This document shows positions 1 to 64,000 of a stretch of 64,000 nt of DNA, piece by piece. The position numbers and the translations under genes were made by a program. How positions within the stretch are numbered: the stretch's first letter is position 1; each line of letters opens with the position of its first letter. Source of the DNA: Halopseudomonas aestusnigri (GTDB lineage Bacteria; Pseudomonadota; Gammaproteobacteria; Pseudomonadales; Pseudomonadaceae). The DNA lies in assembly GCF_002197985.1 (NCBI RefSeq), contig NZ_NBYK01000001.1:441023-505022 (forward strand). Direction: 5' to 3'. A model generated the notes under the pieces. That model did not search any database, had not been told where the DNA came from, and saw nothing but the letters and a program-made list of their open reading frames with translations.

Positions 1-506
1 TTACCGGCGCGCTGTTCCTGCTGACCGGTATCCTCCAGCGAGTACGCGGGCCGCGTTTCTCGGCGCGGCTGATTGCCGGGCCGCAATTACCGCATCCGAT
101 GCTGCTGGGCGGTGTGTTCTTCCTGATTGCCATGTCCATCGTTGGCATGCCGCCGCTGTCCGGTTTCCTCGGCAAGCTGTTGCTGCTCGGCTCGGCAGGG
201 CAGGGTGTCACCGCCGCCTGGCTTTACGCGCTGGTGCTGGGTAGCGGACTACTCGGACTGGTTGCCTTGAGCCGGGCAGGCAGCACCCTGTTTTGGCGTC
301 AATCCGATCAGGCCGCCACAGGTGAGCCGGTCGATGGCGCGCGCATGGGCGCGGTGCTCTTGCTGCTCGCTGCAAGCCCGGCGTTGGTGGTGATGGCCGG
401 GCCGCTGTTGTCTTACCTGGCGCAGACCGCAGAGCAACTGCTCATGCCGCAGTTGTATATCGACGCGGTATTGTCGCTGCAACCGATTGCCGGAGGCGCC
501 CAATGA
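1..506 (+). CDS. mrpD: Mrp-type Na+/H+ antiporter subunit D, C-terminal part
   Basis: The gene enters from the left edge and its first complete codon is at base 3, so only about 167 C-terminal residues are present. The product is the MrpD (ShaD/PhaD/MnhD) subunit, a membrane protein related to proton-pumping NuoL/M/N subunits that forms part of the multisubunit Na+/H+ antiporter in the inner membrane. The visible part has a hydrophobic segment containing GMPPLSGFLGK, a typical conserved loop of this family, followed by two more membrane helices. Its stop overlaps the start of mrpE (ATGA), as in other mrp operons. D is preferred over A because E, F and G follow in order. Confidence 0.88.
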   Translation, partial: TGALFLLTGILQRVRGPRFSARLIAGPQLPHPMLLGGVFFLIAMSIVGMPPLSGFLGKLLLLGSAGQGVTAAWLYALVLGSGLLGLVALSRAGSTLFWRQSDQAATGEPVDGARMGAVLLLLAASPALVVMAGPLLSYLAQTAEQLLMPQLYIDAVLSLQPIAGGAQ

Positions 507-1009
507 AGCGACCTGATCGCGTGTTTCCGCACCCCTGGCTCAGTGTGTCTCTGCTGATAGGCTGGCTGCTGCTGATGAACTCGGTATCGGTTGGCAACGT
601 CATCATGGCGGCCGTGCTGGCCACCCTTATTCCCTGGTTGACCCATGTCTTCTGGCCGCGGTCACCGCATCGGCTGCGCTTTGGTCGTTTGCTGATTTTC
701 GCCTGCCGGGTGCTCAGTGACATCGTGCTGGCGAACCTGCAGGTCGCCAGGCTGATTCTCGGCTCGCGCCGTCGACTGCGGCCAGCCTTCGTCCATTATC
801 CGCTGCAGTTGCAGCAGGACTTTTCGATCAGCGTGCTGGCCAGCACCATCTCGCTGACGCCGGGCACGGTATCGGCCGATATCAGCCCTGATCGCAGCAC
901 CCTGCTGATTCACGGTCTGGATGTGGGCGACGAACAGGCGCTGATCGAACATATTCGTCAGCGCTATGAAGAACCCATTCGGGAGATTTTCGAATGCTCG
1001 ACACCGTAG
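503..1009 (+). CDS. mrpE: Mrp-type Na+/H+ antiporter subunit E
   Basis: This 168-residue protein matches MrpE/PhaE in length and in form: two N-terminal membrane helices (about residues 14-50 and 58-85), then a cytoplasmic domain containing SVLASTISLTPGTVS, a stretch conserved in MrpE. It is a structural subunit of the Mrp cation/proton antiporter complex. The start overlaps the mrpD stop by four bases and the end overlaps mrpF, which indicates translational coupling in one operon. Confidence 0.92.
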   Translation: MKRPDRVFPHPWLSVSLLIGWLLLMNSVSVGNVIMAAVLATLIPWLTHVFWPRSPHRLRFGRLLIFACRVLSDIVLANLQVARLILGSRRRLRPAFVHYPLQLQQDFSISVLASTISLTPGTVSADISPDRSTLLIHGLDVGDEQALIEHIRQRYEEPIREIFECSTP

Positions 1010-1263
1010 TTCTGCTCTGTCTGGGCATCATCTGCGCAGCGCTGCTGCTGACCTTTGCCCGTCTGATCAAGGGCCCGGATCTGCCGGATCGGATACTGGC
1101 GCTGGATACCCTCTACATCAACGCTATCGCGCTGATCATGCTGCTGGGCCTGTACCTGGACTCCAACCTGTTCTTCGAGGCAGCGCTGCTGATCGCGGTC
1201 ATGGGGTTTGTCAGTACAGTGGCCATCGCCAAGCATTTGCTGCGTGGCAATATCATCGAATAG
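994..1263 (+). CDS. mrpF: Mrp-type Na+/H+ antiporter subunit F
   Basis: An 89-residue protein with three predicted membrane helices, the expected size and topology of MrpF/PhaF. The sequence RLIKGPDLPDRILALDTLYIN is the family's conserved loop between helices one and two. The start lies inside the 3' end of mrpE, so the genes overlap by 16 bases. It is a small membrane subunit needed for the integrity of the antiporter complex. Confidence 0.92.
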   Translation: MLDTVVLLCLGIICAALLLTFARLIKGPDLPDRILALDTLYINAIALIMLLGLYLDSNLFFEAALLIAVMGFVSTVAIAKHLLRGNIIE

Positions 1264-1272
1264 GAGAGGGAC

Positions 1273-1611
1273 ATGAGTGACGCAAGCTGGGTTGAATGGC
1301 TGGTTGCCGCACTGCTGCTGATCGGCAGCGTATTTGCCCTTGTCGGCGCCATCGGCCTGTTCAAGCTGCCTGATTTCTTCATGCGCCTGCATGGCCCGAC
1401 CAAGGCTTCGACCCTGGGTGTCGGGGCGCTGGTACTGGGGTCCATGGTCTACTTCAGCGCCCAGAGCGGCAGCATCAGTCTGCATGAACTGTTGATTACG
1501 TTCTTTTTGTTCCTGACTGCGCCGGTCAGCGCCAATATGCTGGCCAAGGCTGCCATGCATGAAAAGCTGCGCCGCGAACCCCGCACCCGTGGCGAACCCT
1601 GGGAGCAGTAG
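1273..1611 (+). CDS. mrpG: Mrp-type Na+/H+ antiporter subunit G
   Basis: This 112-residue protein has three membrane helices and the motif GLFKLPDFFMRLHGPTKAST, diagnostic of MrpG/PhaG antiporter subunits. A GGAGAGG ribosome binding site lies just upstream of the ATG. It is the last gene of the mrp operon; the full complex exchanges cytoplasmic Na+ (or K+) for H+ and supports growth at high salt and alkaline pH. The TAG stop codon is the last three bases of a GTAG tetranucleotide that begins a REP palindrome, so the element abuts the coding end exactly. Confidence 0.93.
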   Translation: MSDASWVEWLVAALLLIGSVFALVGAIGLFKLPDFFMRLHGPTKASTLGVGALVLGSMVYFSAQSGSISLHELLITFFLFLTAPVSANMLAKAAMHEKLRREPRTRGEPWEQ

Positions 1612-1631
1612 GGACACAGCATGCTGTGTCC
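1608..1631 (+). repeat. GTAG-type REP palindrome overlapping the mrpG stop
   Basis: GTAG (1608-1611) is followed at once by GGACACAGCATGCTGTGTCC, a perfect 20-base palindrome. The layout, a GTAG tetranucleotide at the foot of a short hairpin, is that of REP elements known from Pseudomonas and Stenotrophomonas and linked to RAYT transposases. The hairpin could also help end mrp transcription. Confidence 0.75.
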
Positions 1632-1730
1632 GAAAGGCCTTTGGAGCATCTCGCAGCTGGATCGTTCCGGTCGATCTCGACCCCGGACGGCATGCCGCGC
1701 TCCACGCACGCCTCTTACCCCAACCTCTGC

Positions 1731-1754
1731 GTAGGGTCACGACATGCCGTGACC
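1731..1754 (+). repeat. GTAG-type REP palindrome, one mismatch
   Basis: GTAG at 1731-1734 is followed by GGTCACGACATGCCGTGACC, palindromic except for one mismatched pair near the centre. It faces the inverted copy at 1786-1809, giving a head-to-head pair like the composite REP units of other bacteria. A shorter palindrome, CGGCATGCCG, lies upstream at about 1688 and may be a decayed third copy. Confidence 0.7.
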
Positions 1755-1785
1755 GTGCCAATTCGCAGTGCTCCAGCTATCGCAC

Positions 1786-1809
1786 GGACGCGACATGTCG
1801 CGTCCCTAC
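1786..1809 (-). repeat. GTAG-type REP palindrome overlapping the nhaC stop
   Basis: The perfect palindrome GGACGCGACATGTCGCGTCC (1786-1805) is followed by CTAC, which is GTAG on the minus strand. The TAG of this GTAG is the stop codon of the leftward nhaC-type gene, the same arrangement as at mrpG. The same 20-base core recurs at 17303 and 18679. Confidence 0.8.
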
Positions 1810-3128
1810 GAGGTTGCCGCGGTCTTCAGCCGCGGCAGTCCGAAGACAATAGCCAGTACCGCCATTACACCCAACAGCCAGCAGTAGTGAACCTGGGTGA
1901 TCAGCACCATCGGTGACAGCGCGGCCAGTGATCCGGCCAGCAGTATCTGGGCACCGTAGGGAATCAGACCCTGAATCACGCAGGAGAAGATATCCAGCAG
2001 ACTGGCGCTGCGGCGCGGATCGACCTGGTAATGGCTGGCCAGGTCTTTTGCCACGCTGCCGCTGATGATAATCGCGACGGTGTTGTTGGCGACGAACAGG
2101 TTGGTCAGGCTGACCAATCCGGCGATCCCGGTTTCTCCACTGCGACGGCCCGCAGAGCGAGAGGTCAGCGCCTGAATGCGCTCGCGCAGCCAGTCCAGCC
2201 CGCCTTCCTGCTTCATGATGGCCGACAGGCCGCCAATCAGCATCGACAAAATGGTGATTTCCAGCATCCCGGCGAAGCCCTGGTAAATGTCGTTGCCGTA
2301 GCTGGCCAGTGCGTAGTCGGGCTTGATCAGCATGCCGGTCACACCGGAGAGAATAACGCCAGTCATCAGCACGATCATCACGTCCAGCCCGCAGAGTGCC
2401 AGCACCAGCACGCTCAGGTAGGGTACGACCAGCCAGGGATTGAAGTCTTCTGCTGTGGCGGCGCCGTGGGCGTCACCGACAATAAACAGCACCACCAGGG
2501 TGACTGCCATCGCCGGCAGGGCAATGATCAGGTTCAGGCGGAACTTGTCGCGCATGCCGACGCCCTGGGTGCGGGTAGCTGCGATAGTGGTATCGGAGAT
2601 GATCGACAGGTTGTCCCCGGCCATGGCGCCACCAATCACCGCGCCTACGGCCAGCGGAATCGACAGGCCAGTGGCCTCGGCAAAACCAAGTGCGATGGGG
2701 ACCAGCGCGCCGATGGTGCCCATTGAGGTGCCCATGGCAGTGGAAATGAACACGGCAATCATAAACAGGCCGGGCAGGATCAGGCTGGGCGGCAATATGC
2801 TCAGGCCCATATTGACGGTTGCATCAACGCCGCCGATCGCCTTGGTGACACTGGAAAACGCGCCGGCCAGCAGGAATACCAGCGCCATGGTGATGATGTT
2901 GCGATCACCGATACCGTCGATAAAGGTCTGCAGATTCTCGCGGTAGCTGGGCTTGGCCAGCAGCAGGCCCAGGATAATGGCAGGCAGGATCGCGACGGGT
3001 GCCTTGATCTGGTAGAAGGCGAAGTCGGTGCCCGCGAGGCTGTAGTAGATGCCGCTGCCGAGGAAAATCAGCAGGAACAGCAACAGGGGCAGCAGGGCGC
3101 TTGCCCGGGGTTGTACGGGTGTAGGCAT
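1806..3128 (-). CDS. nhaC: NhaC-family Na+/H+ antiporter
   Basis: A 440-residue integral membrane protein with about eleven to twelve hydrophobic segments. The stretches GTSMGTIGALVPIALGF and GAVIGGAMAGDNLSIISDTT are hallmarks of the NhaC antiporter family; the Asp residues in the second lie in the membrane and are expected to take part in ion exchange. It probably expels Na+ in exchange for H+ across the inner membrane, complementing the adjacent Mrp system, with which it is convergent. Family membership is clear; the exact substrate is not, since some relatives exchange other solutes. Its stop codon falls in a REP element. Confidence 0.8.
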   Translation of the reverse strand: MPTPVQPRASALLPLLLFLLIFLGSGIYYSLAGTDFAFYQIKAPVAILPAIILGLLLAKPSYRENLQTFIDGIGDRNIITMALVFLLAGAFSSVTKAIGGVDATVNMGLSILPPSLILPGLFMIAVFISTAMGTSMGTIGALVPIALGFAEATGLSIPLAVGAVIGGAMAGDNLSIISDTTIAATRTQGVGMRDKFRLNLIIALPAMAVTLVVLFIVGDAHGAATAEDFNPWLVVPYLSVLVLALCGLDVMIVLMTGVILSGVTGMLIKPDYALASYGNDIYQGFAGMLEITILSMLIGGLSAIMKQEGGLDWLRERIQALTSRSAGRRSGETGIAGLVSLTNLFVANNTVAIIISGSVAKDLASHYQVDPRRSASLLDIFSCVIQGLIPYGAQILLAGSLAALSPMVLITQVHYCWLLGVMAVLAIVFGLPRLKTAATS

Positions 3129-3229
3129 TGGGTGGTCTCTGACAGCAAAGGGAGTACGTCGGGCTATCCGACGTTAGCCGGCCAGTTTAGCAGAGGAATC
3201 CGACCTGCAGGGCACGGGTGGTCGGGAGT

Positions 3230-3252
3230 GGGCGGGCCGCAGCGGCCCGCCC
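3230..3252. terminator. GC-rich hairpin after the OmpA-like lipoprotein gene
   Basis: GGGCGGGCC (3230-3238) and GGCCCGCCC (3244-3252) can form a nine-pair stem with a five-base loop in the gap between two leftward genes. No T-run follows on either strand, so it may be a weak or Rho-assisted terminator, or an RNA-stabilising hairpin. Confidence 0.4.
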
Positions 3253-3261
3253 GGATCGGAT

Positions 3262-3825
3262 TCAGGGCGCCAGGGCAACGCTGGAGGCAGGGATCCGCGG
3301 GGTTATATTGATGACCACACGGCGATTTTGCTCGCGACCGGCGGCGGTGGCGTTGTCGGCCCGCGGGTCGGCCTCGCCGAGGCTGATCAGCTCCATGTTG
3401 TTGCGGCTGACGCCGCCGAGCTGCAGCACGCTGGCTACCGCCTGTGCGCGTTCCAGGCTCAGACGCTGGTTGATGGTGTCATCGCCCACGCTATCGCTGT
3501 AGCCGGTCACCTGGATGTGACTGTCGGTGGCGCCGCGCAACAGCTTCGCCACCCGCGACAGTGGAACCAGGCCGGAGGGCAGCAGCAGGGTGCGCTTGGG
3601 GTGGAAGTTGCCATTGACCGGAATGATCAGGCGCACATTGTCACCCTCGTGCTCAAGTTCGTAGCGCTCCTCGGCGGCGATGGCGCGCAACTCGTCGAGG
3701 TGCAGGTGAGTCCAGGGGGTAACCGGCTTTGGTGCAGGAGGTGGCGGTGGAGTAGCTTTGGTGCTTGAGCAGGCGGTCAGCAGGAGCAGAACACTTCCAA
3801 GTGAAATGGCAGAAAGCAGCTTCAT
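3262..3825 (-). CDS. OmpA-family lipoprotein
   Basis: A 187-residue protein starting with a lipoprotein signal peptide (lipobox LTAC, lipidated Cys about residue 19) and a Pro-rich linker with six consecutive prolines. The C-terminal half is an OmpA/MotB-like peptidoglycan-binding domain: IQVTGYSDSVGDDTINQRLS followed by RAQAVASVL and ending with NRRVVINI. It most likely sits in the outer membrane and anchors it to peptidoglycan. A specific role, for example as an envelope stability factor, cannot be assigned. It is transcribed alone, between the nhaC-type gene and a divergent lipoprotein gene. Confidence 0.82.
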   Translation of the reverse strand: MKLLSAISLGSVLLLLTACSSTKATPPPPPAPKPVTPWTHLHLDELRAIAAEERYELEHEGDNVRLIIPVNGNFHPKRTLLLPSGLVPLSRVAKLLRGATDSHIQVTGYSDSVGDDTINQRLSLERAQAVASVLQLGGVSRNNMELISLGEADPRADNATAAGREQNRRVVINITPRIPASSVALAP

Positions 3826-3979
3826 TGTTATCTATCCACACGCGGGTCGGGAACCAAATGCACTTGCGGGTATCGCAAGCGGGTTGATGCGGCACAGATT
3901 ACCACTGGCTTGCTGGTTTGTGATCTCCCGTATGTCATGATTCAGACCTGAGTCAGCTTAACGCAAAGGAGTTCACAGA

Positions 3980-4621
3980 TTGAGTCCGATTCGCTGGGGT
4001 AGGGCGGCGCTGCTGGCGCCAGTGCTTTTGAGTGGCTGTAGCGTGATGCAGGGTTTCTGGAGTGGCGAGCCGCAGCGCGTCACTGGCTTGCTGGAGCGCA
4101 CGACCGATGGTTTCGTGCTGCGTGAGTGCGGGAGTGAGCGGGTCATGACATTGACCGAGTCTCAGATGCTGGACGGGATTTATCAATTGGCCAGTCAGCC
4201 GGGGCAGATCGCCATCTTTACCGATCTGACAGGTGAGATTGACCGGCATGGCCGGCTGCATCCTGAGCAGGTGCTGCGCATGCAGTCTCACGGACGTGGT
4301 TGCAGTGATGACAGCGCGAACTCCGCGCAGTGGGTCGCATTGGGCTATCAACCGGCCTGGCAGATCTGGCTGTCGCCAGCGGGATTGGTGCGCTCTGATG
4401 GAAATCTGACTTATCCGGCGCGCTCGGTGGTGATTGAACAGTTGCCGGACGGCGCGCTGAATGCAGCCACGCCGCCGGATCATCAGGTCGAGCTGTGGTT
4501 GTATCCGCAGGCCTGTCAGGATCCGGTTACCGGTGATTACTTTCACCTGCGGGCAACACTGACGGTCAATGGCGAGCAGCAGCGCGGATGCGGCTATCAG
4601 GGGGCGATTATCGCGCCCTGA
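3980..4621 (+). CDS. Putative lipoprotein of unknown function
   Basis: This 213-residue protein has a short signal peptide with lipobox LSGC (Cys about residue 20). I chose the TTG at 3980 as start because AAGGAG lies eight bases upstream and the signal peptide begins there; no ATG serves as well. The rest has no transmembrane helix and seems to hold a small beta-rich domain (about residues 30-110: VTGLLERTTDGFVLRECGS) and a C-terminal part with paired Cys residues ending in GCGYQGAII, as in proteins grouped under COG3650. The function is not known. It converges on livF. Confidence 0.65.
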   Translation: MSPIRWGRAALLAPVLLSGCSVMQGFWSGEPQRVTGLLERTTDGFVLRECGSERVMTLTESQMLDGIYQLASQPGQIAIFTDLTGEIDRHGRLHPEQVLRMQSHGRGCSDDSANSAQWVALGYQPAWQIWLSPAGLVRSDGNLTYPARSVVIEQLPDGALNAATPPDHQVELWLYPQACQDPVTGDYFHLRATLTVNGEQQRGCGYQGAIIAP

Positions 4622-4647
4622 TAGCCTGCGGAGTTGGCTGGCCGAGA

Positions 4648-5349
4648 TCAGCCGCCGAGGTAGGCCTTGCGCACATCCGGATTGGCCAGCAGTGCCTCAC
4701 CGGTATCTTCCAGCACGATATGGCCGTGCTCCATCACGTAGCCACGGTCGGCCAGTTTGAGCGCCTGGTTGGCGTTCTGCTCAACCAGAAAGACGGTGAC
4801 GCCTTGTTGGCGCAGTTGCTCGATGATATCGAATATCTGCTGAATGATGATCGGTGCCAGGCCGAGTGACGGCTCATCCAGCAGCAACAGCCGCGGTTTG
4901 CTCATCAGTGCCCGGCCGATCGCCAGCATTTGTTGCTCGCCGCCGGACATGGTGCCGGCCCGTTGCTGGTAACGTTCCTTCAGCCGCGGGAACAGCGTCA
5001 GCACGGTATCGAGCTGCACCTGACGTGTCTCCTTGTCGGCGAAAAAGGCGCCCATGCTGAGGTTTTCCTCAACCGTCAGGCGCGAGAACACGCGGCGCCC
5101 TTCCGGCACGATGGCAATATCCTTGCGCATGATTTCGGCTGTGGTCATGCCGGTCAGCTCGTCGCCTTCGTAGCGAATGCTGCCGGTGGTGGCTCGCGGG
5201 TCGCCGCACAGGGTCATCAGCAGGGTGGTCTTGCCGGCGCCGTTGGCGCCGATCAGGGTAACGATTTCGCCGCGACGCACCTCAAGGTTGACGTCATGCA
5301 GCGCCTGAATCTTCCCGTAGTGGGTCGACACGTTCTTCATATACAGCAT
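4648..5349 (-). CDS. livF: Branched-chain amino acid ABC transporter ATP-binding protein LivF
   Basis: One of two ATPases of the high-affinity Leu/Ile/Val importer (LivFGHMK, called BraG in P. aeruginosa). Walker A is GANGAGKTT, the ABC signature is TMSGGEQQMLAIGRAL, and Walker B is LLLLDEPSLGL. The frame is open 22 codons further upstream, but the ATG at 5349 gives the usual LivF length (233 residues), follows a GAGGG ribosome binding site, and avoids overlapping livG. It is the last gene of the livHMGF unit. Confidence 0.93.
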   Translation of the reverse strand: MLYMKNVSTHYGKIQALHDVNLEVRRGEIVTLIGANGAGKTTLLMTLCGDPRATTGSIRYEGDELTGMTTAEIMRKDIAIVPEGRRVFSRLTVEENLSMGAFFADKETRQVQLDTVLTLFPRLKERYQQRAGTMSGGEQQMLAIGRALMSKPRLLLLDEPSLGLAPIIIQQIFDIIEQLRQQGVTVFLVEQNANQALKLADRGYVMEHGHIVLEDTGEALLANPDVRKAYLGG

Positions 5350-5362
5350 GCGGTGCTTTCCC

Positions 5363-6130
5363 TCAGGTCTCGCCCAGATAGGCTTTGATGACGTCTGGAT
5401 TCTGCTTGATCTCATCCGGGGTGCCGGCGGCCAGCGGGCGGCCCTGGTTGATCACGACGATGTGGTCGGAGATGCTCATCACCAGCTTCATGTCGTGCTC
5501 GATCAGCAGCACAGTGATCTGGTGCTCATCGCGCAGCTCGCTGATCAGTGCCTTGAGATCGTCGGTTTCCTTCGGGTTCAGACCCGCTGCCGGTTCATCG
5601 AGCATCAGCAGTTTCGGCTGGGTCACCATGCAACGGGCGATCTCCAGACGGCGCTGCTGACCATAGGCCAGGGTGTTGGCCGGGCGGTTGGCAAACTCGC
5701 GCAGCTCGACCCGGTCCAGCCAGTAGGCCGCGCGCTCCATCGCCTCCTGCTCGCTGCGGCGATAGCCCGGGGTCTTGAACAGTCCGGCCAGCAGGTTGGT
5801 GTTCATATGCTGGTGCTGCGCTACCAGCAGGTTCTCCACCACGGTCATTTCCTTGAACAGGCGCACATGCTGGAAGGTGCGGATCATGCCGCGTCGGGCA
5901 ACCTTGAAGCCGGGCATGCCCTGGATTTCACGGCCATCGAACACGATCTTGCCGCCACTCGGTTTGTAGAAACCGGTCAGGCAGTTGAACACGGTGGTCT
6001 TGCCGGCCCCGTTGGGGCCGATCATCGAAACGATCTGACCGGGCTGTACGCTGAGGTGAACGCCGTCAACGGCCAGCAGGCCGCCGAAGCGCATGGTCAG
6101 GCCCGATACATCCAGAAGGGGGCGGCTCAT
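5363..6130 (-). CDS. livG: Branched-chain amino acid ABC transporter ATP-binding protein LivG
   Basis: A 255-residue ABC ATPase, the second nucleotide-binding subunit of the importer (BraF in P. aeruginosa). It has Walker [10 protein letters not shown], a LivG-typical signature segment [17 protein letters not shown] in which the usual SGGQ is replaced by AYGQ, and Walker [14 protein letters not shown]. The start overlaps the livM stop by four bases, so the two are translationally coupled. Hydrolysis by the LivF-LivG pair in the cytoplasm drives uptake through LivHM. Confidence 0.94.
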
Positions 6131-7382
6131 GTACGTAACTCCATGTGCGGACGGCTCATCGGCAGCAGACCCTGGGGGCGCCAGATCATCATCAGGACCA
6201 TCATCAGGCCGAACAGCAGCATGCGGTATTCATCAAATTCGCGGGCCATCTCCGGCAGGATGGTCATGATGATCGCCGCCAGAATGACGCCGATCTGTGA
6301 CCCCATGCCACCCAGCACCACGATGGCGAGGATGATGGCAGACTCGATGAAGGTAAAGGATTCCGGGCTGATGAAGCCTTGGCGCGCAGCGAAGAAGCAG
6401 CCGGCAAAACCGGCGAAGCTGGCACCAATGGTGAAGGCGCCCAGCTTCACGGCGGTCGGGTTGATGCCCAGCGCGCGGCAGGCAATCTCGTCTTCGCGCA
6501 GGGCTTCCCAGGCGCGACCGATCGGCATGCGCAGCAGGCGGTTGATCACGAACAGGGTGATCAGCACCAGCAGCAGCGCCAGCAGGTAGAGGAAGATTAC
6601 CCGGTGCTCGGAGTTGTAGCTGATGCCGACAAACTCGTGGAAGGTCTGCATGCCCTCGCTGGCACGGCGGCTGAATTCCAGGCCAAACAGGGTGGGCTTG
6701 GGAATGCCGCCGATACCGTTCGGGCCGTTGGTCAGCCAGGTCATGTTGTTCAGCAGGATGCGTATGATCTCGCCAAAACCCAGCGTCACAATGGCTAGAT
6801 AGTCGCCGCGCAGTCGCAGCACCGGGAACCCCAGCAGAAAGCCGAACAGGGCAGCCAGGCAACCGGCGATGATCAGGCCGGTCCAGAAACCGACATCGAA
6901 ATACATCGCCATCAGTGCGTAGCCGTAGGCGCCAACGGCGTAGAAGCCGACGTAGCCCAGATCCAGCAGACCGGCCAGACCCACAACGATGTTCAGGCCC
7001 AGACCCAGCATCACGTAGATCAGCACCAGGGTGCCCAGGTCCGTACCGCCGCGGTTGGAGAGGAACGGCCAGAGGATTGCTGCGGCGATCATGAAGCACC
7101 AGAACAGCCGCCGCAGTGCTGGCTTGTCGCCGAGGCTGGTCAGCTTCGCCGGCGCCTTCGGCAGTCCTGGCAGGCCCTTCCAGAGGGCGCCGAGTTGATC
7201 GCGGAACAGGTTGAAGAAAAACAGGAAGGTGGCCGCTGCCGCGATCTTCCAGTACACGTCCGGGCCGGCACCGACCAGACCGAGGGTAGTGCCCTGCTGA
7301 TCCAGGCGCACGCCCAGCAACAGGCCGGTGAGGATGGCAACCACAACGGCTGAAATCACCGCCGGTTTCAGGTTCGAACGGA

Positions 7383-7386
<4 letters not shown>
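6127..7386 (-). CDS. livM: Branched-chain amino acid ABC transporter permease LivM
   Basis: A 419-residue inner-membrane permease of the LivM family (BraE). The N-terminal 90 residues hold an extra membrane region, as in gammaproteobacterial LivM. The core contains [19 protein letters not shown] and the cytoplasmic coupling segment [20 protein letters not shown], which contacts the ATPases. It overlaps livG and livH by four bases each. Together with LivH it forms the channel for leucine, isoleucine and valine. Confidence 0.94.
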
Positions 7387-8315
<929 letters not shown>

Positions 8316-8370
8316 GACACCGAAAGGGCAAGGGAAACAGTGCAGGTCCGCACAGCTGTGCGTTCGACAA

Positions 8371-8409
8371 TAAAAAGCGGGCCTGCCAACGTATGGTTGA
8401 ACAGGCCCG
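8371..8409 (-). terminator. Intrinsic terminator between livK and livH
   Basis: Read leftward, CGGGCCTG and CAGGCCCG form an eight-pair GC-rich stem with a 16-base loop, followed by CTTTTTA. The position, just after livK and before livH, suggests partial termination that gives more binding protein than permease, a usual arrangement in ABC importer operons. Confidence 0.75.
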
Positions 8410-8420
8410 TTGCGGGTCGA

Positions 8421-9548
8421 TTACTCGGTCAGTGCGGTCTTGCTGGCGTCAGCGTGCCACTCATAGACGACGAAGTTGAAGTTCTTCAGGTCGCCCTTTT
8501 CATCGAAGCTGAGAGTGCCGGTGGGGGTTTCGAAGCTGTTGCTGCGCAGTGCTTCGGCGACGGCTTCGGTGTCGGTGCTGTCGGCGATCTTGATGCCGTC
8601 GGCAATGACCTGAACGGCGGCATAGGCCGGGAATACGAACGGACCTGACGGGTCTTCGTTCTTGGCCTTGAACGCCTCGACCAGATGGGCGTTCTTCGGA
8701 TCCTGGTCAAAGGCTTTGGGCAGAGTAACCAGCAGGCCTTCGGAGGATTCGCCGGCGATGGCGGAGATGTCGGTGTTGCCAACCCCTTCCGGGCCCATGA
8801 AGCGAACATCCAGGCCCTGCTCGCCAGCCTGACGCAGGATCAGGCCCAGCTCGGGGTGGTAGCCGCCGTAGTAGACGAAATCGACACCGGCCTGGCGCAA
8901 CTTGGCGATCAGCGCGGAGAAGTCCTTGTCGCCAGCGGTAATACCTTCAAAGACCGGCACCTCAACATCGTTGGCCAGCAGCACGTCCCGTACGGCGGTG
9001 GCGATACCTTCACCATACTGCTGCTTGTCGTGGATGACGGCGACTTTCTGCGGCTTGATCTGCTCGACGATAAAGTTGCCGGCGGTCGGGCCCTGCAGGC
9101 TGTCCAGACCGATGGTACGGAACACCATCTGGTAGCCGCGATCGGTGATGTCCGGGCTGGTGGAGGCCGCGGTGATCATCAGGATGCCTTCTTCCTCGTA
9201 GATGTCGGAAGCTGGCTGGGTCGAGCTGGAGCAGAGGTGGCCGACAACAAAGCTGATACCCTCGTTGACAATCCGGTTGGCGACTGCAACGGCCTGTTTG
9301 GGATCGCACGCATCGTCAAATACCACACCTTCCAGCTGGGCACCGTTGACGCCGCCTGCCTGGTTGATCTGCTCAATGGCCATTTTGGCGCCGATGAACT
9401 GCATGTCGCCGTACTGGGCGACGGGACCGGTAACCGGACCGGCCAGGGCGATCTTGATGGTGTCCGCTGCGACTGCACAGGTGCTGGCGCCAGCCAGCGC
9501 CGCGGCGGCGATCATCCGGGAAAGTGCTTTCTTGTGTGCCATTTTCAT
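8421..9548 (-). CDS. livK: Branched-chain amino acid ABC transporter substrate-binding protein
   Basis: A 375-residue periplasmic binding protein of the LIVBP/BraC type. It starts with a Sec signal peptide (cleavage about ...CAVAA, residues 23-28), then the type I periplasmic fold with LAGPVTGPVAQYGDMQFIGA and the Cys pair around DDACDPKQ and VGHLCSSS that forms the conserved disulphide. GHLCSSSTQPASDIYEEEGI contributes to the amino acid pocket. It captures Leu, Ile, Val (in P. aeruginosa also Ala and Thr) and delivers them to LivHM. It is the first gene of the operon; the 306-base gap upstream holds its promoter. Confidence 0.93.
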   Translation of the reverse strand: MKMAHKKALSRMIAAAALAGASTCAVAADTIKIALAGPVTGPVAQYGDMQFIGAKMAIEQINQAGGVNGAQLEGVVFDDACDPKQAVAVANRIVNEGISFVVGHLCSSSTQPASDIYEEEGILMITAASTSPDITDRGYQMVFRTIGLDSLQGPTAGNFIVEQIKPQKVAVIHDKQQYGEGIATAVRDVLLANDVEVPVFEGITAGDKDFSALIAKLRQAGVDFVYYGGYHPELGLILRQAGEQGLDVRFMGPEGVGNTDISAIAGESSEGLLVTLPKAFDQDPKNAHLVEAFKAKNEDPSGPFVFPAYAAVQVIADGIKIADSTDTEAVAEALRSNSFETPTGTLSFDEKGDLKNFNFVVYEWHADASKTALTE

Positions 9549-9854
9549 GTCATCTGCTCACTTGTGTTGTTATGCCGAAAAGGGGTGTTACGCCAGTGAT
9601 GTCGTGCTGCCGGAACATCGGTTCGGAACTGTACCGGCGCAGTTTAGCAATCGTCCTGCAGGCAATGGAATCTGGGGTGTGCAAAAAATAAACCGATGTC
9701 CGCAAACTGAAATATTCTGTCTGTATGGCGACATCTCCGCTCTTAGAATAGTCATTTTTGGCGTATTTGCCCCATCAGGGCGGGCAGCAGACTTGCGTTC
9801 ACGTCCCAGCTCATTAGTATTCAGCGGCTGAAACCATAGGGAGCGCGAGCAATT
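9549..9854. other. Divergent intergenic region between livK and the DUF2288 gene
   Basis: About 306 bases without a convincing gene. The central part (9675-9770) is clearly more AT-rich than its surroundings and should hold the livK promoter reading left and the promoter of the DUF2288 gene reading right. I could not pick unambiguous -35/-10 pairs and saw no strong operator palindrome or riboswitch. Confidence 0.4.
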
Positions 9855-10157
9855 ATGACGGTATCGGATGAGGCCTACGCGGCCATTCTCGGCGCGACAG
9901 CGCAGATCGAGTGGAAAGTGCTGGAGCCGCATTTTGCCCGTGGCGACCTGCTTGCGGTTGATGCGGCACTGGATCTGGTTCAGGTCGCGGCGGCGATGAT
10001 GGAAGACAACAGCGAAGCCATCAAGGGCTGGATGGATGCCGGACAGCTGCAGGTTGCGACCGACAGCTGCGCCGCTGATTGGGCCGCGCGCAACCCGGAT
10101 ACGCTTTGGGCCGTGGTGATTCGGCCCTGGGTGCTGGTGCAGGAGCGGATTGGCTGA
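9855..10157 (+). CDS. DUF2288 family protein
   Basis: A 100-residue, probably cytoplasmic, acidic protein. The pattern ILGATAQIEWKVLEPHFARG near the start, the LDLVQVAAAMMEDNSE segment and the C-terminal LWAVVIRPWVLVQER match the conserved layout of DUF2288 proteins, small single-domain proteins common in Pseudomonas and other gammaproteobacteria with no known function. It lies divergent from livK and is followed by two REP palindromes. Confidence 0.8.
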   Translation: MTVSDEAYAAILGATAQIEWKVLEPHFARGDLLAVDAALDLVQVAAAMMEDNSEAIKGWMDAGQLQVATDSCAADWAARNPDTLWAVVIRPWVLVQERIG

Positions 10158-10171
10158 GCGTTGGACGCTGC

Positions 10172-10191
10172 GGCCACGACATGTCGTGGCC
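10172..10191. repeat. REP palindrome
   Basis: GGCCACGACATGTCGTGGCC is a perfect 20-base palindrome with the same CGACATGTCG core as the other REP elements in the window, but without a GTAG flank. It sits in the convergent gap between the DUF2288 gene and the phnE-like gene. Confidence 0.7.
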
Positions 10192-10245
10192 CTGCATCAA
10201 GAGCGCGCTGGCACAGGTACAGGCGCCGACCGCACCGAGAGGCAG

Positions 10246-10265
10246 GGAGGCGACATGTCGCGTCC
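10246..10265. repeat. REP palindrome, one mismatch
   Basis: GGAGGCGACATGTCGCGTCC differs by one base from the perfect palindromes at 1786, 17303 and 18679. With the copy at 10172 it makes a pair 54 bases apart in a convergent intergenic region. Confidence 0.65.
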
Positions 10266-10286
10266 GAGCGGCCCCGATCTTACCGC

Positions 10287-11051
10287 CTAACCCAATCTCG
10301 CCCGCAACCAGCCGCTCAGTGCATCGACCAGCAGCACCATCGCCAGCATGGCGATGATGACACTGGATGCCTTGGACTGCTGGAACAGGCTGAGGGTAAC
10401 GTGCAGCATCTGGCCCAGACCGCCGGCACCGACAAAGCCAAGCACAGCCGCCATGCGGATGTTGTTTTCCCAGCGATACAACGTATAGGACAGCCACTGC
10501 GGCAACACGCCCGGCAGCGTTCCATAGAGGAAGGCAACAATGCGACCGGCTCCCGCCTCGCGCAGCGCGGTCGCAGGCGCGGTCGGGGTGTTCTCCAGCG
10601 CCTCGGCAAACAGGCGGCCCAGCACGCCGGTGGTGTGCAGCGCCAGTGCCAGGGTGCCGGCAAAGGGGCCGAGCCCGGCGGCCAGCACCATCAAGGCTGC
10701 CCAGACCAGCTCCGGTACCGAGCGTAGCGCATTGAGCAACAGGCGACAGAAGCTGCGCGCAAGAGTGCCCATTCGCCCGGCCGCCAGCAGACTCAGGGCG
10801 GCGCCGAACAGTGCAGCCAGCAGCGTCCCGATCGCCGAGATGGCCAGTGTCTCCAATGCGCCTTGCCAAAGCTTGGCCAGCCAGGCCGGGCTGGTGTTGG
10901 GCGGGAAGAACGCCGCCACATAGCGGGCCATCTGCTCGCGACCATCCGCGGTAACCAGAGAACTGAAATCCAGTTGCAGCCAGATAAATGACGCGGCGAC
11001 CGCGGCGCAAAGGAGCGTCAGGGTCAGTGCGTTGAGCAGCGTGCGCTTCAT
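10287..11051 (-). CDS. phnE: PhnE-like ABC transporter permease, second copy
   Basis: A 254-residue permease with about six membrane helices and the PhnE pattern ALRSVPELVWAALMVLAAGLG, followed by the ATPase-contacting loop LREAGAGRIVAFLYGTLPGV and WENNIRMAAVLGFVGAGGLG. It is the last gene of a four-gene unit with a PhnD-like binding protein, a PhnC-like ATPase and a second PhnE-like permease. Two different permeases probably form a heterodimeric channel, as in other phn-type systems. It overlaps the preceding permease by four bases. The substrate is discussed under the binding protein. Confidence 0.86.
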   Translation of the reverse strand: MKRTLLNALTLTLLCAAVAASFIWLQLDFSSLVTADGREQMARYVAAFFPPNTSPAWLAKLWQGALETLAISAIGTLLAALFGAALSLLAAGRMGTLARSFCRLLLNALRSVPELVWAALMVLAAGLGPFAGTLALALHTTGVLGRLFAEALENTPTAPATALREAGAGRIVAFLYGTLPGVLPQWLSYTLYRWENNIRMAAVLGFVGAGGLGQMLHVTLSLFQQSKASSVIIAMLAMVLLVDALSGWLRARLG

Positions 11052-11890
11052 GCCAGCCTCCGGCGCAGGTAAAGGCTGATCTGGTCTGCAACCAGCACCA
11101 GCAGCAGGAAGGTCAGCAGGATGCTCACCACCTCGCCACCGGCAAACATGCGAATCGACAGGTCAATCATCTGGCCCAGTCCGCCGGCACCGACAAAACC
11201 CATTACCACCGAGGCCCGCACTGCACACTCCCAACGGTACAGGCTATAGGATGTCAGCTCCTGTGCTGCATTCGGCAGCAGACCATAAAAGAAGGCGGCG
11301 ATGCGCGAGCTGCCGCTCTGCAGCAGTGCCCGAGCGGGGGCCTGATCCACCGACTCGAGTATCTCGGCGTAGACCTTGCCGAGCATGCCGCTGTAGGTAA
11401 TGGCAATGGCCAGTACGCCGGCGGTCGGGCCCAGGCCTACGGCCCGCACGAACAGCAATGCCCAAACGATCTCGGGAATGCTGCGCAGTACGATCAGCAG
11501 CATCCGCACCGGGTAGCGCAGCAGCCGGCCGAGCCAGTGCGCTCGACCGCTCAGCAGGGTGGAAACCGACAGCGCCCGGGTGGCTGCCAGAGCCGCGGGT
11601 ATTGCCAGAATCAGTGCCAGTGCCATGCCGGCTGTGGCCATGGCGAGGGTTTCCAGCGTCGCACGAGCCAGCAGATGCAGAAATTCGGCGTCGCTGGCCG
11701 GTGGCCAGAAGCCGCTCAGGAAGCGGCCCATGGTATTCAGGTTGTCACCGCTGAACAGATTCTGGGGACGAAACTCGGTCAGTTGCAGGCCCGGCCACAG
11801 GAGTAGAAGCAGTATCGCGGTCAGCAGGGCGCGGGGCAGGGCGGCCGGGTCGCGCTCGCGCCAGTGGGTTGAAGGCCTGTTCACAGACAA
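11048..11890 (-). CDS. phnE: PhnE-like ABC transporter permease, first copy
   Basis: A 280-residue inner-membrane permease paralogous to the downstream gene, with the matching segments VLRSIPEIVWALLFVRAVGLG, LQSGSSRIAAFFYGLLPNA and WECAVRASVVMGFVGAGGLG. The last of these is the coupling region of PhnE permeases. It overlaps the ATPase gene by ten bases and the next permease by four, so all four genes are almost certainly cotranscribed. Confidence 0.87.
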   Translation of the reverse strand: MSVNRPSTHWRERDPAALPRALLTAILLLLLWPGLQLTEFRPQNLFSGDNLNTMGRFLSGFWPPASDAEFLHLLARATLETLAMATAGMALALILAIPAALAATRALSVSTLLSGRAHWLGRLLRYPVRMLLIVLRSIPEIVWALLFVRAVGLGPTAGVLAIAITYSGMLGKVYAEILESVDQAPARALLQSGSSRIAAFFYGLLPNAAQELTSYSLYRWECAVRASVVMGFVGAGGLGQMIDLSIRMFAGGEVVSILLTFLLLVLVADQISLYLRRRLA

Positions 11891-12684
11891 CGGACCGGCC
11901 GGGCAATTGCCGGATTGGCCGGCTCGGACTGGCGGGCGGTCAGGCTTTCGTTGGCATACAGCGCCGTCAGGTCCTGCTCGCTGACCTCGCCTGCCGATTT
12001 GTCAAACAGGATTCGGCCTGCGCGCAACCCGAGAATCCGCGGGAAGTGCTTGAGCGCGAGATCGACCGCATGCAGGCTGGCCACCAGCGGCAGCTGCCGT
12101 TCACGGGCTACCTCACCCAGCAGACTCAGGGTGTGGTCGGCCAGTACCGGATCCATCGCCGAAACCGGCTCGTCGGCCAGCAGCAGGTCCGGACGCTGGT
12201 ACAGCGTGCGGGCAATCCCGACCCGCTGCTGCTGCCCACCTGATAGCTGGTCGCACCGGTCAAACAGGCGGTCGCCGAGATCCAGCCGAGCCAGCTCCTG
12301 TCGAGCACCCGGGATATCCAGCGGGTAGCACAACGAAACCAGTGCGCGGGCGAGTGACCACTGGCCCAGACGGCCGGCGAGCACCGCAGTGACGACGCGC
12401 TGGCGCGGCGGCAACGGCGGGCTCTGATGGATCAGACCGATACGGCTGCGCAGTCGACGCAAGTCGCCGGAACCCAGCCGGGCAGGTTGAAGGTCCAGCA
12501 GCCTCAGTTCGCCACTGCTGGGCAACAGGCTGGTTGCCAGCAGCCGCAGCAAGGTGGTCTTGCCCGCGCCGGAGGGTCCGATGATGGCAACCTGCTCACC
12601 CGGATTCAGGGTCAGGTCAATGCCCTGCAGCGCGGTCTGGCCGTTGGGGTGAACATAGTCCACCCCGGACAGCCGGATGCTCAC
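11881..12684 (-). CDS. phnC: PhnC-like ABC transporter ATP-binding protein
   Basis: A 267-residue ABC ATPase: Walker A GPSGAGKTTLLRLLATSL, signature QLSGGQQQRVGIARTLYQRP, Walker B LLLADEPVSAMDPVLADHTL. The D-loop and the segment after it follow the PhnC subfamily rather than amino acid or lipoprotein ATPases. It powers import through the two PhnE-like permeases and overlaps both the binding-protein gene and the first permease gene. Confidence 0.88.
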   Translation of the reverse strand: MSIRLSGVDYVHPNGQTALQGIDLTLNPGEQVAIIGPSGAGKTTLLRLLATSLLPSSGELRLLDLQPARLGSGDLRRLRSRIGLIHQSPPLPPRQRVVTAVLAGRLGQWSLARALVSLCYPLDIPGARQELARLDLGDRLFDRCDQLSGGQQQRVGIARTLYQRPDLLLADEPVSAMDPVLADHTLSLLGEVARERQLPLVASLHAVDLALKHFPRILGLRAGRILFDKSAGEVSEQDLTALYANESLTARQSEPANPAIARPVRCL

Positions 12685-13550
12685 TCGAGCAGACCCGCAG
12701 AGCGGGCGGCCTCTTCAATACCGATATAGTTTTCGGCGCTGGTCGGCACAAAGCGCGAGGCTCGTTGCAGGTCAAGGATCGCCTTGTGCGCCGGGTTGGC
12801 CGGGTCCAGCGCCAGGAAGGCCGCACGGATGCGCTCGACCAGTTCGGGCTCCAGGTCGCCACGCACGGTCCAGTTGTAGTCGTAGTAGGTTGGCGTTGTG
12901 GTGTAAACGCGTACCTTGCTGGTGTCGACCTTGTTCTCTTCCAGCAGCTTTTCCCAGACCGAGGAGTTCAGCACGCCGGCGTCGACCTTGCCGGATTCGA
13001 CCCAGGCGACAGTGGCGTCATGGGCGCCGGAGAAACCGACACGGCTGAAAAAGGTGTCGGGATCGATGCCGTCCTGCTGCAGGAAGTAGCGGGGCATCAG
13101 GTGCCCGGAGGTCGAGGACACCGAGCCGAAGGCGAAGCTCTTGCCCTTGAGGTCAGCGTGGCGGTTTACCTGTGGATCGGCGGTGATGAAGGTGCTGGTA
13201 AACACTTCATCCTGCTCGCGCTGAACCAGCGGAATGGCGTTGCCGGTGCGCAGCTTGGCCTGAACGAAGGTAAAACCACCCAGCCACGCCATATCCAGAC
13301 GCTTGGCACCAAGCGCTTCAACCACGCCGGCATAATCGGAGACCGGCTGGAATACGACTGGAATACCCAGCTGTTCCTGCAGGTATTGGCCGAGAGGTTC
13401 GAACTTGCGCAGCAGCTCGGTGGGCGCCTCATCCGGGATGGCGGAGACACGAAGCTCAGTTGTTTCAGCACTGGCAGCGGCAGAGAACAGGGTAGCGACA
13501 GACAGGCAAAGGCCTGCCAGCAGCGCGGCGGGGCGACGACGTGGGAACAT
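12681..13550 (-). CDS. PhnD-like periplasmic binding protein, putative selenate/phosphonate ABC transporter
   Basis: A 289-residue periplasmic protein with a signal peptide (cleavage near AASAE, residue 28-29) and a PhnD-type fold. VSAIPDEAPTELLRKFEPLG, AWLGGFTFVQAKLRTG and GSVSSTSGHLMPRYFL resemble the branch of PhnD relatives that databases label as putative selenate binding proteins, rather than classical E. coli PhnD. The TSGHLMP loop probably binds the oxyanion. It is the first gene of the four-gene transporter operon. The real substrate could be selenate, phosphite, phosphate or a phosphonate; nothing adjacent encodes phosphonate breakdown. Confidence 0.75.
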   Translation of the reverse strand: MFPRRRPAALLAGLCLSVATLFSAAASAETTELRVSAIPDEAPTELLRKFEPLGQYLQEQLGIPVVFQPVSDYAGVVEALGAKRLDMAWLGGFTFVQAKLRTGNAIPLVQREQDEVFTSTFITADPQVNRHADLKGKSFAFGSVSSTSGHLMPRYFLQQDGIDPDTFFSRVGFSGAHDATVAWVESGKVDAGVLNSSVWEKLLEENKVDTSKVRVYTTTPTYYDYNWTVRGDLEPELVERIRAAFLALDPANPAHKAILDLQRASRFVPTSAENYIGIEEAARSAGLLE

Positions 13551-13714
13551 GTTTTTCTCCGGTTCAATAGCGGATTACTCGTGCCGAGCGTTGTTGGCCC
13601 GGTACGGCGTGTGCGAAGTGTAGTGAAAAAATGCAGCGAGGCGAAGTGCTGCCGTGCTGTGCTCCCATTCTGTCCGGCATCCATTACACTGCTGGCTTTT
13701 TGTGGAGGCACTCC

Positions 13715-14506
13715 ATGCGCTGGCCCGTCGCTGCCAACCTGTCCCTGCTGTTTGCCGATATGCCCTTGCCCGAGAGGGTCGATGCTGCCCGTGACGCAGG
13801 TTTTTCCGGTGTCGAGATCCAGTTCCCCTATGTGCTGGAAGCCGCAGCGCTCAGAGCCGAGCTGGAGCGCCTGGCGCTGCCGCTGGTGCTGATCAACCTG
13901 CCGGCCGGTGACCTGATGGCAGGCGGCGCTGGGCTCGCGGCAGTACCCGAGCGTCGGCCGGCCTTCGCTCGGGCGCTGGATCAGGCGCTGCGTTATGCCG
14001 AAGTAGTCAGACCCGAGCGTGTCAATGTGCTGCCCGGGCGGCTGGTTGAAGGCGTTGAGCGGGAAGCTGCCCTGGCGTGTCTGGCGGACAATCTGCGGCT
14101 GGCGGCCGACGGTTTCGCCGGTCTGGGCATTGGTGTTTGCTGTGAGGCAATCAATCGGCTGGACATGCCCGGTTTTCTGATTGCCGGCTCAGCGGAGCTG
14201 GTCGACCTGATGGACCGCGTGGCGCATGCCAATGTGGCCGCCCAGCTGGATCTGTATCACATGGTGCGCATGGGCGAGAGCCTGCCTGTTGCGATAGGCC
14301 GCCTGGCTGGTCGTATCGGCCACGTTCAGTTTGCCGACGCGCCGGGGCGGGGCGCCCCCGGCACGGGGGATATTGATTTTGCCGAGGCGATGCAGGCGCT
14401 GGCATTGGCAGGCTACCGTGGCTGGCTGGCGGCCGAATACCGCCCAGGCCCGGCTGATGCCCTGCGCTGGTTGGACAGCTGGCGTTCGGCCGGTTGGGCT
14501 GGCTGA
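13715..14506 (+). CDS. hyi: Hydroxypyruvate isomerase-like TIM-barrel protein
   Basis: A 263-residue TIM-barrel protein of the Hyi/OtnI family, which isomerises hydroxypyruvate to tartronate semialdehyde or 2-oxo-tetronates. The start MRWPVAANLSLLFADMPLPE with GFSGVEIQFPY, then CCEAINRLDMPGFL, QLDLYHMVRMGE and HVQFADAPGRGAPGTGDIDF, follow the family's metal-binding and catalytic segments. The ATG at 13715 is preceded by TGGAGG at six bases; an upstream in-frame ATG has no site. It is divergent from the transporter operon. No glyoxylate carboligase or reductase gene is nearby, so the exact substrate is unsettled. Confidence 0.82.
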   Translation: MRWPVAANLSLLFADMPLPERVDAARDAGFSGVEIQFPYVLEAAALRAELERLALPLVLINLPAGDLMAGGAGLAAVPERRPAFARALDQALRYAEVVRPERVNVLPGRLVEGVEREAALACLADNLRLAADGFAGLGIGVCCEAINRLDMPGFLIAGSAELVDLMDRVAHANVAAQLDLYHMVRMGESLPVAIGRLAGRIGHVQFADAPGRGAPGTGDIDFAEAMQALALAGYRGWLAAEYRPGPADALRWLDSWRSAGWAG

Positions 14507-14929
14507 TCAGACACCGGGACCGCAACGCACCTCACGCGCTCTTGTCAGCAGGTTGCCGCGATCATCATATAACCAGCCGGCCGGTCGCCAGCCGCGACGG
14601 GCCAGTTCAAGGCGATAATGGCGGCCTGGGGCGAAGTCATGACTGATGGCCATGATGCAGGTGCGCCGGCCGCTGCTCATGACGCCTTGCACCGCGCCTG
14701 GGGAAGGCGTCTCGAAGTCATAGCGTACCTGCAGTTCGTGCGGCCCTGTGCTGAGATCGTCGAAGCGCAGGCTGCGCTGCGGCTCGCCATCCAGTCGGTA
14801 GGCCTGGGCCAGGCTGCCCACGTCAGGGTCAAGGGTGATGCGGGCTCTGTCTTGTGCCAGAGGCGGCAGGGGCGCTGAGGCGCAGCCGATGAGCAGCAGT
14901 GCGCAAGGAAGTACACGGATCGTCTTCAT
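14507..14929 (-). CDS. Small putative lipoprotein
   Basis: A 140-residue protein with a lipoprotein signal peptide (lipobox LIGC, Cys about residue 16). The mature part looks beta-rich with two further Cys residues (RRTCIMAI and REVRCGPGV) and no recognised catalytic motif. Its start overlaps the stop of the upstream binding-protein gene by four bases, so the two are one operon and the lipoprotein could act with that protein in the envelope. The function is unknown. The gene ends head-on against the hydroxypyruvate isomerase-like gene with no gap. Confidence 0.65.
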   Translation of the reverse strand: MKTIRVLPCALLLIGCASAPLPPLAQDRARITLDPDVGSLAQAYRLDGEPQRSLRFDDLSTGPHELQVRYDFETPSPGAVQGVMSSGRRTCIMAISHDFAPGRHYRLELARRGWRPAGWLYDDRGNLLTRAREVRCGPGV

Positions 14930-16182
14930 GGGCCTGTTGCAGTCAGTGGTTGAGGAAACAGCAGGTCATCCATACGCAGGGCCTTTTCGACATCCAGTCC
15001 AATGATCAGTACGCCAATGACGCTGTTGGTCAGCGGGTCACGTATGCCGGTACTGAGATGAACCTGAAAGCGCCGGGTGGACTGGTCATAGTCGAGCGTA
15101 CTCATGTACGGCTGGTCTGAAAAGAAGGGCTCGACGAACTTGGTTTCGTCGCCCTGCCAGTAATCGGTCGTCAGGTCACTGATCGCCACGTTGAGGCCGT
15201 GCTGGTCGGTCACGATCAGCTCGCTGATGGCTCCGTTCTGACCTGACCGGATGTCCCGTAGCCAGTCCGACAGCGCCGTGTTCAGCACGCTGGTCGTCAG
15301 CGGGCGCTGATCGGCGGGCAGGTGCTGCTCCGCCAGCCATTGCCTGTCCAGCTGTTCGATTGCCTGGATTGATAGCCCTTGGTGCCTGCGGTTCTGTTCC
15401 CGCACTGCAGAGATTAATGCAGAGTCCTGCCGCCATTGCGCAAACAGGTTTTCGTAAAGGCTTTGCAGGCGCTGGCGCTCCCCCGCAGTCAGCACGCCAA
15501 ATTCAGGCAGGCAGCCGAATACCCGATCATTGAATTGTTCTATGAAGCCAGGATGGGCATCGACATAGCGATTGGAGAAGTAGACGCCGAGGGTCGTGTA
15601 TTGCTGAAAGTGGGCGTAGGCCGGGCGCAGCGTTGTGGGCGCCCGGGTCAGTTCGATTCGCAGGGTCTGCTGATCAGCAAGAAAGGCATCAATACGGCCG
15701 CGCTGCAGCAATTGCAGCAGTTGCCCGGTGTTGCTCACCAGCGGGTCAACGCGATAACCATGCTGCTGCAGCCACTCCACCTCGTTGCTCCCGCGGATAC
15801 CGGCGATCTTCAGTCCGGATGCCTTGCCTATGCTCGGCGGGCGGGTAGGGCTGTTGCTGAACCAGTACCATTTTTCCAGTGCCAGTGGTGCAGACAGGAC
15901 CGCAAAATTGCTGGCGCGGTTCATTCTGGTCGCCGAGAAGAAGCCGTCGGCCTTGCCGGCACTGACCTCCTGGATGGCGCGTTCCCACGGCAGGACCCGG
16001 ATGTCGTACTCGACCTGCATGCTGTCGAATATGCATTCCAGAGCTCGGACAGAGCTGCCGGTCAGACGGTCTCCTTCGCGCACCTGGTAGGGGGGGAAGA
16101 TGTCGGTGTTCAGACGAATGCTTTCCGCCTGTGCAGTGCAGGCCAGCAAAAGCAGCAGTGGCAGCATCAATACGCGCGGCAT
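14926..16182 (-). CDS. Periplasmic solute-binding domain fused to a PDC/Cache-like domain
   Basis: A 418-residue secreted protein with a signal peptide (cleavage near AQAE, residue 19-20). Residues about 20-240 form a type II solute-binding (SBP_bac_3) domain: LNTDIFPPYQVREGDRLTGS, LPWERAIQEVSAGKADGFFS, LLQRGRIDAFLADQQTL. Residues about 290-410 look like a PDC/Cache sensor domain: AISELIVTDQHGLNVAISDL, DYWQGDETKF, a ligand-pocket-like STGIRDPLTNSVIGVLIIGL. There is no membrane helix beyond the signal and no kinase, cyclase or methyl-accepting output. Both domains usually sense small molecules, so it may be a free periplasmic sensor acting on a partner. It is cotranscribed with the small lipoprotein gene. 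Confidence 0.68.
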   Translation of the reverse strand: MPRVLMLPLLLLLACTAQAESIRLNTDIFPPYQVREGDRLTGSSVRALECIFDSMQVEYDIRVLPWERAIQEVSAGKADGFFSATRMNRASNFAVLSAPLALEKWYWFSNSPTRPPSIGKASGLKIAGIRGSNEVEWLQQHGYRVDPLVSNTGQLLQLLQRGRIDAFLADQQTLRIELTRAPTTLRPAYAHFQQYTTLGVYFSNRYVDAHPGFIEQFNDRVFGCLPEFGVLTAGERQRLQSLYENLFAQWRQDSALISAVREQNRRHQGLSIQAIEQLDRQWLAEQHLPADQRPLTTSVLNTALSDWLRDIRSGQNGAISELIVTDQHGLNVAISDLTTDYWQGDETKFVEPFFSDQPYMSTLDYDQSTRRFQVHLSTGIRDPLTNSVIGVLIIGLDVEKALRMDDLLFPQPLTATGP

Positions 16183-16398
16183 CGTCGATGATTCCTTTCG
16201 GGTTCCAATTCAACTATAGGTGAAATCGGCGGACTTATCGGCGGTCTGACATATTTCGATAAACCCGGTTGCTGCTGCCTGATCAAGCAGACCGATAGCG
16301 CTGGTCGAACGTTGCCGCCCGGCGCATCCTATTCAGACAACTTATTATCAGCAAGTCTGCGCATAAGCGATGTAGTGCATTTTACGAGGAGACACGGC

Positions 16399-17247
16399 AT
16401 GCAGGACCTTCAGGGCAAGGTAGCGGTAATCACGGGTGGTGGTAGCGGTCTCGGCCGCGAGCTGGCGCTGTGCTGCGCGGCACGCGGCATGAAGCTGGTG
16501 CTCGGCGATGTGGATGAGCGCGGCATGCAGGAAACCGTGCGCCTGGTCGAGGAAGCGGCACCGGGTACCGAATCCGCCACCATGCGGCTGGATGTCTCCA
16601 AGCTGGAACAGGTGCAGGCGCTGGCCGATCTGTGCAAGTCGCGCTTTGGTGGCGCTCACCTGCTGTTCAATAACGCTGGCGTCAGCGTCGGTGGCGCCGC
16701 CTGGGAAAACACCCCGGACGACTGGGAGTGGGTGATGGGTGTGAACGTCTATGGCGTGATCTGGGGCGTCAAGGTGTTCACCCCGATCATGCTGGAGCAG
16801 GGCGAGGGTCACATCGTCAATACCGCCTCTGCTGCAGGCTGGCTCAATGGCCCCAACATGGCGGTCTACAACGTCAGCAAGCACTCGGTGGTGGCGCTTT
16901 CCGAAACCCTGGCGCTGGATCTGCAGGACATTGGCGCCAATGTCGGCGTGACCTGCCTGTGCCCGGCGTTTTTCCCCACCGGTATTTCCGACTCTCAGCG
17001 TAACCGTCCGGCGGACAAGGCTGATACCGTTGCCCTCAGTGAAACGGCACTCAAGCGTGCCGAGATGACCAAGGCTGCGGTTGCCAAAGGCAGGATTCAG
17101 GCGTCTGACGTAGCTGAAATGACCGTCAAGGCGGTGGAGGCCAACCAGTTCTATGTCTTCCCGCACCGCAAGATCAAGCAACTGATTGCTCTGCGCGCTC
17201 AGGCGGCTGACAACGAGCAGACGGTATTCGACTCGCTGAATCCGTAA
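16399..17247 (+). CDS. Short-chain dehydrogenase/reductase
   Basis: A 282-residue classical-type SDR. The cofactor motif is TGGGSGLG (residues 13-20), followed by NNAG, the catalytic Ser region NTASAAG and YNVSK (Tyr and Lys). The D after beta-strand two (LGDVDERG) favours NAD+ over NADP+. The C-terminal tail is longer than in minimal SDRs and ends with a region (ASDVAEMTVKAVEANQFYVF) seen in SDRs acting on hydrophobic alcohols or ketones. GAGGAG precedes the ATG at 16399; the frame is open further up but without a start signal. The substrate cannot be named. It stands alone, divergent from the binding-protein gene. Confidence 0.82.
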   Translation: MQDLQGKVAVITGGGSGLGRELALCCAARGMKLVLGDVDERGMQETVRLVEEAAPGTESATMRLDVSKLEQVQALADLCKSRFGGAHLLFNNAGVSVGGAAWENTPDDWEWVMGVNVYGVIWGVKVFTPIMLEQGEGHIVNTASAAGWLNGPNMAVYNVSKHSVVALSETLALDLQDIGANVGVTCLCPAFFPTGISDSQRNRPADKADTVALSETALKRAEMTKAAVAKGRIQASDVAEMTVKAVEANQFYVFPHRKIKQLIALRAQAADNEQTVFDSLNP

Positions 17248-17302
17248 AGCTCCGATGCAGCAGATCCAGGTCGTGCGGCAGGCCTGGACCTGGTGCACCT
17301 GC

Positions 17303-17326
17303 GGACGCGACATGTCGCGTCCCTAC
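17303..17326 (-). repeat. GTAG-type REP palindrome
   Basis: The perfect palindrome GGACGCGACATGTCGCGTCC (17303-17322) is followed by CTAC, so the element is oriented leftward. It is identical to the copy beside nhaC at 1786 and lies in the convergent gap between the SDR gene and phaG. Confidence 0.8.
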
Positions 17327-17380
17327 GCTGGCGGTAGCTCGGCGTCATACAACAGCGGCAGGGCAGGTGGTTTCCGGGAA

Positions 17381-17443
17381 GGTCGAGCGCCCGCTCGACC
17401 AGCAGGCAGGGATGCAGCGCTATGGCCGAGTTGGAACTCGGCC
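17381..17443. repeat. Two 20-base hairpins of a different palindrome family
   Basis: GGTCGAGCGCCCGCTCGACC (17381-17400) and GGCCGAGTTGGAACTCGGCC (17424-17443) each form a nine-pair stem with a two-base loop. They share the CGAG core and size with each other but not the CGACATGTCG core of the REP copies. They lie at the 3' end of phaG and may stop or stabilise its transcript. Confidence 0.55.
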
Positions 17444-17453
17444 GTCCCGGAGT

Positions 17454-18326
17454 TCAGCCAGCCAGCGCCAGTTTCTGTCTGTCGGCGCCGGCCGTATCGC
17501 CCAGTACAAATCCTGCAACCGCCGCGCGCGTGTCCTGCAGCGCTGTCTTGTGCTCCAGCTCCAGAAAATGCCCGGTGTGCGCGATTCTGACAAAGCGTGC
17601 GTTGGTCGCCAGCTCGCCAAAACAGCGAGCATCGTCCGCGCTGGTGTACTTGTCCCATGCGCCATTGATAAACAGCAGCGGTATATCGATGTTGCGCACA
17701 CAGCTCATGTATTGCCCGGCATCCAGCTCCAGCACCTGACGCACGTGAAACAGCATCTGGCTGTACTCGTGTTCCTCCAGGCTGCTGACATGGCGGAAGT
17801 TGCAGCGCTTGTATAGCGGCGGCAGGTACTCGCCGATCGTGTCGTTGATCAGCATGGCGACGGCCTGGCGGTCGCAGGCTGCCAGGTGCATCCTGCCGCG
17901 GCTCAGATAGTCCTGCATGTGCGGGTTGAGTATTGGCGAGAAGGATGTGACGACGGCCCGCCGAATACGCGCCGGCCGCTGCGCCAGTGCCAGCATGGTC
18001 GCCACGCCTCCCCACGAGAACGACATCACCTGGTCGGCCCGGAAGTGCTCAATCAGGTCCAGCAGAATCAGTGCTTCATCTTCCTTGCCTATCAACGGCA
18101 GCGACGGATTGTGCGGGCGTGAGTGACCGCTGTAGGGCTGGTCGAATAACACGACGTTGCACAGCGGCTGCAGATAGCGGAGCGTCTGGCCGAAGGCGGC
18201 GCTGGTCGCCAGCGAGCCGTTGACCAGAATGATGGTCGTGTCGCTGGCCGGGTTGGGGTAAAACCAGGTGTGCACCTTCAAATCACGGTGCACGCGAACA
18301 ACAGCTTTCTCAGCGTACATGGGCAC
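17454..18326 (-). CDS. phaG: 3-hydroxyacyl-ACP:CoA transacylase / thioesterase PhaG
   Basis: A 290-residue alpha/beta-hydrolase-fold protein. The segments VNGSLATSAAFGQTL, NVVLFDQPYSGHSRPHNP, the nucleophile elbow MSFSWGG, HVSSLEEHEY and FINGAWDKYT resemble P. putida PhaG closely and RhlA less closely. PhaG moves (R)-3-hydroxyacyl groups off acyl carrier protein, linking fatty acid synthesis to medium-chain polyhydroxyalkanoates; RhlA makes the lipid part of rhamnolipids. The catalytic Ser is in SFSWGG, with Asp in NGAWD and His in AHTGHFLELE. No rhlB or pha synthase gene is nearby. It lies between an SDR gene and the flagellar cluster. Confidence 0.85.
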   Translation of the reverse strand: MPMYAEKAVVRVHRDLKVHTWFYPNPASDTTIILVNGSLATSAAFGQTLRYLQPLCNVVLFDQPYSGHSRPHNPSLPLIGKEDEALILLDLIEHFRADQVMSFSWGGVATMLALAQRPARIRRAVVTSFSPILNPHMQDYLSRGRMHLAACDRQAVAMLINDTIGEYLPPLYKRCNFRHVSSLEEHEYSQMLFHVRQVLELDAGQYMSCVRNIDIPLLFINGAWDKYTSADDARCFGELATNARFVRIAHTGHFLELEHKTALQDTRAAVAGFVLGDTAGADRQKLALAG

Positions 18327-18395
18327 CTCGATATCAGTGGGCTTGCCGACGCGGGGCGACGATCGGAGTGCTCACAGCTAACCCCAGCCAGATGA

Positions 18396-18424
18396 CAGGG
18401 GCGTTGCATCGCCCCTGCCTTTTG
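18396..18424 (+). terminator. Terminator-like hairpin upstream of phaG
   Basis: CAGGGGCG and CGCCCCTG form an eight-pair stem with a six-base loop, followed by CCTTTTG on the plus strand. No rightward gene ends here, so it may shield the fliC region from stray transcription or be part of the phaG leader on the other strand. Confidence 0.4.
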
Positions 18425-18484
18425 TCTGTCTTCATCTATATGTCATGGAGAGCACTAGTCACCGCGGCGCGGCAAATGCCTCAC

Positions 18485-18508
18485 GGACACGACATGTCGT
18501 GTCCCTAC
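18485..18508 (-). repeat. GTAG-type REP palindrome
   Basis: GGACACGACATGTCGTGTCC is a perfect 20-base palindrome followed by CTAC, so its GTAG lies on the minus strand. It is one of three copies upstream of fliC. Confidence 0.8.
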
Positions 18509-18591
18509 GACGTAGATCGGCTTACCTCGCATCCGCAGGATGAGATATGTCGCGCGCGTACTCGCATTCACTCCGCGCATAACCACTGCAC

Positions 18592-18611
18592 GGACACGAC
18601 CTGTGATGTCC
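18592..18611. repeat. Degenerate REP copy
   Basis: GGACACGACCTGTGATGTCC keeps the outer GGAC/GTCC arms and the left half of the consensus, but several central pairs are lost. It lies midway between two intact copies and looks like a decayed element. Confidence 0.5.
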
Positions 18612-18674
18612 TTCCGCATGACCAGATGCAACCGCCGCCGCGGTGCGCACCGCGTCCTCGCAAACACCCCATCC

Positions 18675-18698
18675 GTAGGGACGCGACATGTCGCGTCC
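18675..18698 (+). repeat. GTAG-type REP palindrome
   Basis: GTAG is followed by GGACGCGACATGTCGCGTCC, a perfect palindrome identical to those at 1786 and 17303. It points opposite to the copy at 18485. Confidence 0.8.
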
Positions 18699-18891
18699 GC
18701 CAGGGCATGCGCAGACCGACGAACGGCCATGGATTGGCTGATATAGGGCTAAAGATTGGCCCGAGACGAACGATATAAGTGTCAGCTTTGATGCAGTTGT
18801 GGCGCTGGGTTTTTGACAGCTCCCTGTCGAACAGCGCCGAGGTGGCTCAGGTCATTGATGGCAAAGCAGAAAAAAAGATTGCAAAAAAGCC

Positions 18892-18918
18892 TAAAGGTCG
18901 CTTGAAAAGCGCCGATAC
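18892..18918 (+). promoter_or_regulatory. Sigma-28 (FliA) promoter of fliC
   Basis: TAAAGGTC, an 11-base spacer, then GCCGATAC closely match the FliA consensus (TAAAGTTT-N11-GCCGATAA), with the -10 box differing at one base. It lies about 90 bases before the fliC start, fitting late flagellin expression after hook completion. A second, weaker match with the same 11-base spacing lies at 18750-18776 (TAAAGATT, AACGATAT). Confidence 0.8.
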
Positions 18919-19009
18919 AGTAATCGAATGCGAACTCAATGGGTGCCTGGGCAAAGCCGGCCCGCGGGTCGCAAGCTCAGGCAAACATCACTAGGTCGAG
19001 GTACTTATC

Positions 19010-20623
19010 ATGGCTCTTACAGTCAACACGAACGTAGCTTCCCTGAACGCCCAGCGTAACCTGGGTTCTTCCTCCAGCAGTCTGGCTACTTCCCTGGAGC
19101 GTCTGTCCTCCGGTTCGCGCATCAACAGCGCCAAAGACGACGCCGCAGGTCTGCAAATCTCCAACCGTCTGACCAGTCAGATCAACGGTCTGAGCGTAGC
19201 CGTCAAAAACGCCAACGATGGTATCTCTCTGGCGCAGACCGCTGAAGGCGCCCTGCAGGAGTCCACCAACATTCTGCAGCGTATGCGTGATCTGGCCCTG
19301 CAGTCCGCCAACGGCGGTAACGGCGATGCAGAACGCAAGGCTCTGAACGACGAAGTCGTACAGCTGAAAAACGAGCTGGATCGTATCTCCACCACTACCA
19401 AGTTCGGCAGCAAGTCGCTATTCGACGGTGGTTTTGCCGAAAACATCCAGGTTGGCGCGCAGGCCAACGAAACCATCAGCGTCAAGATCGGCAGCTTCCG
19501 TACTACAGACCTGGGCACCACTGCCAGCCGTGACGCCACCAAGGCATCGCTGACTGCCGGCGCTGCGCCGACTTCGCTGACTATTGTTGGTGCAACTGCT
19601 GAGATTCCCGCCGTGCCTGCAGTACCAGAGGTTCCTGCGGTAGCATCTACCTACACTAGCGGTGGGACGGGGCAAGTTACTGATTTTCAGGGTGGTGCGG
19701 CGGTCTCGTTCGACCTTAATGGTACAACCATCACCCTGAATACTGATTTGACCGACGCTGCTGGTATTGCTGCTGAAATTCAGAGTCAGCTGACTGCCGA
19801 CAGCAATACCGAAGTTACTGCTGCTGAATCTGGCGGCAATATTGTATTGACTAACGCAGCAGGTACAGGCGTAACCGTCACTGCAGGTACTGGTGATATT
19901 ACGACCGTATTTGGCGACGCCCCTGTATCAGTAGCAGGTTCCCCGCTGGTTCCGGAAGTGCCTGAAGTACCTGCAGTGCCTGCCACGGCGGGGAATGGTT
20001 CCTTTACCATCGCAGTTAATGGTGAGCCTGCGGAAACCGTTTCTATCGATGCAGGAACCTACACCACTCTTGAGTCTCTGGCTGATAACATTAACCAGAA
20101 AATTGCTGGTAATGCCAACCTCAGTGGTGAGGTGCGCGCCACGGTAGATCAGGGGCGCTTGTCCTTTGTTACTACTGAAACGGGCGCTGATGCCGATGTG
20201 ACCGTGGCCGAAGTGACTGACGGTACTGCCCTGGCTAATTTGGGCTTTAATGTCGGTACGCCGGCAGATCTCACTGCCGCCGGTGTTGATGAAGGTGCCC
20301 AGGCTGCCAACTCGGTCGAGAAGATCGACATCACCACTGTTGACGGTGCGCAGGCTGCGATTGCAACTATCGACGCTGCGCTGCAGGAAGTGGACGTGAC
20401 CCGTGCCTCCCTCGGTGCGATTCAGAACCGCTTCGATTCGACCATCAGCAACCTGCAGAACGTATCCGAAAATGCTTCCGCTGCCCGCGGCCGTATCCAG
20501 GACACCGACTACGCTGCTGAAACTGCAAACCTGACCAAGAACCAGATCCTGCAGCAGGCAGGCACTGCGATCCTGGCCCAGGCCAACCAGCTGCCTCAGG
20601 CGGTTCTGAGCCTCTTGGGCTAA
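19010..20623 (+). CDS. fliC: Flagellin FliC
   Basis: The filament subunit, 537 residues. The N-terminal D0/D1 part (1-160, starting [19 protein letters not shown], with [20 protein letters not shown]) and the C-terminal part (about 440-537, ending [10 protein letters not shown]) are conserved coiled-coil-forming regions. The middle is variable: two Val-Pro-rich linkers (about residues 199-212 and 312-324) bracket an inserted beta-rich segment, and a second unit with [16 protein letters not shown], like a flagellin IN motif, follows. Codons in the middle end in T or A more often than in the conserved ends, suggesting exchange of the surface domain. A sigma-28 promoter precedes and a strong terminator follows. 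Confidence 0.96.
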
Positions 20624-20643
20624 GAAACGATCAGGGGTAATAT

Positions 20644-20676
20644 GCGGGGGGAAGGCATTGGCCTTCTCCCCGCTTT
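20644..20676 (+). terminator. Intrinsic terminator after fliC
   Basis: A 13-pair stem (20644-20656 with 20661-20673, one G-T pair) with a four-base loop is followed by TTTG. It separates the highly expressed flagellin gene from flaG. Confidence 0.85.
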
Positions 20677-20697
20677 GTCCGTTGCGAGGTAAGCACC

Positions 20698-21102
20698 ATG
20701 GATATGGGTGTTATCAAACCGTTTGAAGTGACCCGTCCTGCCAACAGCGCAGCTGCGGTGGAAGCGGGTGCTGGCGCGAGCCAGGTCAAGCAGATGGATG
20801 CTGCACAGAATCGTTCCTCCTCATCCGAGCCAGTGGCTACCCAGACCCGTTCCGCGGTCGGCCAGTCACCCGAAGCCGAGCGCGAGAAATTGCAGGCGGC
20901 GGTGTCGGATATACAGGGTTTTGTCCAGTCGGTTCGCCGAGACATCAATTTCAACCTTGATGAAGACAGCGGCCGGGTGGTGATTAATGTTACCGAGGCA
21001 ACCAGTGGCGACGTGATTCGCCAGATTCCCTCGGAAGAGGCGTTGCGCCTGGCCGAGAACCTCTCGGAAATCCGCAGCGTGCTGTTCGAAGCAGAGGCCT
21101 GA
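20698..21102 (+). CDS. flaG: FlaG family protein
   Basis: A 134-residue protein with a disordered, Ala/Ser-rich N-terminal half and a conserved C-terminal FlaG domain: LQAAVSDIQGFVQSVRRDIN, FNLDEDSGRVVINVTEA, IRQIPSEEALRLAENL. FlaG proteins influence filament length and lie next to flagellin and cap genes in Pseudomonas and Vibrio. GAGG lies eight bases before the ATG. It follows the fliC terminator, so it depends on read-through or a weak promoter of its own. Confidence 0.9.
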   Translation: MDMGVIKPFEVTRPANSAAAVEAGAGASQVKQMDAAQNRSSSSEPVATQTRSAVGQSPEAEREKLQAAVSDIQGFVQSVRRDINFNLDEDSGRVVINVTEATSGDVIRQIPSEEALRLAENLSEIRSVLFEAEA

Positions 21103-21121
21103 CTCTGCTTGCCGGTTTTGC

Positions 21122-21136
21122 TGGCACGCAACTTGC
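21122..21136 (+). promoter_or_regulatory. Sigma-54 promoter of fliD
   Basis: TGGCAC, five bases, then TTGC match the RpoN consensus exactly, with GG and GC ten bases apart. It lies 65 bases before fliD and should be activated by FleQ, as for fliD in P. aeruginosa. Confidence 0.8.
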
Positions 21137-21200
21137 CTGATAGACCGGAACCTTCTTTTCGGCAATCGAACCGTCAGAAAACGGTCGCGAGGTAAGGATT

Positions 21201-22652
21201 ATGGCTATCACCGGTATTGGCTCCGGCCTGGATATCAGCAATATCGTCAGCGCGCTGGTCAACGCCGAGGGCGCGCCCAAGACGGCTCAGCTGAACCGTC
21301 TCGAGAAAGCGACGACGGAAAAGTTCACTGCACTCGGGTCTTTCCGCGGTGCTCTGTCTACCTTTCAGGACACCCTCAAGAGCCTCAGCTCGCCAGACAC
21401 CTACGAAAAGCGCACGGCAACCAGCGGCGACAGCAGCCTGTTTTCCGTCAAGGCGGACTCCAAGGCGGGTGCCGGGAACTACAGCGTGCAGGTGTTCAAC
21501 CTGGCGCAGACCAGCAAGGTTGCGCTCAGGGGGGTTGATGATCCGGCAGCAGAGATCGGCACCGGAACCATGACCATCGCTGCCGGAGACAAGTCTTTCA
21601 GTATCGACGTCAGCGAGAACAACAACAGCCTGACCGGTATCCGCGATGCGATCAATGCGGCGGGCAAGGATAGTGGTATCAGCGCCACCATCGTGACCGA
21701 TCCCAGCGGTACGGGCGGCTCGCGCCTGGTGCTCAGCTCGTCTGCCTCGGGTACCGGTAACGACGTCAGCGTGACTGTCAGCACCGATGCCGGGGATACC
21801 GGTGACCTGAGTGTGTTGGCATTTACACCCCCTGCAACCACTGACTTCGAACCGGTCGAGCCCGCGGATCCCCGCGAGCCCAAGGTGATTTCCTATGCCC
21901 GCGACGCCAGCATAGCCATTGATGGCATCACTATATCGAGTGATACCAACACCATTGATGACGCAATCGAAGGCGTCACGATTACACTGAAGAAGGCCCA
22001 GACTCAGGAAGAACTGGACGCGGCAAATACAGTCAGCCTCGCTGTTGGCGCGGACAAGGCCGGTGTCAAAAAATCGTTACAGTCCTTCGTTGATGCCTAC
22101 AACAAGATGATGTCGACGACCAACTCACTGACGTCGGTTACCGAAGTGGGCGGGGATGAAAGTCAGCCACTGGCGGCGGCGCTGGTCGGTGATGCGTCGG
22201 TGCGCTCGGTGCTCTCCGGTCTGCGCAGCGAAATGGCGAGCGCTGGTGAGGGCAGTATCCGGATTCTGGCGGATCTGGGGATTCGTACGGAGCGTGACGG
22301 GTCGCTGAGTATTGATACAGAGAAGCTGGATGCCGCTCTGGAAGACAACTTTGCGGCGATCGGTAATTTCCTTGCCGGTGATGATGGCCTGATGATGCGG
22401 CTCAACAACAAGATTGATCCGTATGCAAAAGATGGCGGGATCATCGATACCCGCAACAACTCGCTGCAGAACACCCTGTCGGACATCGATGATCAGCGCG
22501 AGCGGCTCAATACCCGGCTTGCGAGCCTGGAGTCGCGTCTGCTGGCGCAGTTCAACGCAATGGACACCCTGGTGGCGAATTTGTCGAACACCAGTACCTA
22601 TCTAGCAGGCCAGCTGGCTAACCTGCCTGGCGTCGTAAGGGAGAAACAGTAA
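21201..22652 (+). CDS. fliD: Flagellar filament cap protein FliD
   Basis: A 483-residue hook-associated protein 2. The N-terminal [20 protein letters not shown] and the C-terminal coiled-coil region ([40 protein letters not shown]) are the conserved ends that sit at the filament tip; the central part (about 90-330) is the variable leg and head, with IN-like repeats. FliD folds exported flagellin at the growing tip and in P. aeruginosa also binds mucin. It has a sigma-54 promoter and is followed two bases later by a fliS-like gene. Confidence 0.95.
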
Positions 22653-22654
22653 GC

Positions 22655-23023
22655 ATGGCCAATCCGATTGATACCTATAAACAGGTCAAGGTGTCCCAGG
22701 AAGTATCGCAGTATCGCGCCGTCCAGTTGTTGCTGGCCGGCGCCATCGAGCGCCTCAAGCTCGCACGCCATGCCCAGTCGATCGGCAATCCGGAGCGCCG
22801 CGGTGTGGCGGTCAGCAGCACGCTCAGCATCATCGGCGCGCTGCAGGCTTCGCTGGACAAGGATATGGGCGGCGAAATCGCCGAAAACCTGGATGCGCTG
22901 TATGACTACATGACCCGCAAGCTGGCGGGTGTGGCGCTGGATGACACGCCGCGCTCACTGGATGAAGTAATCCAGCTGTTGGGTGAAATCAAGGAAGCTT
23001 GGGATGCCATCGAGCCGGCGTGA
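22655..23023 (+). CDS. fliS: FliS-like flagellar export chaperone, first copy
   Basis: A 122-residue helical protein of the FliS family: [40 protein letters not shown] and LYDYMTRKL match the chaperone fold that holds the flagellin C-terminus in the cytoplasm. It is more diverged from P. aeruginosa FliS than the next gene and resembles the second FliS-type protein of Pseudomonas clusters (FleP/FliS'), though it comes first here. It is tightly coupled to fliD (two-base gap) and followed by a terminator. Confidence 0.85.
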
Positions 23024-23056
23024 TTGACAGCGTTAAAGGCGATCTGTGGGTAACAG

Positions 23057-23082
23057 ACCGGCTCTGGTGGGCCGGTTTTTTT
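23057..23082 (+). terminator. Intrinsic terminator between the two fliS genes
   Basis: ACCGGC and GCCGGT pair around an eight-base loop and are followed by a run of seven T. It ends the fliD transcript after the first fliS-like gene, so the second copy probably has a separate or reduced supply of transcript. Confidence 0.8.
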
Positions 23083-23157
23083 ATGTAAAAGGTGCTTCAG
23101 CTTTCTGCCTGCTAGCCGATACAGGGTCATGTGCCACAGCAACGCAGGATTTTGCAG

Positions 23158-23541
23158 ATGAACGCCTACGCAGCAATGAAGCAGTACCAGACCGTCAACG
23201 TCAACGCGCAGGTCAGCGAAGCTGATCCGCACCGCTTGATTCAGATGCTGATGGAAGGCGGGCTGCAGCGTATTGCCCAGGCCAAGGGCGCCATGCAGCA
23301 CGGTAACGTTGCGCTCAAGGGCGAGCGGATCGGCAAGGCGCTGGGGATTATCGGCGGTCTGCGCGAAGCGCTTAACGCTGAAAAGGGCGGAGAACTGGCG
23401 CTGAACCTGGATCGACTTTATGCTTTCATGCAGGATCGCCTGACTCAGGCCAATCTGAAGAACGACGTATCTATGCTGGATGAGGTGGCCGACCTGCTTC
23501 GTGAGGTCAAGGCCGGCTGGGACGGCATCCGCCAATCGTGA
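23158..23541 (+). CDS. fliS: Flagellar export chaperone FliS
   Basis: A 127-residue FliS. The start at 23158 gives MNAYAAMKQYQTVNVNAQVS, matching the N-terminus of Pseudomonas FliS, followed by PHRLIQMLMEGGLQRIAQAK and GLREALNAEKGGELALNLDR. It binds newly made flagellin, prevents early polymerisation and hands it to the export gate. It has its own leader after the terminator at 23057 and runs into the fliT-like gene with a ten-base gap. Confidence 0.92.
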   Translation: MNAYAAMKQYQTVNVNAQVSEADPHRLIQMLMEGGLQRIAQAKGAMQHGNVALKGERIGKALGIIGGLREALNAEKGGELALNLDRLYAFMQDRLTQANLKNDVSMLDEVADLLREVKAGWDGIRQS

Positions 23542-23551
23542 GGACTCAAGC

Positions 23552-23848
23552 ATGGCCAATGCCGTGGAAAAACTGCAGGAAACCCACGCGTCGCTGATTG
23601 CCGCTGTTCAGGCGGGCGATTGGCAGCAGGTTGGCGAGCTGGACAAGGCCTGCCGCGAGCAGGTGCGTGTCGCCATGGAGGATCCTGCGCGTGATGATCT
23701 GCAGGTTGCTTCCACGCTTGAGGAGTTGAGCGAAACCTACCGCGAAGTCGTGGCGCTGTGTCAGGCCGTCCAGGGCAAGATTGCCGAAGAGTTGCAGGGG
23801 TTGCAACGCGGGCGGCAGGGCGCGAAGGTGTATCAGATGTTCCGCTAG
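23552..23848 (+). CDS. fliT: FliT-like flagellar protein
   Basis: A 98-residue, all-helical, charged protein directly downstream of fliS, the usual place of FliT, the chaperone for the cap protein FliD. The sequence (LQETHASLIAAVQAGDWQQV, LSETYREVVALCQAVQGKI) is weakly conserved but fits FliT in size, helix pattern and location. The ATG at 23552 follows the fliS stop closely. An independent function is possible, as FliT is poorly conserved in Pseudomonas. Confidence 0.72.
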   Translation: MANAVEKLQETHASLIAAVQAGDWQQVGELDKACREQVRVAMEDPARDDLQVASTLEELSETYREVVALCQAVQGKIAEELQGLQRGRQGAKVYQMFR

Positions 23849-24014
23849 TCGGACTGGGGGCTGGCTGTTTTCCGAAGTCGCTTATGCAGCAACGGAAGGT
23901 GCAGGCATGTTGCTGTCTGATGACTTGCCTGACGATCGGCGGACAGTGGAGCCGCCAACTCTGGCTCATAACATTTGACTGTGATTTTCGTGCCGACAAA
24001 GGCGCGCCAACTAT

Positions 24015-24043
24015 TTGACTCAATAGTCGTTTCTGACTACAGT
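24015..24043 (+). promoter_or_regulatory. Candidate sigma-70 promoter of fleQ
   Basis: TTGACT, 17 bases, then TACAGT lie about 85 bases upstream of fleQ. The -35 box sits within CTATTTGACTCAATAG, an inverted repeat that could bind a repressor or activator. In P. aeruginosa fleQ is transcribed by sigma-70 and repressed by Vfr, which fits a sigma-70 promoter here. Confidence 0.45.
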
Positions 24044-24126
24044 AACCGACCATAACAGAGTGTGGCGCAGCGCCATCATGGTGTTGCGAGCCGCTCCCGC
24101 CTGCTAACAGGAATAGCGCCCCGTCT

Positions 24127-25596
24127 ATGCTGCCAAACAGTCATATCCTGCTGATTGATGATTCTGCTCAGAGTCGTCACGATCTGAGTGTCATTCTGGA
24201 GTTTCTCGGGGAAGATGCGATCATTGCCGACAGCGCCGGTTGGTTGCAGGTTGTGACCGAGCAGGTCGAGTCTGCGCGCGAAATCAAGTGCGTGATTCTC
24301 GGTCGCTGCGAGCTGGAACAGGGCTTGCCCGCGTTGTTGGGGCAGCTCGACAAGTGGGATGAGAATCTGCCGGTTATTCTGCTCGACCCGACCCAGTCGA
24401 GCAGTTGGCCTGATCATCTCAAGCAGCGTCTGCTGGCGGTCATGGAGCCGCCGCTCAGTTACAACCATCTGCTCGATGCCCTGCACCGCGCGCAGGTCTA
24501 TCGTGAGGTGTTTGAGGAAAACGCCAACCGCCAGCGCCAGCGCGAACCCAACCTGTTTCGCAGCCTGGTGGGCACCAGCCGTTCAATTCAGTCTGTGCGG
24601 CAGATGATGCAGCAGGTGGCTGACACCGAGGCCACGGTGCTGATTCTGGGTGAATCGGGGACGGGCAAGGAAGTGGTCGCCCGTAACCTGCATTACCATT
24701 CGCGCCGCAAGGACGCGCCGTTCGTGCCGGTCAACTGCGGAGCCATTCCGGCCGAGTTGCTGGAAAGCGAACTGTTCGGTCACGAGAAGGGCGCCTTTAC
24801 CGGCGCCATTACCAGCCGGGCGGGGCGTTTCGAGCTGGCCCAGGGCGGAACCCTGTTTCTTGACGAGATAGGCGACATGCCGCTGCCGATGCAGGTAAAG
24901 CTGCTGCGGGTGCTGCAGGAGCGTACCTTCGAGCGTGTAGGCAGCAACAAGGTGCAAAGCGCCGACGTGCGGGTGATTGCAGCGACGCACAAGAATCTGG
25001 AGCAGATGATCGAAGAGGGTACCTTCCGTGAGGACCTCTATTACCGCCTTAACGTGTTCCCCATCGATATGCCTGCCATGCGCGAGCGTATCGAAGACTT
25101 GCCGCTGCTGCTGAACGAGCTGATTACCCGCCTCGAGACCGAGAAGCGTGGCTCGATCCGGTTCAGCACCTCGGCCATCATGTCGCTGTGTCAGCATGAT
25201 TGGCCGGGTAACGTGCGGGAGCTGGCCAACCTGGTGGAACGTATGGCGATCATGCACCCCCATGGGGTGATTGGCGTGGGGGAGCTGCCGCGCAAGTTTC
25301 GCTACGTCGAGGATGATCAGGATGACCTGCGTCAGCTGCGCGAGACCGAAGATGAGCGCAGCGATGCGTTCAATGGCCTGGTCGGGCTCGACAGCCCGGC
25401 ATTCCTGCCGCCCGAGGGGCTGGACCTCAAGGAATACCTGGCAGGTCTTGAGCAAACGCTGATCCAGCAGGCCCTGGACGAATGCAGCGGGGTGGTCGCC
25501 CGTGCAGCTGAACGCCTGCGCATTCGCCGTACCACGCTGGTTGAGAAGATGCGCAAGTACGGTCTTAATCGCGGTGTTGACTCGTCAGAAGACTGA
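24127..25596 (+). CDS. fleQ: Flagellar master regulator FleQ
   Basis: A 489-residue sigma-54 enhancer-binding protein and c-di-GMP receptor. Domains: an atypical receiver (1-120, [17 protein letters not shown]), an AAA+ ATPase with Walker A GESGTGKE and the sigma-54 contact GAFTGA, and a C-terminal Fis-type helix-turn-helix. The LFRS motif (143-146) that binds c-di-GMP in P. aeruginosa FleQ is intact, so both flagellar activation and c-di-GMP-dependent switching are likely. It should activate the sigma-54 promoters of fleSR, fliE and fliL, and others. Confidence 0.95.
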
Positions 25597-25650
25597 CGCT
25601 CTCGGCCTTGGTGTTTTTTAGGTCTTTGATTTTTAAGTATTTTTCTATAT

Positions 25651-25665
25651 TGGCATAAGGCTTGC
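25651..25665 (+). promoter_or_regulatory. Sigma-54 promoter of fleSR
   Basis: TGGCAT, five bases, then TTGC, with GG and GC ten bases apart, is a strong RpoN match 42 bases before fleS. It agrees with FleQ-dependent transcription of fleSR in Pseudomonas. Confidence 0.8.
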
Positions 25666-25706
25666 TGTGAGAACCCTGTGTGCTTCATGTATTCAGGGGA
25701 TACCCC

Positions 25707-26963
25707 ATGGCGGCCAACGTGCAACCCAGTCAAAACCCGGCAGATGATCTTGGCGATATTGTTCGTCAGGTGCTGGCCTCCGATCGGACGACAGACAGCG
25801 ATCAGCTTCAGGACGCGTTCGAGCGCTTCCAGTCAATGTCTGCCCAGCTGGGCGCTTCCCATGCGCTGCTGGAGCGGCAGGTTGCTCTGCTCAAGCGTCA
25901 ACTGGCTGACAGTCAGGCGCAGCGCTCCCGTGAGCTGGCAGAGAAGGCACGCCTGGCTGGACGGCTGCAGAATGTGCTCAATCTGCTGCCTGGCGGCGTG
26001 ATCGTTCTGGACGGGCGTGGCGTTGTGCGTGAAGCCAATCCCGCGGCCCGTGAGCTGCTCGGTGAGCCACTTGAGGGGCAGCTCTGGCGTGACCTGATCC
26101 AGCAACGCTTTGCTCCACGTGAAGACGATTACCATGAGGTATCACTGCGCAGCGGTCGCAGAGTTTCGTTGGCAACCCGGTCATTGCAGGGGGAGCCGGG
26201 TCAGTTGATTCTGATCCAGGATCAGACCGAGACCCGCGCGCTGCAGTCGGAACTGGCACGCAATGAGCGCCTGTCCGCACTGGGGCGGATGGTGGCGTCG
26301 CTGGCGCATCAGATTCGAACCCCGCTGGCCTCGGCGTTGCTGTATGCCGAACATCTTAATGATGCCGACCTGCCGACTGAGCACCGTACCCGGTTTTCCA
26401 GCCGCCTGCAGGGGCGGCTATTGAGTATTGAGCACCAGATTCGTGACATGCTGCAGTTTGCCAAGGGCGACCTGCCAATCAACGATTTGCTGCCGGTGTC
26501 CATTTTCTTTGAATGGCTGCAAAGCCAGGCTGAAAGCGTGATTGAAGCGCGCGGCGGGACCTGCCGCTGGGTTAACCTGCTACCCCAGGATGCAATGCTT
26601 CGCTGCAATCGCGACACGCTGGTCGGCGCCGTTATCAACCTGATCGAGAATGCGCTGCAGGCGGGTATGCCAGCGCCGCGGCTGAAGGTGGTTGCCCGCT
26701 TGATGGAAGGTCAGCTGAGCCTGAGTGTGGTGGATGCCGGTCAGGGCATGACGGCCGAGCAACTGGCGCTTATCGGTGAGCCCTTTCATACCAGCAAGCC
26801 TCAGGGTACCGGGCTTGGCGTCACGGTTGTGAAGTCGGTGGTCAATGCCCACGGTGGGGCACTGCATCTGCACAGCAAGGCTGGCTGGGGAACCAGCGCC
26901 GAGATTCTGCTGCCGCTGCGGCTATTGCCCGCAGCCAAGGAGCACCATCATGAGCAAGCCTGA
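25707..26963 (+). CDS. fleS: Flagellar sensor histidine kinase FleS
   Basis: A 418-residue kinase without membrane helices, so cytoplasmic. Order: N-terminal coiled coil (about 40-85), PAS domain (about 90-180, NLLPGGVIVLDGRGVVREAN), HisKA with LASLAHQIRTP (phospho-acceptor His201), and HATPase_c with GQGMT and GTGLGVTVV. It phosphorylates FleR to switch on mid-class flagellar genes. The ATG at 25707 follows an AGGGGA site; an earlier Met nine codons up is not preceded by one. It overlaps fleR by 14 bases. Confidence 0.93.
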   Translation: MAANVQPSQNPADDLGDIVRQVLASDRTTDSDQLQDAFERFQSMSAQLGASHALLERQVALLKRQLADSQAQRSRELAEKARLAGRLQNVLNLLPGGVIVLDGRGVVREANPAARELLGEPLEGQLWRDLIQQRFAPREDDYHEVSLRSGRRVSLATRSLQGEPGQLILIQDQTETRALQSELARNERLSALGRMVASLAHQIRTPLASALLYAEHLNDADLPTEHRTRFSSRLQGRLLSIEHQIRDMLQFAKGDLPINDLLPVSIFFEWLQSQAESVIEARGGTCRWVNLLPQDAMLRCNRDTLVGAVINLIENALQAGMPAPRLKVVARLMEGQLSLSVVDAGQGMTAEQLALIGEPFHTSKPQGTGLGVTVVKSVVNAHGGALHLHSKAGWGTSAEILLPLRLLPAAKEHHHEQA

Positions 26964-28374
26964 TATTCGTATTCTGCTGGTTGAGGATGATGCTGATCTG
27001 AGCGAGGCGCTGGCCGATACGCTGATGCTGGGTGGCTATGCCTGTCTTCAGGCGGCTGATGCCGAGTCTGCGCTCGCTTTACTTGGGCGTGAGAGCGTTA
27101 GCATGGTGGTCAGTGATGTAAACATGCCCGGCATGGACGGGCATGCGCTACTGCGCACCTTGCGCACGCAATACCCGCATTTGCCGGTGCTGCTGATGAC
27201 CGCCTATGGCACCGTGCAGCAGGCGGTCAGCGCCATGCGCGAGGGGGCGGTTGATTATCTGGTCAAGCCCTTTGCACCCAAGGCGCTGCTGGAGTTGATT
27301 GCTCAGCATGCGCAAGGACGACTTGAGGGTGCCCCCGGTACGGGGCCGGTTGCGGTCGATCCCGCCAGTGTGCAGCTGCTGGAACTGGCTGCGCGAGTTG
27401 CTGGCAGTGACTCGACTGTACTGATTTCGGGTGAGTCCGGGACCGGTAAGGAAGTGCTGGCGCGCTACATCCATCAGCAATCTCCGCGGGCCGAACAGCC
27501 GTTTATTGCCATTAACTGCGCGGCCATTCCGGATAACATGCTGGAGGCCACTCTGTTCGGGCATGAAAAGGGCGCCTTTACCGGTGCCGTGGCGGCGCAA
27601 CCTGGCAAGTTCGAGCAGGCCAACGGCGGCACTCTGTTGCTGGACGAAATTTCCGAAATGCCGCTGGCGCTGCAGGCGAAGCTACTGCGGGTTCTGCAGG
27701 AGCGTGAGGTCGAGCGCGTGGGTGGTCGCAAGCTGATTCGGCTGGATATCCGTATCATCGCCACCACCAACCGGGACTTGCCGGCGGAGGTGGCTGCCGG
27801 GCGCTTCCGAGAAGATCTCTACTATCGCCTGGGTGTGTTTCCGCTGCAGTGGCGGGCGTTGCGCGAGCGCCCGGCGGATATTCTGCCGATTGCCGAGCGC
27901 CTGCTGAGTAAGCACGCGAGCAAGATGAATCTGCCTAGCGTCAGTTTTTCGGCGCAGGCGGTCAAGGCACTGGAGGCGCATCCCTGGCCAGGTAACGTCC
28001 GCGAGCTCGACAACGCGGTGCAGCGCGCACTGGTGCTGCAGGCGGGGGGTGTCATTCAGCCGTCGGATTTGTGTCTCGATCTGCAGGCCGGTGGTGCAAC
28101 GCCGTTGCTGCGCGCGGTACCGCCAGTCCCGCCAGTTGAATCGGCACAGCCGTCGTCGTCGGCGTTGCCCGTCGCCGACAGTGGCTGTGATCTGGGCAGC
28201 GGGGTGCGTCAGCGCGAATTTCAAATGATCATCAATGTACTGCGTGCCGAGCGCGGGCGCCGCAAGGAAGCCGCCGAGCGCCTGGGTATCAGTCCTCGCA
28301 CCCTGCGTTACAAGCTCGCGCAGATGCGCGATGCCGGCCTGGATGTGGAAGGCAGCCTGTTCGCCGGTATCTGA
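26950..28374 (+). CDS. fleR: Flagellar two-component response regulator FleR
   Basis: A 474-residue NtrC-type regulator. The receiver domain (4-118) has the phospho-acceptor Asp56 in VVSDVNMPGMDG; the AAA+ domain has GESGTGKEV and the sigma-54 contact GAFTGAV; the C-terminus (about 430-465) is a Fis helix-turn-helix (RRKEAAERLGISPRTLRYKL). It activates the RpoN-dependent genes for the basal body and hook. An AAGGAG site lies before the ATG at 26950, inside the fleS end. Confidence 0.95.
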   Translation: MSKPDIRILLVEDDADLSEALADTLMLGGYACLQAADAESALALLGRESVSMVVSDVNMPGMDGHALLRTLRTQYPHLPVLLMTAYGTVQQAVSAMREGAVDYLVKPFAPKALLELIAQHAQGRLEGAPGTGPVAVDPASVQLLELAARVAGSDSTVLISGESGTGKEVLARYIHQQSPRAEQPFIAINCAAIPDNMLEATLFGHEKGAFTGAVAAQPGKFEQANGGTLLLDEISEMPLALQAKLLRVLQEREVERVGGRKLIRLDIRIIATTNRDLPAEVAAGRFREDLYYRLGVFPLQWRALRERPADILPIAERLLSKHASKMNLPSVSFSAQAVKALEAHPWPGNVRELDNAVQRALVLQAGGVIQPSDLCLDLQAGGATPLLRAVPPVPPVESAQPSSSALPVADSGCDLGSGVRQREFQMIINVLRAERGRRKEAAERLGISPRTLRYKLAQMRDAGLDVEGSLFAGI

Positions 28375-28460
28375 TCGTCAATTATCGTCCTCTCTCTGGC
28401 ATCGGCTATTCGGCCGGTGCTGCCTTGCATTTGTCCATATGGTGGCGGGCTGACCACTGT

Positions 28461-28475
28461 TGGCATCAAACTTGC
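28461..28475 (+). promoter_or_regulatory. Sigma-54 promoter of the fliE operon
   Basis: TGGCAT, five bases, then TTGC, with the correct GG-N10-GC spacing, 58 bases before the fliE start. It resembles the fleS promoter closely and should drive fliEFGHIJ. Confidence 0.8.
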
Positions 28476-28532
28476 TGAATACCCTGTAAAGCGACTGTAG
28501 CCGTCAAAAAACCGGACGGCGTGGAGGCAAGC

Positions 28533-28865
28533 GTGACTCAGGGTGTTGAATTCAATCGATTGATGCTGCAAATGCGCACCATGCAAATGGAAGCCATGGG
28601 CAAGCCGCAGGCGGTCAAGCCGGCGGAGCCCAGCGTCAACGGCCCGGGCTTCGATGATCTGCTCAAGCAGGCGGTTGATCGCGTCAACGAACTGCAAAAA
28701 ACCACGTCTGAACTGCAAACCGGCTATGAGCGCGGTGTAGAGGGGATCGACCTGACCGAGGTGATGATTGCCTCGCAGAAATCATCGGTTGCCTTTCAGG
28801 CGATGACGCAGGTGCGTAACAAGATGATTACCGCCTACGAAGACATCATGAAAATGCCAATCTAA
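28533..28865 (+). CDS. fliE: Flagellar hook-basal body protein FliE
   Basis: A 110-residue rod adaptor that joins the MS ring (FliF) to the rod. The conserved C-terminus [20 protein letters not shown] with [18 protein letters not shown] is diagnostic. I chose the GTG at 28533 because GGAGG lies five bases upstream and the resulting length matches Pseudomonas FliE (about 109 residues). It is the first gene of fliEFGHIJ. Confidence 0.94.
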
Positions 28866-28899
28866 TCTCCCATGAGCCTGACTGTCTGAGGAAATGACA

Positions 28900-30615
28900 A
28901 TGGATTCTGCCGGCAGCAATACCCCAGCTACCCGTGATCCGCTCGGTGCTGATCGCAAGCCGCTGATGGGACTGACCTTTCTGGACAATCTGTCGCAACT
29001 GCCGATGTTGCGCCAGTTCGGTCTGCTGGTTGGTCTGGCCGCCAGTGTGGCCATCGGGTTTGCCGTGGTGCTGTGGTCGCAAGAGCCCGAGTACCGGCCG
29101 CTTTACAACAGCATGGACGGTTTCGACGCGGGTCAGGTGGTGGAGATGCTGCAGCAGAGCCGTATCGACTACAAGGTTGAGCCGAACAGCGGCGCGCTGC
29201 TGGTTCGCAGCGAGGATCTTGCCGATGCACGTCTGCGTCTGGCCAGTGCCGGTATTTCGCCGACCGACGGCAACGTAGGCTTCGAGATTCTGGATCGTGA
29301 GCAGGGTCTTGGTACCAGTCAGTTCATGGAAACCACGCGTTACCGCCGCGGTCTTGAGGGGGAGCTGGCTCGCACCATCTCCAGCCTCTACAACGTCAAG
29401 GCAGCGCGCGTACATATCGCCATTCCGCGCTCCACCGTGTTTGTTCGCGATGATCGCAAGCCCAGCGCCTCCGTGCTGCTGGAAATGTACGCCGGTCGCC
29501 GTCTGGAGCCTGCGCAGGTGATGGCCATCGTCAATCTGGTGGCAACCAGTGTGCCGGAACTGGGTAAGGACGAAGTCACGGTTGTTGATCAGAACGGCAA
29601 CCTGCTGTCCAATCAGAGCGAGCTGAACGAGCTGACAGTGGCCGGCCGCCAGTTTGATTACACCCGTCGCCTGGAAGAGACCTACACCCGCCGGGTACAC
29701 AACATCCTCCAGCCGGTGCTGGGGACCGGACGTTACAAGGCCGAGGTGTCGGCGGATGTGGATTTCAGCGCAGTTGAGTCCACTGCGGAAATGTTCAGCC
29801 CCGATGCAGCGCTGCGCAGCGAGCAGGTGGTGACCGAGGCGCGTTCGGCCAATGCTGGCCCCCAGGGCGTACCGGGTGCGCTGTCGAACCAGCCGCCGGG
29901 AGCCACCCAGGTGCCTGAACAGGTTATTGACCCGGTCACTGGCCAGCCGGTTGTTGCCGCCGTACCGCAGGACAAGCGCGAGCAGGCGGTACGCAATTAC
30001 GAGCTGGATCGGCAGATCAGCCATACCCGCCAGCAGCTGGGCCGTCTCAAGCGTCTTTCGGTTGCCGTTGTGGTTGACGACCCGGCACAGGTGGATCCGC
30101 AGACCGGGGAAGTCACCCGGACGCCGATCAGCGAGGCGGAAATGGCGCGCTTGACCCGTCTGGTCCAGGACGCGGTGGGGTATGATGCCAGCCGGGGTGA
30201 CAGCGTCAGCGTGATCAATAGCGCGTTTGTTGCTGAAGCCGAACTGGAACCGCTGCCGGCCATCCCGTTCTGGGAGCAGCCGTGGTTCTGGGATGTTGCC
30301 AAGCAGATATTGGGTATTCTGTTTGTTCTGGTGCTGGTCTTCGCGGTGCTGCGCCCGGCGCTCAAGAACCTGACAGTCGCTGGCAAGGGCGGCAGTGACA
30401 ACTATCCGGCGCTGGCTGGCGGAGGTTACGATGGCATGGACGGCGGCCTGCGTGATGATCAGGTGAGTCTGTCCGGTCCGTCCTCCGGTCCGGTATTGTT
30501 GCCGCCGCCCGGCGCCGGCTACGAACAGCAGCTCAATGCGATCAAGGGCCTGTTGGCCGAAGACCCGGGTCGGGTGGCACAGGTCGTAAAAGAGTGGATT
30601 AACGCCGATGAGTGA
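28900..30615 (+). CDS. fliF: Flagellar MS-ring protein FliF
   Basis: A 571-residue inner-membrane protein whose copies form the MS ring and rotor base. It has an N-terminal membrane helix (about 31-54), two periplasmic ring-building domains (EPEYRPLYNSMDGFDAGQVV, RVHIAIPRSTVFVRDDRKPS), a flexible region near 310-360, a second helix (about 465-485) and a cytoplasmic tail that binds FliG (RVAQVVKEWINADE). ATG at 28900 is eight bases after GAGG; the ATG at 28894 is too close. It overlaps fliG by eight bases. Confidence 0.95.
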   Translation: MDSAGSNTPATRDPLGADRKPLMGLTFLDNLSQLPMLRQFGLLVGLAASVAIGFAVVLWSQEPEYRPLYNSMDGFDAGQVVEMLQQSRIDYKVEPNSGALLVRSEDLADARLRLASAGISPTDGNVGFEILDREQGLGTSQFMETTRYRRGLEGELARTISSLYNVKAARVHIAIPRSTVFVRDDRKPSASVLLEMYAGRRLEPAQVMAIVNLVATSVPELGKDEVTVVDQNGNLLSNQSELNELTVAGRQFDYTRRLEETYTRRVHNILQPVLGTGRYKAEVSADVDFSAVESTAEMFSPDAALRSEQVVTEARSANAGPQGVPGALSNQPPGATQVPEQVIDPVTGQPVVAAVPQDKREQAVRNYELDRQISHTRQQLGRLKRLSVAVVVDDPAQVDPQTGEVTRTPISEAEMARLTRLVQDAVGYDASRGDSVSVINSAFVAEAELEPLPAIPFWEQPWFWDVAKQILGILFVLVLVFAVLRPALKNLTVAGKGGSDNYPALAGGGYDGMDGGLRDDQVSLSGPSSGPVLLPPPGAGYEQQLNAIKGLLAEDPGRVAQVVKEWINADE

Positions 30616-31630
30616 TGACGCCAGCAAACGCCCGGCCAAACTGTCCAAGCTGGATAAGGCGGCCATTTTCCTGCTCAGCCTCGGTGAGTCCGATGCGGCG
30701 GCGATTCTCAAGCACATGGGGCCCAAGGAAGTTCAGCGGGTCGGCAGTGCCATGGCTGGATTGCGCACTGTACAGCGCGATCAGGTTCAGGAAGTCATGG
30801 GCGACTTTATCGAGGTGGTGGGCGAGCAGACCGGTTTGGGCGTTGGCGCCGATTCCTATATCCGCACCATGCTTACCCAGGCATTGGGGGAGGACAAGGC
30901 CAACAGCCTGGTTGACCGCATTCTGCTTGGCGGCAGCACCTCGGGTCTGGACAGCCTGAAGTGGATGGAGCCGCGTGCCGTTGCTGATGTGATCCGCTAC
31001 GAACATCCGCAGATTCAGGCCATTGTGGTGGCCTATCTTGACCCTGATATGGCCGCTGAGGTGGTTGGCTATTTCGACCACAAGGTGCGGCTGGACATTC
31101 TCCTGCGCGTTGCCGCTCTCAATACCGTGCAGCCATCGGCTCTGAAAGAACTGAACGAGATTCTCGAGAAGCAGTTTGCCGGCAACTCCAATACCTCGCG
31201 CGCGTCCATGGGCGGTGTCAAACGCACGGCCGACATCATGAACTTCCTTGAGTCCAGCGCCGAGTCGCAGCTGATCGAGTCGATCCGTGAAATCGACGAG
31301 GACCTCTCCTCCAAGATCGAGGATCTGATGTTCGTGTTCGATAACCTGGCAGATGTGGATGACCGCGGCATCCAGGCGCTGCTGCGCGAGGTCTCCTCCG
31401 AGGTGCTGATTGTCGCGCTCAAGGGTGCCGACGAGGCAATCAAGGAGAAGATCTTCCGCAATATGTCCAAGCGCGCGTCCGAGTTGCTGCAGGACGACCT
31501 GGAAGCCAAGGGGCCGGTCCGTATCAGCGAGGTCGAGGCTGCACAGAAGGAAATTCTCACCATTGCACGCCGCATGGCCGACGCCGGCGAAATTGTGCTC
31601 GGCGGCAAGGGTGGCGAAGAGATGATCTGA
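30608..31630 (+). CDS. fliG: Flagellar motor switch protein FliG
   Basis: A 340-residue C-ring protein that transmits stator torque to the rotor and takes part in direction switching. The N-domain starts KLSKLDKAAIFLLSLGESDA, the middle contains the EHPQIQAIVVAYL region, and the C-domain has the charged helix (DLSSKIEDLMFVFDNLADVD and DDRGIQALLREV) that contacts MotA/PomA. Length and order are standard. Confidence 0.96.
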   Translation: MSDDASKRPAKLSKLDKAAIFLLSLGESDAAAILKHMGPKEVQRVGSAMAGLRTVQRDQVQEVMGDFIEVVGEQTGLGVGADSYIRTMLTQALGEDKANSLVDRILLGGSTSGLDSLKWMEPRAVADVIRYEHPQIQAIVVAYLDPDMAAEVVGYFDHKVRLDILLRVAALNTVQPSALKELNEILEKQFAGNSNTSRASMGGVKRTADIMNFLESSAESQLIESIREIDEDLSSKIEDLMFVFDNLADVDDRGIQALLREVSSEVLIVALKGADEAIKEKIFRNMSKRASELLQDDLEAKGPVRISEVEAAQKEILTIARRMADAGEIVLGGKGGEEMI

Positions 31631-31701
31631 GCCCGGCAATCGCTGCCCTGCACATCGCGCGGTGGTATGCTGGCCGGGTTTTCCAAGCGGGGTAGGGTGT
31701 C

Positions 31702-32493
31702 ATGTCGCAGGTCAAGAACGAAAGCGAGCTGTTGCGCAGTGGTGATGTATCAGCGTTCAGTCGCTGGGATCTGCCGAGCTTTGACGCCGAGCCGCATCAT
31801 ATTCCACTTGAGCGAGCGGCTGAGGCTGCGGCCAAGCCGGAAGCCGAAGCAGAAGCGGCGGCTGATCCGCAGGAGCTGGACGTGGAAGCGGTCAAGCCTT
31901 TCACCGTGGAGGAGCTTGAACAGATCCGCGAGGAAGCCTACAACGAAGGCTTTGCCACCGGAGAAAAGGACGGCTTTCATTCCGGTCAGCTCAAGGCGCA
32001 GCAGGAAGCCAAGGCCGTACTGGCCAAGCGCACTGCAGAGCTGGACGCCCTGATGGCCCAGTTGATGGCGCCGCTCAAGCAGCAGGACGAGCAGATCGAA
32101 GACATGCTGCTGATGCTGCTGGAGCAGATGCTGCGCGCAGTGTTGCAGCGGGAAATGCAAGTCGATCGGGCGCAGGTGGTCAGCGTCCTGCGTTCGGCGC
32201 TCAAGGCATTGCCGGTGGGTGCCGAGAATATTCGGATTTACCTCAACCCCCTCGATTTCGAAAGCATCAAGGCCCTGCGTGAGCGCCACGATGAGAGCTG
32301 GCGTCTGCTTGAGGACGATCAGTTGATGCCCGGCGGCTGCCGGATTGAAACCGAGCACAGCCAGGTTGATGCTACGCTGGAAACCCGTCTGCAGCAATTG
32401 ATCGCGCAGCTGTACGAGCAGCGCCGCGAGCAACGTGCGCATCCTCCCGCCGCCGACTTGCCGATTCCCGAGCGTGGTGCGGAGCCGCAATGA
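31702..32493 (+). CDS. fliH: Flagellar assembly protein FliH
   Basis: A 263-residue negative regulator and docking partner of the export ATPase FliI. An acidic, Ala/Glu-rich N-terminal region (about 35-60) is followed by the FliH signature [20 protein letters not shown], a long coiled coil (about 85-135) and a C-terminal FliI-binding domain. The start is preceded by GGGG at a suitable distance and the stop overlaps fliI. Confidence 0.93.
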
Positions 32494-33842
32494 GCAAGCC
32501 CCAGCGCATCAGCTTCGTTCGCCGGTTGTCGGGGTATCAGCAGGCGCTGCACTTGCCGGCGCAGCCGGTGGTCGAGGGCCGCCTGATCCGTATGGTGGGT
32601 CTGACCCTTGAAGCTGAGGGCTGCAAGGCGCCGATCGGCAGCCGCTGTCTGGTCATCAGTGACACGCTGCAGGGCGAGAGTCAGATCGAAGCCGAGGTCA
32701 TGGGCTTTGCCGGCAGCAAAATTTACCTGATGCCGGTTGATCGTCTTGAGGGACTGCAGCCAGGGGCTCGGGTGGTACCTTCAGCCGGTGGCGGCAAGCT
32801 GCCGATGGGGTTTGCCATGCTGGGCCGGGTGGTGGATGGCATTGGTCGTCCGCTGGACGGCAAAGGTAACTTCAAGGCCGAAGACTGGGTGGATATCAAC
32901 GGCCCGACGATCAATCCGCTCAAGCGCCACCCCATTGAAGAAACGCTGGATGTCGGCATTCGCTCCATTAACAGTTTGCTGACGGTCGGCCGTGGCCAGC
33001 GCCTCGGCCTGTTTGCCGGCAGCGGCGTCGGCAAGAGTATGCTGCTGGGCATGATGACGCGCTTCACCGATGCCGATATCACCATTGTCGGGCTGGTTGG
33101 CGAGCGGGGCCGGGAGGTCAAGGAGTTCATTGAACAAATCCTCGGCGAGGAGGGCATGGCGCGCTCTGTGGTGGTTGCCTCGCCTGCCGATGATGCCCCC
33201 TTGATGCGATTGCGCGCGGCAATGTACTGCACCCGCATCGCTGAATACTTTCGTGATCAGGGCAAGAACGTGCTGTTGCTGATGGATTCTCTGACCCGTT
33301 TTGCCCAGGCCCAGCGCGAGATTGCATTGGCCATTGGCGAGCCGCCGGCGACCAAGGGTTATCCGCCTTCGGTGTTTGCCAAGCTGCCACAGCTGGTTGA
33401 GCGCGCCGGCAATGCCGAGCAGGGCGGAGGGTCAATTACCGCGTTCTACACGGTGCTGTCCGAGGGGGATGACCAGCAGGATCCGATTGCCGACGCCTCG
33501 CGGGCGATTCTCGATGGGCACGTGGTGCTGTCGCGTCGTCTGGCCGAAGAGGGGCATTATCCGGCCATTGATATTGAAGCCTCGATCAGTCGTGCCATGC
33601 CGCAGATTGTTCCGCAGGCGTATTTGCAGAAGGCGCAGCTGTTCAAACAGCTCTATGCCCGCTATCAGCAGAGTCGCGACCTTATCAGCGTCGGTGCTTA
33701 CGCCGCCGGATCAGACCCGTTGACGGACAAGGCCATGGAAAAGATGCCTTCGATGCAGGGCTTTCTGCGTCAGGGGCTGCATGAGAGCGTGTCGCTGACC
33801 GACAGTCAGACCGGCCTGGAACAGATTCTGGGCAATGAGTGA
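32490..33842 (+). CDS. fliI: Flagellum-specific export ATPase FliI
   Basis: A 450-residue F1-beta-like ATPase that energises flagellar type III export. The P-loop is [17 protein letters not shown], Walker B is [20 protein letters not shown], and [20 protein letters not shown] is the typical family stretch. It overlaps fliH by four bases and fliJ by eight. Confidence 0.96.
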
Positions 33843-34290
33843 AGCGCGTATTCGCCGGCTTGCGCCGGTACTGGATATGGCGCTGGACGAGGAGCGCAAG
33901 GCAGCCAAAGTGCTTGGACAATGCCAGAAGCAGTTCGAAGAGGCCGAGGTTCGTTTGCGTGATCTGGAATACTACTGTTCGGAATACGCCAAGGGTTGGA
34001 GCCAGCGGGGCTCCCAGGGCGTTGGTCGCGACTGGTTGATGAACTACCAGCGCTTCATGGCGCAGATGGAGGTGGCGATTGATCAGCAGCGGCAGACCGT
34101 ACGCTGGCATGGCGAGAGTATCGACCGTGCGCGAGAGCACTGGCGCCAGCGCTATCAGCGGCTCGAAGCGCTGCGCAAGCTGATCGAGAAGTACCGGCAA
34201 GAGGCGCAGGCCAGAGCAGACAGGCAGGAGCAGAAGCTGCTCGACGAGCTATCCCAGCGCGCCCACTCGCAGCGCACAAATAATTCCTGA
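33835..34290 (+). CDS. fliJ: Flagellar export protein FliJ
   Basis: A 151-residue protein that is almost entirely helical coiled coil (for example [20 protein letters not shown] and [20 protein letters not shown]), the form of the FliJ stalk that sits inside the FliI hexamer. It follows fliI with an eight-base overlap, the usual place. Confidence 0.92.
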
Positions 34291-34363
34291 CAGTAGCCGG
34301 ACCCTGTGCTAAAACAAATTCTGAGTTGGCGTTTGCCAGCGTAGGACCTGACAGGGAGAAAAC

Positions 34364-34669
34364 ATGTCAATTCAGGCGTCAATGTCCACCGATAGCCAGG
34401 TTTTGACCATCAGCGTAAACGGGCGTTTTGACTTCAGTGCCCATCAGGATTTTCGCAACGCCTATGAACGTGGCGGCTTGACTCCCAGGCAGTATGTCGT
34501 TGACCTGCAGGATACCGACTATATCGATAGCTCGGCGCTGGGCATGCTGCTGCTGTTGCGTGATCATGCTGGTGGCGACAGCGCCGATGTGCGTATCGTT
34601 CACTGTAACCCGGATGTGCGCAAGGTTCTGAGTATCTCCAACTTCGAACAGCTGTTCAGCATCGAATAA
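34364..34669 (+). CDS. hsbA: Anti-sigma factor antagonist HsbA (STAS domain)
   Basis: A 101-residue single STAS domain. The phosphorylation motif DTDYIDSSALGMLLLL includes Ser56, the same position as the regulatory Ser of P. aeruginosa HsbA. HsbA is phosphorylated or dephosphorylated by HsbR; depending on its state it binds the anti-sigma factor FlgM or a diguanylate cyclase, switching between swimming and attachment. GGGAG lies before the ATG. It begins a three-gene unit, hsbA-hsbR-hptB, placed between fliJ and fliK. Confidence 0.88.
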   Translation: MSIQASMSTDSQVLTISVNGRFDFSAHQDFRNAYERGGLTPRQYVVDLQDTDYIDSSALGMLLLLRDHAGGDSADVRIVHCNPDVRKVLSISNFEQLFSIE

Positions 34670-34671
34670 TC

Positions 34672-36405
34672 ATGTCCAGTACCGGCGCTGACGGCATAGA
34701 CCCGGATCAGGGTGCCCGGCCGTTGATGGTGCTGGTGGCTGATGACAACCCTGCCGACCGCATGATCCTACGGCGCCTGGTCGAACGCCTTGGGCACCAG
34801 GTCCATGAGGCAGAGCATGGGCAACAGGCCGTCGAGCTGTTCGCCTTGCATTCCCCCGATATTGTGCTGCTTGATGCGCTGATGCCCACCATGGACGGCT
34901 TTGAAGCAGCCCGCAGGATCAAGCTGCATGCGGGTGAGGATCTGGTGCCGATCATTTTTCTCACCAGCCTGACGGAGACGGGTGCGCTGGTGAAGTGTCT
35001 TGAAGCCGGCGGTGACGACTTTTTGACCAAGCCCTATAACCCGGTGATCCTGGAAGCCAAGATACGCGCGTTCCGACGCATGCGTGAAATGCATCAGACC
35101 CTGCAAAGCCAGCGCGATGTCATCGCCGGGCAGCATGCCGGGCTGCTGCGGGATCAGCAGCTTGCCAAAATCGTGTTTGACCGGGTGGCGCACGCTGGTG
35201 CGCTGAACGACAGCTGCCTGCGTTACCTGCAATCGGCCTACGCGATGTTCAATGGCGATATTTTGCTGGCGGCGCACCGACCGTCCGGTGAGCTGCACCT
35301 GCTGCTGGGCGACTTTACCGGCCACGGACTCTCTGCCGCGATCGGGGCGATGCCACTGGCTGAAGTGTTTTATGCCATGACCGCCAAGGGGTTTGCGCTG
35401 CGGGATATTCTGCTTGAGCTTAATGGCAAGCTTGGCCGAATCCTGCCGGTGGGGATCTTCTGCTGCGCAGTACTGATTGAGCTGAACGCCGCCAAGGGGC
35501 TGGTGGAAGTCTGGAACGGCGGTCTGCCTGAGGTGCTGATTCTCGGCCGCGATGGCGCGTTGCTGCAGCGGGTGCCGTCCTCCAATTTACCGCTTGGGGT
35601 GGCCAATCGTGAGCGCTTCAATCCCGAGCCGACGGTTATGGCAATGCAACCGGGCGAGCGTTTGCTGTGCTGGACCGATGGCATCATTGAATGCCGCAAT
35701 GCTGCGGGCGAACAGTTTGGCGAGCATGGGGTGCTGCAGGCGGTCGCTGCGCATGCCGGTCGGCCGGATGAGGTGTTTGACGGATTGCTTGACGCTCTGG
35801 CGCATTTCCACGGCAGTGCAGAGGACGATATCAGTCTGTTACAGGTTGTCATGCCAGAGCGTGAGCTGGCGCAGGCGGTATTGCCCGGGGCCTTGGGGGG
35901 GGCAGCCCAGACAGGGCAAGACTGGCAGCTGAGCTACACCTTTCGCGCGGCAGCCATTCGCGAGCAGAACCCGTTACCATTTCTGATGCAGACGCTGATG
36001 TCGGTACAGGGGCTGCGCAGCCGCGCCGGGAGTCTGTTCACGGTGCTCAGCGAGCTCTACAGCAATGCTCTCGAACACGGTCTGTTGCGACTGGAGTCAG
36101 CCTGGAAGCAGGACTCCGACGGCTTTGCGTTCTACTATCAGGAGCGCGGTGCCCGTCTGCAGAGGCTGGACAATGGCTGGATTCGCTTCTGGCTGGACCA
36201 TCAGCCTGTTGCCGGGGGTGGTTGTCTGACCATCGAGTGCGAGGACAGCGGCGCCGGTTTCGCGTCGCCTGGTACCTCGGCTGACTATGCCGGGCGCGGG
36301 CTGGCGCTGATCAGCGCGTTGGCCGATGAGGTCAGCTTCAGCGCGCAGTGCAGCCGGGTCAGGGTGGTCTTCCACTGGTCGCTTGGGCATACTGATCCGC
36401 ACTGA
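34672..36405 (+). CDS. hsbR: Response regulator HsbR (receiver, PP2C phosphatase, HATPase)
   Basis: A 577-residue protein in three parts. The receiver (about 18-140) has Asp68 in DIVLLDALMPTMDGFEA; the SpoIIE/PP2C phosphatase (about 190-400) has LLLGDFTGHGLSAAIGAMP and LLCWTDGIIECRN; the C-terminal HATPase_c-like kinase domain (about 435-575) has YSNALEHGLL and DSGAGF. In P. aeruginosa HsbR receives phosphate from HptB and acts on HsbA both as phosphatase and as kinase. It starts two bases after hsbA. Confidence 0.9.
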   Translation: MSSTGADGIDPDQGARPLMVLVADDNPADRMILRRLVERLGHQVHEAEHGQQAVELFALHSPDIVLLDALMPTMDGFEAARRIKLHAGEDLVPIIFLTSLTETGALVKCLEAGGDDFLTKPYNPVILEAKIRAFRRMREMHQTLQSQRDVIAGQHAGLLRDQQLAKIVFDRVAHAGALNDSCLRYLQSAYAMFNGDILLAAHRPSGELHLLLGDFTGHGLSAAIGAMPLAEVFYAMTAKGFALRDILLELNGKLGRILPVGIFCCAVLIELNAAKGLVEVWNGGLPEVLILGRDGALLQRVPSSNLPLGVANRERFNPEPTVMAMQPGERLLCWTDGIIECRNAAGEQFGEHGVLQAVAAHAGRPDEVFDGLLDALAHFHGSAEDDISLLQVVMPERELAQAVLPGALGGAAQTGQDWQLSYTFRAAAIREQNPLPFLMQTLMSVQGLRSRAGSLFTVLSELYSNALEHGLLRLESAWKQDSDGFAFYYQERGARLQRLDNGWIRFWLDHQPVAGGGCLTIECEDSGAGFASPGTSADYAGRGLALISALADEVSFSAQCSRVRVVFHWSLGHTDPH

Positions 36406-36443
36406 GAATTGAACATACCCCCATCGAAAAGGAATACAGCGCG

Positions 36444-36779
36444 ATGGCAGATCGCAAGCCGGACATGGATGTGACTGTGCAGCAGGGCCTGCGGGAGTTG
36501 ATGCAGGATGACTACCCGCTGTTGCTGGAGACGTTTCTGGCCGATGCCGGCAAGCGTTTGCGTCAATTGCACGACGCCCTGGCTCAGGGTGACATGAATG
36601 CCTACCGTCAGGCAGCGCACAGCTTCAAGGGCAGCGCCGGCAACATGGGAGCCCTGGCGCTGGAACAGGCCTGTCTGGACGCCGAAGCCGCTGGTGTAGC
36701 GGGGGATCAGCAGGTCGCAGCCAGCGTGCTGATTGAGATTGAGCAGGCGTTTGACCGCCTGCAACCGTTGCTCGCGTAG
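36444..36779 (+). CDS. hptB: Histidine phosphotransfer protein HptB
   Basis: A 111-residue Hpt protein. The phospho-acceptor is His59 in AAHSFKGSAGNMGA, within a four-helix bundle. In P. aeruginosa HptB takes phosphate from several hybrid sensor kinases (for example PA1611 and ErcS') and passes it to HsbR. Its location after hsbR makes the relay complete apart from the kinases. Confidence 0.9.
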   Translation: MADRKPDMDVTVQQGLRELMQDDYPLLLETFLADAGKRLRQLHDALAQGDMNAYRQAAHSFKGSAGNMGALALEQACLDAEAAGVAGDQQVAASVLIEIEQAFDRLQPLLA

Positions 36780-36804
36780 TCTTTACTTCCCACGTTTTCA
36801 ATAT

Positions 36805-36819
36805 TGGCCCGCAGTTTGC
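36805..36819 (+). promoter_or_regulatory. Sigma-54 promoter of fliK
   Basis: TGGCCC, five bases, then TTGC, with GG and GC ten bases apart, 50 bases before fliK. The -24 box has one departure from TGGCAC. Confidence 0.65.
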
Positions 36820-36869
36820 AGATACTCTCCTGACATATTGGCCAAGCCTTTTCAGGTGGAGATGACATC

Positions 36870-38276
36870 ATGCCGGTCGGGCAGAATCTGATGGCGCTTT
36901 TCAGCGCCGACTTTTCCCGTGACACAGTCTCCGGTATTGCTTCCGGTCGCAGCAAGGCAGGCGATTCCGGGGCAGTGGCGGCGTTTTCGGCGATTCTTGC
37001 CGAGCAGACGCCAGAGGATCTGGATGCCCTGATGCAGCAGCTTGCTCAGGCGACCGGCGCGGACCAGGCGGCGCTGCCGCTGCCTGCCCTTGTTGCCGCA
37101 GACGGCAAGGATTTGCCGGAAAGCATGCAGAGCTGGTTTCAGCAGTTGGCGCAGCTGGTGGGCGCCGCCGACGCCGCCTCTGCAGAGGAAGTAGCTACGG
37201 ATGATGGGCTGGCTGGGGATGACTCCGACAGCATCCTGGCGGGAATCAGTGAACAATGGCAGCAGTGGCTCGCACGTCTGCCGAGTCAGGAAGCATCCGC
37301 TGGCACTGAAGCTGGCGACGGGGCTTTGACGCCTGGCGTCAATCCTGCTGCCGCTGCGCTTGTAGCTGTTGAGGCAGCGGCGCAGGCTGCGCCTGCTGAG
37401 GATGAGGCGGGTGACCCGCTGCTTGCGGGCGCAGGACGCGGCCCGTCCGGAGCCGATCTGGCTGCGCAGCTGCGCGCGCTGCTGCGGGGTGACGCTCAGG
37501 CCGGCGCGTCCGCCGATGCGTCTGCCCGCGAGGCGGCAACCCGGGCGGCGGAGGGCACCACAGCTCAGGCTGAGGCCGGCAATCGTCAGGTGCTGTCCGA
37601 CACCCAGCAGCAGCGTGTGCTGCAGGGGGTGGGCGGTGAACAGCCGGCCTCTGTCGGCAAGCTTATCGAGCAGCTTGAGTCACGCCTCGCGGCGCGCGCT
37701 GGCGGCCTGGATGCTGAATCAGCTGATGCCGGCAAGAGCGCCGCCGCGGCGCAATTGCATGCCAATGGGCAGTCTGCGCTGACCGCTCGACCGGTCACCG
37801 GCGTGGCTCAGACCCTGGGTGTACCCATGGGGCAGGCCGGCTGGAGCGAGGCGGTGGTCAACAAGGTGATGTGGATGTCCAGCCAGAATGTGAAGTCGGT
37901 TGAGATTCAGCTCGATCCGGCAGAGCTCGGGCCGCTGGAAATCCGGATTCAAACCCGTGGACAGGAGCACCAGGTGCAGTTTGTCAGTCAGCATGCAGGC
38001 GTGCGCGATGCGCTGGAAGGGCAGATGCATCGACTGCGTGAAATGTTTACCCAGCAGGGGGCATCGCTGGTCGACGTCAACGTATCCGATGGCTCGGCGG
38101 ATGGACGTCAGTCCCAGAGCGCTTTCGCCGGTCCGGCGGATCAGGGCGGCAGCAGTGGCCGCGGCAGTCATGGCGCTGCTGCGTCCCATGGTAGTGAAGA
38201 CATACCGGCCGATGATCCTGCCGCTACACTGCAGACCCGACTGGCGGCCGCGCGGCTGGTTGACTACTACGCCTGA
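36870..38276 (+). CDS. fliK: Flagellar hook-length control protein FliK
   Basis: A 468-residue export substrate and molecular ruler. The N-terminal two thirds is low-complexity, rich in Ala, Gly, Glu and Gln, as expected for the unfolded ruler. The conserved FliK C-terminal domain (about 320-400) has VKSVEIQLDPAELGPLEIRI and LEGQMHRLREMFTQQGASL, which switches FlhB from hook to filament export. Its own sigma-54 promoter lies just upstream. Confidence 0.92.
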   Translation: MPVGQNLMALFSADFSRDTVSGIASGRSKAGDSGAVAAFSAILAEQTPEDLDALMQQLAQATGADQAALPLPALVAADGKDLPESMQSWFQQLAQLVGAADAASAEEVATDDGLAGDDSDSILAGISEQWQQWLARLPSQEASAGTEAGDGALTPGVNPAAAALVAVEAAAQAAPAEDEAGDPLLAGAGRGPSGADLAAQLRALLRGDAQAGASADASAREAATRAAEGTTAQAEAGNRQVLSDTQQQRVLQGVGGEQPASVGKLIEQLESRLAARAGGLDAESADAGKSAAAAQLHANGQSALTARPVTGVAQTLGVPMGQAGWSEAVVNKVMWMSSQNVKSVEIQLDPAELGPLEIRIQTRGQEHQVQFVSQHAGVRDALEGQMHRLREMFTQQGASLVDVNVSDGSADGRQSQSAFAGPADQGGSSGRGSHGAAASHGSEDIPADDPAATLQTRLAAARLVDYYA

Positions 38277-38303
38277 TACACCCGCTCAGGGTTATCTGAC
38301 ATC

Positions 38304-38350
38304 GAGGTAGCTTCGGCTGCCTCGGTTCTGTCGCCCGGCCCGCACCGGGC
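38304..38350 (+). terminator. Tandem hairpins after fliK
   Basis: Two short hairpins follow fliK: GAGGTAGC with GCTGCCTC around a TTCG loop (38304-38323), and GCCCGG with CCGGGC (about 38333-38350), with a TTTTTCC stretch about ten bases on. They look like a modest terminator between fliK and the fliL operon. Confidence 0.45.
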
Positions 38351-38445
38351 AGCAAAGACATTTTTCCTTCAAGTCAGTATCCTATGACCTTTGCTGGCGC
38401 GTCGGTATTGCTGCAGTGCGCTGGTGCGCACAGTTGGCCTGATAC

Positions 38446-38460
38446 TGGCACGCTGGATGC
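38446..38460 (+). promoter_or_regulatory. Sigma-54 promoter of the fliL operon
   Basis: TGGCAC, five bases, then ATGC, with GG-N10-GC spacing, 51 bases before fliL. The -24 box is perfect; the -12 box has one mismatch. It would drive fliLMNOPQR-flhB. Confidence 0.65.
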
Positions 38461-38510
38461 ATGCATCTACATGAACCGTGGCTGAAAGGCCTAATTGACG
38501 GAATATTGGC

Positions 38511-39017
38511 ATGGCAAAGCAATCGGAATCTGTCGAAGACGACGTGCAGGAAAAGCCGGCAAAGAGCCGCAAAAAACTTTTCATACTGATCGGTATCGGG
38601 CTGCTTGCCCTGCTGATCTCGGCGGGCGGCGTTGCCTTCTTTCTGCTCGGTGGCGAGGACGCCCCCGAGCAAGAGGTGTCGGCAGAGCCGGTGCAGCAGG
38701 AAGCCATTTATCAGCCGCTGGATCCGGCCTTTGTCGTCAACTATGCAGTGTCCGGTCGCCAGCGCTACATGCAGGTCAGTGTGGTGCTGATGAGTCGCGA
38801 TGCCGCTGGCATGGCCAAGCTCAACCAGCACCTGCCGCTGATTCGCAATCAGTTGGTAATGCTGTTTGGCAGTGAGGATTTCGAGTCGCTGATGACGCCT
38901 GAAGGCAAGCAGGCGCTGCGCGACAAGGCGACCCTGGCCGTCAAGGCGTTGCTTGAAAAGGAAGTAGGTAACCCGGTCATCGAATCGGTGCTGTTTACCA
39001 ACATGGTTCTTCAATAG
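38511..39017 (+). CDS. fliL: Flagellar basal body-associated protein FliL
   Basis: A 168-residue inner-membrane protein with one helix (about 25-47) after a charged cytoplasmic N-terminus and a periplasmic domain (DPAFVVNYAVSGRQRYMQVS, MTPEGKQALRDKATLAVKAL). FliL forms a ring around the stator and stabilises it under load, which fits with the stator genes at the end of this cluster. It begins the fliL-flhB operon. Confidence 0.93.
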   Translation: MAKQSESVEDDVQEKPAKSRKKLFILIGIGLLALLISAGGVAFFLLGGEDAPEQEVSAEPVQQEAIYQPLDPAFVVNYAVSGRQRYMQVSVVLMSRDAAGMAKLNQHLPLIRNQLVMLFGSEDFESLMTPEGKQALRDKATLAVKALLEKEVGNPVIESVLFTNMVLQ

Positions 39018-39026
39018 GACACATCT

Positions 39027-39998
39027 ATGGCCGTACAGGATCTGCTGTCCCAGGATGAGATCGACGCCCTTCTGCATGGTGTGGATGATGGCGCCATTGA
39101 TACCGATCTCGACAGTGACCCCGGTTCGATCAAGAGTTATGACCTGACCAGCCAGGATCGTATCGTACGCGGGCGTATGCCTACGCTGGAAATGATCAAC
39201 GAGCGTTTCGCCCGCTACACCCGTATCAGCATGTTCAACTTGATGCGTCGCTCCGCTGACGTGGCCGTTGGCGGCGTGCAGGTAATGAAGTTTGGCGAGT
39301 ACGTCCACACTCTGTATGTGCCGACCAGTCTCAATCTGGTGAAGATGAAGCCGCTGCGCGGCACGGCACTGTTCATCCTGGACGCCAAGCTGGTGTTCAA
39401 GCTGGTCGACAATTTCTTTGGTGGCGATGGTCGTCACGCCAAGATCGAAGGGCGTGAATTTACGCCGACCGAACTGCGCGTCGTGCGCATGGTGCTGGAC
39501 CAGGCGTTTGTGGATCTCAAGGAGGCCTGGCAGGCGGTTCACGATGTCACCTTTGAATACGTCAACTCCGAGGTAAACCCGGCACTGGCCAACATTGTCA
39601 GTCCGAGCGAGGTGGTGGTGGTCTCAACCTTCCATATCGAGCTCGATGGCGGCGGTGGCGATCTGCATGTCACCATGCCCTATTCGATGATCGAGCCGCT
39701 GCGCGAGGTCCTTGATTCGGGCGTTCAGTCTGATGTGGACGAGCATGACGAGCGCTGGGTGCGTGCCCTGCGAGAAGAAATCACCGGTGTGAAGGTGCCG
39801 CTGAACGCGACCGTGGTCAAAACCGAGCTCAAGTTGCGTGATCTGCTGAGCATGCAGGCAGGTGATGTGATCCCGGTGGAGATGCCCGACTATATGGTGC
39901 TCTGTGCCAACGGCGTGCCCACCTTCAAGAGCAAGCTGGGGTCGGTCAAGGGCAACCTGGCGCTGCAGATTCTTGGGCCGGTCACGCGACCGCGCTGA
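39027..39998 (+). CDS. fliM: Flagellar motor switch protein FliM
   Basis: A 323-residue C-ring protein. The N-terminal segment LLSQDEIDALLHGVDDG is the CheY-P binding peptide, the middle is a CheC/CheX-like domain, and the C-terminal SpoA domain (about 250-320) has VPLNATVVKTELKLRDLLSM. It is in the standard order between fliL and fliN. Confidence 0.96.
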   Translation: MAVQDLLSQDEIDALLHGVDDGAIDTDLDSDPGSIKSYDLTSQDRIVRGRMPTLEMINERFARYTRISMFNLMRRSADVAVGGVQVMKFGEYVHTLYVPTSLNLVKMKPLRGTALFILDAKLVFKLVDNFFGGDGRHAKIEGREFTPTELRVVRMVLDQAFVDLKEAWQAVHDVTFEYVNSEVNPALANIVSPSEVVVVSTFHIELDGGGGDLHVTMPYSMIEPLREVLDSGVQSDVDEHDERWVRALREEITGVKVPLNATVVKTELKLRDLLSMQAGDVIPVEMPDYMVLCANGVPTFKSKLGSVKGNLALQILGPVTRPR

Positions 39999-40032
39999 TC
40001 GACCACCACAATTAATAACAGGGGACAGCGAG

Positions 40033-40506
40033 ATGGCTGACGACAACAAACCCGATGAAATCAGCCCGGAAGAGCAGGCTCTGGCGGATGAGTGGGCGGC
40101 GGCGCTGGATGAGGCCGGTAACGCCAATCAGGACGACATTGATGCGATGCTGGCTCAGACCGGTTCGCAGCCACGCATGCCGATGGAAGAGTTCGATGCC
40201 TCGGCACGCACCAGCCGCTCCGCCGAGGACATGGACCCCGGCGACAGCCCGAATCTGGACGTCATTCTTGACATTCCGGTCACCATCTCGATGGAGGTCG
40301 GCAATACCGAGATCACCATTCGCAACCTGTTGCAGCTGAATCAGGGCTCGGTGGTGGAGCTGGATCGGCTGGCCGGGGAGCCGCTGGACGTCAAGGTAAA
40401 CGGTACGCTGATTGCACATGGTGAGGTGGTGGTGGTGAACGAAAAGTTCGGCATCCGTCTGACCGACGTGATCAGCCCCTCCGAACGCATCAAGAAGCTG
40501 CGTTGA
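40033..40506 (+). CDS. fliN: Flagellar motor switch protein FliN
   Basis: A 157-residue protein with an acidic, poorly conserved N-terminal half (1-75) and the C-terminal SpoA domain (NLDVILDIPVTISMEVGNTE, GSVVELDRLAGEPLDVKVNG, GIRLTDVISPSERIKKL). It forms the bottom of the C ring and docks FliH-FliI. ATG at 40033 follows an AGCGAG site. The stop overlaps the fliO start (TGATG). Confidence 0.95.
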   Translation: MADDNKPDEISPEEQALADEWAAALDEAGNANQDDIDAMLAQTGSQPRMPMEEFDASARTSRSAEDMDPGDSPNLDVILDIPVTISMEVGNTEITIRNLLQLNQGSVVELDRLAGEPLDVKVNGTLIAHGEVVVVNEKFGIRLTDVISPSERIKKLR

Positions 40507-40946
40507 TGCGCACGTTGATCGCGACGCTTCTGGCGTCTGCGCCGTTGCAGGTGCTGGCGCAGGCGACTGAGCCTGCAGCCGTCGCGGCAGTGGGTAATGT
40601 CGGCGGCGGATCGCTGGCCTTGCAGCTTGGCCAGTTGGCCCTGGGGCTGGGGTTTGTGGTTGGCCTGATTGTGCTGCTGGGGTGGCTGCTGCGTCGAGTC
40701 GGTCCGCTCGCAGCCCAGGGTGGCCAGCATATCCGTCTGGTCAGCAGCCTGCCGCTCGGGCCTCGCGATCGTTTGCTTCTGGTCGATGTGGGGGGTACGC
40801 AGATGCTGCTCGGGGCTTCCCCGGGTCGTATCAATACATTGCATGTGTTTGACCATCCGGTGGCGGAGCTTCAGGCCGATGTCGCAGCCAATGGCGATTT
40901 TGCTCGCAAGCTGCAGGCGCTGCTGAAAAGAGAGGGGCAATCGTGA
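40506..40946 (+). CDS. fliO: Flagellar biosynthesis protein FliO
   Basis: A 146-residue protein with an N-terminal signal-like helix, a second helix (about 40-63, [20 protein letters not shown]) and a small cytoplasmic domain with [20 protein letters not shown] and [11 protein letters not shown], typical of FliO, a helper for assembly of FliP. I chose ATG at 40506 in TGATG; a TTG one codon earlier is possible. Confidence 0.9.
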
Positions 40947-41695
40947 TGCGCTGGCTGGGACTTTTCCTGATCCTGCTTGCGCCGTCGGTTCTGGCCCAGT
41001 CAGCTGCTGATCCGCTGACCATGCCGGCGATCACCTTGAGTACCGACAGCGAGGGGCAGCAGACCTATTCAGTCAGTCTGCAGATTCTGCTGCTGATGTC
41101 GGCGCTGACCTTTATTCCCGCCTTTGTCATGATGATGACCAGCTTCACCCGGATCATCATCGTGTTCGCTATCTTGCGTCAGGCGCTGGGCTTGCAGCAA
41201 ACGCCGTCCAGTCAGGTATTGATCGGTCTGGCGCTGTTTCTGACCCTGTTTATCATGGCGCCGGTGTTCAGCAAGATTAACGAATCGGCCCTTCAACCCT
41301 ATCTGAATGAGCAGATGCAGCCGCAGCAGGCGTTGGAAGCGGCCAGCCTTCCATTGCGTGAGTTCATGCTGGCGCAGACCCGTGAAACGGATCTGGAGCT
41401 GTTTGTACGTCTGGCCAAGCGTACCGATCTGACCGGGCCGGACGAGGTACCGTTTCATATTCTGGTGCCGGCGTTCGTGACGTCCGAGTTGAAAACCGCC
41501 TTTCAGATCGGCTTCATGATTTTTATACCCTTTCTAGTTATCGACCTGGTGGTGGCCAGCGTGCTGATGGCCATGGGTATGATGATGTTGTCGCCATTGA
41601 TCATATCGTTGCCGTTCAAGATCATGCTGTTCGTACTGGTTGACGGCTGGGCGCTGATTATCGGTACCCTGGCCGCCAGTTTCGCGGTTCCCTAG
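40946..41695 (+). CDS. fliP: Flagellar export gate protein FliP
   Basis: A 249-residue core protein of the type III export gate, made with a cleavable signal ([18 protein letters not shown]). It has the conserved [20 protein letters not shown] and [20 protein letters not shown] segments of FliP. ATG at 40946 overlaps the fliO stop (TGATG); a GTG one codon upstream cannot be excluded. Confidence 0.95.
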
Positions 41696-41706
41696 GAGGC
41701 CTGCAG

Positions 41707-41976
41707 ATGAGTCCGGAAGTGGCGGTTGGTCTGTTCAGTCAGGCGTTGTGGCTGACCTCGGTGGTGGTCGCCATTGTGGTTCTGCCCAGTCTGGTCATTG
41801 GTTTGATCGTCGCCATGTTTCAGGCTGCGACCCAGATCAACGAGCAGACGCTCAGTTTTCTGCCGCGTCTGCTGGTCACCTTTATTACGTTGATCTGGCT
41901 TGGCCCCTGGCTGGCTACCCAGATGGTCGAATTTACCGACACGCTGTATCGCCAGATTCCCGGATTGATCGGCTGA
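41707..41976 (+). CDS. fliQ: Flagellar export gate protein FliQ
   Basis: An 89-residue protein with two membrane helices and the conserved QAATQINEQTLSFLPRL loop. Four copies join FliP and FliR to form the export channel. AGGAGG lies nine bases before the ATG. Confidence 0.95.
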   Translation: MSPEVAVGLFSQALWLTSVVVAIVVLPSLVIGLIVAMFQAATQINEQTLSFLPRLLVTFITLIWLGPWLATQMVEFTDTLYRQIPGLIG

Positions 41977-42752
41977 TGATCGAGTTGTCCAGCGCCGAGC
42001 TCAGTCGCTGGGTGGCAAGCTACCTGTGGGTGCTGTTTCGCATAGCCTCCCTGTTGATGACCATGCCGGTACTTGGCACCCAGCTGCTGCCTGTGCGCGT
42101 GCGTCTGTATTTCGCATTGGCTCTGACCTTGCTGATTGCGCCGCAGGTGGGTGAGGTGCCGTTGCTGGACGCGCTGTCGCTGAGTACCTGGATAGTGATT
42201 GGCGAACAGATCCTGATCGGCGCGGCAATGGGGTTCTCACTGCAACTGCTGTTTCAGGTCCACGTGTTGGCGGGGCAGATCATTGCAATGCAGATGGGCC
42301 TCGGTTTCGCCTCCATGAATGATCCGTCTACCGGCATTTCCGTCGCTGTGGTGGCGCAGGTGTTTACCATGCTGGTCACGCTACTGTTTCTGGCAATGAA
42401 CGGCCATTTGGTCGTGCTGGAAGTGCTGGCCGAGAGCTTTACTACTCTGCCGATCGGGGAGAGCCTGGGACGCATGGACTTTCAGGCATTGGTTCTGCGA
42501 TTTTCCTGGGTTATGGCCGCGGCCATTCTGATCGGTATGCCAGCCATTACGGCGCTGTTGATCGTCAATATCTCATTTGGCGTCATGATGCGCGCGGCAC
42601 CGCAGCTGAATATCTTCTCGATCGGTTTTCCGCTGACGCTGGTTTTCGGCCTGTTCATCTTGTGGGTCATGATGGGTAATGTACTGGGGCAGTATCAGGA
42701 GCTGGCGTCGGATGCGCTGATCTGGCTTCGCGGTCTGGTGAGGGCGAGCTGA
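41976..42752 (+). CDS. fliR: Flagellar export gate protein FliR
   Basis: A 258-residue, six-helix membrane protein of the export gate. GLGFASMNDPSTG and FALALTLLIAPQVG are typical family segments. I took the ATG at 41976, which overlaps the fliQ stop by one base, although the frame is open further into fliQ. It overlaps flhB in the same way. Confidence 0.94.
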   Translation: MIELSSAELSRWVASYLWVLFRIASLLMTMPVLGTQLLPVRVRLYFALALTLLIAPQVGEVPLLDALSLSTWIVIGEQILIGAAMGFSLQLLFQVHVLAGQIIAMQMGLGFASMNDPSTGISVAVVAQVFTMLVTLLFLAMNGHLVVLEVLAESFTTLPIGESLGRMDFQALVLRFSWVMAAAILIGMPAITALLIVNISFGVMMRAAPQLNIFSIGFPLTLVFGLFILWVMMGNVLGQYQELASDALIWLRGLVRAS

Positions 42753-43882
42753 TGGCAGAGTCCGACAGCGGTCAGGAACGCACAGAGGAGCCCACGAGCA
42801 AGCGACTCAAGGAGTCGCGTGACAAAGGGCAGGTTGCGCGCTCGCGCGAGCTCAATACCCTCGCTGTCGTGATGGTTTCAGCGGTTGGCTTGCTCATGCT
42901 GGGCCCGGCAATGGCGCAGAAGATGATGGATCTTATGGTCTTCAATTTCTCGCTGGAGCGCGAAGCGCTCTATGCTAACGACTCCATGGGACTGCATCTG
43001 TTTGCCTCGTTGCGCGAGGGTCTGGAGATCCTCGGCCCTCTGTTTGGTCTGTTGCTGATTGCATCCATTGTCGGCCCGATCATGTTGGGCGGCTGGCTGT
43101 TCAGTATCAGCTCGCTGGCGCCGAAGTTTGAGCGGATGGACCCGCTGGCGGGTCTCAAACGGATGTTTTCGATCAAGGCGCTGGTGGAGCTACTCAAGGC
43201 GCTGGCGAAGTTTCTGGTGGTGTTGGGTGTGGCGCTGGTGGTGCTGCAGGTGCGCACCGAGGACTTGCTCAGCATGGCCAAGGAACCGCTGCCGGCCGCC
43301 ATCATTCACAGCGCCTGGGTGCTTGGCTGGTCGCTGCTGATTCTGTCCTGTTCGCTGATTTTGATCGCGGCGGTGGATGCGCCTTTCCAGCTGTGGGATC
43401 ACAAGCAGAAACTGCGTATGACCAAGCAGGAAATCAAGGATGAGTACAAGGATTCCGAAGGCAAGCCCGAGGTGAAATCGCGGATCCGTCAGTTGCAGCG
43501 GGAAATGGCCGAACGGCGGATGATGAGCAAGGTGCCGCAGGCAGACGTAGTGATTACCAACCCGACCCATTTTGCGGTTGCCTTGAAGTATGATCCGTTG
43601 TCTTCTGGTGCGCCGGTGGTGCTCGCCAAGGGGGCTGATTTTATCGCCCAGCGTATTCGCGAGGTAGCTAACGAGAACCAGATCATCATTCTCGAGTCGC
43701 CGCCGCTGGCGCGAGCGGTCTATTACAGCACCGAGATCGACCACGAGATTCCATCCGGGCTGTATCTGGCTGTGGCGCAAGTGCTGGCATATGTATTCCA
43801 GTTGCGCCAGTATCGGGCGGGGCAGGGTAAGCGGCCGGGGCCGATGCCGGACCCGACCATCCCGGATGATCTCAAGCGTTGA
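42752..43882 (+). CDS. flhB: Flagellar export switch protein FlhB
   Basis: A 376-residue membrane protein with four helices (about 30-215) and a cytoplasmic domain that cleaves itself at NPTH (in ADVVITNPTHFAVALKYD) to change export specificity when FliK signals hook completion. The linker KQEIKDEYKDSEGKPEVKSR is well conserved. It ends the fliL operon and is only 13 bases from the convergent pomB. Confidence 0.96.
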   Translation: MAESDSGQERTEEPTSKRLKESRDKGQVARSRELNTLAVVMVSAVGLLMLGPAMAQKMMDLMVFNFSLEREALYANDSMGLHLFASLREGLEILGPLFGLLLIASIVGPIMLGGWLFSISSLAPKFERMDPLAGLKRMFSIKALVELLKALAKFLVVLGVALVVLQVRTEDLLSMAKEPLPAAIIHSAWVLGWSLLILSCSLILIAAVDAPFQLWDHKQKLRMTKQEIKDEYKDSEGKPEVKSRIRQLQREMAERRMMSKVPQADVVITNPTHFAVALKYDPLSSGAPVVLAKGADFIAQRIREVANENQIIILESPPLARAVYYSTEIDHEIPSGLYLAVAQVLAYVFQLRQYRAGQGKRPGPMPDPTIPDDLKR

Positions 43883-43895
43883 GGCTGAAGCCAGT

Positions 43896-44810
43896 TCAGG
43901 GCTGGCTGGTCGGCGCCTGATGCAGTTCCAGATCCTGAATCAGGTCGCCAAGATCCTCCTCCATCAGACGGCGCAATTCGGTTTCGTACTCTTCAATCGA
44001 ACCGGACAGATCAAGAATAATTTCCACCCGGCGATTCAGGGCGCGGGTCTCTGGCCACTCGTTGCTGGCCCGCGGGCGCGTTTCTGCATAGCCTTGCACG
44101 CGCATGCGTTCGGGCTTGATCGTCTCGTTGTACAGCAGCGCGTTGGCTACCGAGGATGCACGGGCGGCCGACAGATCCCAGTTGGACTGGAAGCGGCTGG
44201 TGTTGATGGGAATGTTATCGGTATGGCCTTCGATGGTGATTTCACCCGGCAGCTCGGCGAGTACCGTAGCGATGCGATCGAGCATGTCCTGGAACTCGGG
44301 GGTCATCTCTGCTGAGCCGGAGGGAAATGAACCCTTTTCCTCGACTCGGATGATGATGCGCTTGCGGTCATTTTCCAGTTGCAGGCGACCTTGAGCCAGT
44401 TCGTTTTCGAGCACGTCGCGCAGGGCATCCATGCTGGTGTCGATCTGCTCTTTGGTGGTGTCCTGAACCTGCTTCTGGACGTCCGCTTCCAGTTCCTCAC
44501 GCAGCGTTTCGAGCTTTGGATCCTGTTCGGTCGTCTGCTGGCGTACGCTGTCTACCGGCGTTGGCTCGGGCTTGCCTGGCGAGAACTTGTCAAAGATGGG
44601 GCTGGTTCCCATGGGGATCTCCAGCGCCGGTACCTCGCGTTGCACGCCAAAGGCCGCAGACAACTCGCCGGCGATTTGCTTGAACTTCTGCGCGTCGATC
44701 TCGGAGAACGACAGCAGCAACACGAAAAAGCACATCAGCAGCGACATCAGGTCGGCAAAGGTCATGACCCAGGCGGGTATGCCCGGGCTGTCGTCTTCCT
44801 GCTCTTCCAT
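43896..44810 (-). CDS. pomB: Sodium-type flagellar stator protein PomB-like (MotB family)
   Basis: A 304-residue stator protein. TFADLMSLLMCFFVLLLSFS holds the ion-binding Asp20 and, with QKFKQIAGELSAAFGVQ after it, resembles Vibrio PomB far more than proton-type MotB (which has AYADFMTAMMAFFLVMWL). The plug and linker are followed by an OmpA-like peptidoglycan-binding domain (GEITIEGHTDNIPINTSRFQ and ALNRRVEIILDL). Sodium coupling is inferred from this resemblance. It overlaps pomA by one base. Confidence 0.85.
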   Translation of the reverse strand: MEEQEDDSPGIPAWVMTFADLMSLLMCFFVLLLSFSEIDAQKFKQIAGELSAAFGVQREVPALEIPMGTSPIFDKFSPGKPEPTPVDSVRQQTTEQDPKLETLREELEADVQKQVQDTTKEQIDTSMDALRDVLENELAQGRLQLENDRKRIIIRVEEKGSFPSGSAEMTPEFQDMLDRIATVLAELPGEITIEGHTDNIPINTSRFQSNWDLSAARASSVANALLYNETIKPERMRVQGYAETRPRASNEWPETRALNRRVEIILDLSGSIEEYETELRRLMEEDLGDLIQDLELHQAPTSQP

Positions 44811-45583
44811 CAGCCTTCCTTCGCCTCTTCGCCCGTCTTGCCGCGCTTCTCGGCAGGCAGGTAGCTGCTCAGCAGTTGCTCGATAACCCGAGGGTTGGTG
44901 CCTTCCTGAATGGCGAGGATGGCATCAATCCAGAGCGATTGCATGCGCGCCTCTTCGGTCATGCGCAGTGCCAGCTTGTCGGCAATGGGCAAACAAACCA
45001 TGGTGGCCAGCATCGCGCCGTACAGGGTTGTCAGCAGTGCGACCGCCATGGCCGGGCCAATGGATTTGGGGTCTTCCATGTTGGACAGCATTTGCACCAG
45101 ACCGATCAGCGTGCCGATCATGCCCATGGCCGGGCCGACATCGCCGAGGGCGGAGAAAATTTTGGCCCCCCAGCGGTTGCGCTCCATGGTCAGCACCCGT
45201 TCCTTCTCGAGAATGGCTTTCACGGTCTCCTGGGGATGACCATCAATCAGCAGCTGGATGCCGCTGGCGAGGAAAGGGGAGGCGATTTCCTTTTCCTCGA
45301 GGGCCAGCAGACCGGACTTGCGGGCGATGGTGGCGAGCTCAACCAGTTCGTTGATGCTGCTCTCGGTATCGGGCAGCTTGAATCGAAAGGCGCGTCCGGC
45401 AACTTTTATGGCGCCAATAAATTGACCAACATTGAATTTTGCAAGTACCACAAACAGGCTGCCACCAAATACGATAAGCATCGATGGTACGTTGAAGAAC
45501 ACCTGAGCGCCGGTGCCCAGCAGAATGGATGCGGCGATGATGCCGAGTGCGCCGATCAGGCCAATCAGGGTTGCGAGATCCAA
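44810..45583 (-). CDS. pomA: Sodium-type flagellar stator protein PomA-like (MotA family)
   Basis: A 257-residue membrane protein with four helices. It starts MDLATLIGLIGALGI and contains GDVGPAMGMIGTLIGLVQML and DPKSIGPAMAVALLTTLYGA, all close to Vibrio PomA. The cytoplasmic loop (about 60-150) holds the charged residues that push FliG. The pair should form a PomA5-PomB2 stator. Length and sequence differ from both MotA and MotC of P. aeruginosa, so this is a third type for the lineage or the sodium-adapted replacement. Confidence 0.86.
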   Translation of the reverse strand: MDLATLIGLIGALGIIAASILLGTGAQVFFNVPSMLIVFGGSLFVVLAKFNVGQFIGAIKVAGRAFRFKLPDTESSINELVELATIARKSGLLALEEKEIASPFLASGIQLLIDGHPQETVKAILEKERVLTMERNRWGAKIFSALGDVGPAMGMIGTLIGLVQMLSNMEDPKSIGPAMAVALLTTLYGAMLATMVCLPIADKLALRMTEEARMQSLWIDAILAIQEGTNPRVIEQLLSSYLPAEKRGKTGEEAKEG

Positions 45584-45652
45584 CGGGGACTCCTGGGGTT
45601 TGTTGCGACGGGAAGCACTTCAATGATCGCCCGCATTAGGGCTGAAGCGGCT

Positions 45653-45681
45653 ATTCTAAGGGGGATGGCCAAGATTGCAAA
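45653..45681 (-). promoter_or_regulatory. Candidate sigma-70 promoter of pomAB
   Basis: On the minus strand TTTGCA, 17 bases and TAGAAT lie 70 bases before pomA. No FliA or RpoN match was found, suggesting the stator is not tied to the late flagellar sigma factor. Confidence 0.4.
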
Positions 45682-45733
45682 CGCCGATTGAAGTCGGCTT
45701 TGTGCCAAATTTACCGGTATTCGGAGAGTTGTC

Positions 45734-46450
45734 ATGGCGGGAGTTGCGCGTGTGTCCTCAGGCTCGGTGTTGGCAGCGGTGCTGCTGGCAGGAGCGCTGG
45801 TCTTTATCGGATTTAGTCTGAAAACCGGGTTGCTCGAATTTCGAGGGGCCGACCGGATTGTCAGTGTCAAAGGATTGGCGGAGCGTGAGTTGCCTGCGGA
45901 CCTGGCTCTCTGGCCGATCAATTTCAGCGTTGCGGGCGACAGCCTTGATCGCCTTCAGGCAGACGTCGAATACCAGCAGGGGCTGGTACGGTCTTTTCTG
46001 CTGCTAAAGGGGTTCGAAGAGCAGGACATTCAGTTGTCGATGCCCAAGATAGTCGATCAGCACGCCAACAGTTACGGGGCTAATCTGCCGCCCGAACGCT
46101 ACCGGGCCGAGGTGACGGTTCTGGTTCGCACGGCGGATGTGAATGGCGTCAAGGCAGGCATGCAAACGGTCGGGGAGCTGGTCAAGTCGGGGGTCGCGCT
46201 TACCCAGAGTTATGAATTTCAGCCCACCTTCCTGTTCACCCAGCTGGACTCGATCAAGCCGGACATGATTGCGGACGCCACCCGTGACGCGCGAGCCGCT
46301 GCGGATCAGTTTGCCCGCGACTCCGGCACCTCCGTTGGTGCTATCCGGCGCGCCTCCCAAGGCTACTTTTCGATTGATGATGTCGATCCGTTTACTCCGG
46401 AGATCAAGCGAATTCGAGTGGTGACCAATATCGATTACAGCCTGGAGTAG
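45734..46450 (+). CDS. SIMPL domain-containing protein
   Basis: A 238-residue protein with an N-terminal membrane anchor (about 10-32) and a SIMPL (DUF541) domain: IVSVKGLAERELPADLALWP, then alternating strands and helices ending VVTNIDYSLE. SIMPL proteins are usually periplasmic, some with a role in envelope or oxidative stress; the function here is not known. It lies alone, divergent from pomAB. Confidence 0.82.
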   Translation: MAGVARVSSGSVLAAVLLAGALVFIGFSLKTGLLEFRGADRIVSVKGLAERELPADLALWPINFSVAGDSLDRLQADVEYQQGLVRSFLLLKGFEEQDIQLSMPKIVDQHANSYGANLPPERYRAEVTVLVRTADVNGVKAGMQTVGELVKSGVALTQSYEFQPTFLFTQLDSIKPDMIADATRDARAAADQFARDSGTSVGAIRRASQGYFSIDDVDPFTPEIKRIRVVTNIDYSLE

Positions 46451-46453
46451 CGC

Positions 46454-47233
46454 CTAACCTGCTGTGTGCCGGCGGACAAACTCGCTGATCTGCAGCGGCC
46501 AGCGCTGCAGGTCGCTGGCGCTGTCAATGATGTGCAACTCCGCTACGGGCAGTGCTTCAGCCAGGAGCTCCGCGCTTTGCACAGGATGAATCGGATCATT
46601 GCGCCAGCCCAGAATCAGTGTTGGAACCTTCAGCTGTTGCAGTGTGCTGCTGTCTGGCAGGTCGCAGGCGCAGGCCGCCTCGAGGATGGCGGTCAGTGTT
46701 GGTGCGTGCATCGTGCTGAGCGCCTGTTGTGACGCGGTGGCGTGTTCCGGATGGGCTTGCAGCAGCCAGTCAGGCAGGGCGGGGTTTTGCATTGTCAGGT
46801 TGACCAGACTGGTCAGGCCGCGTTGCTCGATGATACGTTGCATCTGCCGATAGCGGCGTACCTGCTTGGGGCGTGTCTGCCAGGCGGTTGGCGGGGTGGC
46901 CAGAATGAGGCAGGAGGTCAGCTCGGGGGCTGTCAGGGCTGCGAGCAGTGCGCTGGCCGCGCCCATCGAGTGGCCGCCCAGTGCGCGCGGCAACGCCGTG
47001 TGCGCGCTGGCAATGGCGAGCAAGTCGTCAGCCTGTGCACTCCACAGGTAGGCGGCGCTGTCTGTGCCTCCCGGTGAGTGCCCATGCCCGCGTGCATCGT
47101 AGCGTACTCGACATACCCCATCCTCTGCGGCGGGATGAAACCAGCCGGTGCGAGTCTCAAAGTCCATGGAGTGCATCAAGCCATGTGCCCAGACCAGAAC
47201 GGGTCCCGAGCCGGATACTGTCGTGTTGAACAT
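46454..47233 (-). CDS. Alpha/beta hydrolase lacking a clear catalytic His
   Basis: A 259-residue alpha/beta-hydrolase-fold protein with oxyanion segment WAHGLMHS, nucleophile elbow GGHSMGAAS and acid region GWRNDPIHP. The usual catalytic His after the last strand is missing: the sequence there is HIIDSASDLQRWP, where homologs often have GH followed by an aromatic or Phe. It may be a pseudoenzyme, or use another His. Its 3' end faces that of the SIMPL gene. Confidence 0.75.
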   Translation of the reverse strand: MFNTTVSGSGPVLVWAHGLMHSMDFETRTGWFHPAAEDGVCRVRYDARGHGHSPGGTDSAAYLWSAQADDLLAIASAHTALPRALGGHSMGAASALLAALTAPELTSCLILATPPTAWQTRPKQVRRYRQMQRIIEQRGLTSLVNLTMQNPALPDWLLQAHPEHATASQQALSTMHAPTLTAILEAACACDLPDSSTLQQLKVPTLILGWRNDPIHPVQSAELLAEALPVAELHIIDSASDLQRWPLQISEFVRRHTAG

Positions 47234-47343
47234 GCAGGTGTCATCATCAAGGCCGAATTGCCAGATTAACAGACGGGTATGCCGCTGACAGCCGCAAACT
47301 GCCGAATTAGACTGGCTGACTTATTTTTCCGGGGGGCGTGTTA

Positions 47344-48219
47344 ATGGATTTGGTGGCCTGGGCACATCGAGGTAGTGCCGGTTTTACCCTGCGAGGCTGG
47401 CACAGTCGGCCGAGTGGCAAACCCGTGCTGCATTTTCTGCATGGCAACGGTTTTTGCACCCGAACCTATGAGCCTATGCTGGGATTGCTGGCCGAGCAGT
47501 TCGATCTGTGGCTGTGTGACCTGCAGGGACACGGGCAGAGCGATCACGGCGGGCGCTTTGTTGGCTGGAATCGCAACGCCGAGCTGGCTGCCGAGGCTTT
47601 CAGCATGCAGGGGGCCCTGTTTGAAGATGTGCCGCGCATGGCCTGTGGTCATAGCTTTGGTGGAGTGTTGACGGCGTTGATGATGGCCCGCCAGCCGACC
47701 CTGTTCGAGCGTGCGGTGCTGCTTGATCCGGTGTTCTTTCCGCCGGGCTTGATTGCCCTGCGCCGTGGGCTGGCACTCGTTGGCCTGGATGACCACTCGG
47801 TAGCCAAGCGGGCTGCAGCGCGCAGGGACTATTGGCCAGATCGTACCGCCGCGCATGCGGGGTTGCACAATCGCGGCATGTTCAAGGGCTGGGATGAAAC
47901 GGCTTTTGAGGCGCACATCGCGCACGCTCTGCGGGATCGGGAGACTGGCGGTGTCGAGTTGTGCTGCAAGCCGGAAAGAGAGGCAGAGGTCTTTCGCAGT
48001 ATGCCATCGGCGCTGTGGTCGTCATTAAGACGGCTGACGACGCCAACGGAGATTATCTTCGGCGATCGAACCTATCCGTTTGTGATTCGTTCCGCCCGCC
48101 GTTTGGCGGCCAGTAACCGTCATGTTCGCGCGCACCAGACTGCAGGTGGTCACTGTTTCATGCTTGAGCACCCGGCCGCGGCGGCCGCGGCCGTGCGCAA
48201 ATTCCTGCTGGAAGGCTGA
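47344..48219 (+). CDS. Alpha/beta hydrolase
   Basis: A 291-residue alpha/beta-hydrolase-fold protein with oxyanion region LHFLHGNGFCTRTYEPML, nucleophile elbow ACGHSFGGVL (Ser), and a late His in AGGHCFMLEHP. The acid is probably the Asp in FGDRTYPF. The ATG at 47344 follows a run of six G; a GTG two codons upstream is less likely. The function is unknown; substrates of the family are esters, lactones or lipids. It is divergent from the other hydrolase. Confidence 0.8.
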   Translation: MDLVAWAHRGSAGFTLRGWHSRPSGKPVLHFLHGNGFCTRTYEPMLGLLAEQFDLWLCDLQGHGQSDHGGRFVGWNRNAELAAEAFSMQGALFEDVPRMACGHSFGGVLTALMMARQPTLFERAVLLDPVFFPPGLIALRRGLALVGLDDHSVAKRAAARRDYWPDRTAAHAGLHNRGMFKGWDETAFEAHIAHALRDRETGGVELCCKPEREAEVFRSMPSALWSSLRRLTTPTEIIFGDRTYPFVIRSARRLAASNRHVRAHQTAGGHCFMLEHPAAAAAAVRKFLLEG

Positions 48220-48226
48220 TTCCGGT

Positions 48227-49807
48227 TCAGGTGCTGCTGGCGTTTTCGGCCAGTAGCGCGCTGCGCTCCTGGATGCTGCGGGCAACATGCTCTGCCAGGC
48301 CCGTGCCGGCCTCACTCATGGTCAGGTAGGTATGGTCCGCGCCAGCCTGAATGATCCGGCGGGCGATGTCCTCGTACATGGCATGGGATACGATCAGTCC
48401 GTCGAAGCCCCGTGCCCGCAGTTTTTGGGTTGCGATGGTCTTGGCTTCGGCGTCGTTCATCGCGAGGATGACCGAGTGAATGTTGGGCATGTTCAGATTC
48501 TGCCAGAACACCGGGTCCTCCGCGTCTGCGAACAGCGCGCTGCGCCCTGCCTGAAGGCTGGTATCCACAGCGACCGGGTCTGAATCCAGACCAATGATGC
48601 GATAGCCTTTTTCGGCCAGGTTGTCGTAGGCGGCTCGACCGGTGCGACCCAGGCCCATGACCAGTACCTGCGCGTCCCCCAGAGTGATTGGCTGCTCGTC
48701 CGGGTGGCGGATGTCGCGCTCGAATCGCCGCAGCGAGGGGCCGATGCGCTCGTATATCGAATGTGCAACGCGGTTCAGTGGTGCCGATATGATGAACGAA
48801 AACGACACTGTCAGCGCCAGTGGCACAAGCCAGGCGGGTAGCACCAGACTGGCCATGATCAGACCGAATTCGCTGTAGTTGGTCAGCGTCAGGCTGCTCA
48901 GGAAGGCGCTGCGCGCACGCAGTTTGAAGCCGACAAACAGCAGGAAGAATAGCCCGGCTTTCAATGGCAGCAGCAATGCCATCACCAGTGCAAAGACGAC
49001 CGCGTGCTGGTCAGGCAGGCCGCCGAGCCCAATCTGCAGGAAGAAGCCGACCAGAAACACTTCCTTGAGGCTCCACAGTGATTGCGACAGTTCGCCGGCG
49101 CGTTTGTGATTGGCCAGCATTGCACCAAAGGCCAATGCGCCCAGTTCCGAGCTCAGCCCCAGCGCTTCAAAACCGACGCCGCCGACTACCAGGGCCAGCA
49201 GCAGGCCGAGCAGAACCATCAGCTCCTCGCGGCCGCTCAGGTCCAGCAGCTTAAACAGCAGTGGCCGGCACAGCGGCAGGATCAGGACCATCAGCGCCCA
49301 GCTTGACGGAGTCTTGCCGCTGGCCACGCTGATGGCTACCAGCGCGATGAGATCCTGCATGATCAGCACGCCGATCGCTACCCGGCCATGAAATGCACGC
49401 AGCTCGCGTTTGCTTTCCAGTACCTTTGCAGCCAGTACCGTGCTGGAAAACGACAGCGCCATGGCCAGCAGGATGGCCTCGCCCGCCGGCATATCCAGGA
49501 CGTACATGAAGGCTGGCAAAAACAGCGCGCTGGAAATACCGAAATGCAGCAGGCTGCCGCCAACCACCTCCGGACGTACCAGATTCTTTACCTTGAGCTT
49601 GAGGCCGACGGTGAAGAGCAGCAGCAATACGCCGAGGTGGGCGATGTGATTGAGCACATAGCTGTCTTCCGGGCCCACACCAACACGTTCCCCCAGCGCC
49701 GAGAGCGCAAAACCGGCTCCCAGGTAGCCGATCAGGGGAGGGAGGCCGGCCTGCTTCAACAGCAGGCCCAGGCCAAAAGCAAAGGCAATCCAGACTGCTT
49801 CAATCAC
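48227..49807 (-). CDS. Kef/YbaL-type cation:proton antiporter with TrkA-N domain
   Basis: A 526-residue CPA2-family protein. Residues 1-375 form a membrane domain of about twelve helices with LLLFTVGLKLKVKNLV, ALSFSSTVLAAKVLES and ALAFGAMLANHKRAGEL. Residues about 390-520 are a TrkA-N nucleotide-binding domain (VLVMGLGRTGRAAYDNLAEK, IIGLDSD). This architecture occurs in KefB/KefC (glutathione-gated K+ efflux) and YbaL; the sequence and the missing KefF/G partner suggest the YbaL-like group. It adds to the ion-homeostasis genes of the window. Confidence 0.85.
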   Translation of the reverse strand: MIEAVWIAFAFGLGLLLKQAGLPPLIGYLGAGFALSALGERVGVGPEDSYVLNHIAHLGVLLLLFTVGLKLKVKNLVRPEVVGGSLLHFGISSALFLPAFMYVLDMPAGEAILLAMALSFSSTVLAAKVLESKRELRAFHGRVAIGVLIMQDLIALVAISVASGKTPSSWALMVLILPLCRPLLFKLLDLSGREELMVLLGLLLALVVGGVGFEALGLSSELGALAFGAMLANHKRAGELSQSLWSLKEVFLVGFFLQIGLGGLPDQHAVVFALVMALLLPLKAGLFFLLFVGFKLRARSAFLSSLTLTNYSEFGLIMASLVLPAWLVPLALTVSFSFIISAPLNRVAHSIYERIGPSLRRFERDIRHPDEQPITLGDAQVLVMGLGRTGRAAYDNLAEKGYRIIGLDSDPVAVDTSLQAGRSALFADAEDPVFWQNLNMPNIHSVILAMNDAEAKTIATQKLRARGFDGLIVSHAMYEDIARRIIQAGADHTYLTMSEAGTGLAEHVARSIQERSALLAENASST

Positions 49808-49911
49808 AACCGCGTTCCATTATCCGTGTGTGGGGCCAATCATGGCCGCTCACGGCAGCCTCGTCTGCGCAGACTATATCGAACTTGGCGCGGTTTTGCC
49901 GAGTGCAGTGG

Positions 49912-49944
49912 CCAAAACGACGAACCCGGCCGGAGCCGGGTTCG
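49912..49944 (-). terminator. Intrinsic terminator of the ectoine operon
   Basis: Read leftward, CGAACCCGGC and GCCGGGTTCG form a ten-pair stem with a four-base loop, followed by TCGTTTTG. It lies 25 bases after the aspartokinase gene and ends the ectABC-ask transcript. Confidence 0.8.
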
Positions 49945-49968
49945 TGCAATGCCTTGCCGCTTTTGGCG

Positions 49969-51399
49969 TCAGGCAGCGACGATGACGTCGCCGTGATTTT
50001 CCGGCTCGATCAGCGCCCGGTGGAGGGCTGCGATGGCAGCGTCGTAGTCCTCTTCCTGCACGACGCACTGCATCTCGACCTGACGGATCGACTGGTGAAC
50101 CGCCTGGATGCTGATGCCGGCTTCGGCCAGCGCCGCTACGGTCTTGGCCAGGATGCCCTTGACCTTGAGGTCGGAGCCGATCGCCGAGACGATGGCGATG
50201 TTGTGCACGTTGACCTCGGCCATCGGATAACGCTCCTCGATCAGGCGTGAGGCGCGGTTGATCATCTTGCGTGATGCTGAAACGTAGTAGGTAATGCTGT
50301 TGGCGTCGGAGTCCTTGTTGACCACGTACAGCTTCAACTGCTTGAGCAGGCGGGTGATTTCCAGGTCGTATTCGACGTCGCCGAGCATTTCCTGATCAAA
50401 CACCTCAATGCCGAAGACATCCTTGCGGCCGGCGATGATCTCGACACAGGGTTTTTCGCTGCAGTAATCCTGGCTGATCAGTGTGCCCTGGTGTTCCGGC
50501 TCGAAGGCATTCTTGATGCGCAGGTGAATACCAGCACGGCGCAAGGTGCGCGCGGCCTTCGGGTGAATCGCCTCCATGCCCAGGTTGGACAGTTGATCCG
50601 CTACGTCATAGTTGGTCCGGCCGATGGTTACGACCTTGTCCACGCCAACCAGAGCCGGGTCGGCGCTGGAAAGATGGTATTCCTTGTGGATGATCGCTTC
50701 ACTGGCGCCGGTAGCTGCGGCAATCTGGGCGAAGGTGATCTCGCTGTAGCCGCGGTCGAAGGTGTTCATCAGGCCTTCGCTGCAATGGGTGTAGCCGGTT
50801 GCAACAACCAGTTCACTGTTGAAGTCGATCCCGGCGAAGCTGTCACGGACCATATCCTGAAAGGCCTTGGGTTCGCGCTGGTTCCAACCGGTCAGGTCGG
50901 CCAGGCGAGCATTGATGCCGTGCTTCTTCAGCGCCAGAACAGTATTGAAGGCGCTGTGTGCCTCGCCCAGTGAGGCGAGCATTTCGCGTACCTTCATCAG
51001 ATGTTCGGTCAGCTGGAAGTGGCCGTAGGAGCACAGCTGCTGCAGGCTGACCATGCAGTCGCGAACGTCGCTGATGCGGCCTTCGATGAAGCGGTTGGCA
51101 GCCTGCAACTCGTACTCGCCCTTGAACAGCTCGGCGTTCTTGGCGGTCATTGCTTGCTGGACGTTGTCCAGGGCTTCCAGCCAGGCGTCTTCGTTGTGGG
51201 CGTCGGCGAAGCGCTCGTAGACACCTGGCTCGCCGGTCTTCTTGTGTTCGAGCAGCATGTTGGTCATGCCCGAATAGGCAGAGACCACAAAAATGCGCTG
51301 GTACAGCTCAGCACCCTGACGTTGGCCAATGAAAATGTTCTGCAGTACTTCCTCGAAGCGGCTCATTGAAGTGCCGCCGATCTTCTCTACTGTATGCAT
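49969..51399 (-). CDS. ask: Ectoine-specific aspartokinase
   Basis: A 476-residue aspartokinase of the Ask_Ect type, which makes L-aspartyl phosphate for the ectoine pathway. The kinase domain begins MHTVEKIGGTSMSRFEEVL and includes SGMTNMLLEHKKTGEPGVY; C-terminal ACT domains (about 340-470) contain NIAIVSAIGSDLKVKGILAK. In ectoine clusters this enzyme is less sensitive to end-product feedback than the general one. ATG at 51399 starts at the conserved MHTVEKIGGTSM; thirteen upstream codons are not conserved. A 316-base gap separates it from ectC. Confidence 0.9.
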   Translation of the reverse strand: MHTVEKIGGTSMSRFEEVLQNIFIGQRQGAELYQRIFVVSAYSGMTNMLLEHKKTGEPGVYERFADAHNEDAWLEALDNVQQAMTAKNAELFKGEYELQAANRFIEGRISDVRDCMVSLQQLCSYGHFQLTEHLMKVREMLASLGEAHSAFNTVLALKKHGINARLADLTGWNQREPKAFQDMVRDSFAGIDFNSELVVATGYTHCSEGLMNTFDRGYSEITFAQIAAATGASEAIIHKEYHLSSADPALVGVDKVVTIGRTNYDVADQLSNLGMEAIHPKAARTLRRAGIHLRIKNAFEPEHQGTLISQDYCSEKPCVEIIAGRKDVFGIEVFDQEMLGDVEYDLEITRLLKQLKLYVVNKDSDANSITYYVSASRKMINRASRLIEERYPMAEVNVHNIAIVSAIGSDLKVKGILAKTVAALAEAGISIQAVHQSIRQVEMQCVVQEEDYDAAIAALHRALIEPENHGDVIVAA

Positions 51400-51715
51400 G
51401 GTCCTGGTTTCTGTCGTTGGTGAATGCTGGCCTGCCATCGGCAGGTCGGAGCCTCATGCTCCGCCGCGTGTACCGGTCTGTTGCTGCCCCTTGGGCGCAG
51501 CCGGCAGATTATCCACATCAAGCTGGCGTCGGAATAGATGTCTGAGTGCATCTATTTGTTGCATCAGACGCGCGGTCTGTGGGACGCGGTCACTATTGCC
51601 GTGCACCGCTGCCGGAGTCGCCATCCATCTCGGCGCTACTCCGGCCGGCATGATCTTCAATTCGGCTCTGCCATCTGGGCAGGGCGCTTGGATCATGCCC
51701 GTGGGCGGGTGCGAC
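51400..51715. other. Gene-free gap between ectC and ask
   Basis: A 316-base stretch within the ectoine cluster where other species often have ectD or closer spacing. A short leftward open frame crosses it and the end of ectC but has no ribosome binding site or family resemblance. It may contain a promoter for ask or be the remains of a lost gene. Confidence 0.4.
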
Positions 51716-52105
51716 TCAATCCATGTCGACGGGGTAGACGCCGTCCTTGTCATGAACTTCCTTGCCGCTGAGCGGCGGGTTGAAGACGCACGCCATTTTC
51801 ATGTCCTCGGTGCCACCACGCAGCATGTGCTCGTCGTGCTTGTCGAGGATGTAGAGCGTGCCCGGTCGGATCTGGTAGACCTTGCCGTCGGACAGGGTCT
51901 CGATCTCGCCGTTGCCACTCATGCAGTAGACCGACTCCAAATGGTTCTTGTAATGGATGTGGGTCTCTTTGTTGGCATAAATGGTGGTGATGTGGAACGA
52001 GAACCCCATGTTGTCGTCCTTGAGCAGCATCCGGGTGCTCTCCCAGGTCTCGGTGGCGACACGGCGCTCGGAGTTTTCACAGTCTTGCAGTGTACGTACG
52101 ATCAT
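51716..52105 (-). CDS. ectC: L-ectoine synthase EctC
   Basis: A 129-residue cupin enzyme that closes N-gamma-acetyl-diaminobutyrate into ectoine. The sequence starts [40 protein letters not shown] holds metal ligands (Glu of HLESVYC), and [17 protein letters not shown] the final His. Length matches the family. It follows ectB by 13 bases. Confidence 0.96.
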
Positions 52106-52118
52106 GGATTCGGGTTCC

Positions 52119-53941
<1,823 letters not shown>

Positions 53942-53978
53942 AACGGGTTCCTAATGCTTATGCATAAATGCTTTTTTA

Positions 53979-54008
53979 ATAATAAACATATCCAAAAAAT
54001 TATCTCAA
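53979..54008 (-). promoter_or_regulatory. Candidate sigma-70-type promoter of ectABC-ask
   Basis: On the minus strand TTGAGA, 18 bases and TATTAT lie within a markedly AT-rich stretch 38 bases before ectA. Between the -10 box and the start is the ten-base palindrome TTATGCATAA (53958-53967), a possible operator. Osmotic induction is expected, but no ectR-type regulator gene is present in the window. Confidence 0.5.
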
Positions 54009-54196
54009 CCGGCTGTAAGTGCTGATTTTTATGGGATTTGCTCGCATGCCATATATTTATAGCTGTTAAATAGATCTGTAATGAAAGTGTTTTTTAGTAT
54101 AAAGATTTTGCCGGAAAGCCAGCTGCGGCAAGGCCTGCGCCCGGATTCGCGCATCGGGCATCGGTAAGAAGGGGAAGGGCGTCGCGGGAGGGAGCG

Positions 54197-54218
54197 CACC
54201 CGCTCGTCAGAGCGGGTG
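54197..54218. terminator. Hairpin after rhlG
   Basis: CACCCGCT and AGCGGGTG form an eight-pair stem with a six-base loop between rhlG and the ect promoter. A T-run lies on the far side only, so it is a weak terminator candidate for the leftward rhlG transcript. Confidence 0.4.
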
Positions 54219-54240
54219 ACAAAAGCAGTACGTCAGGGCG

Positions 54241-55011
54241 TTACAGGGTGAAGCCGCCATCGATGGGGATGATGTTGCCGGTCATATAGGCTCCACCAGT
54301 TCCGGCGAGCATGATCGCAAGGGCGGACATCTCCTCTTCGCGTCCCCAGCGCTTCATTGGGATGTGTTTGCAATCCTCGGCCATGGCGTCGGGATCGGAG
54401 TGAATGTGGCTGGTCATCTTGCTCGGGAACCGGCCCGGCGCAATGACGTTGACGTTGATATGTTCGCTCACCAGTTCTCGGGCCAGGTTGCGTGACAGTT
54501 GATGCACTGCCGCCTTGCTCGGGCCGTAGGAGTAGGCCTGTTCGCCGAACGAGCTGATGCCGGCAACCGAGCCGATGTTGATGATGCGGGCCGGGTTCTC
54601 GGCGCTGGCGGAGCTGCGCAGCAGCGGCAGCAGTTGCTGGATACAGCTGAACACCGAAATCACGTTCAGTTGCATGACCTTTTCCCAGCCCGATACCGGG
54701 AACTCCTCCAGCGGGGCACCCCAACTGGTGCCGGCATTGTTGACCAGAATGTCCAGTCGGTCGGTGATTGCCTGCACGTCTTCGGCCAGCTGGCGGGCGC
54801 CCTGCTCGGTGGAGAGGTCTGCAGCCAGAGCGATGCACTCGCCGTATTGGCTCAGTTGCTCGGCGGTTTGCTGGCCCTCGGCAATCTTGCGGCAGCAGAT
54901 GATGACCCGGGCGCCTGCTTCGAGATAGCCCTGGGCGATCATGCGGCCAATGCCGCGGCTGCCGCCGGTAACCAGCGCGGTACGGCCGGTCAGACTGAAA
55001 TAGTGCTGCAT
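54241..55011 (-). CDS. rhlG: Beta-ketoacyl reductase RhlG-like SDR
   Basis: A 256-residue NADP-type SDR with TGGSRGIG (cofactor), NNAG, IGSVAG (Ser) and YGPSK (Tyr, Lys). MQHYFSLTGRTALVTGGSRG, YPVSGWEKVMQLN-like and NPARIINIGSVAGISSFGEQ resemble P. aeruginosa RhlG along the whole length. RhlG reduces 3-oxoacyl substrates and was first linked to rhamnolipid precursors, though its role there is debated. Together with the phaG gene 36 kb away it points to hydroxy-fatty-acid metabolism. It lies divergent from speA. Confidence 0.88.
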   Translation of the reverse strand: MQHYFSLTGRTALVTGGSRGIGRMIAQGYLEAGARVIICCRKIAEGQQTAEQLSQYGECIALAADLSTEQGARQLAEDVQAITDRLDILVNNAGTSWGAPLEEFPVSGWEKVMQLNVISVFSCIQQLLPLLRSSASAENPARIINIGSVAGISSFGEQAYSYGPSKAAVHQLSRNLARELVSEHINVNVIAPGRFPSKMTSHIHSDPDAMAEDCKHIPMKRWGREEEMSALAIMLAGTGGAYMTGNIIPIDGGFTL

Positions 55012-55126
55012 AGGGGGTGCTCCTCGAGGTAAGTAAATCGGAGGTTGTTGTGTCGATTCTTACGGTAAACCAGCGTTCAGCAGCCACCCTAGGGTTATCC
55101 AGTGCGCAAATGCTCTGTTATGGCCG

Positions 55127-55159
55127 GCGGATGACTGTCGCTGCGAGTCATCCGCTTTT
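55127..55159 (+). terminator. Terminator-like hairpin in the speA leader
   Basis: GCGGATGACT and AGTCATCCGC form a ten-pair stem with a nine-base loop followed by TTTTCGCTT, about 90 bases before speA. No rightward gene ends here, so it may be a leader attenuator of speA or a block to read-through from the opposite side. Confidence 0.5.
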
Positions 55160-55249
55160 CGCTTATCCTGTGACGCATGGACCTGCGGAACTGTCGTCAT
55201 TATCGGCGTTCACAATGGCGAGCCAGTGACTGAGTAAAGTGAGGAAGCG

Positions 55250-57169
55250 ATGGGACCTGTTCGACGTTCGCGCAAAGAAGATGCATCTGCCTGGACCGTG
55301 GCCGACAGCCGCAGTGTTTACGGCATTCGGCACTGGGGTGCCGGGTATTTCAACGTTAATGAACAGGGTCATGTTGAGGTCATGCCACGTGGTCCGGAAG
55401 GCACGGGTATTGACCTGCATGAGCTGGTTGGTCAGCTGCGCGAAAGCGGGCTGGACCTGCCCCTGCTGGTGCGTTTCCCGGACATTCTGCAGGCACGGGT
55501 ACGGCAGTTGACCGGTGCCTTTGATCGCAATATCGAGTCGCTGGGCTACGGCAGCGGCTATACCGCGCTGTATCCGATCAAGGTCAACCAGCAGGAAGCC
55601 GTAGTCGAGAACATCATCGCCACCGAGAACGTCTCGATCGGCCTGGAAGCCGGTTCCAAACCGGAGTTGATGGCAGTGCTGGCGCTGGCGCCCAAGGGCG
55701 GCACCATCGTCTGCAATGGGTACAAGGATCGCGAGTTTATCCATCTGGCGCTGATCGGCCAGAAGCTGGGTCACAAGGTGTTCATCGTTATCGAGAAGGA
55801 GTCCGAGGTCCGGCTGGTGATCGAGGAAGCCGAAAAGCTCGGGGTGACGCCGAACATTGGGTTGCGCGTGCGCCTGTCATCGCTGGCGTCCAGCAAGTGG
55901 GCCGACACCGGCGGGGAGAAATCCAAGTTTGGGCTGTCGGCAGCGCAACTGCTGCGGGTGGTAGAGGCGTTCCGCGCGGCCAATTTGCAGGATGGGGTTC
56001 GCCTGCTGCATTTTCACATGGGGTCGCAGATTGCCAATCTGGCCGACTACCAGCATGGCTTCCGTGAGGCCATTCGTTATTTCGGCGAGCTGCGTGCGTT
56101 GGGTCTGCCGGTCGATCATATCGACGTTGGTGGTGGGCTGGGGGTCGACTACGACGGCACCCATTCGCGCAATGCCAGCTCGATCAACTACGACGTCAAC
56201 GAGTATGCCCAGACCGTCGTCGGCATGCTGCGCGACTTCTGCGATGAGCAGGGCCTGTCGCACCCGCATATCTTTTCCGAAAGCGGCCGGGCGATGACCG
56301 CGCACCATGCGGTGCTGATCGTGCAGGTAACCGATGTTGAGCGTTACAACGACGTCATGCCCCAGATTGATGATCTGGAGGCGTTGCCGCTGGTGGTGCG
56401 CAATCTGGTCAGGCTGCAGGACCAGCACGATGTCGAGATGGTGACCGAGACCTACTGGCGGGCCACCCACTATATGGCGGATGTAGCGGCGCAGTACGCT
56501 GAGGGCAAGCTGACGCTGTCGGAGAAAGCGCTGGCCGAGCAGTGCTACTACGCGTTGTGCAATCGTCTGCATACCCTGCTGAAGGCGCGCCAGCGCTCGC
56601 ATCGTCAGGTGCTGGACGAGTTGAACGACAAGATGGCCGACAAGTACATCTGCAACTTCTCGGTGTTCCAGAGCCTGCCCGATACCTGGGCGATTGATCA
56701 GGTACTGCCGATCATGCCGCTGGATCGCCTAGAGGAGGAGCCGCTGCGCAGGGCGGTGCTGCAGGATCTGACCTGTGACTCCGACGGCAAGATCCGCCAT
56801 TACGTGGATGAACAGAGCATTGAAAATAGTCTGCCGGTGCACGATCTGCGCGAGGGTGAGGACTATCTGCTGGGTATCTTCCTGGTCGGCGCCTATCAGG
56901 AGATTCTGGGTGACATGCACAACCTGTTCGGCGATACCGACTCGGTTAACGTATACCTGCGCCCGGACGGCAAGGTGGTGCACGGTGGTATCGAAACCCA
57001 CGATACCATCGAAGACATGTTGCGCTACGTGCACTTTGCCCCGGACGAACTGGTGACGCTGTATCGCGACAAGGTCTCCGGCGCCCGCCTGAGTCCGGCC
57101 GAGCGCACGCGCTTTGTGGATGCGCTGCGGCTCGGCCTGACGCGGTCGTCCTACCTGAGCGCTGAGTAA
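55250..57169 (+). CDS. speA: Biosynthetic arginine decarboxylase SpeA
   Basis: A 639-residue PLP enzyme converting arginine to agmatine, the first step of polyamine synthesis. The PLP Lys lies in [32 protein letters not shown] and [16 protein letters not shown] are the pocket segments, and [20 protein letters not shown] is in the C-terminal beta domain. Length and sequence are standard for proteobacterial SpeA. GAGGAA lies six bases before the ATG. It converges on the operon that follows. Confidence 0.95.
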
Positions 57170-57173
57170 GGCG

Positions 57174-57890
57174 TCAGGCGGCCTGTTTCTGCAAGCTGAT
57201 CCAGGTCGCTTCGGCCCAGCCTACGGGTTGGCCAGCGGCGTCGTAGAGGGCCGTGCCGGCCTGATGCTTGCGTCCGTCGTGGGCAATGGCCCAGCCGGCT
57301 ACCACAAGTTGCTCTCCTACCTTGATCGGTCGCTCAAGATGCGCCGCGAAGCGGCCAAGCAGGGCGGTACCTGCATGCTCTCTGACCGCGAAGTATCCTG
57401 GGCAGTCCAGAGCTGCCCAGATGAACTCCGGCGCCACGGTACCGTCTCCCGCATCCAGTGTGCTGTCGGGCGTCCAGGGGCAGGCCACGGTGCTGTCGCG
57501 GCCGGTCACTGGACCGGTATGCAATAGTAGGCCGTCGTGCTCGCAGCGGTTGGTGCCGCAAACAAAGCAGCCGGGCAGCCCGTGCTCCTCATAGCCGCTG
57601 AACCGTGGCCGCGCCGCTTCGGCGTCGGCCAGGCTGATCGCAGCAGGCGGCGTCAGCTGAAGCTGGTAGGGTCTGGCGCTGCCGAGCAGGGTGTCGCCCT
57701 GCAGCAGGCGAGCACCGTCGCTGTCGCGAACAATCTGCAGTTCGGTATCCAGCGGCGGCGGTGCGTGCAGGGTGACCTGGCAGGGCTCGGCCATGGCGTT
57801 GGCCAACAGGCCGCAGACATAGCCGCCGTTGCCGCTATTTGGCGGCCCGCAGAAGCGCTTGCGAATGATGGTCGGGATGGTGCTTTGCAT
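57174..57890 (-). CDS. Hotdog-fold thioesterase-like protein
   Basis: A 238-residue protein that looks like a double-hotdog fold: residues about 15-30 have KRFCGPPNSGNGGYVCGLLA, similar to acyl-CoA thioesterases, and FAAHLERPIKVGEQLVVAGW lies in the second part. An insert with Cys residues (GLPGCFVCGTNRCEHDGL) separates the halves and could bind a metal. I chose the ATG at 57890 because AAGGA lies eight bases upstream. It is the last gene of an operon with a halohydrin-dehalogenase-like protein and an epoxide hydrolase. The substrate is not known. Confidence 0.65.
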   Translation of the reverse strand: MQSTIPTIIRKRFCGPPNSGNGGYVCGLLANAMAEPCQVTLHAPPPLDTELQIVRDSDGARLLQGDTLLGSARPYQLQLTPPAAISLADAEAARPRFSGYEEHGLPGCFVCGTNRCEHDGLLLHTGPVTGRDSTVACPWTPDSTLDAGDGTVAPEFIWAALDCPGYFAVREHAGTALLGRFAAHLERPIKVGEQLVVAGWAIAHDGRKHQAGTALYDAAGQPVGWAEATWISLQKQAA

Positions 57891-57901
57891 GAACATTTTC
57901 C

Positions 57902-58582
57902 TTAATGGCTCCAGCCGCCGCAGACCGGAAACACCTGGCCAACAAAGCAGTTGGCGGCGTCGGAGCATAGGTAGGCGGCAAAGTGGGCGTCTTCTTCTGC
58001 CGACACCAGACGGCCGAGCGGGACTTCCCGTTGCAGTCGGGCCTGGAAGGCCGGGTTGGCCTGGATCTCGGCGGGGAAATAGGTCGGGTTGTCGACGAAA
58101 TTCTGCGCGATGGCATTGACCTGAATGCCCTTGGCGGCGACCTCGGCGCCCACCGCCTGGACCCAGGCCAGTTGCGCGCCGCGGGCGGCGCTGTAGCTGG
58201 AGGCGCGCTTCATGCCGCGCAGGGCCGAGGCGCTGCCCATCAGCAGAATCTTGCCGTGGCCGCGCTCAGTCATCGCAGGCAGAACCGCACGGGCGAAGCG
58301 CGGCAGCGGATCGACCATGTGGCGAAACAGCAGGCCCCATTCCTCGTCTGCTACCTGATCGGCAGGTGTGCTCGGTGCAGGAACGCCGAGGTTGAGCAGC
58401 AGCACGTCGAACTCGCCGGCTTCGGCAATCAGCTTCTGCGGCGCCTTCGGGTCCAGAAAATCGCGTGTGTCGGCGATAATCTCAGCACCGCAGCTCTCCA
58501 GCGTACGCTGCAGCGCCGGCCCCATGAAATCGCTGGCCTGGGTCAGCAGGATGCGCTTATTGCTAAGGTCGCAAAGGCTCAT
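57902..58582 (-). CDS. Putative halohydrin dehalogenase (SDR-like)
   Basis: A 226-residue protein with the SDR fold but not the dehydrogenase signatures. In place of TGxxxGxG it has T14-X4-F19-X-G21 (LTQASDFMG); NNAG is replaced by NLGV; and the catalytic set is Ser117-X12-Tyr130-X3-Arg134 (GSAS to YSAAR), with Arg instead of Lys. These are the two motifs that define halohydrin dehalogenases (HheA-HheG), which use no NAD(P) and convert vicinal halohydrins to epoxides. NPTYFP near residue 165-170 lies where the halide pocket of HheC is built. It sits between a hotdog-like protein gene and an epoxide hydrolase gene. Activity and substrate are inferred. Confidence 0.7.
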   Translation of the reverse strand: MSLCDLSNKRILLTQASDFMGPALQRTLESCGAEIIADTRDFLDPKAPQKLIAEAGEFDVLLLNLGVPAPSTPADQVADEEWGLLFRHMVDPLPRFARAVLPAMTERGHGKILLMGSASALRGMKRASSYSAARGAQLAWVQAVGAEVAAKGIQVNAIAQNFVDNPTYFPAEIQANPAFQARLQREVPLGRLVSAEEDAHFAAYLCSDAANCFVGQVFPVCGGWSH

Positions 58583-58596
58583 TGTGTGTCTCCCTG

Positions 58597-59565
58597 TCAG
58601 GTTGCGGGGAAGTGGTGTTCCAGGAAGGGCAGCAGGAAGCTGTTTACCTCGTCTGGCTTCTCGGCCTGAATCCAGTGGCCGCAGTCGGCAATGACGTGTT
58701 GCTCAACCTTCGGCACCACGCCCGGCATTTTCTTGATGGTATAGGCTTCAAGGATACCGACCGGGTCGCGGTCACCAATCAGGAACAACGCCGGTTGTTC
58801 GATCTGACGGCCTGCCAGCTGCTCGGTGCGCTCCCAGTTGCGCTCAAAGTTGCGATACCAGTTGACCGGGCCGCGGAAGCCGCTTTGTTCAAAGGTTTTG
58901 ACGTAGACCTCGAAGGCCTCTTCCGAGCACCACGCAGGGGGCTTTCCCGGATCACTGTAGTCGTCCAGCCAGGCCGCGTCGGCTGGCTTGTCCTGCACCA
59001 GGGCGCCACCCTCCTGGCTGTCCAGGCCGTGCATCATCAGACGCATGGTGCGCGGAATGTCAGACGCCAGCTCGGCCTCGGCAAGACCTGGCTTCTGGAA
59101 GTAGAGAATGTAATGGAAGCGGTCCTTGTAGGCCTCGCGCATCATGTTGATGGCCGGCTGCCTGGGCCGCCCGCCGAAGGGGACCGACATGCCGCAGACC
59201 GCCTTGACACGCGCTGGCTCCAGCAGCGCCAGGTGCCAGGCGACCGGTGCGCCCCAGTCATGCCCGATCATGGCCACCTGCTGATGGCCAAAATGGTTCA
59301 TTGCGCCCTGGATATCGGCGCACAGGGTGATCAGATCGTAGGCCTCGACCGCTTCCGGTGCTTCGGTTGCGCCATAACCGCGCATCTCGGGAGCAAAGAC
59401 GCGGTAGCCTTGCGCCGCGAGTGCTGCGATTTGATGGCGCCAGGAGTACCAGCATTCGGGGAAACCGTGCAGCAGCCAGACCGGCTTGCCGCTTTCTGGG
59501 CCGGCGATATGCACGCTAAGCCTTATGCCGTTGACCTTGATCAGCTGTTGATGTGTCTGCTGCAT
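58597..59565 (-). CDS. Epoxide hydrolase-type alpha/beta hydrolase
   Basis: A 322-residue alpha/beta hydrolase with oxyanion motif HGFPE (33-37), Asp103 nucleophile in IGHDWGAPVAWH, and His in ADCGHWIQAEKPDEV. An Asp at the elbow, with a conserved Trp after it, marks epoxide hydrolases and haloalkane dehalogenases; HGFPE and the Tyr-rich cap (RFHYILYFQKPG, PVNWYRN) favour the former. The ATG at 59565 follows GGAGAG. It is the first gene of a three-gene operon, followed by the dehalogenase-like gene 14 bases on, which supports joint action on epoxides. Confidence 0.83.
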   Translation of the reverse strand: MQQTHQQLIKVNGIRLSVHIAGPESGKPVWLLHGFPECWYSWRHQIAALAAQGYRVFAPEMRGYGATEAPEAVEAYDLITLCADIQGAMNHFGHQQVAMIGHDWGAPVAWHLALLEPARVKAVCGMSVPFGGRPRQPAINMMREAYKDRFHYILYFQKPGLAEAELASDIPRTMRLMMHGLDSQEGGALVQDKPADAAWLDDYSDPGKPPAWCSEEAFEVYVKTFEQSGFRGPVNWYRNFERNWERTEQLAGRQIEQPALFLIGDRDPVGILEAYTIKKMPGVVPKVEQHVIADCGHWIQAEKPDEVNSFLLPFLEHHFPAT

Positions 59566-59792
59566 ACTGCTCTCCAAAGAATCATAAGCCGACACTATGG
59601 CAAATCGATGCCGTGATGGCGCGATTGTCGCATGCGTATTCACCAGCCGAAGTGACGAATATCCGTACGATGCATGATTGACAATGTCTGTTGCCGAGAG
59701 GTCTGAATAGTCGCAGCGGTTTGGTTTCGCTGAGCTATGCTCAGCCTATTATTGCAACAGCATGCAGTCCATTCAGGGAGCAAGGGCGGCAG

Positions 59793-62672
59793 ATGAAGAA
59801 GACACGTCCATGGATAACGCTTCAGGGACTTATTGCGGTCTCCATTGTTGTCTGCCTGCTCGCCATGTTGGTGGTCACGGCGTTTCAGGGGTACCGGGGG
59901 GCTAGAGCCGTGCTGGTAGCAGCGGCGTCCGATTCGGCTAACCAGGTTGGCTCGCTGCTGGACGAACGCGCCGAGAGGTTGCTCTCGCCCGGCGAAAACG
60001 CTCTGCGAATGCTGGTGCACGATCCGTTGGTGAGCGCCGACAACCTTTCCGATCGGGTCGGCAGGTTGCCGGCGCTGGTTCAACTGGTGCGTGATGGGAG
60101 CCCCGTAAGTGCTGTCTATGCCGGCTATCCCGATGGGGAGTTCTTTCTGGTTCGCCGGGTACCGGAGGGCGGGATAGACGGATACCAGTTGCCCGCAGGT
60201 ACGCATTTTCTGGTGCAATCTATCGAGCGTGACAGTGACGGAATGCGCGGCAGGTGGCTGTTTTTCGATCTGTCGCTGCATCAGATTGGCAGTAGGCCGG
60301 TACCCGAATACCGCTTCGACCCTCGGACCCGGCCCTGGTATCAGATGGCGCAGCAGTCTGACGACGTTGTTCTGACAGAACCCTATCTGTTCTTTACCAC
60401 CCATCAGGTTGGGCTGACGATGGCGCAGCGCAGCATGCTTACAGCTGCGGTCATCGGGCTGGATGCGGCGGTGGATGATCTTGCGGTTGAGGTCAAGGAT
60501 ATGCACCTGACGCCGGGGACCGAGATGGCCATCGTGCGCGGCGAACGCGTTGTTGCCTACCCTGACCTGGAACGGCTGATTGTGCTTGAGGGGGCAGATG
60601 CGCCCCGGCTGGCGACGCTTGAGGAGCTGCAGGTGCCGGTGCTCAGCGAGCTGGCAGCCATGCGGACGGGCTTCTCGCAAGTGCAGCTGTTGTCGCGGGA
60701 TGACGGTGACTGGTACGTGATCAGCCTGCCGCTGACCCGTCTCGCCGAAGACCTGGGGCGGGTGTTGATCGCCATTCCCGCCAGTGAGTTGCTGTCCGGT
60801 GTTATTTCTATCCTGAAGCAGCAGGCGGTGCTGGCGCTGCTGATGATGTTGCTTCTGGTCATGATCGGCTGGGCGCTGGGGCAGCGTCTGGGCGGACCTT
60901 TAAAGGCGCTGGCTGACCAGGTTGGCAAACTGGCGGACATGGACTTCAGTCAGAGCATCAGAGTGCGCTCGCGTATCCGTGAAGTGAGCGATCTGGGTGG
61001 GGTGCTGGGGCGCATGGCTGGTGCGATTCACCACTTTCAGCAGATATCGCTGGCCCTGAGTCGTGAAACACGACTGGAGCGCATGCTGGATGTGGTGCTG
61101 GAGAATCTTATCGAGATGGCCAAGGGGCGCGGTGGTGCCGTGTTTCTGTTCGAGGAGGACAGTGGCGAGTTGATACTGGCCAGCGGCATCAACAGTGAGT
61201 ATTACCCGCAGTCGCTGAAACTGGATGAGGCGCTGCGGTCTGACCCCGCCCGCGTACTGTCGACCCGTCTTGATCGTGAGCATCGCTATCTGACCCTGGC
61301 GCTGCGTGATCGCCAGGAGGTGCTGCTGGGGGTGTTGGTACTGGAGGTGTCTCCCGCTTTGCCGGCGGCGGCCGTGAAGAGTCTTCGGCAGTTCCTGGAC
61401 AGCTTGTCCGGGACGCTGGCCGTAGCGATTGAAACGCGCCAGTTGTTTGAGGGTCAGCAGCACCTTCTGGAGTCGATCATCCGCCTGCTGGCTACGGCGA
61501 TTGACGCCAAGTCTCCCTACACTGGCGGGCACTGTGACCGGGTTCCACAGCTGGCGGAAATGCTGATCAATCGCGCGCTTGGGGCCGATAACGGATCGCT
61601 TGCGGGCTTCTCGATGGACGCAGAGGAGTTCTATGCGTTTCGTATCGCCGCCTGGCTGCATGACTGCGGCAAGATCACCAGTCCGGAATATGTTGTCGAC
61701 AAGGCAACCAAGCTGGAAACGCTCTACAACCGAATTCATGAACTTCGAACCCGCTTCGAGGTGCTATGGCGTGACGCCGAAATTCGCTACTGGCAAGGGC
61801 GTGTCGGCGGCCGTGATGAGCACGAATTGGCGATCGAGCTGGCGCAAACCCATGAACGGCTGCAGGCAGAGTTTGCCGAGGTCGCCAGGGCCAATGTTGG
61901 TGGCGAGTTCATGCAAGAGGATGACATAGAACGGCTGGGCAGGATTGCCGAGCAGACCTGGACCAGGCACTTCGATGACCGGTTGGGTCTGTCCCATGAG
62001 GAGTTGAAGCGACTCGAGGGCGTGCCTGCGCCAGCACTGCCGGTAGTGGAGCACCTCATCAGCGACAAGCCCGAGCACAAGGTGCCTTGGGGCGACCGGA
62101 AGCCGCCGGTGGCCAAGGATGATCCGCGTAACAGATGGGGTTTTGATATGGACCCGCCCGAGTACAGCTTCGACCTCGGAGAACTCTACAACTTGTCGAT
62201 CCAGCGCGGCACCCTGACCGCCGAGGAGCGCTTCAAGATCAATGACCATATTGTGCAGACGCTGATGATGCTCAGTACCTTACCGTTCCCGCGGCATCTG
62301 AGAAGCGTGCCGGAGTTGGCCGCGACACACCATGAGCGGCTGGATGGCGCCGGGTATCCGCGCAGGCTCGGCGAAGATCAGCTTTCAGTGCAGGATCGGG
62401 TGCTGGCCATTGCCGATATTTTTGAGGCGCTTACAGCGGGCGATCGTCCCTACAAGCCGGCCAAGACTCTGTCTGAAGCCGTCAGAATCATGCTGTTCAT
62501 GGCGAAGGACCGGCATATTGATGCGGTCCTGCTGGCATTGTTTTTGCGCACCGGTGTGCACGAACAGTACGCGCAGCTGTTTCTGCACGATGCGCAGCGT
62601 GATCAGGTCGACGTGGCGGGTTGTCTCGCCCAGTTGCGTGACTGGGGGTTGATTGATGGGCGGGACTGTTAG
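59793..62672 (+). CDS. Cache-HAMP-HD-GYP domain sensor protein
   Basis: A 959-residue membrane sensor, probably a c-di-GMP phosphodiesterase. Domains: helix 1 (about 10-32), a periplasmic double Cache (40-330, with YRFDPRTRPWYQMAQQ), helix 2 (344-364), HAMP (365-415), a GAF-like region (425-565), and HD-GYP. The HD part has TGGHCDR (577-583) and HDCGK (623-627); the GYP part has HHERLDGAGYP (846-856). About 160 residues more than usual separate the two, including a charged helical stretch. All metal ligands seem present. It responds to an unknown periplasmic ligand. ATG at 59793 follows AAGGGCGG. It is transcribed alone. Confidence 0.88.
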   Translation: MKKTRPWITLQGLIAVSIVVCLLAMLVVTAFQGYRGARAVLVAAASDSANQVGSLLDERAERLLSPGENALRMLVHDPLVSADNLSDRVGRLPALVQLVRDGSPVSAVYAGYPDGEFFLVRRVPEGGIDGYQLPAGTHFLVQSIERDSDGMRGRWLFFDLSLHQIGSRPVPEYRFDPRTRPWYQMAQQSDDVVLTEPYLFFTTHQVGLTMAQRSMLTAAVIGLDAAVDDLAVEVKDMHLTPGTEMAIVRGERVVAYPDLERLIVLEGADAPRLATLEELQVPVLSELAAMRTGFSQVQLLSRDDGDWYVISLPLTRLAEDLGRVLIAIPASELLSGVISILKQQAVLALLMMLLLVMIGWALGQRLGGPLKALADQVGKLADMDFSQSIRVRSRIREVSDLGGVLGRMAGAIHHFQQISLALSRETRLERMLDVVLENLIEMAKGRGGAVFLFEEDSGELILASGINSEYYPQSLKLDEALRSDPARVLSTRLDREHRYLTLALRDRQEVLLGVLVLEVSPALPAAAVKSLRQFLDSLSGTLAVAIETRQLFEGQQHLLESIIRLLATAIDAKSPYTGGHCDRVPQLAEMLINRALGADNGSLAGFSMDAEEFYAFRIAAWLHDCGKITSPEYVVDKATKLETLYNRIHELRTRFEVLWRDAEIRYWQGRVGGRDEHELAIELAQTHERLQAEFAEVARANVGGEFMQEDDIERLGRIAEQTWTRHFDDRLGLSHEELKRLEGVPAPALPVVEHLISDKPEHKVPWGDRKPPVAKDDPRNRWGFDMDPPEYSFDLGELYNLSIQRGTLTAEERFKINDHIVQTLMMLSTLPFPRHLRSVPELAATHHERLDGAGYPRRLGEDQLSVQDRVLAIADIFEALTAGDRPYKPAKTLSEAVRIMLFMAKDRHIDAVLLALFLRTGVHEQYAQLFLHDAQRDQVDVAGCLAQLRDWGLIDGRDC

Positions 62673-62761
62673 CCGATGCTTGACCACCGATAATGCAGTT
62701 GTGGCACTCTGTGCGACCTGATCGCGTCCGCCGCTCGCGGCGTCATAACTAGAGAGTTGTC

Positions 62762-63511
62762 ATGCTGAGTCTGTCGCCCGTTGCTGAATCTGCCACTCTG
62801 CTGCGCCGCGTTGGTGTGGTGGTCGGCTCCGTGCTGGTTACCCTGGGATATTGTCTGGATGTGCTGTGGCGAGCGGCCTTTCGTCGTCTGGATCGCGCCC
62901 GCGTTGATCGGTATACGCGGGGCTGGGCCAGCAAGCTGCTGCGTCTGGTTCGGTTGCAGGTGACCGTGTTTGGCAAGGCGCCGGACTTCTCCGACGGCCG
63001 CCGTTATATGGTGCTCTGCACCCACGCCAGCCACTACGATATTCCGGTCAGCTTTGTTGCCCTGCCTGGCTCCATTCGCATGCTGGCCAAGGCCGAGCTG
63101 TACCGTATTCCGGTTCTCGGGGTGACCATGCGACTGGCGGAGTTTCCCTCGATCAATCGCCACAATCGGGAGCGGGCGCTCGCCGATCTGTCACGCGCGC
63201 GGCAGATGATGGAGTCGGGCATTGTGCTGTGGGCCGCGCCTGAGGGTACACGCTCGCGTACCGCCGAGCTGTTGCCCTTCAAGAAAGGCTGCTTTCACCT
63301 CGCGCTGGATACCGACGCGATCATCGTTCCGGTCGCCATCCGTGGCATTCACAACGTGCTGCCCGCGCGCAGTTGGCGTTTCAACCTCGGGCAGCAGGTC
63401 TCGGTACACATTGGTGAGCCGCTGGACGCCAGCAGCTATGATCGTGAGCAGTTACCTGAGCTGATGGCGGAGACACGCAAGCGTATCGCCGGGTTGCTTG
63501 GTCAAGGATAG
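62762..63511 (+). CDS. plsC: 1-acyl-sn-glycerol-3-phosphate acyltransferase
   Basis: A 249-residue PlsC-type acyltransferase with an N-terminal membrane helix (about 15-32). Motif I HASHYD (HX4D) and motif III region PEGTRSRTAELLPFKKG are intact; PVAIRGIHNVLP follows. It transfers an acyl chain to lysophosphatidic acid at the inner membrane. Other Pseudomonas PlsC paralogs have similar motifs, so it may be a secondary copy such as the lyso-ornithine lipid type. It stands between the HD-GYP gene and a rhodanese-like gene. Confidence 0.86.
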   Translation: MLSLSPVAESATLLRRVGVVVGSVLVTLGYCLDVLWRAAFRRLDRARVDRYTRGWASKLLRLVRLQVTVFGKAPDFSDGRRYMVLCTHASHYDIPVSFVALPGSIRMLAKAELYRIPVLGVTMRLAEFPSINRHNRERALADLSRARQMMESGIVLWAAPEGTRSRTAELLPFKKGCFHLALDTDAIIVPVAIRGIHNVLPARSWRFNLGQQVSVHIGEPLDASSYDREQLPELMAETRKRIAGLLGQG

Positions 63512-63709
63512 CGCGGGTTTTCAGACAGTTTCTCAGGCCGGTCTGTGGCGGCGAACTTCTTATTTCTTTTTGTGCTATGCATAGAATGAAAATAAAGTTT
63601 ATATTTTTCTTAATTGTTTGTCGCAGGGGCCTGGCGTGCGGCTACCCGCTGTTGCCGGTGCGGTCTCTGCGGGCTTGAGTCTGCCATGTTCAACCTACTG
63701 GAGTGACCT
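63512..63709. promoter_or_regulatory. AT-rich promoter region of the rhodanese-like gene
   Basis: About 200 bases, with an AT-rich stretch (63560-63620) likely to hold the promoter of the rightward gene. It contains the ten-base palindrome CTATGCATAG (63575-63584), related to the one before ectA. No clear -35/-10 pair was fixed. Confidence 0.4.
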
Positions 63710-64000
63710 ATGAAAACAGCCCATGACCTGGTAGCCGCCGCCAAGGCGCATATCAAAGAGGTTGACCTGACGGAAGCGGATGCCGCCATTCAGGCTGCTG
63801 ATGTGCTGATCGACGTGCGCGAGGCGGACGAGTTTCAGGCTGGCCATATTCCAGGCGCAATCAATATTCCCCGTGGGTTGCTGGAATTTCGGCTCAGTAA
63901 TGATCCTGTGCTGTCGTCCCGCGATCAGAAGCTGGTGCTCTACTGCAAGAACAGTGGCCGCTCGGCGCTTGCCGCCAGCGCCTTGCAGGAGATGGGCTAC
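63710..64000 (+). CDS. Rhodanese-like domain protein, 5' part
   Basis: The first 97 codons of a gene that runs off the window. It is a single rhodanese domain: LIDVREADEFQAGHIPGAIN, and the active-site loop YCKNSGRSALAA with the catalytic Cys. No signal peptide is visible at the start MKTAHDLVAAAKAHIKEVDL, so it is probably cytoplasmic. Such proteins move sulfane sulfur, for example from thiosulfate. GGAG lies nine bases before the ATG. Confidence 0.88.
   Translation, partial: MKTAHDLVAAAKAHIKEVDLTEADAAIQAADVLIDVREADEFQAGHIPGAINIPRGLLEFRLSNDPVLSSRDQKLVLYCKNSGRSALAASALQEMGY

Follow-up and report, generated by a model that had tools for sequence, protein, structure and literature searches.

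Do two adjacent genes of Halopseudomonas aestusnigri encode a halohydrin dehalogenase (HHDH) and an epoxide hydrolase that act one after the other, and how did they come to be neighbors? The genes lie in a 64,000-nucleotide stretch of DNA (from here on, the window), for which an earlier reading, made from the letters and their open reading frames (from here on, the sequence-only reading), had proposed an HHDH with its own epoxide hydrolase directly upstream. The following features of the window are relevant here.

57174..57890, minus strand: third co-directional gene, 238 aa, 11 bp past the HHDH stop; modeled double-hotdog (TesB-like) fold
57902..58582, minus strand: predicted D-type HHDH (HheD family), 226 aa, assigned by motifs, tree, and fold
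58583..58596, minus strand: 14-bp gap between the hydrolase and HHDH genes; its AGGGAG precedes the start codon (ATG) of HHDH
58597..59565, minus strand: predicted alpha/beta-hydrolase epoxide hydrolase of the EphA/sEH type, 322 aa, with D103, Y152, Y237, D267, and H297

Motifs, phylogeny, and modeled fold point to a D-type HHDH

Translation of 57902-58582 gave exactly the residue positions and spacings that the sequence-only reading had listed, i.e., T14-X4-F19-X-G21 for HHDH motif 1 (T-X4-F/Y-X-G) and S117-X12-Y130-X3-R134 for HHDH motif 2 (S-X12-Y-X3-R). We compared both motifs between 94 D-type relatives and eight SDR controls, which comprised seven genome SDRs with loci (from 19 non-self matches) and the SDR encoded at 54241-55011 in the window. 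Motif 1 was present in 93 and motif 2 in all 94 of the relatives versus none of the eight controls in either case; seven of the controls had the glycine motif, and five had the exact S-X12-Y-X3-K spacing. The sole motif 1 exception, a Plasticicumulans relative (L075:10001-10657), has Leu in place of the Thr and would, therefore, be overlooked by a strict motif filter.

In a tree whose references beyond the D type were one HheB, one HheC, part of 6a41, and the SDRs (the A, E, F, and G types were left out), the protein did not cluster with NAD(P)-dependent SDRs, one of the outcomes by which the sequence-only reading would have seen its proposal refuted, but fell into the D-type set. There, it grouped with HheD2 and HheD8 (support 95/92), and the SDRs were separate (100/96); HheB, HheC, and the SDRs were on long branches, as a program warning pointed out. 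A fold comparison of the structure model returned HheD2, HheD8, and HheB in the top places. The nearest solved relatives, HheD2 (7b73) and HheD8 (8xxb), which have the same motifs and belong to the same tree set, were 61 to 64% identical to the protein in structural alignments. The model matched a chloride-bound HheD8 mutant, with motif 1 standing where SDRs have the glycine motif, and was weak (pLDDT <50) at residues 123 to 125, close to Tyr130.

Motifs, tree, and nearest structures disfavor the alternative of an ordinary NAD(P)-dependent SDR whose motif residues have drifted. This alternative could point to the shared general fold and to matches with many SDR family models, every one of which scored far below its cut-off; however, the motif residues were invariant in 18/18 orthologs of the hydrolase-linked locus described below, and the closest proteins of solved structure are HHDHs, including a chloride-bound mutant, which makes the alternative highly improbable. 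These data support that the 226-aa protein is an HHDH, as had been proposed, and more specifically one of the D type, with a predicted enzymatic role. Another HheD-type enzyme is HheD12 of Pseudomonas pelagia; the P. pelagia copy of strain CL-AP6 (L065) is 72% identical to the window HHDH, has the same motifs, falls into the same tree set and, unlike the D-type genes examined outside Halopseudomonas, adjoins the same hydrolase.

The upstream gene encodes a predicted EphA/sEH-type epoxide hydrolase

We read the hydrolase gene from its ATG at 59565; upstream of this codon, the frame stays open as far as a GTG at 59643. Among solved structures, the best relative of the encoded protein was EphA (5cw2; E 6e-85), and entries for human soluble epoxide hydrolase (sEH) came next. 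The protein has the elements expected of the EphA/sEH type, i.e., an Asp nucleophile (Asp103, in GHDWG), two cap tyrosines, an Asp-His pair, and an HGxP segment (HGFP; F35-P36). Using Asp335 of human sEH as the only anchor, we found that Tyr383, Tyr466, Asp496, and His524 align on Y152, Y237, D267, and H297, respectively. Thus, the proposed assignment of an epoxide hydrolase with Asp103 was borne out and extends to a complete Asp-Tyr-Tyr-Asp-His set. The five catalytic residues, like the HGFP segment, are common to EphA and the mammalian sEH family; mammalian sEH has a second domain that the 322-aa bacterial protein lacks. The catalytic residues were unchanged in 35/35 orthologs of the genus, a set that includes the window copy and excludes a partial copy in genome G023 (G026 gave no match). 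These data support that the upstream protein is an EphA/sEH-type epoxide hydrolase, for which we predict epoxide hydrolysis.

We note that the hydrolase match in G006 was flagged for a TGA, yet the alignment shows no stop, and the flag may lie at the end of the match. The genome of H. aestusnigri has a second epoxide-hydrolase-like gene (G000:C2:335103-336020; 35% identity), and comparable second copies (34 to 42%) occur in many genomes of the genus.

Arrangement of the genes in the window

Both genes are on the minus strand, with the hydrolase upstream of HHDH. Scans of 57100-59900 detected no terminator-like site on the minus strand and no sigma-70-like promoter on either strand. At E up to 0.001, neither Pfam nor NCBIfam matched the protein encoded by the third co-directional gene. 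This gene is present in 24 of 37 genomes of the genus; because it lies within about 1 kb of HHDH in just 13 of these 24 carriers and elsewhere in 11, we rejected a fixed hydrolase-HHDH-thioesterase operon.

On one side, the pair is bordered by a block (51716-57169) of an SDR gene and genes that, from their sequences, we take to be ectC, ectB, ectA, and speA; this block largely recurs across the genus. On the other side, a large, divergent sensor-type gene (59793-62672, plus strand), presumably HD-GYP-like, adjoins the hydrolase gene, and its relatives occupy the same place in many genomes of the genus. It is a possible regulator.

The hydrolase is near-universal in Halopseudomonas, and the HHDH is accessory

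Searching 37 Halopseudomonas genomes, we identified HHDH in 22 at E up to 1e-60, including 19 of the 33 genomes that are at least 90% complete; in a sample of the phylum, 4 of 398 had it at E up to 1e-40, the window genome among the 4. The hydrolase was found in 36 of the 37 genomes, with best matches of 65 to 100% identity, and only G026 (81% complete) gave no match. All 15 genomes without HHDH have the hydrolase; the G023 copy, located at the end of a contig, is partial. It follows that the main job of the hydrolase is not to serve the HHDH, and the idea that this is the HHDH's own hydrolase does not hold. We compared the hydrolase regions of 14 of these 15 genomes, leaving out G023; speA was located upstream within the region in 12, and the other two regions either come close to a contig end or belong to a short contig. 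Thus, wherever the compared regions are long enough to show it, the hydrolase is part of a genus locus in the order ectABC-speA-hydrolase, with HHDH in the interval.

HHDH is at the hydrolase locus in 18 of the 22 genomes that have it. In 17, it lies directly behind the hydrolase with a gap of 14 to 75 bp (two of these cases are on contigs of about 4 kb, in which only near genes are visible), and in G015 they are separated by 2.1 kb in which an open reading frame runs on the opposite strand. Four genomes (G019, G026, G027, and G031) have an HHDH of 66 to 67% identity away from the hydrolase locus; the hydrolase is at another place in G019, G027, and G031, and none was found in G026. Genus HHDHs of this identity, unlinked to the hydrolase, are those at L050, L051, L052, and L053, and we observed genes for a DUF3087 protein and a nitronate monooxygenase near the one at L053 and an EAL/GGDEF gene near the one at L050.

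HHDH was probably added to an older hydrolase locus

The 18 hydrolase-linked HHDHs (17 adjacent to the hydrolase plus the G015 copy) formed one clade (support 95/97). Purifying selection on them is strong, with dN/dS values of 0.04 to 0.07 (0.05 to 0.08 for the hydrolase; six pairs each). In 16 genomes, HHDH distances correlated with hydrolase distances at r 0.91 and with speA distances at r 0.88, and hydrolase distances correlated with speA distances at r 0.92; in each of the three comparisons, 0 of 2,000 permutations were as high. Because HHDH tracks speA almost as well as it tracks the hydrolase, the correlation reflects descent with the locus rather than special co-evolution and by itself does not show functional coupling. 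In a 35-genome tree of the hydrolase and speA, one group held 12 of the 14 genomes without HHDH, and the deep forks of the tree were weak. The hydrolase is probably older at the locus than HHDH, which appears to have become linked to it once and then to have been maintained in part of the genus. Going by this history, a locus that already has an epoxide hydrolase may acquire an HHDH.

D-type HHDHs examined beyond the genus lack this partner

A pattern search of 84,980 species' genomes gave 514 matches, of which 494 encode D-type-like relatives; we describe their identities and bearers from the best 80 of the 494. These 494 matching stretches do not agree with the statement in the sequence-only reading that known HHDHs are few. 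At 72 loci taken to be outside the genus, many of them on short contigs, this hydrolase was not detected near HHDH at >31% identity; two of the 72 had remote hydrolase matches (28 to 31% identity, E up to 1e-10). No listed group of open reading frames occurred in more than 12 of 69 D-type loci, in a count that omits HHDH shadow frames and one mixed SDR group (judged by the positions of representatives). Pfam searches with 10 hand-picked flanking open reading frames from six loci (four outside the genus; L050 and L053 within it) identified no epoxide or halogen enzyme, and one frame had no match. By these two measures, D-type HHDHs outside the genus have no shared neighborhood that we could see. 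As to carriage on plasmids, 72,556 plasmid records contained just one distant relative (42%) at E up to 1e-30.

These observations are relevant to a reading in which the HHDH is real but acts alone, its place by the resident hydrolase being a landing accident kept by vertical descent and its epoxide product going to any hydrolase or other use. Such a reading is in agreement with the D-type genes examined elsewhere, which have neither this partner nor a common neighbor, with the unlinked HHDHs in four genomes of the genus and the separated pair of G015, and with HHDH tracking speA nearly as well as the hydrolase. It accounts less readily for the same strand and the 14- to 75-bp gap in 17 genomes, retained up to about 32% protein divergence, when other genes of the same interval (GGDEF and thioesterase-like genes and two presumed ligB-like and yhhQ-like genes) come and go. 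We regard an HHDH acting alone as a serious but rather unlikely explanation.

A two-step dehalogenation unit is the likely function of the pair

We consider it likely that the two genes form a chromosomal unit for two-step dehalogenation in which the HHDH was added behind an older hydrolase. By analogy to characterized relatives, the HHDH would be a cofactor-free SDR-fold enzyme in which Ser117, Tyr130, and Arg134 deprotonate a vicinal haloalcohol; the alkoxide would then displace the halide to give an epoxide, with the halide held in the pocket where SDRs bind NAD(P). Asp103 of the hydrolase would attack the epoxide, with Tyr152 and Tyr237 holding the ring oxygen, and the resulting ester would be hydrolyzed to the diol by a water that His297/Asp267 activate. 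Epoxide hydrolysis would pull the reversible dehalogenation forward and, because the hydrolysis step is irreversible, the net direction would be dehalogenation and then diol formation. The hydrolase would have an older and wider role in Halopseudomonas, the HHDH having arrived behind it once and been kept in part of the genus. The identities, motifs, catalytic sets, linkage, single clade at the locus, and purifying selection were computed; from these, we infer the chemistry of this protein (by way of its characterized relatives), co-transcription, coupled flux, the substrate, and the order of events.

Parts of this picture have precedents. The polyester hydrolase encoded in the window genome is identical, over the 264 residues compared, to PDB 6sbn, the enzyme of Pseudomonas (now Halopseudomonas) aestusnigri. 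Among the HHDHs that a 2018 review (PMC6922532) recognized from their similarity to P. pelagia HheD12 is WP_088273591.1 of P. aestusnigri VGXO14; the review reports HHDHs in every marine species of the lineage that it covers except P. litoralis and in one terrestrial species only. Hence, the enzyme itself is not new, and the novelty for this lineage implied by the sequence-only reading falls away. HheC of Agrobacterium radiobacter AD1 is encoded in one operon with an epoxide hydrolase, and haloalcohol detoxification has been proposed for it (PMC11976700); the likeness to the window genes is in gene arrangement, as HheC is C-type and the window HHDH is D-type and lies beside a hydrolase of nearly the whole genus. 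According to a 2016 review (PMC4989007), two HHDH genes were at that time known to share an operon with an epoxide hydrolase, and further physiological functions of HHDHs cannot be excluded. Among the papers listed in our literature searches, no title or abstract start named the Halopseudomonas pair; a 2014 database-mining paper may describe it, as HheC is the one gene that we can name of the two operon genes in that review. Altogether, the finding is sound and mostly known in kind, and what is new is the genus-wide comparison of the hydrolase versus the HHDH.

The same sources bear on the direction of the reaction. The HHDH could mainly open rings in vivo, such that chloride, bromide, or another small anion quenches epoxides in parallel to the hydrolase; the 2016 review describes HHDH reactions as reversible with several anions accepted (PMC4989007), and the mostly marine distribution in the 2018 review (PMC6922532) fits such a role. 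However, the adjoining hydrolase would make the net flow to the diol irreversible, and record titles place many D-type bearers in ponds, freshwater, or soil (best 80 of 494). We regard ring opening as the main role as quite improbable.

As for the substrate of the favored two-step unit, a speculative and on balance doubtful idea is that the HHDH of Halopseudomonas adds a step to native lipid repair and does not serve the breakdown of pollutants. Hypohalous acids and unsaturated lipids in halide-rich water would yield fatty-acid halohydrins, the HHDH would close these to epoxy fatty acids, and the sEH-type hydrolase, which nearly the whole genus may keep for epoxy lipids, would open the latter to diols; some species would also encode a TesB-like thioesterase in this run of genes. 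We base this guess on the sEH-type hydrolase, the thioesterase-like neighbor, and published epoxy fatty acids: PMC3709756 describes the latter for phytodetritus to which bacteria are attached, and the chlorohydrins mentioned there arise only in the chemical work-up. If true, the idea would provide a natural substrate class for D-type HHDHs.

Two sister species, G015 and G022 (loci L040 and L199), differ in the HHDH: G015 has it, and G022 does not. The hydrolase is kept in both, and the flanks are 94 to 96% identical, which makes the two species a ready natural experiment on the physiological function of the HHDH.
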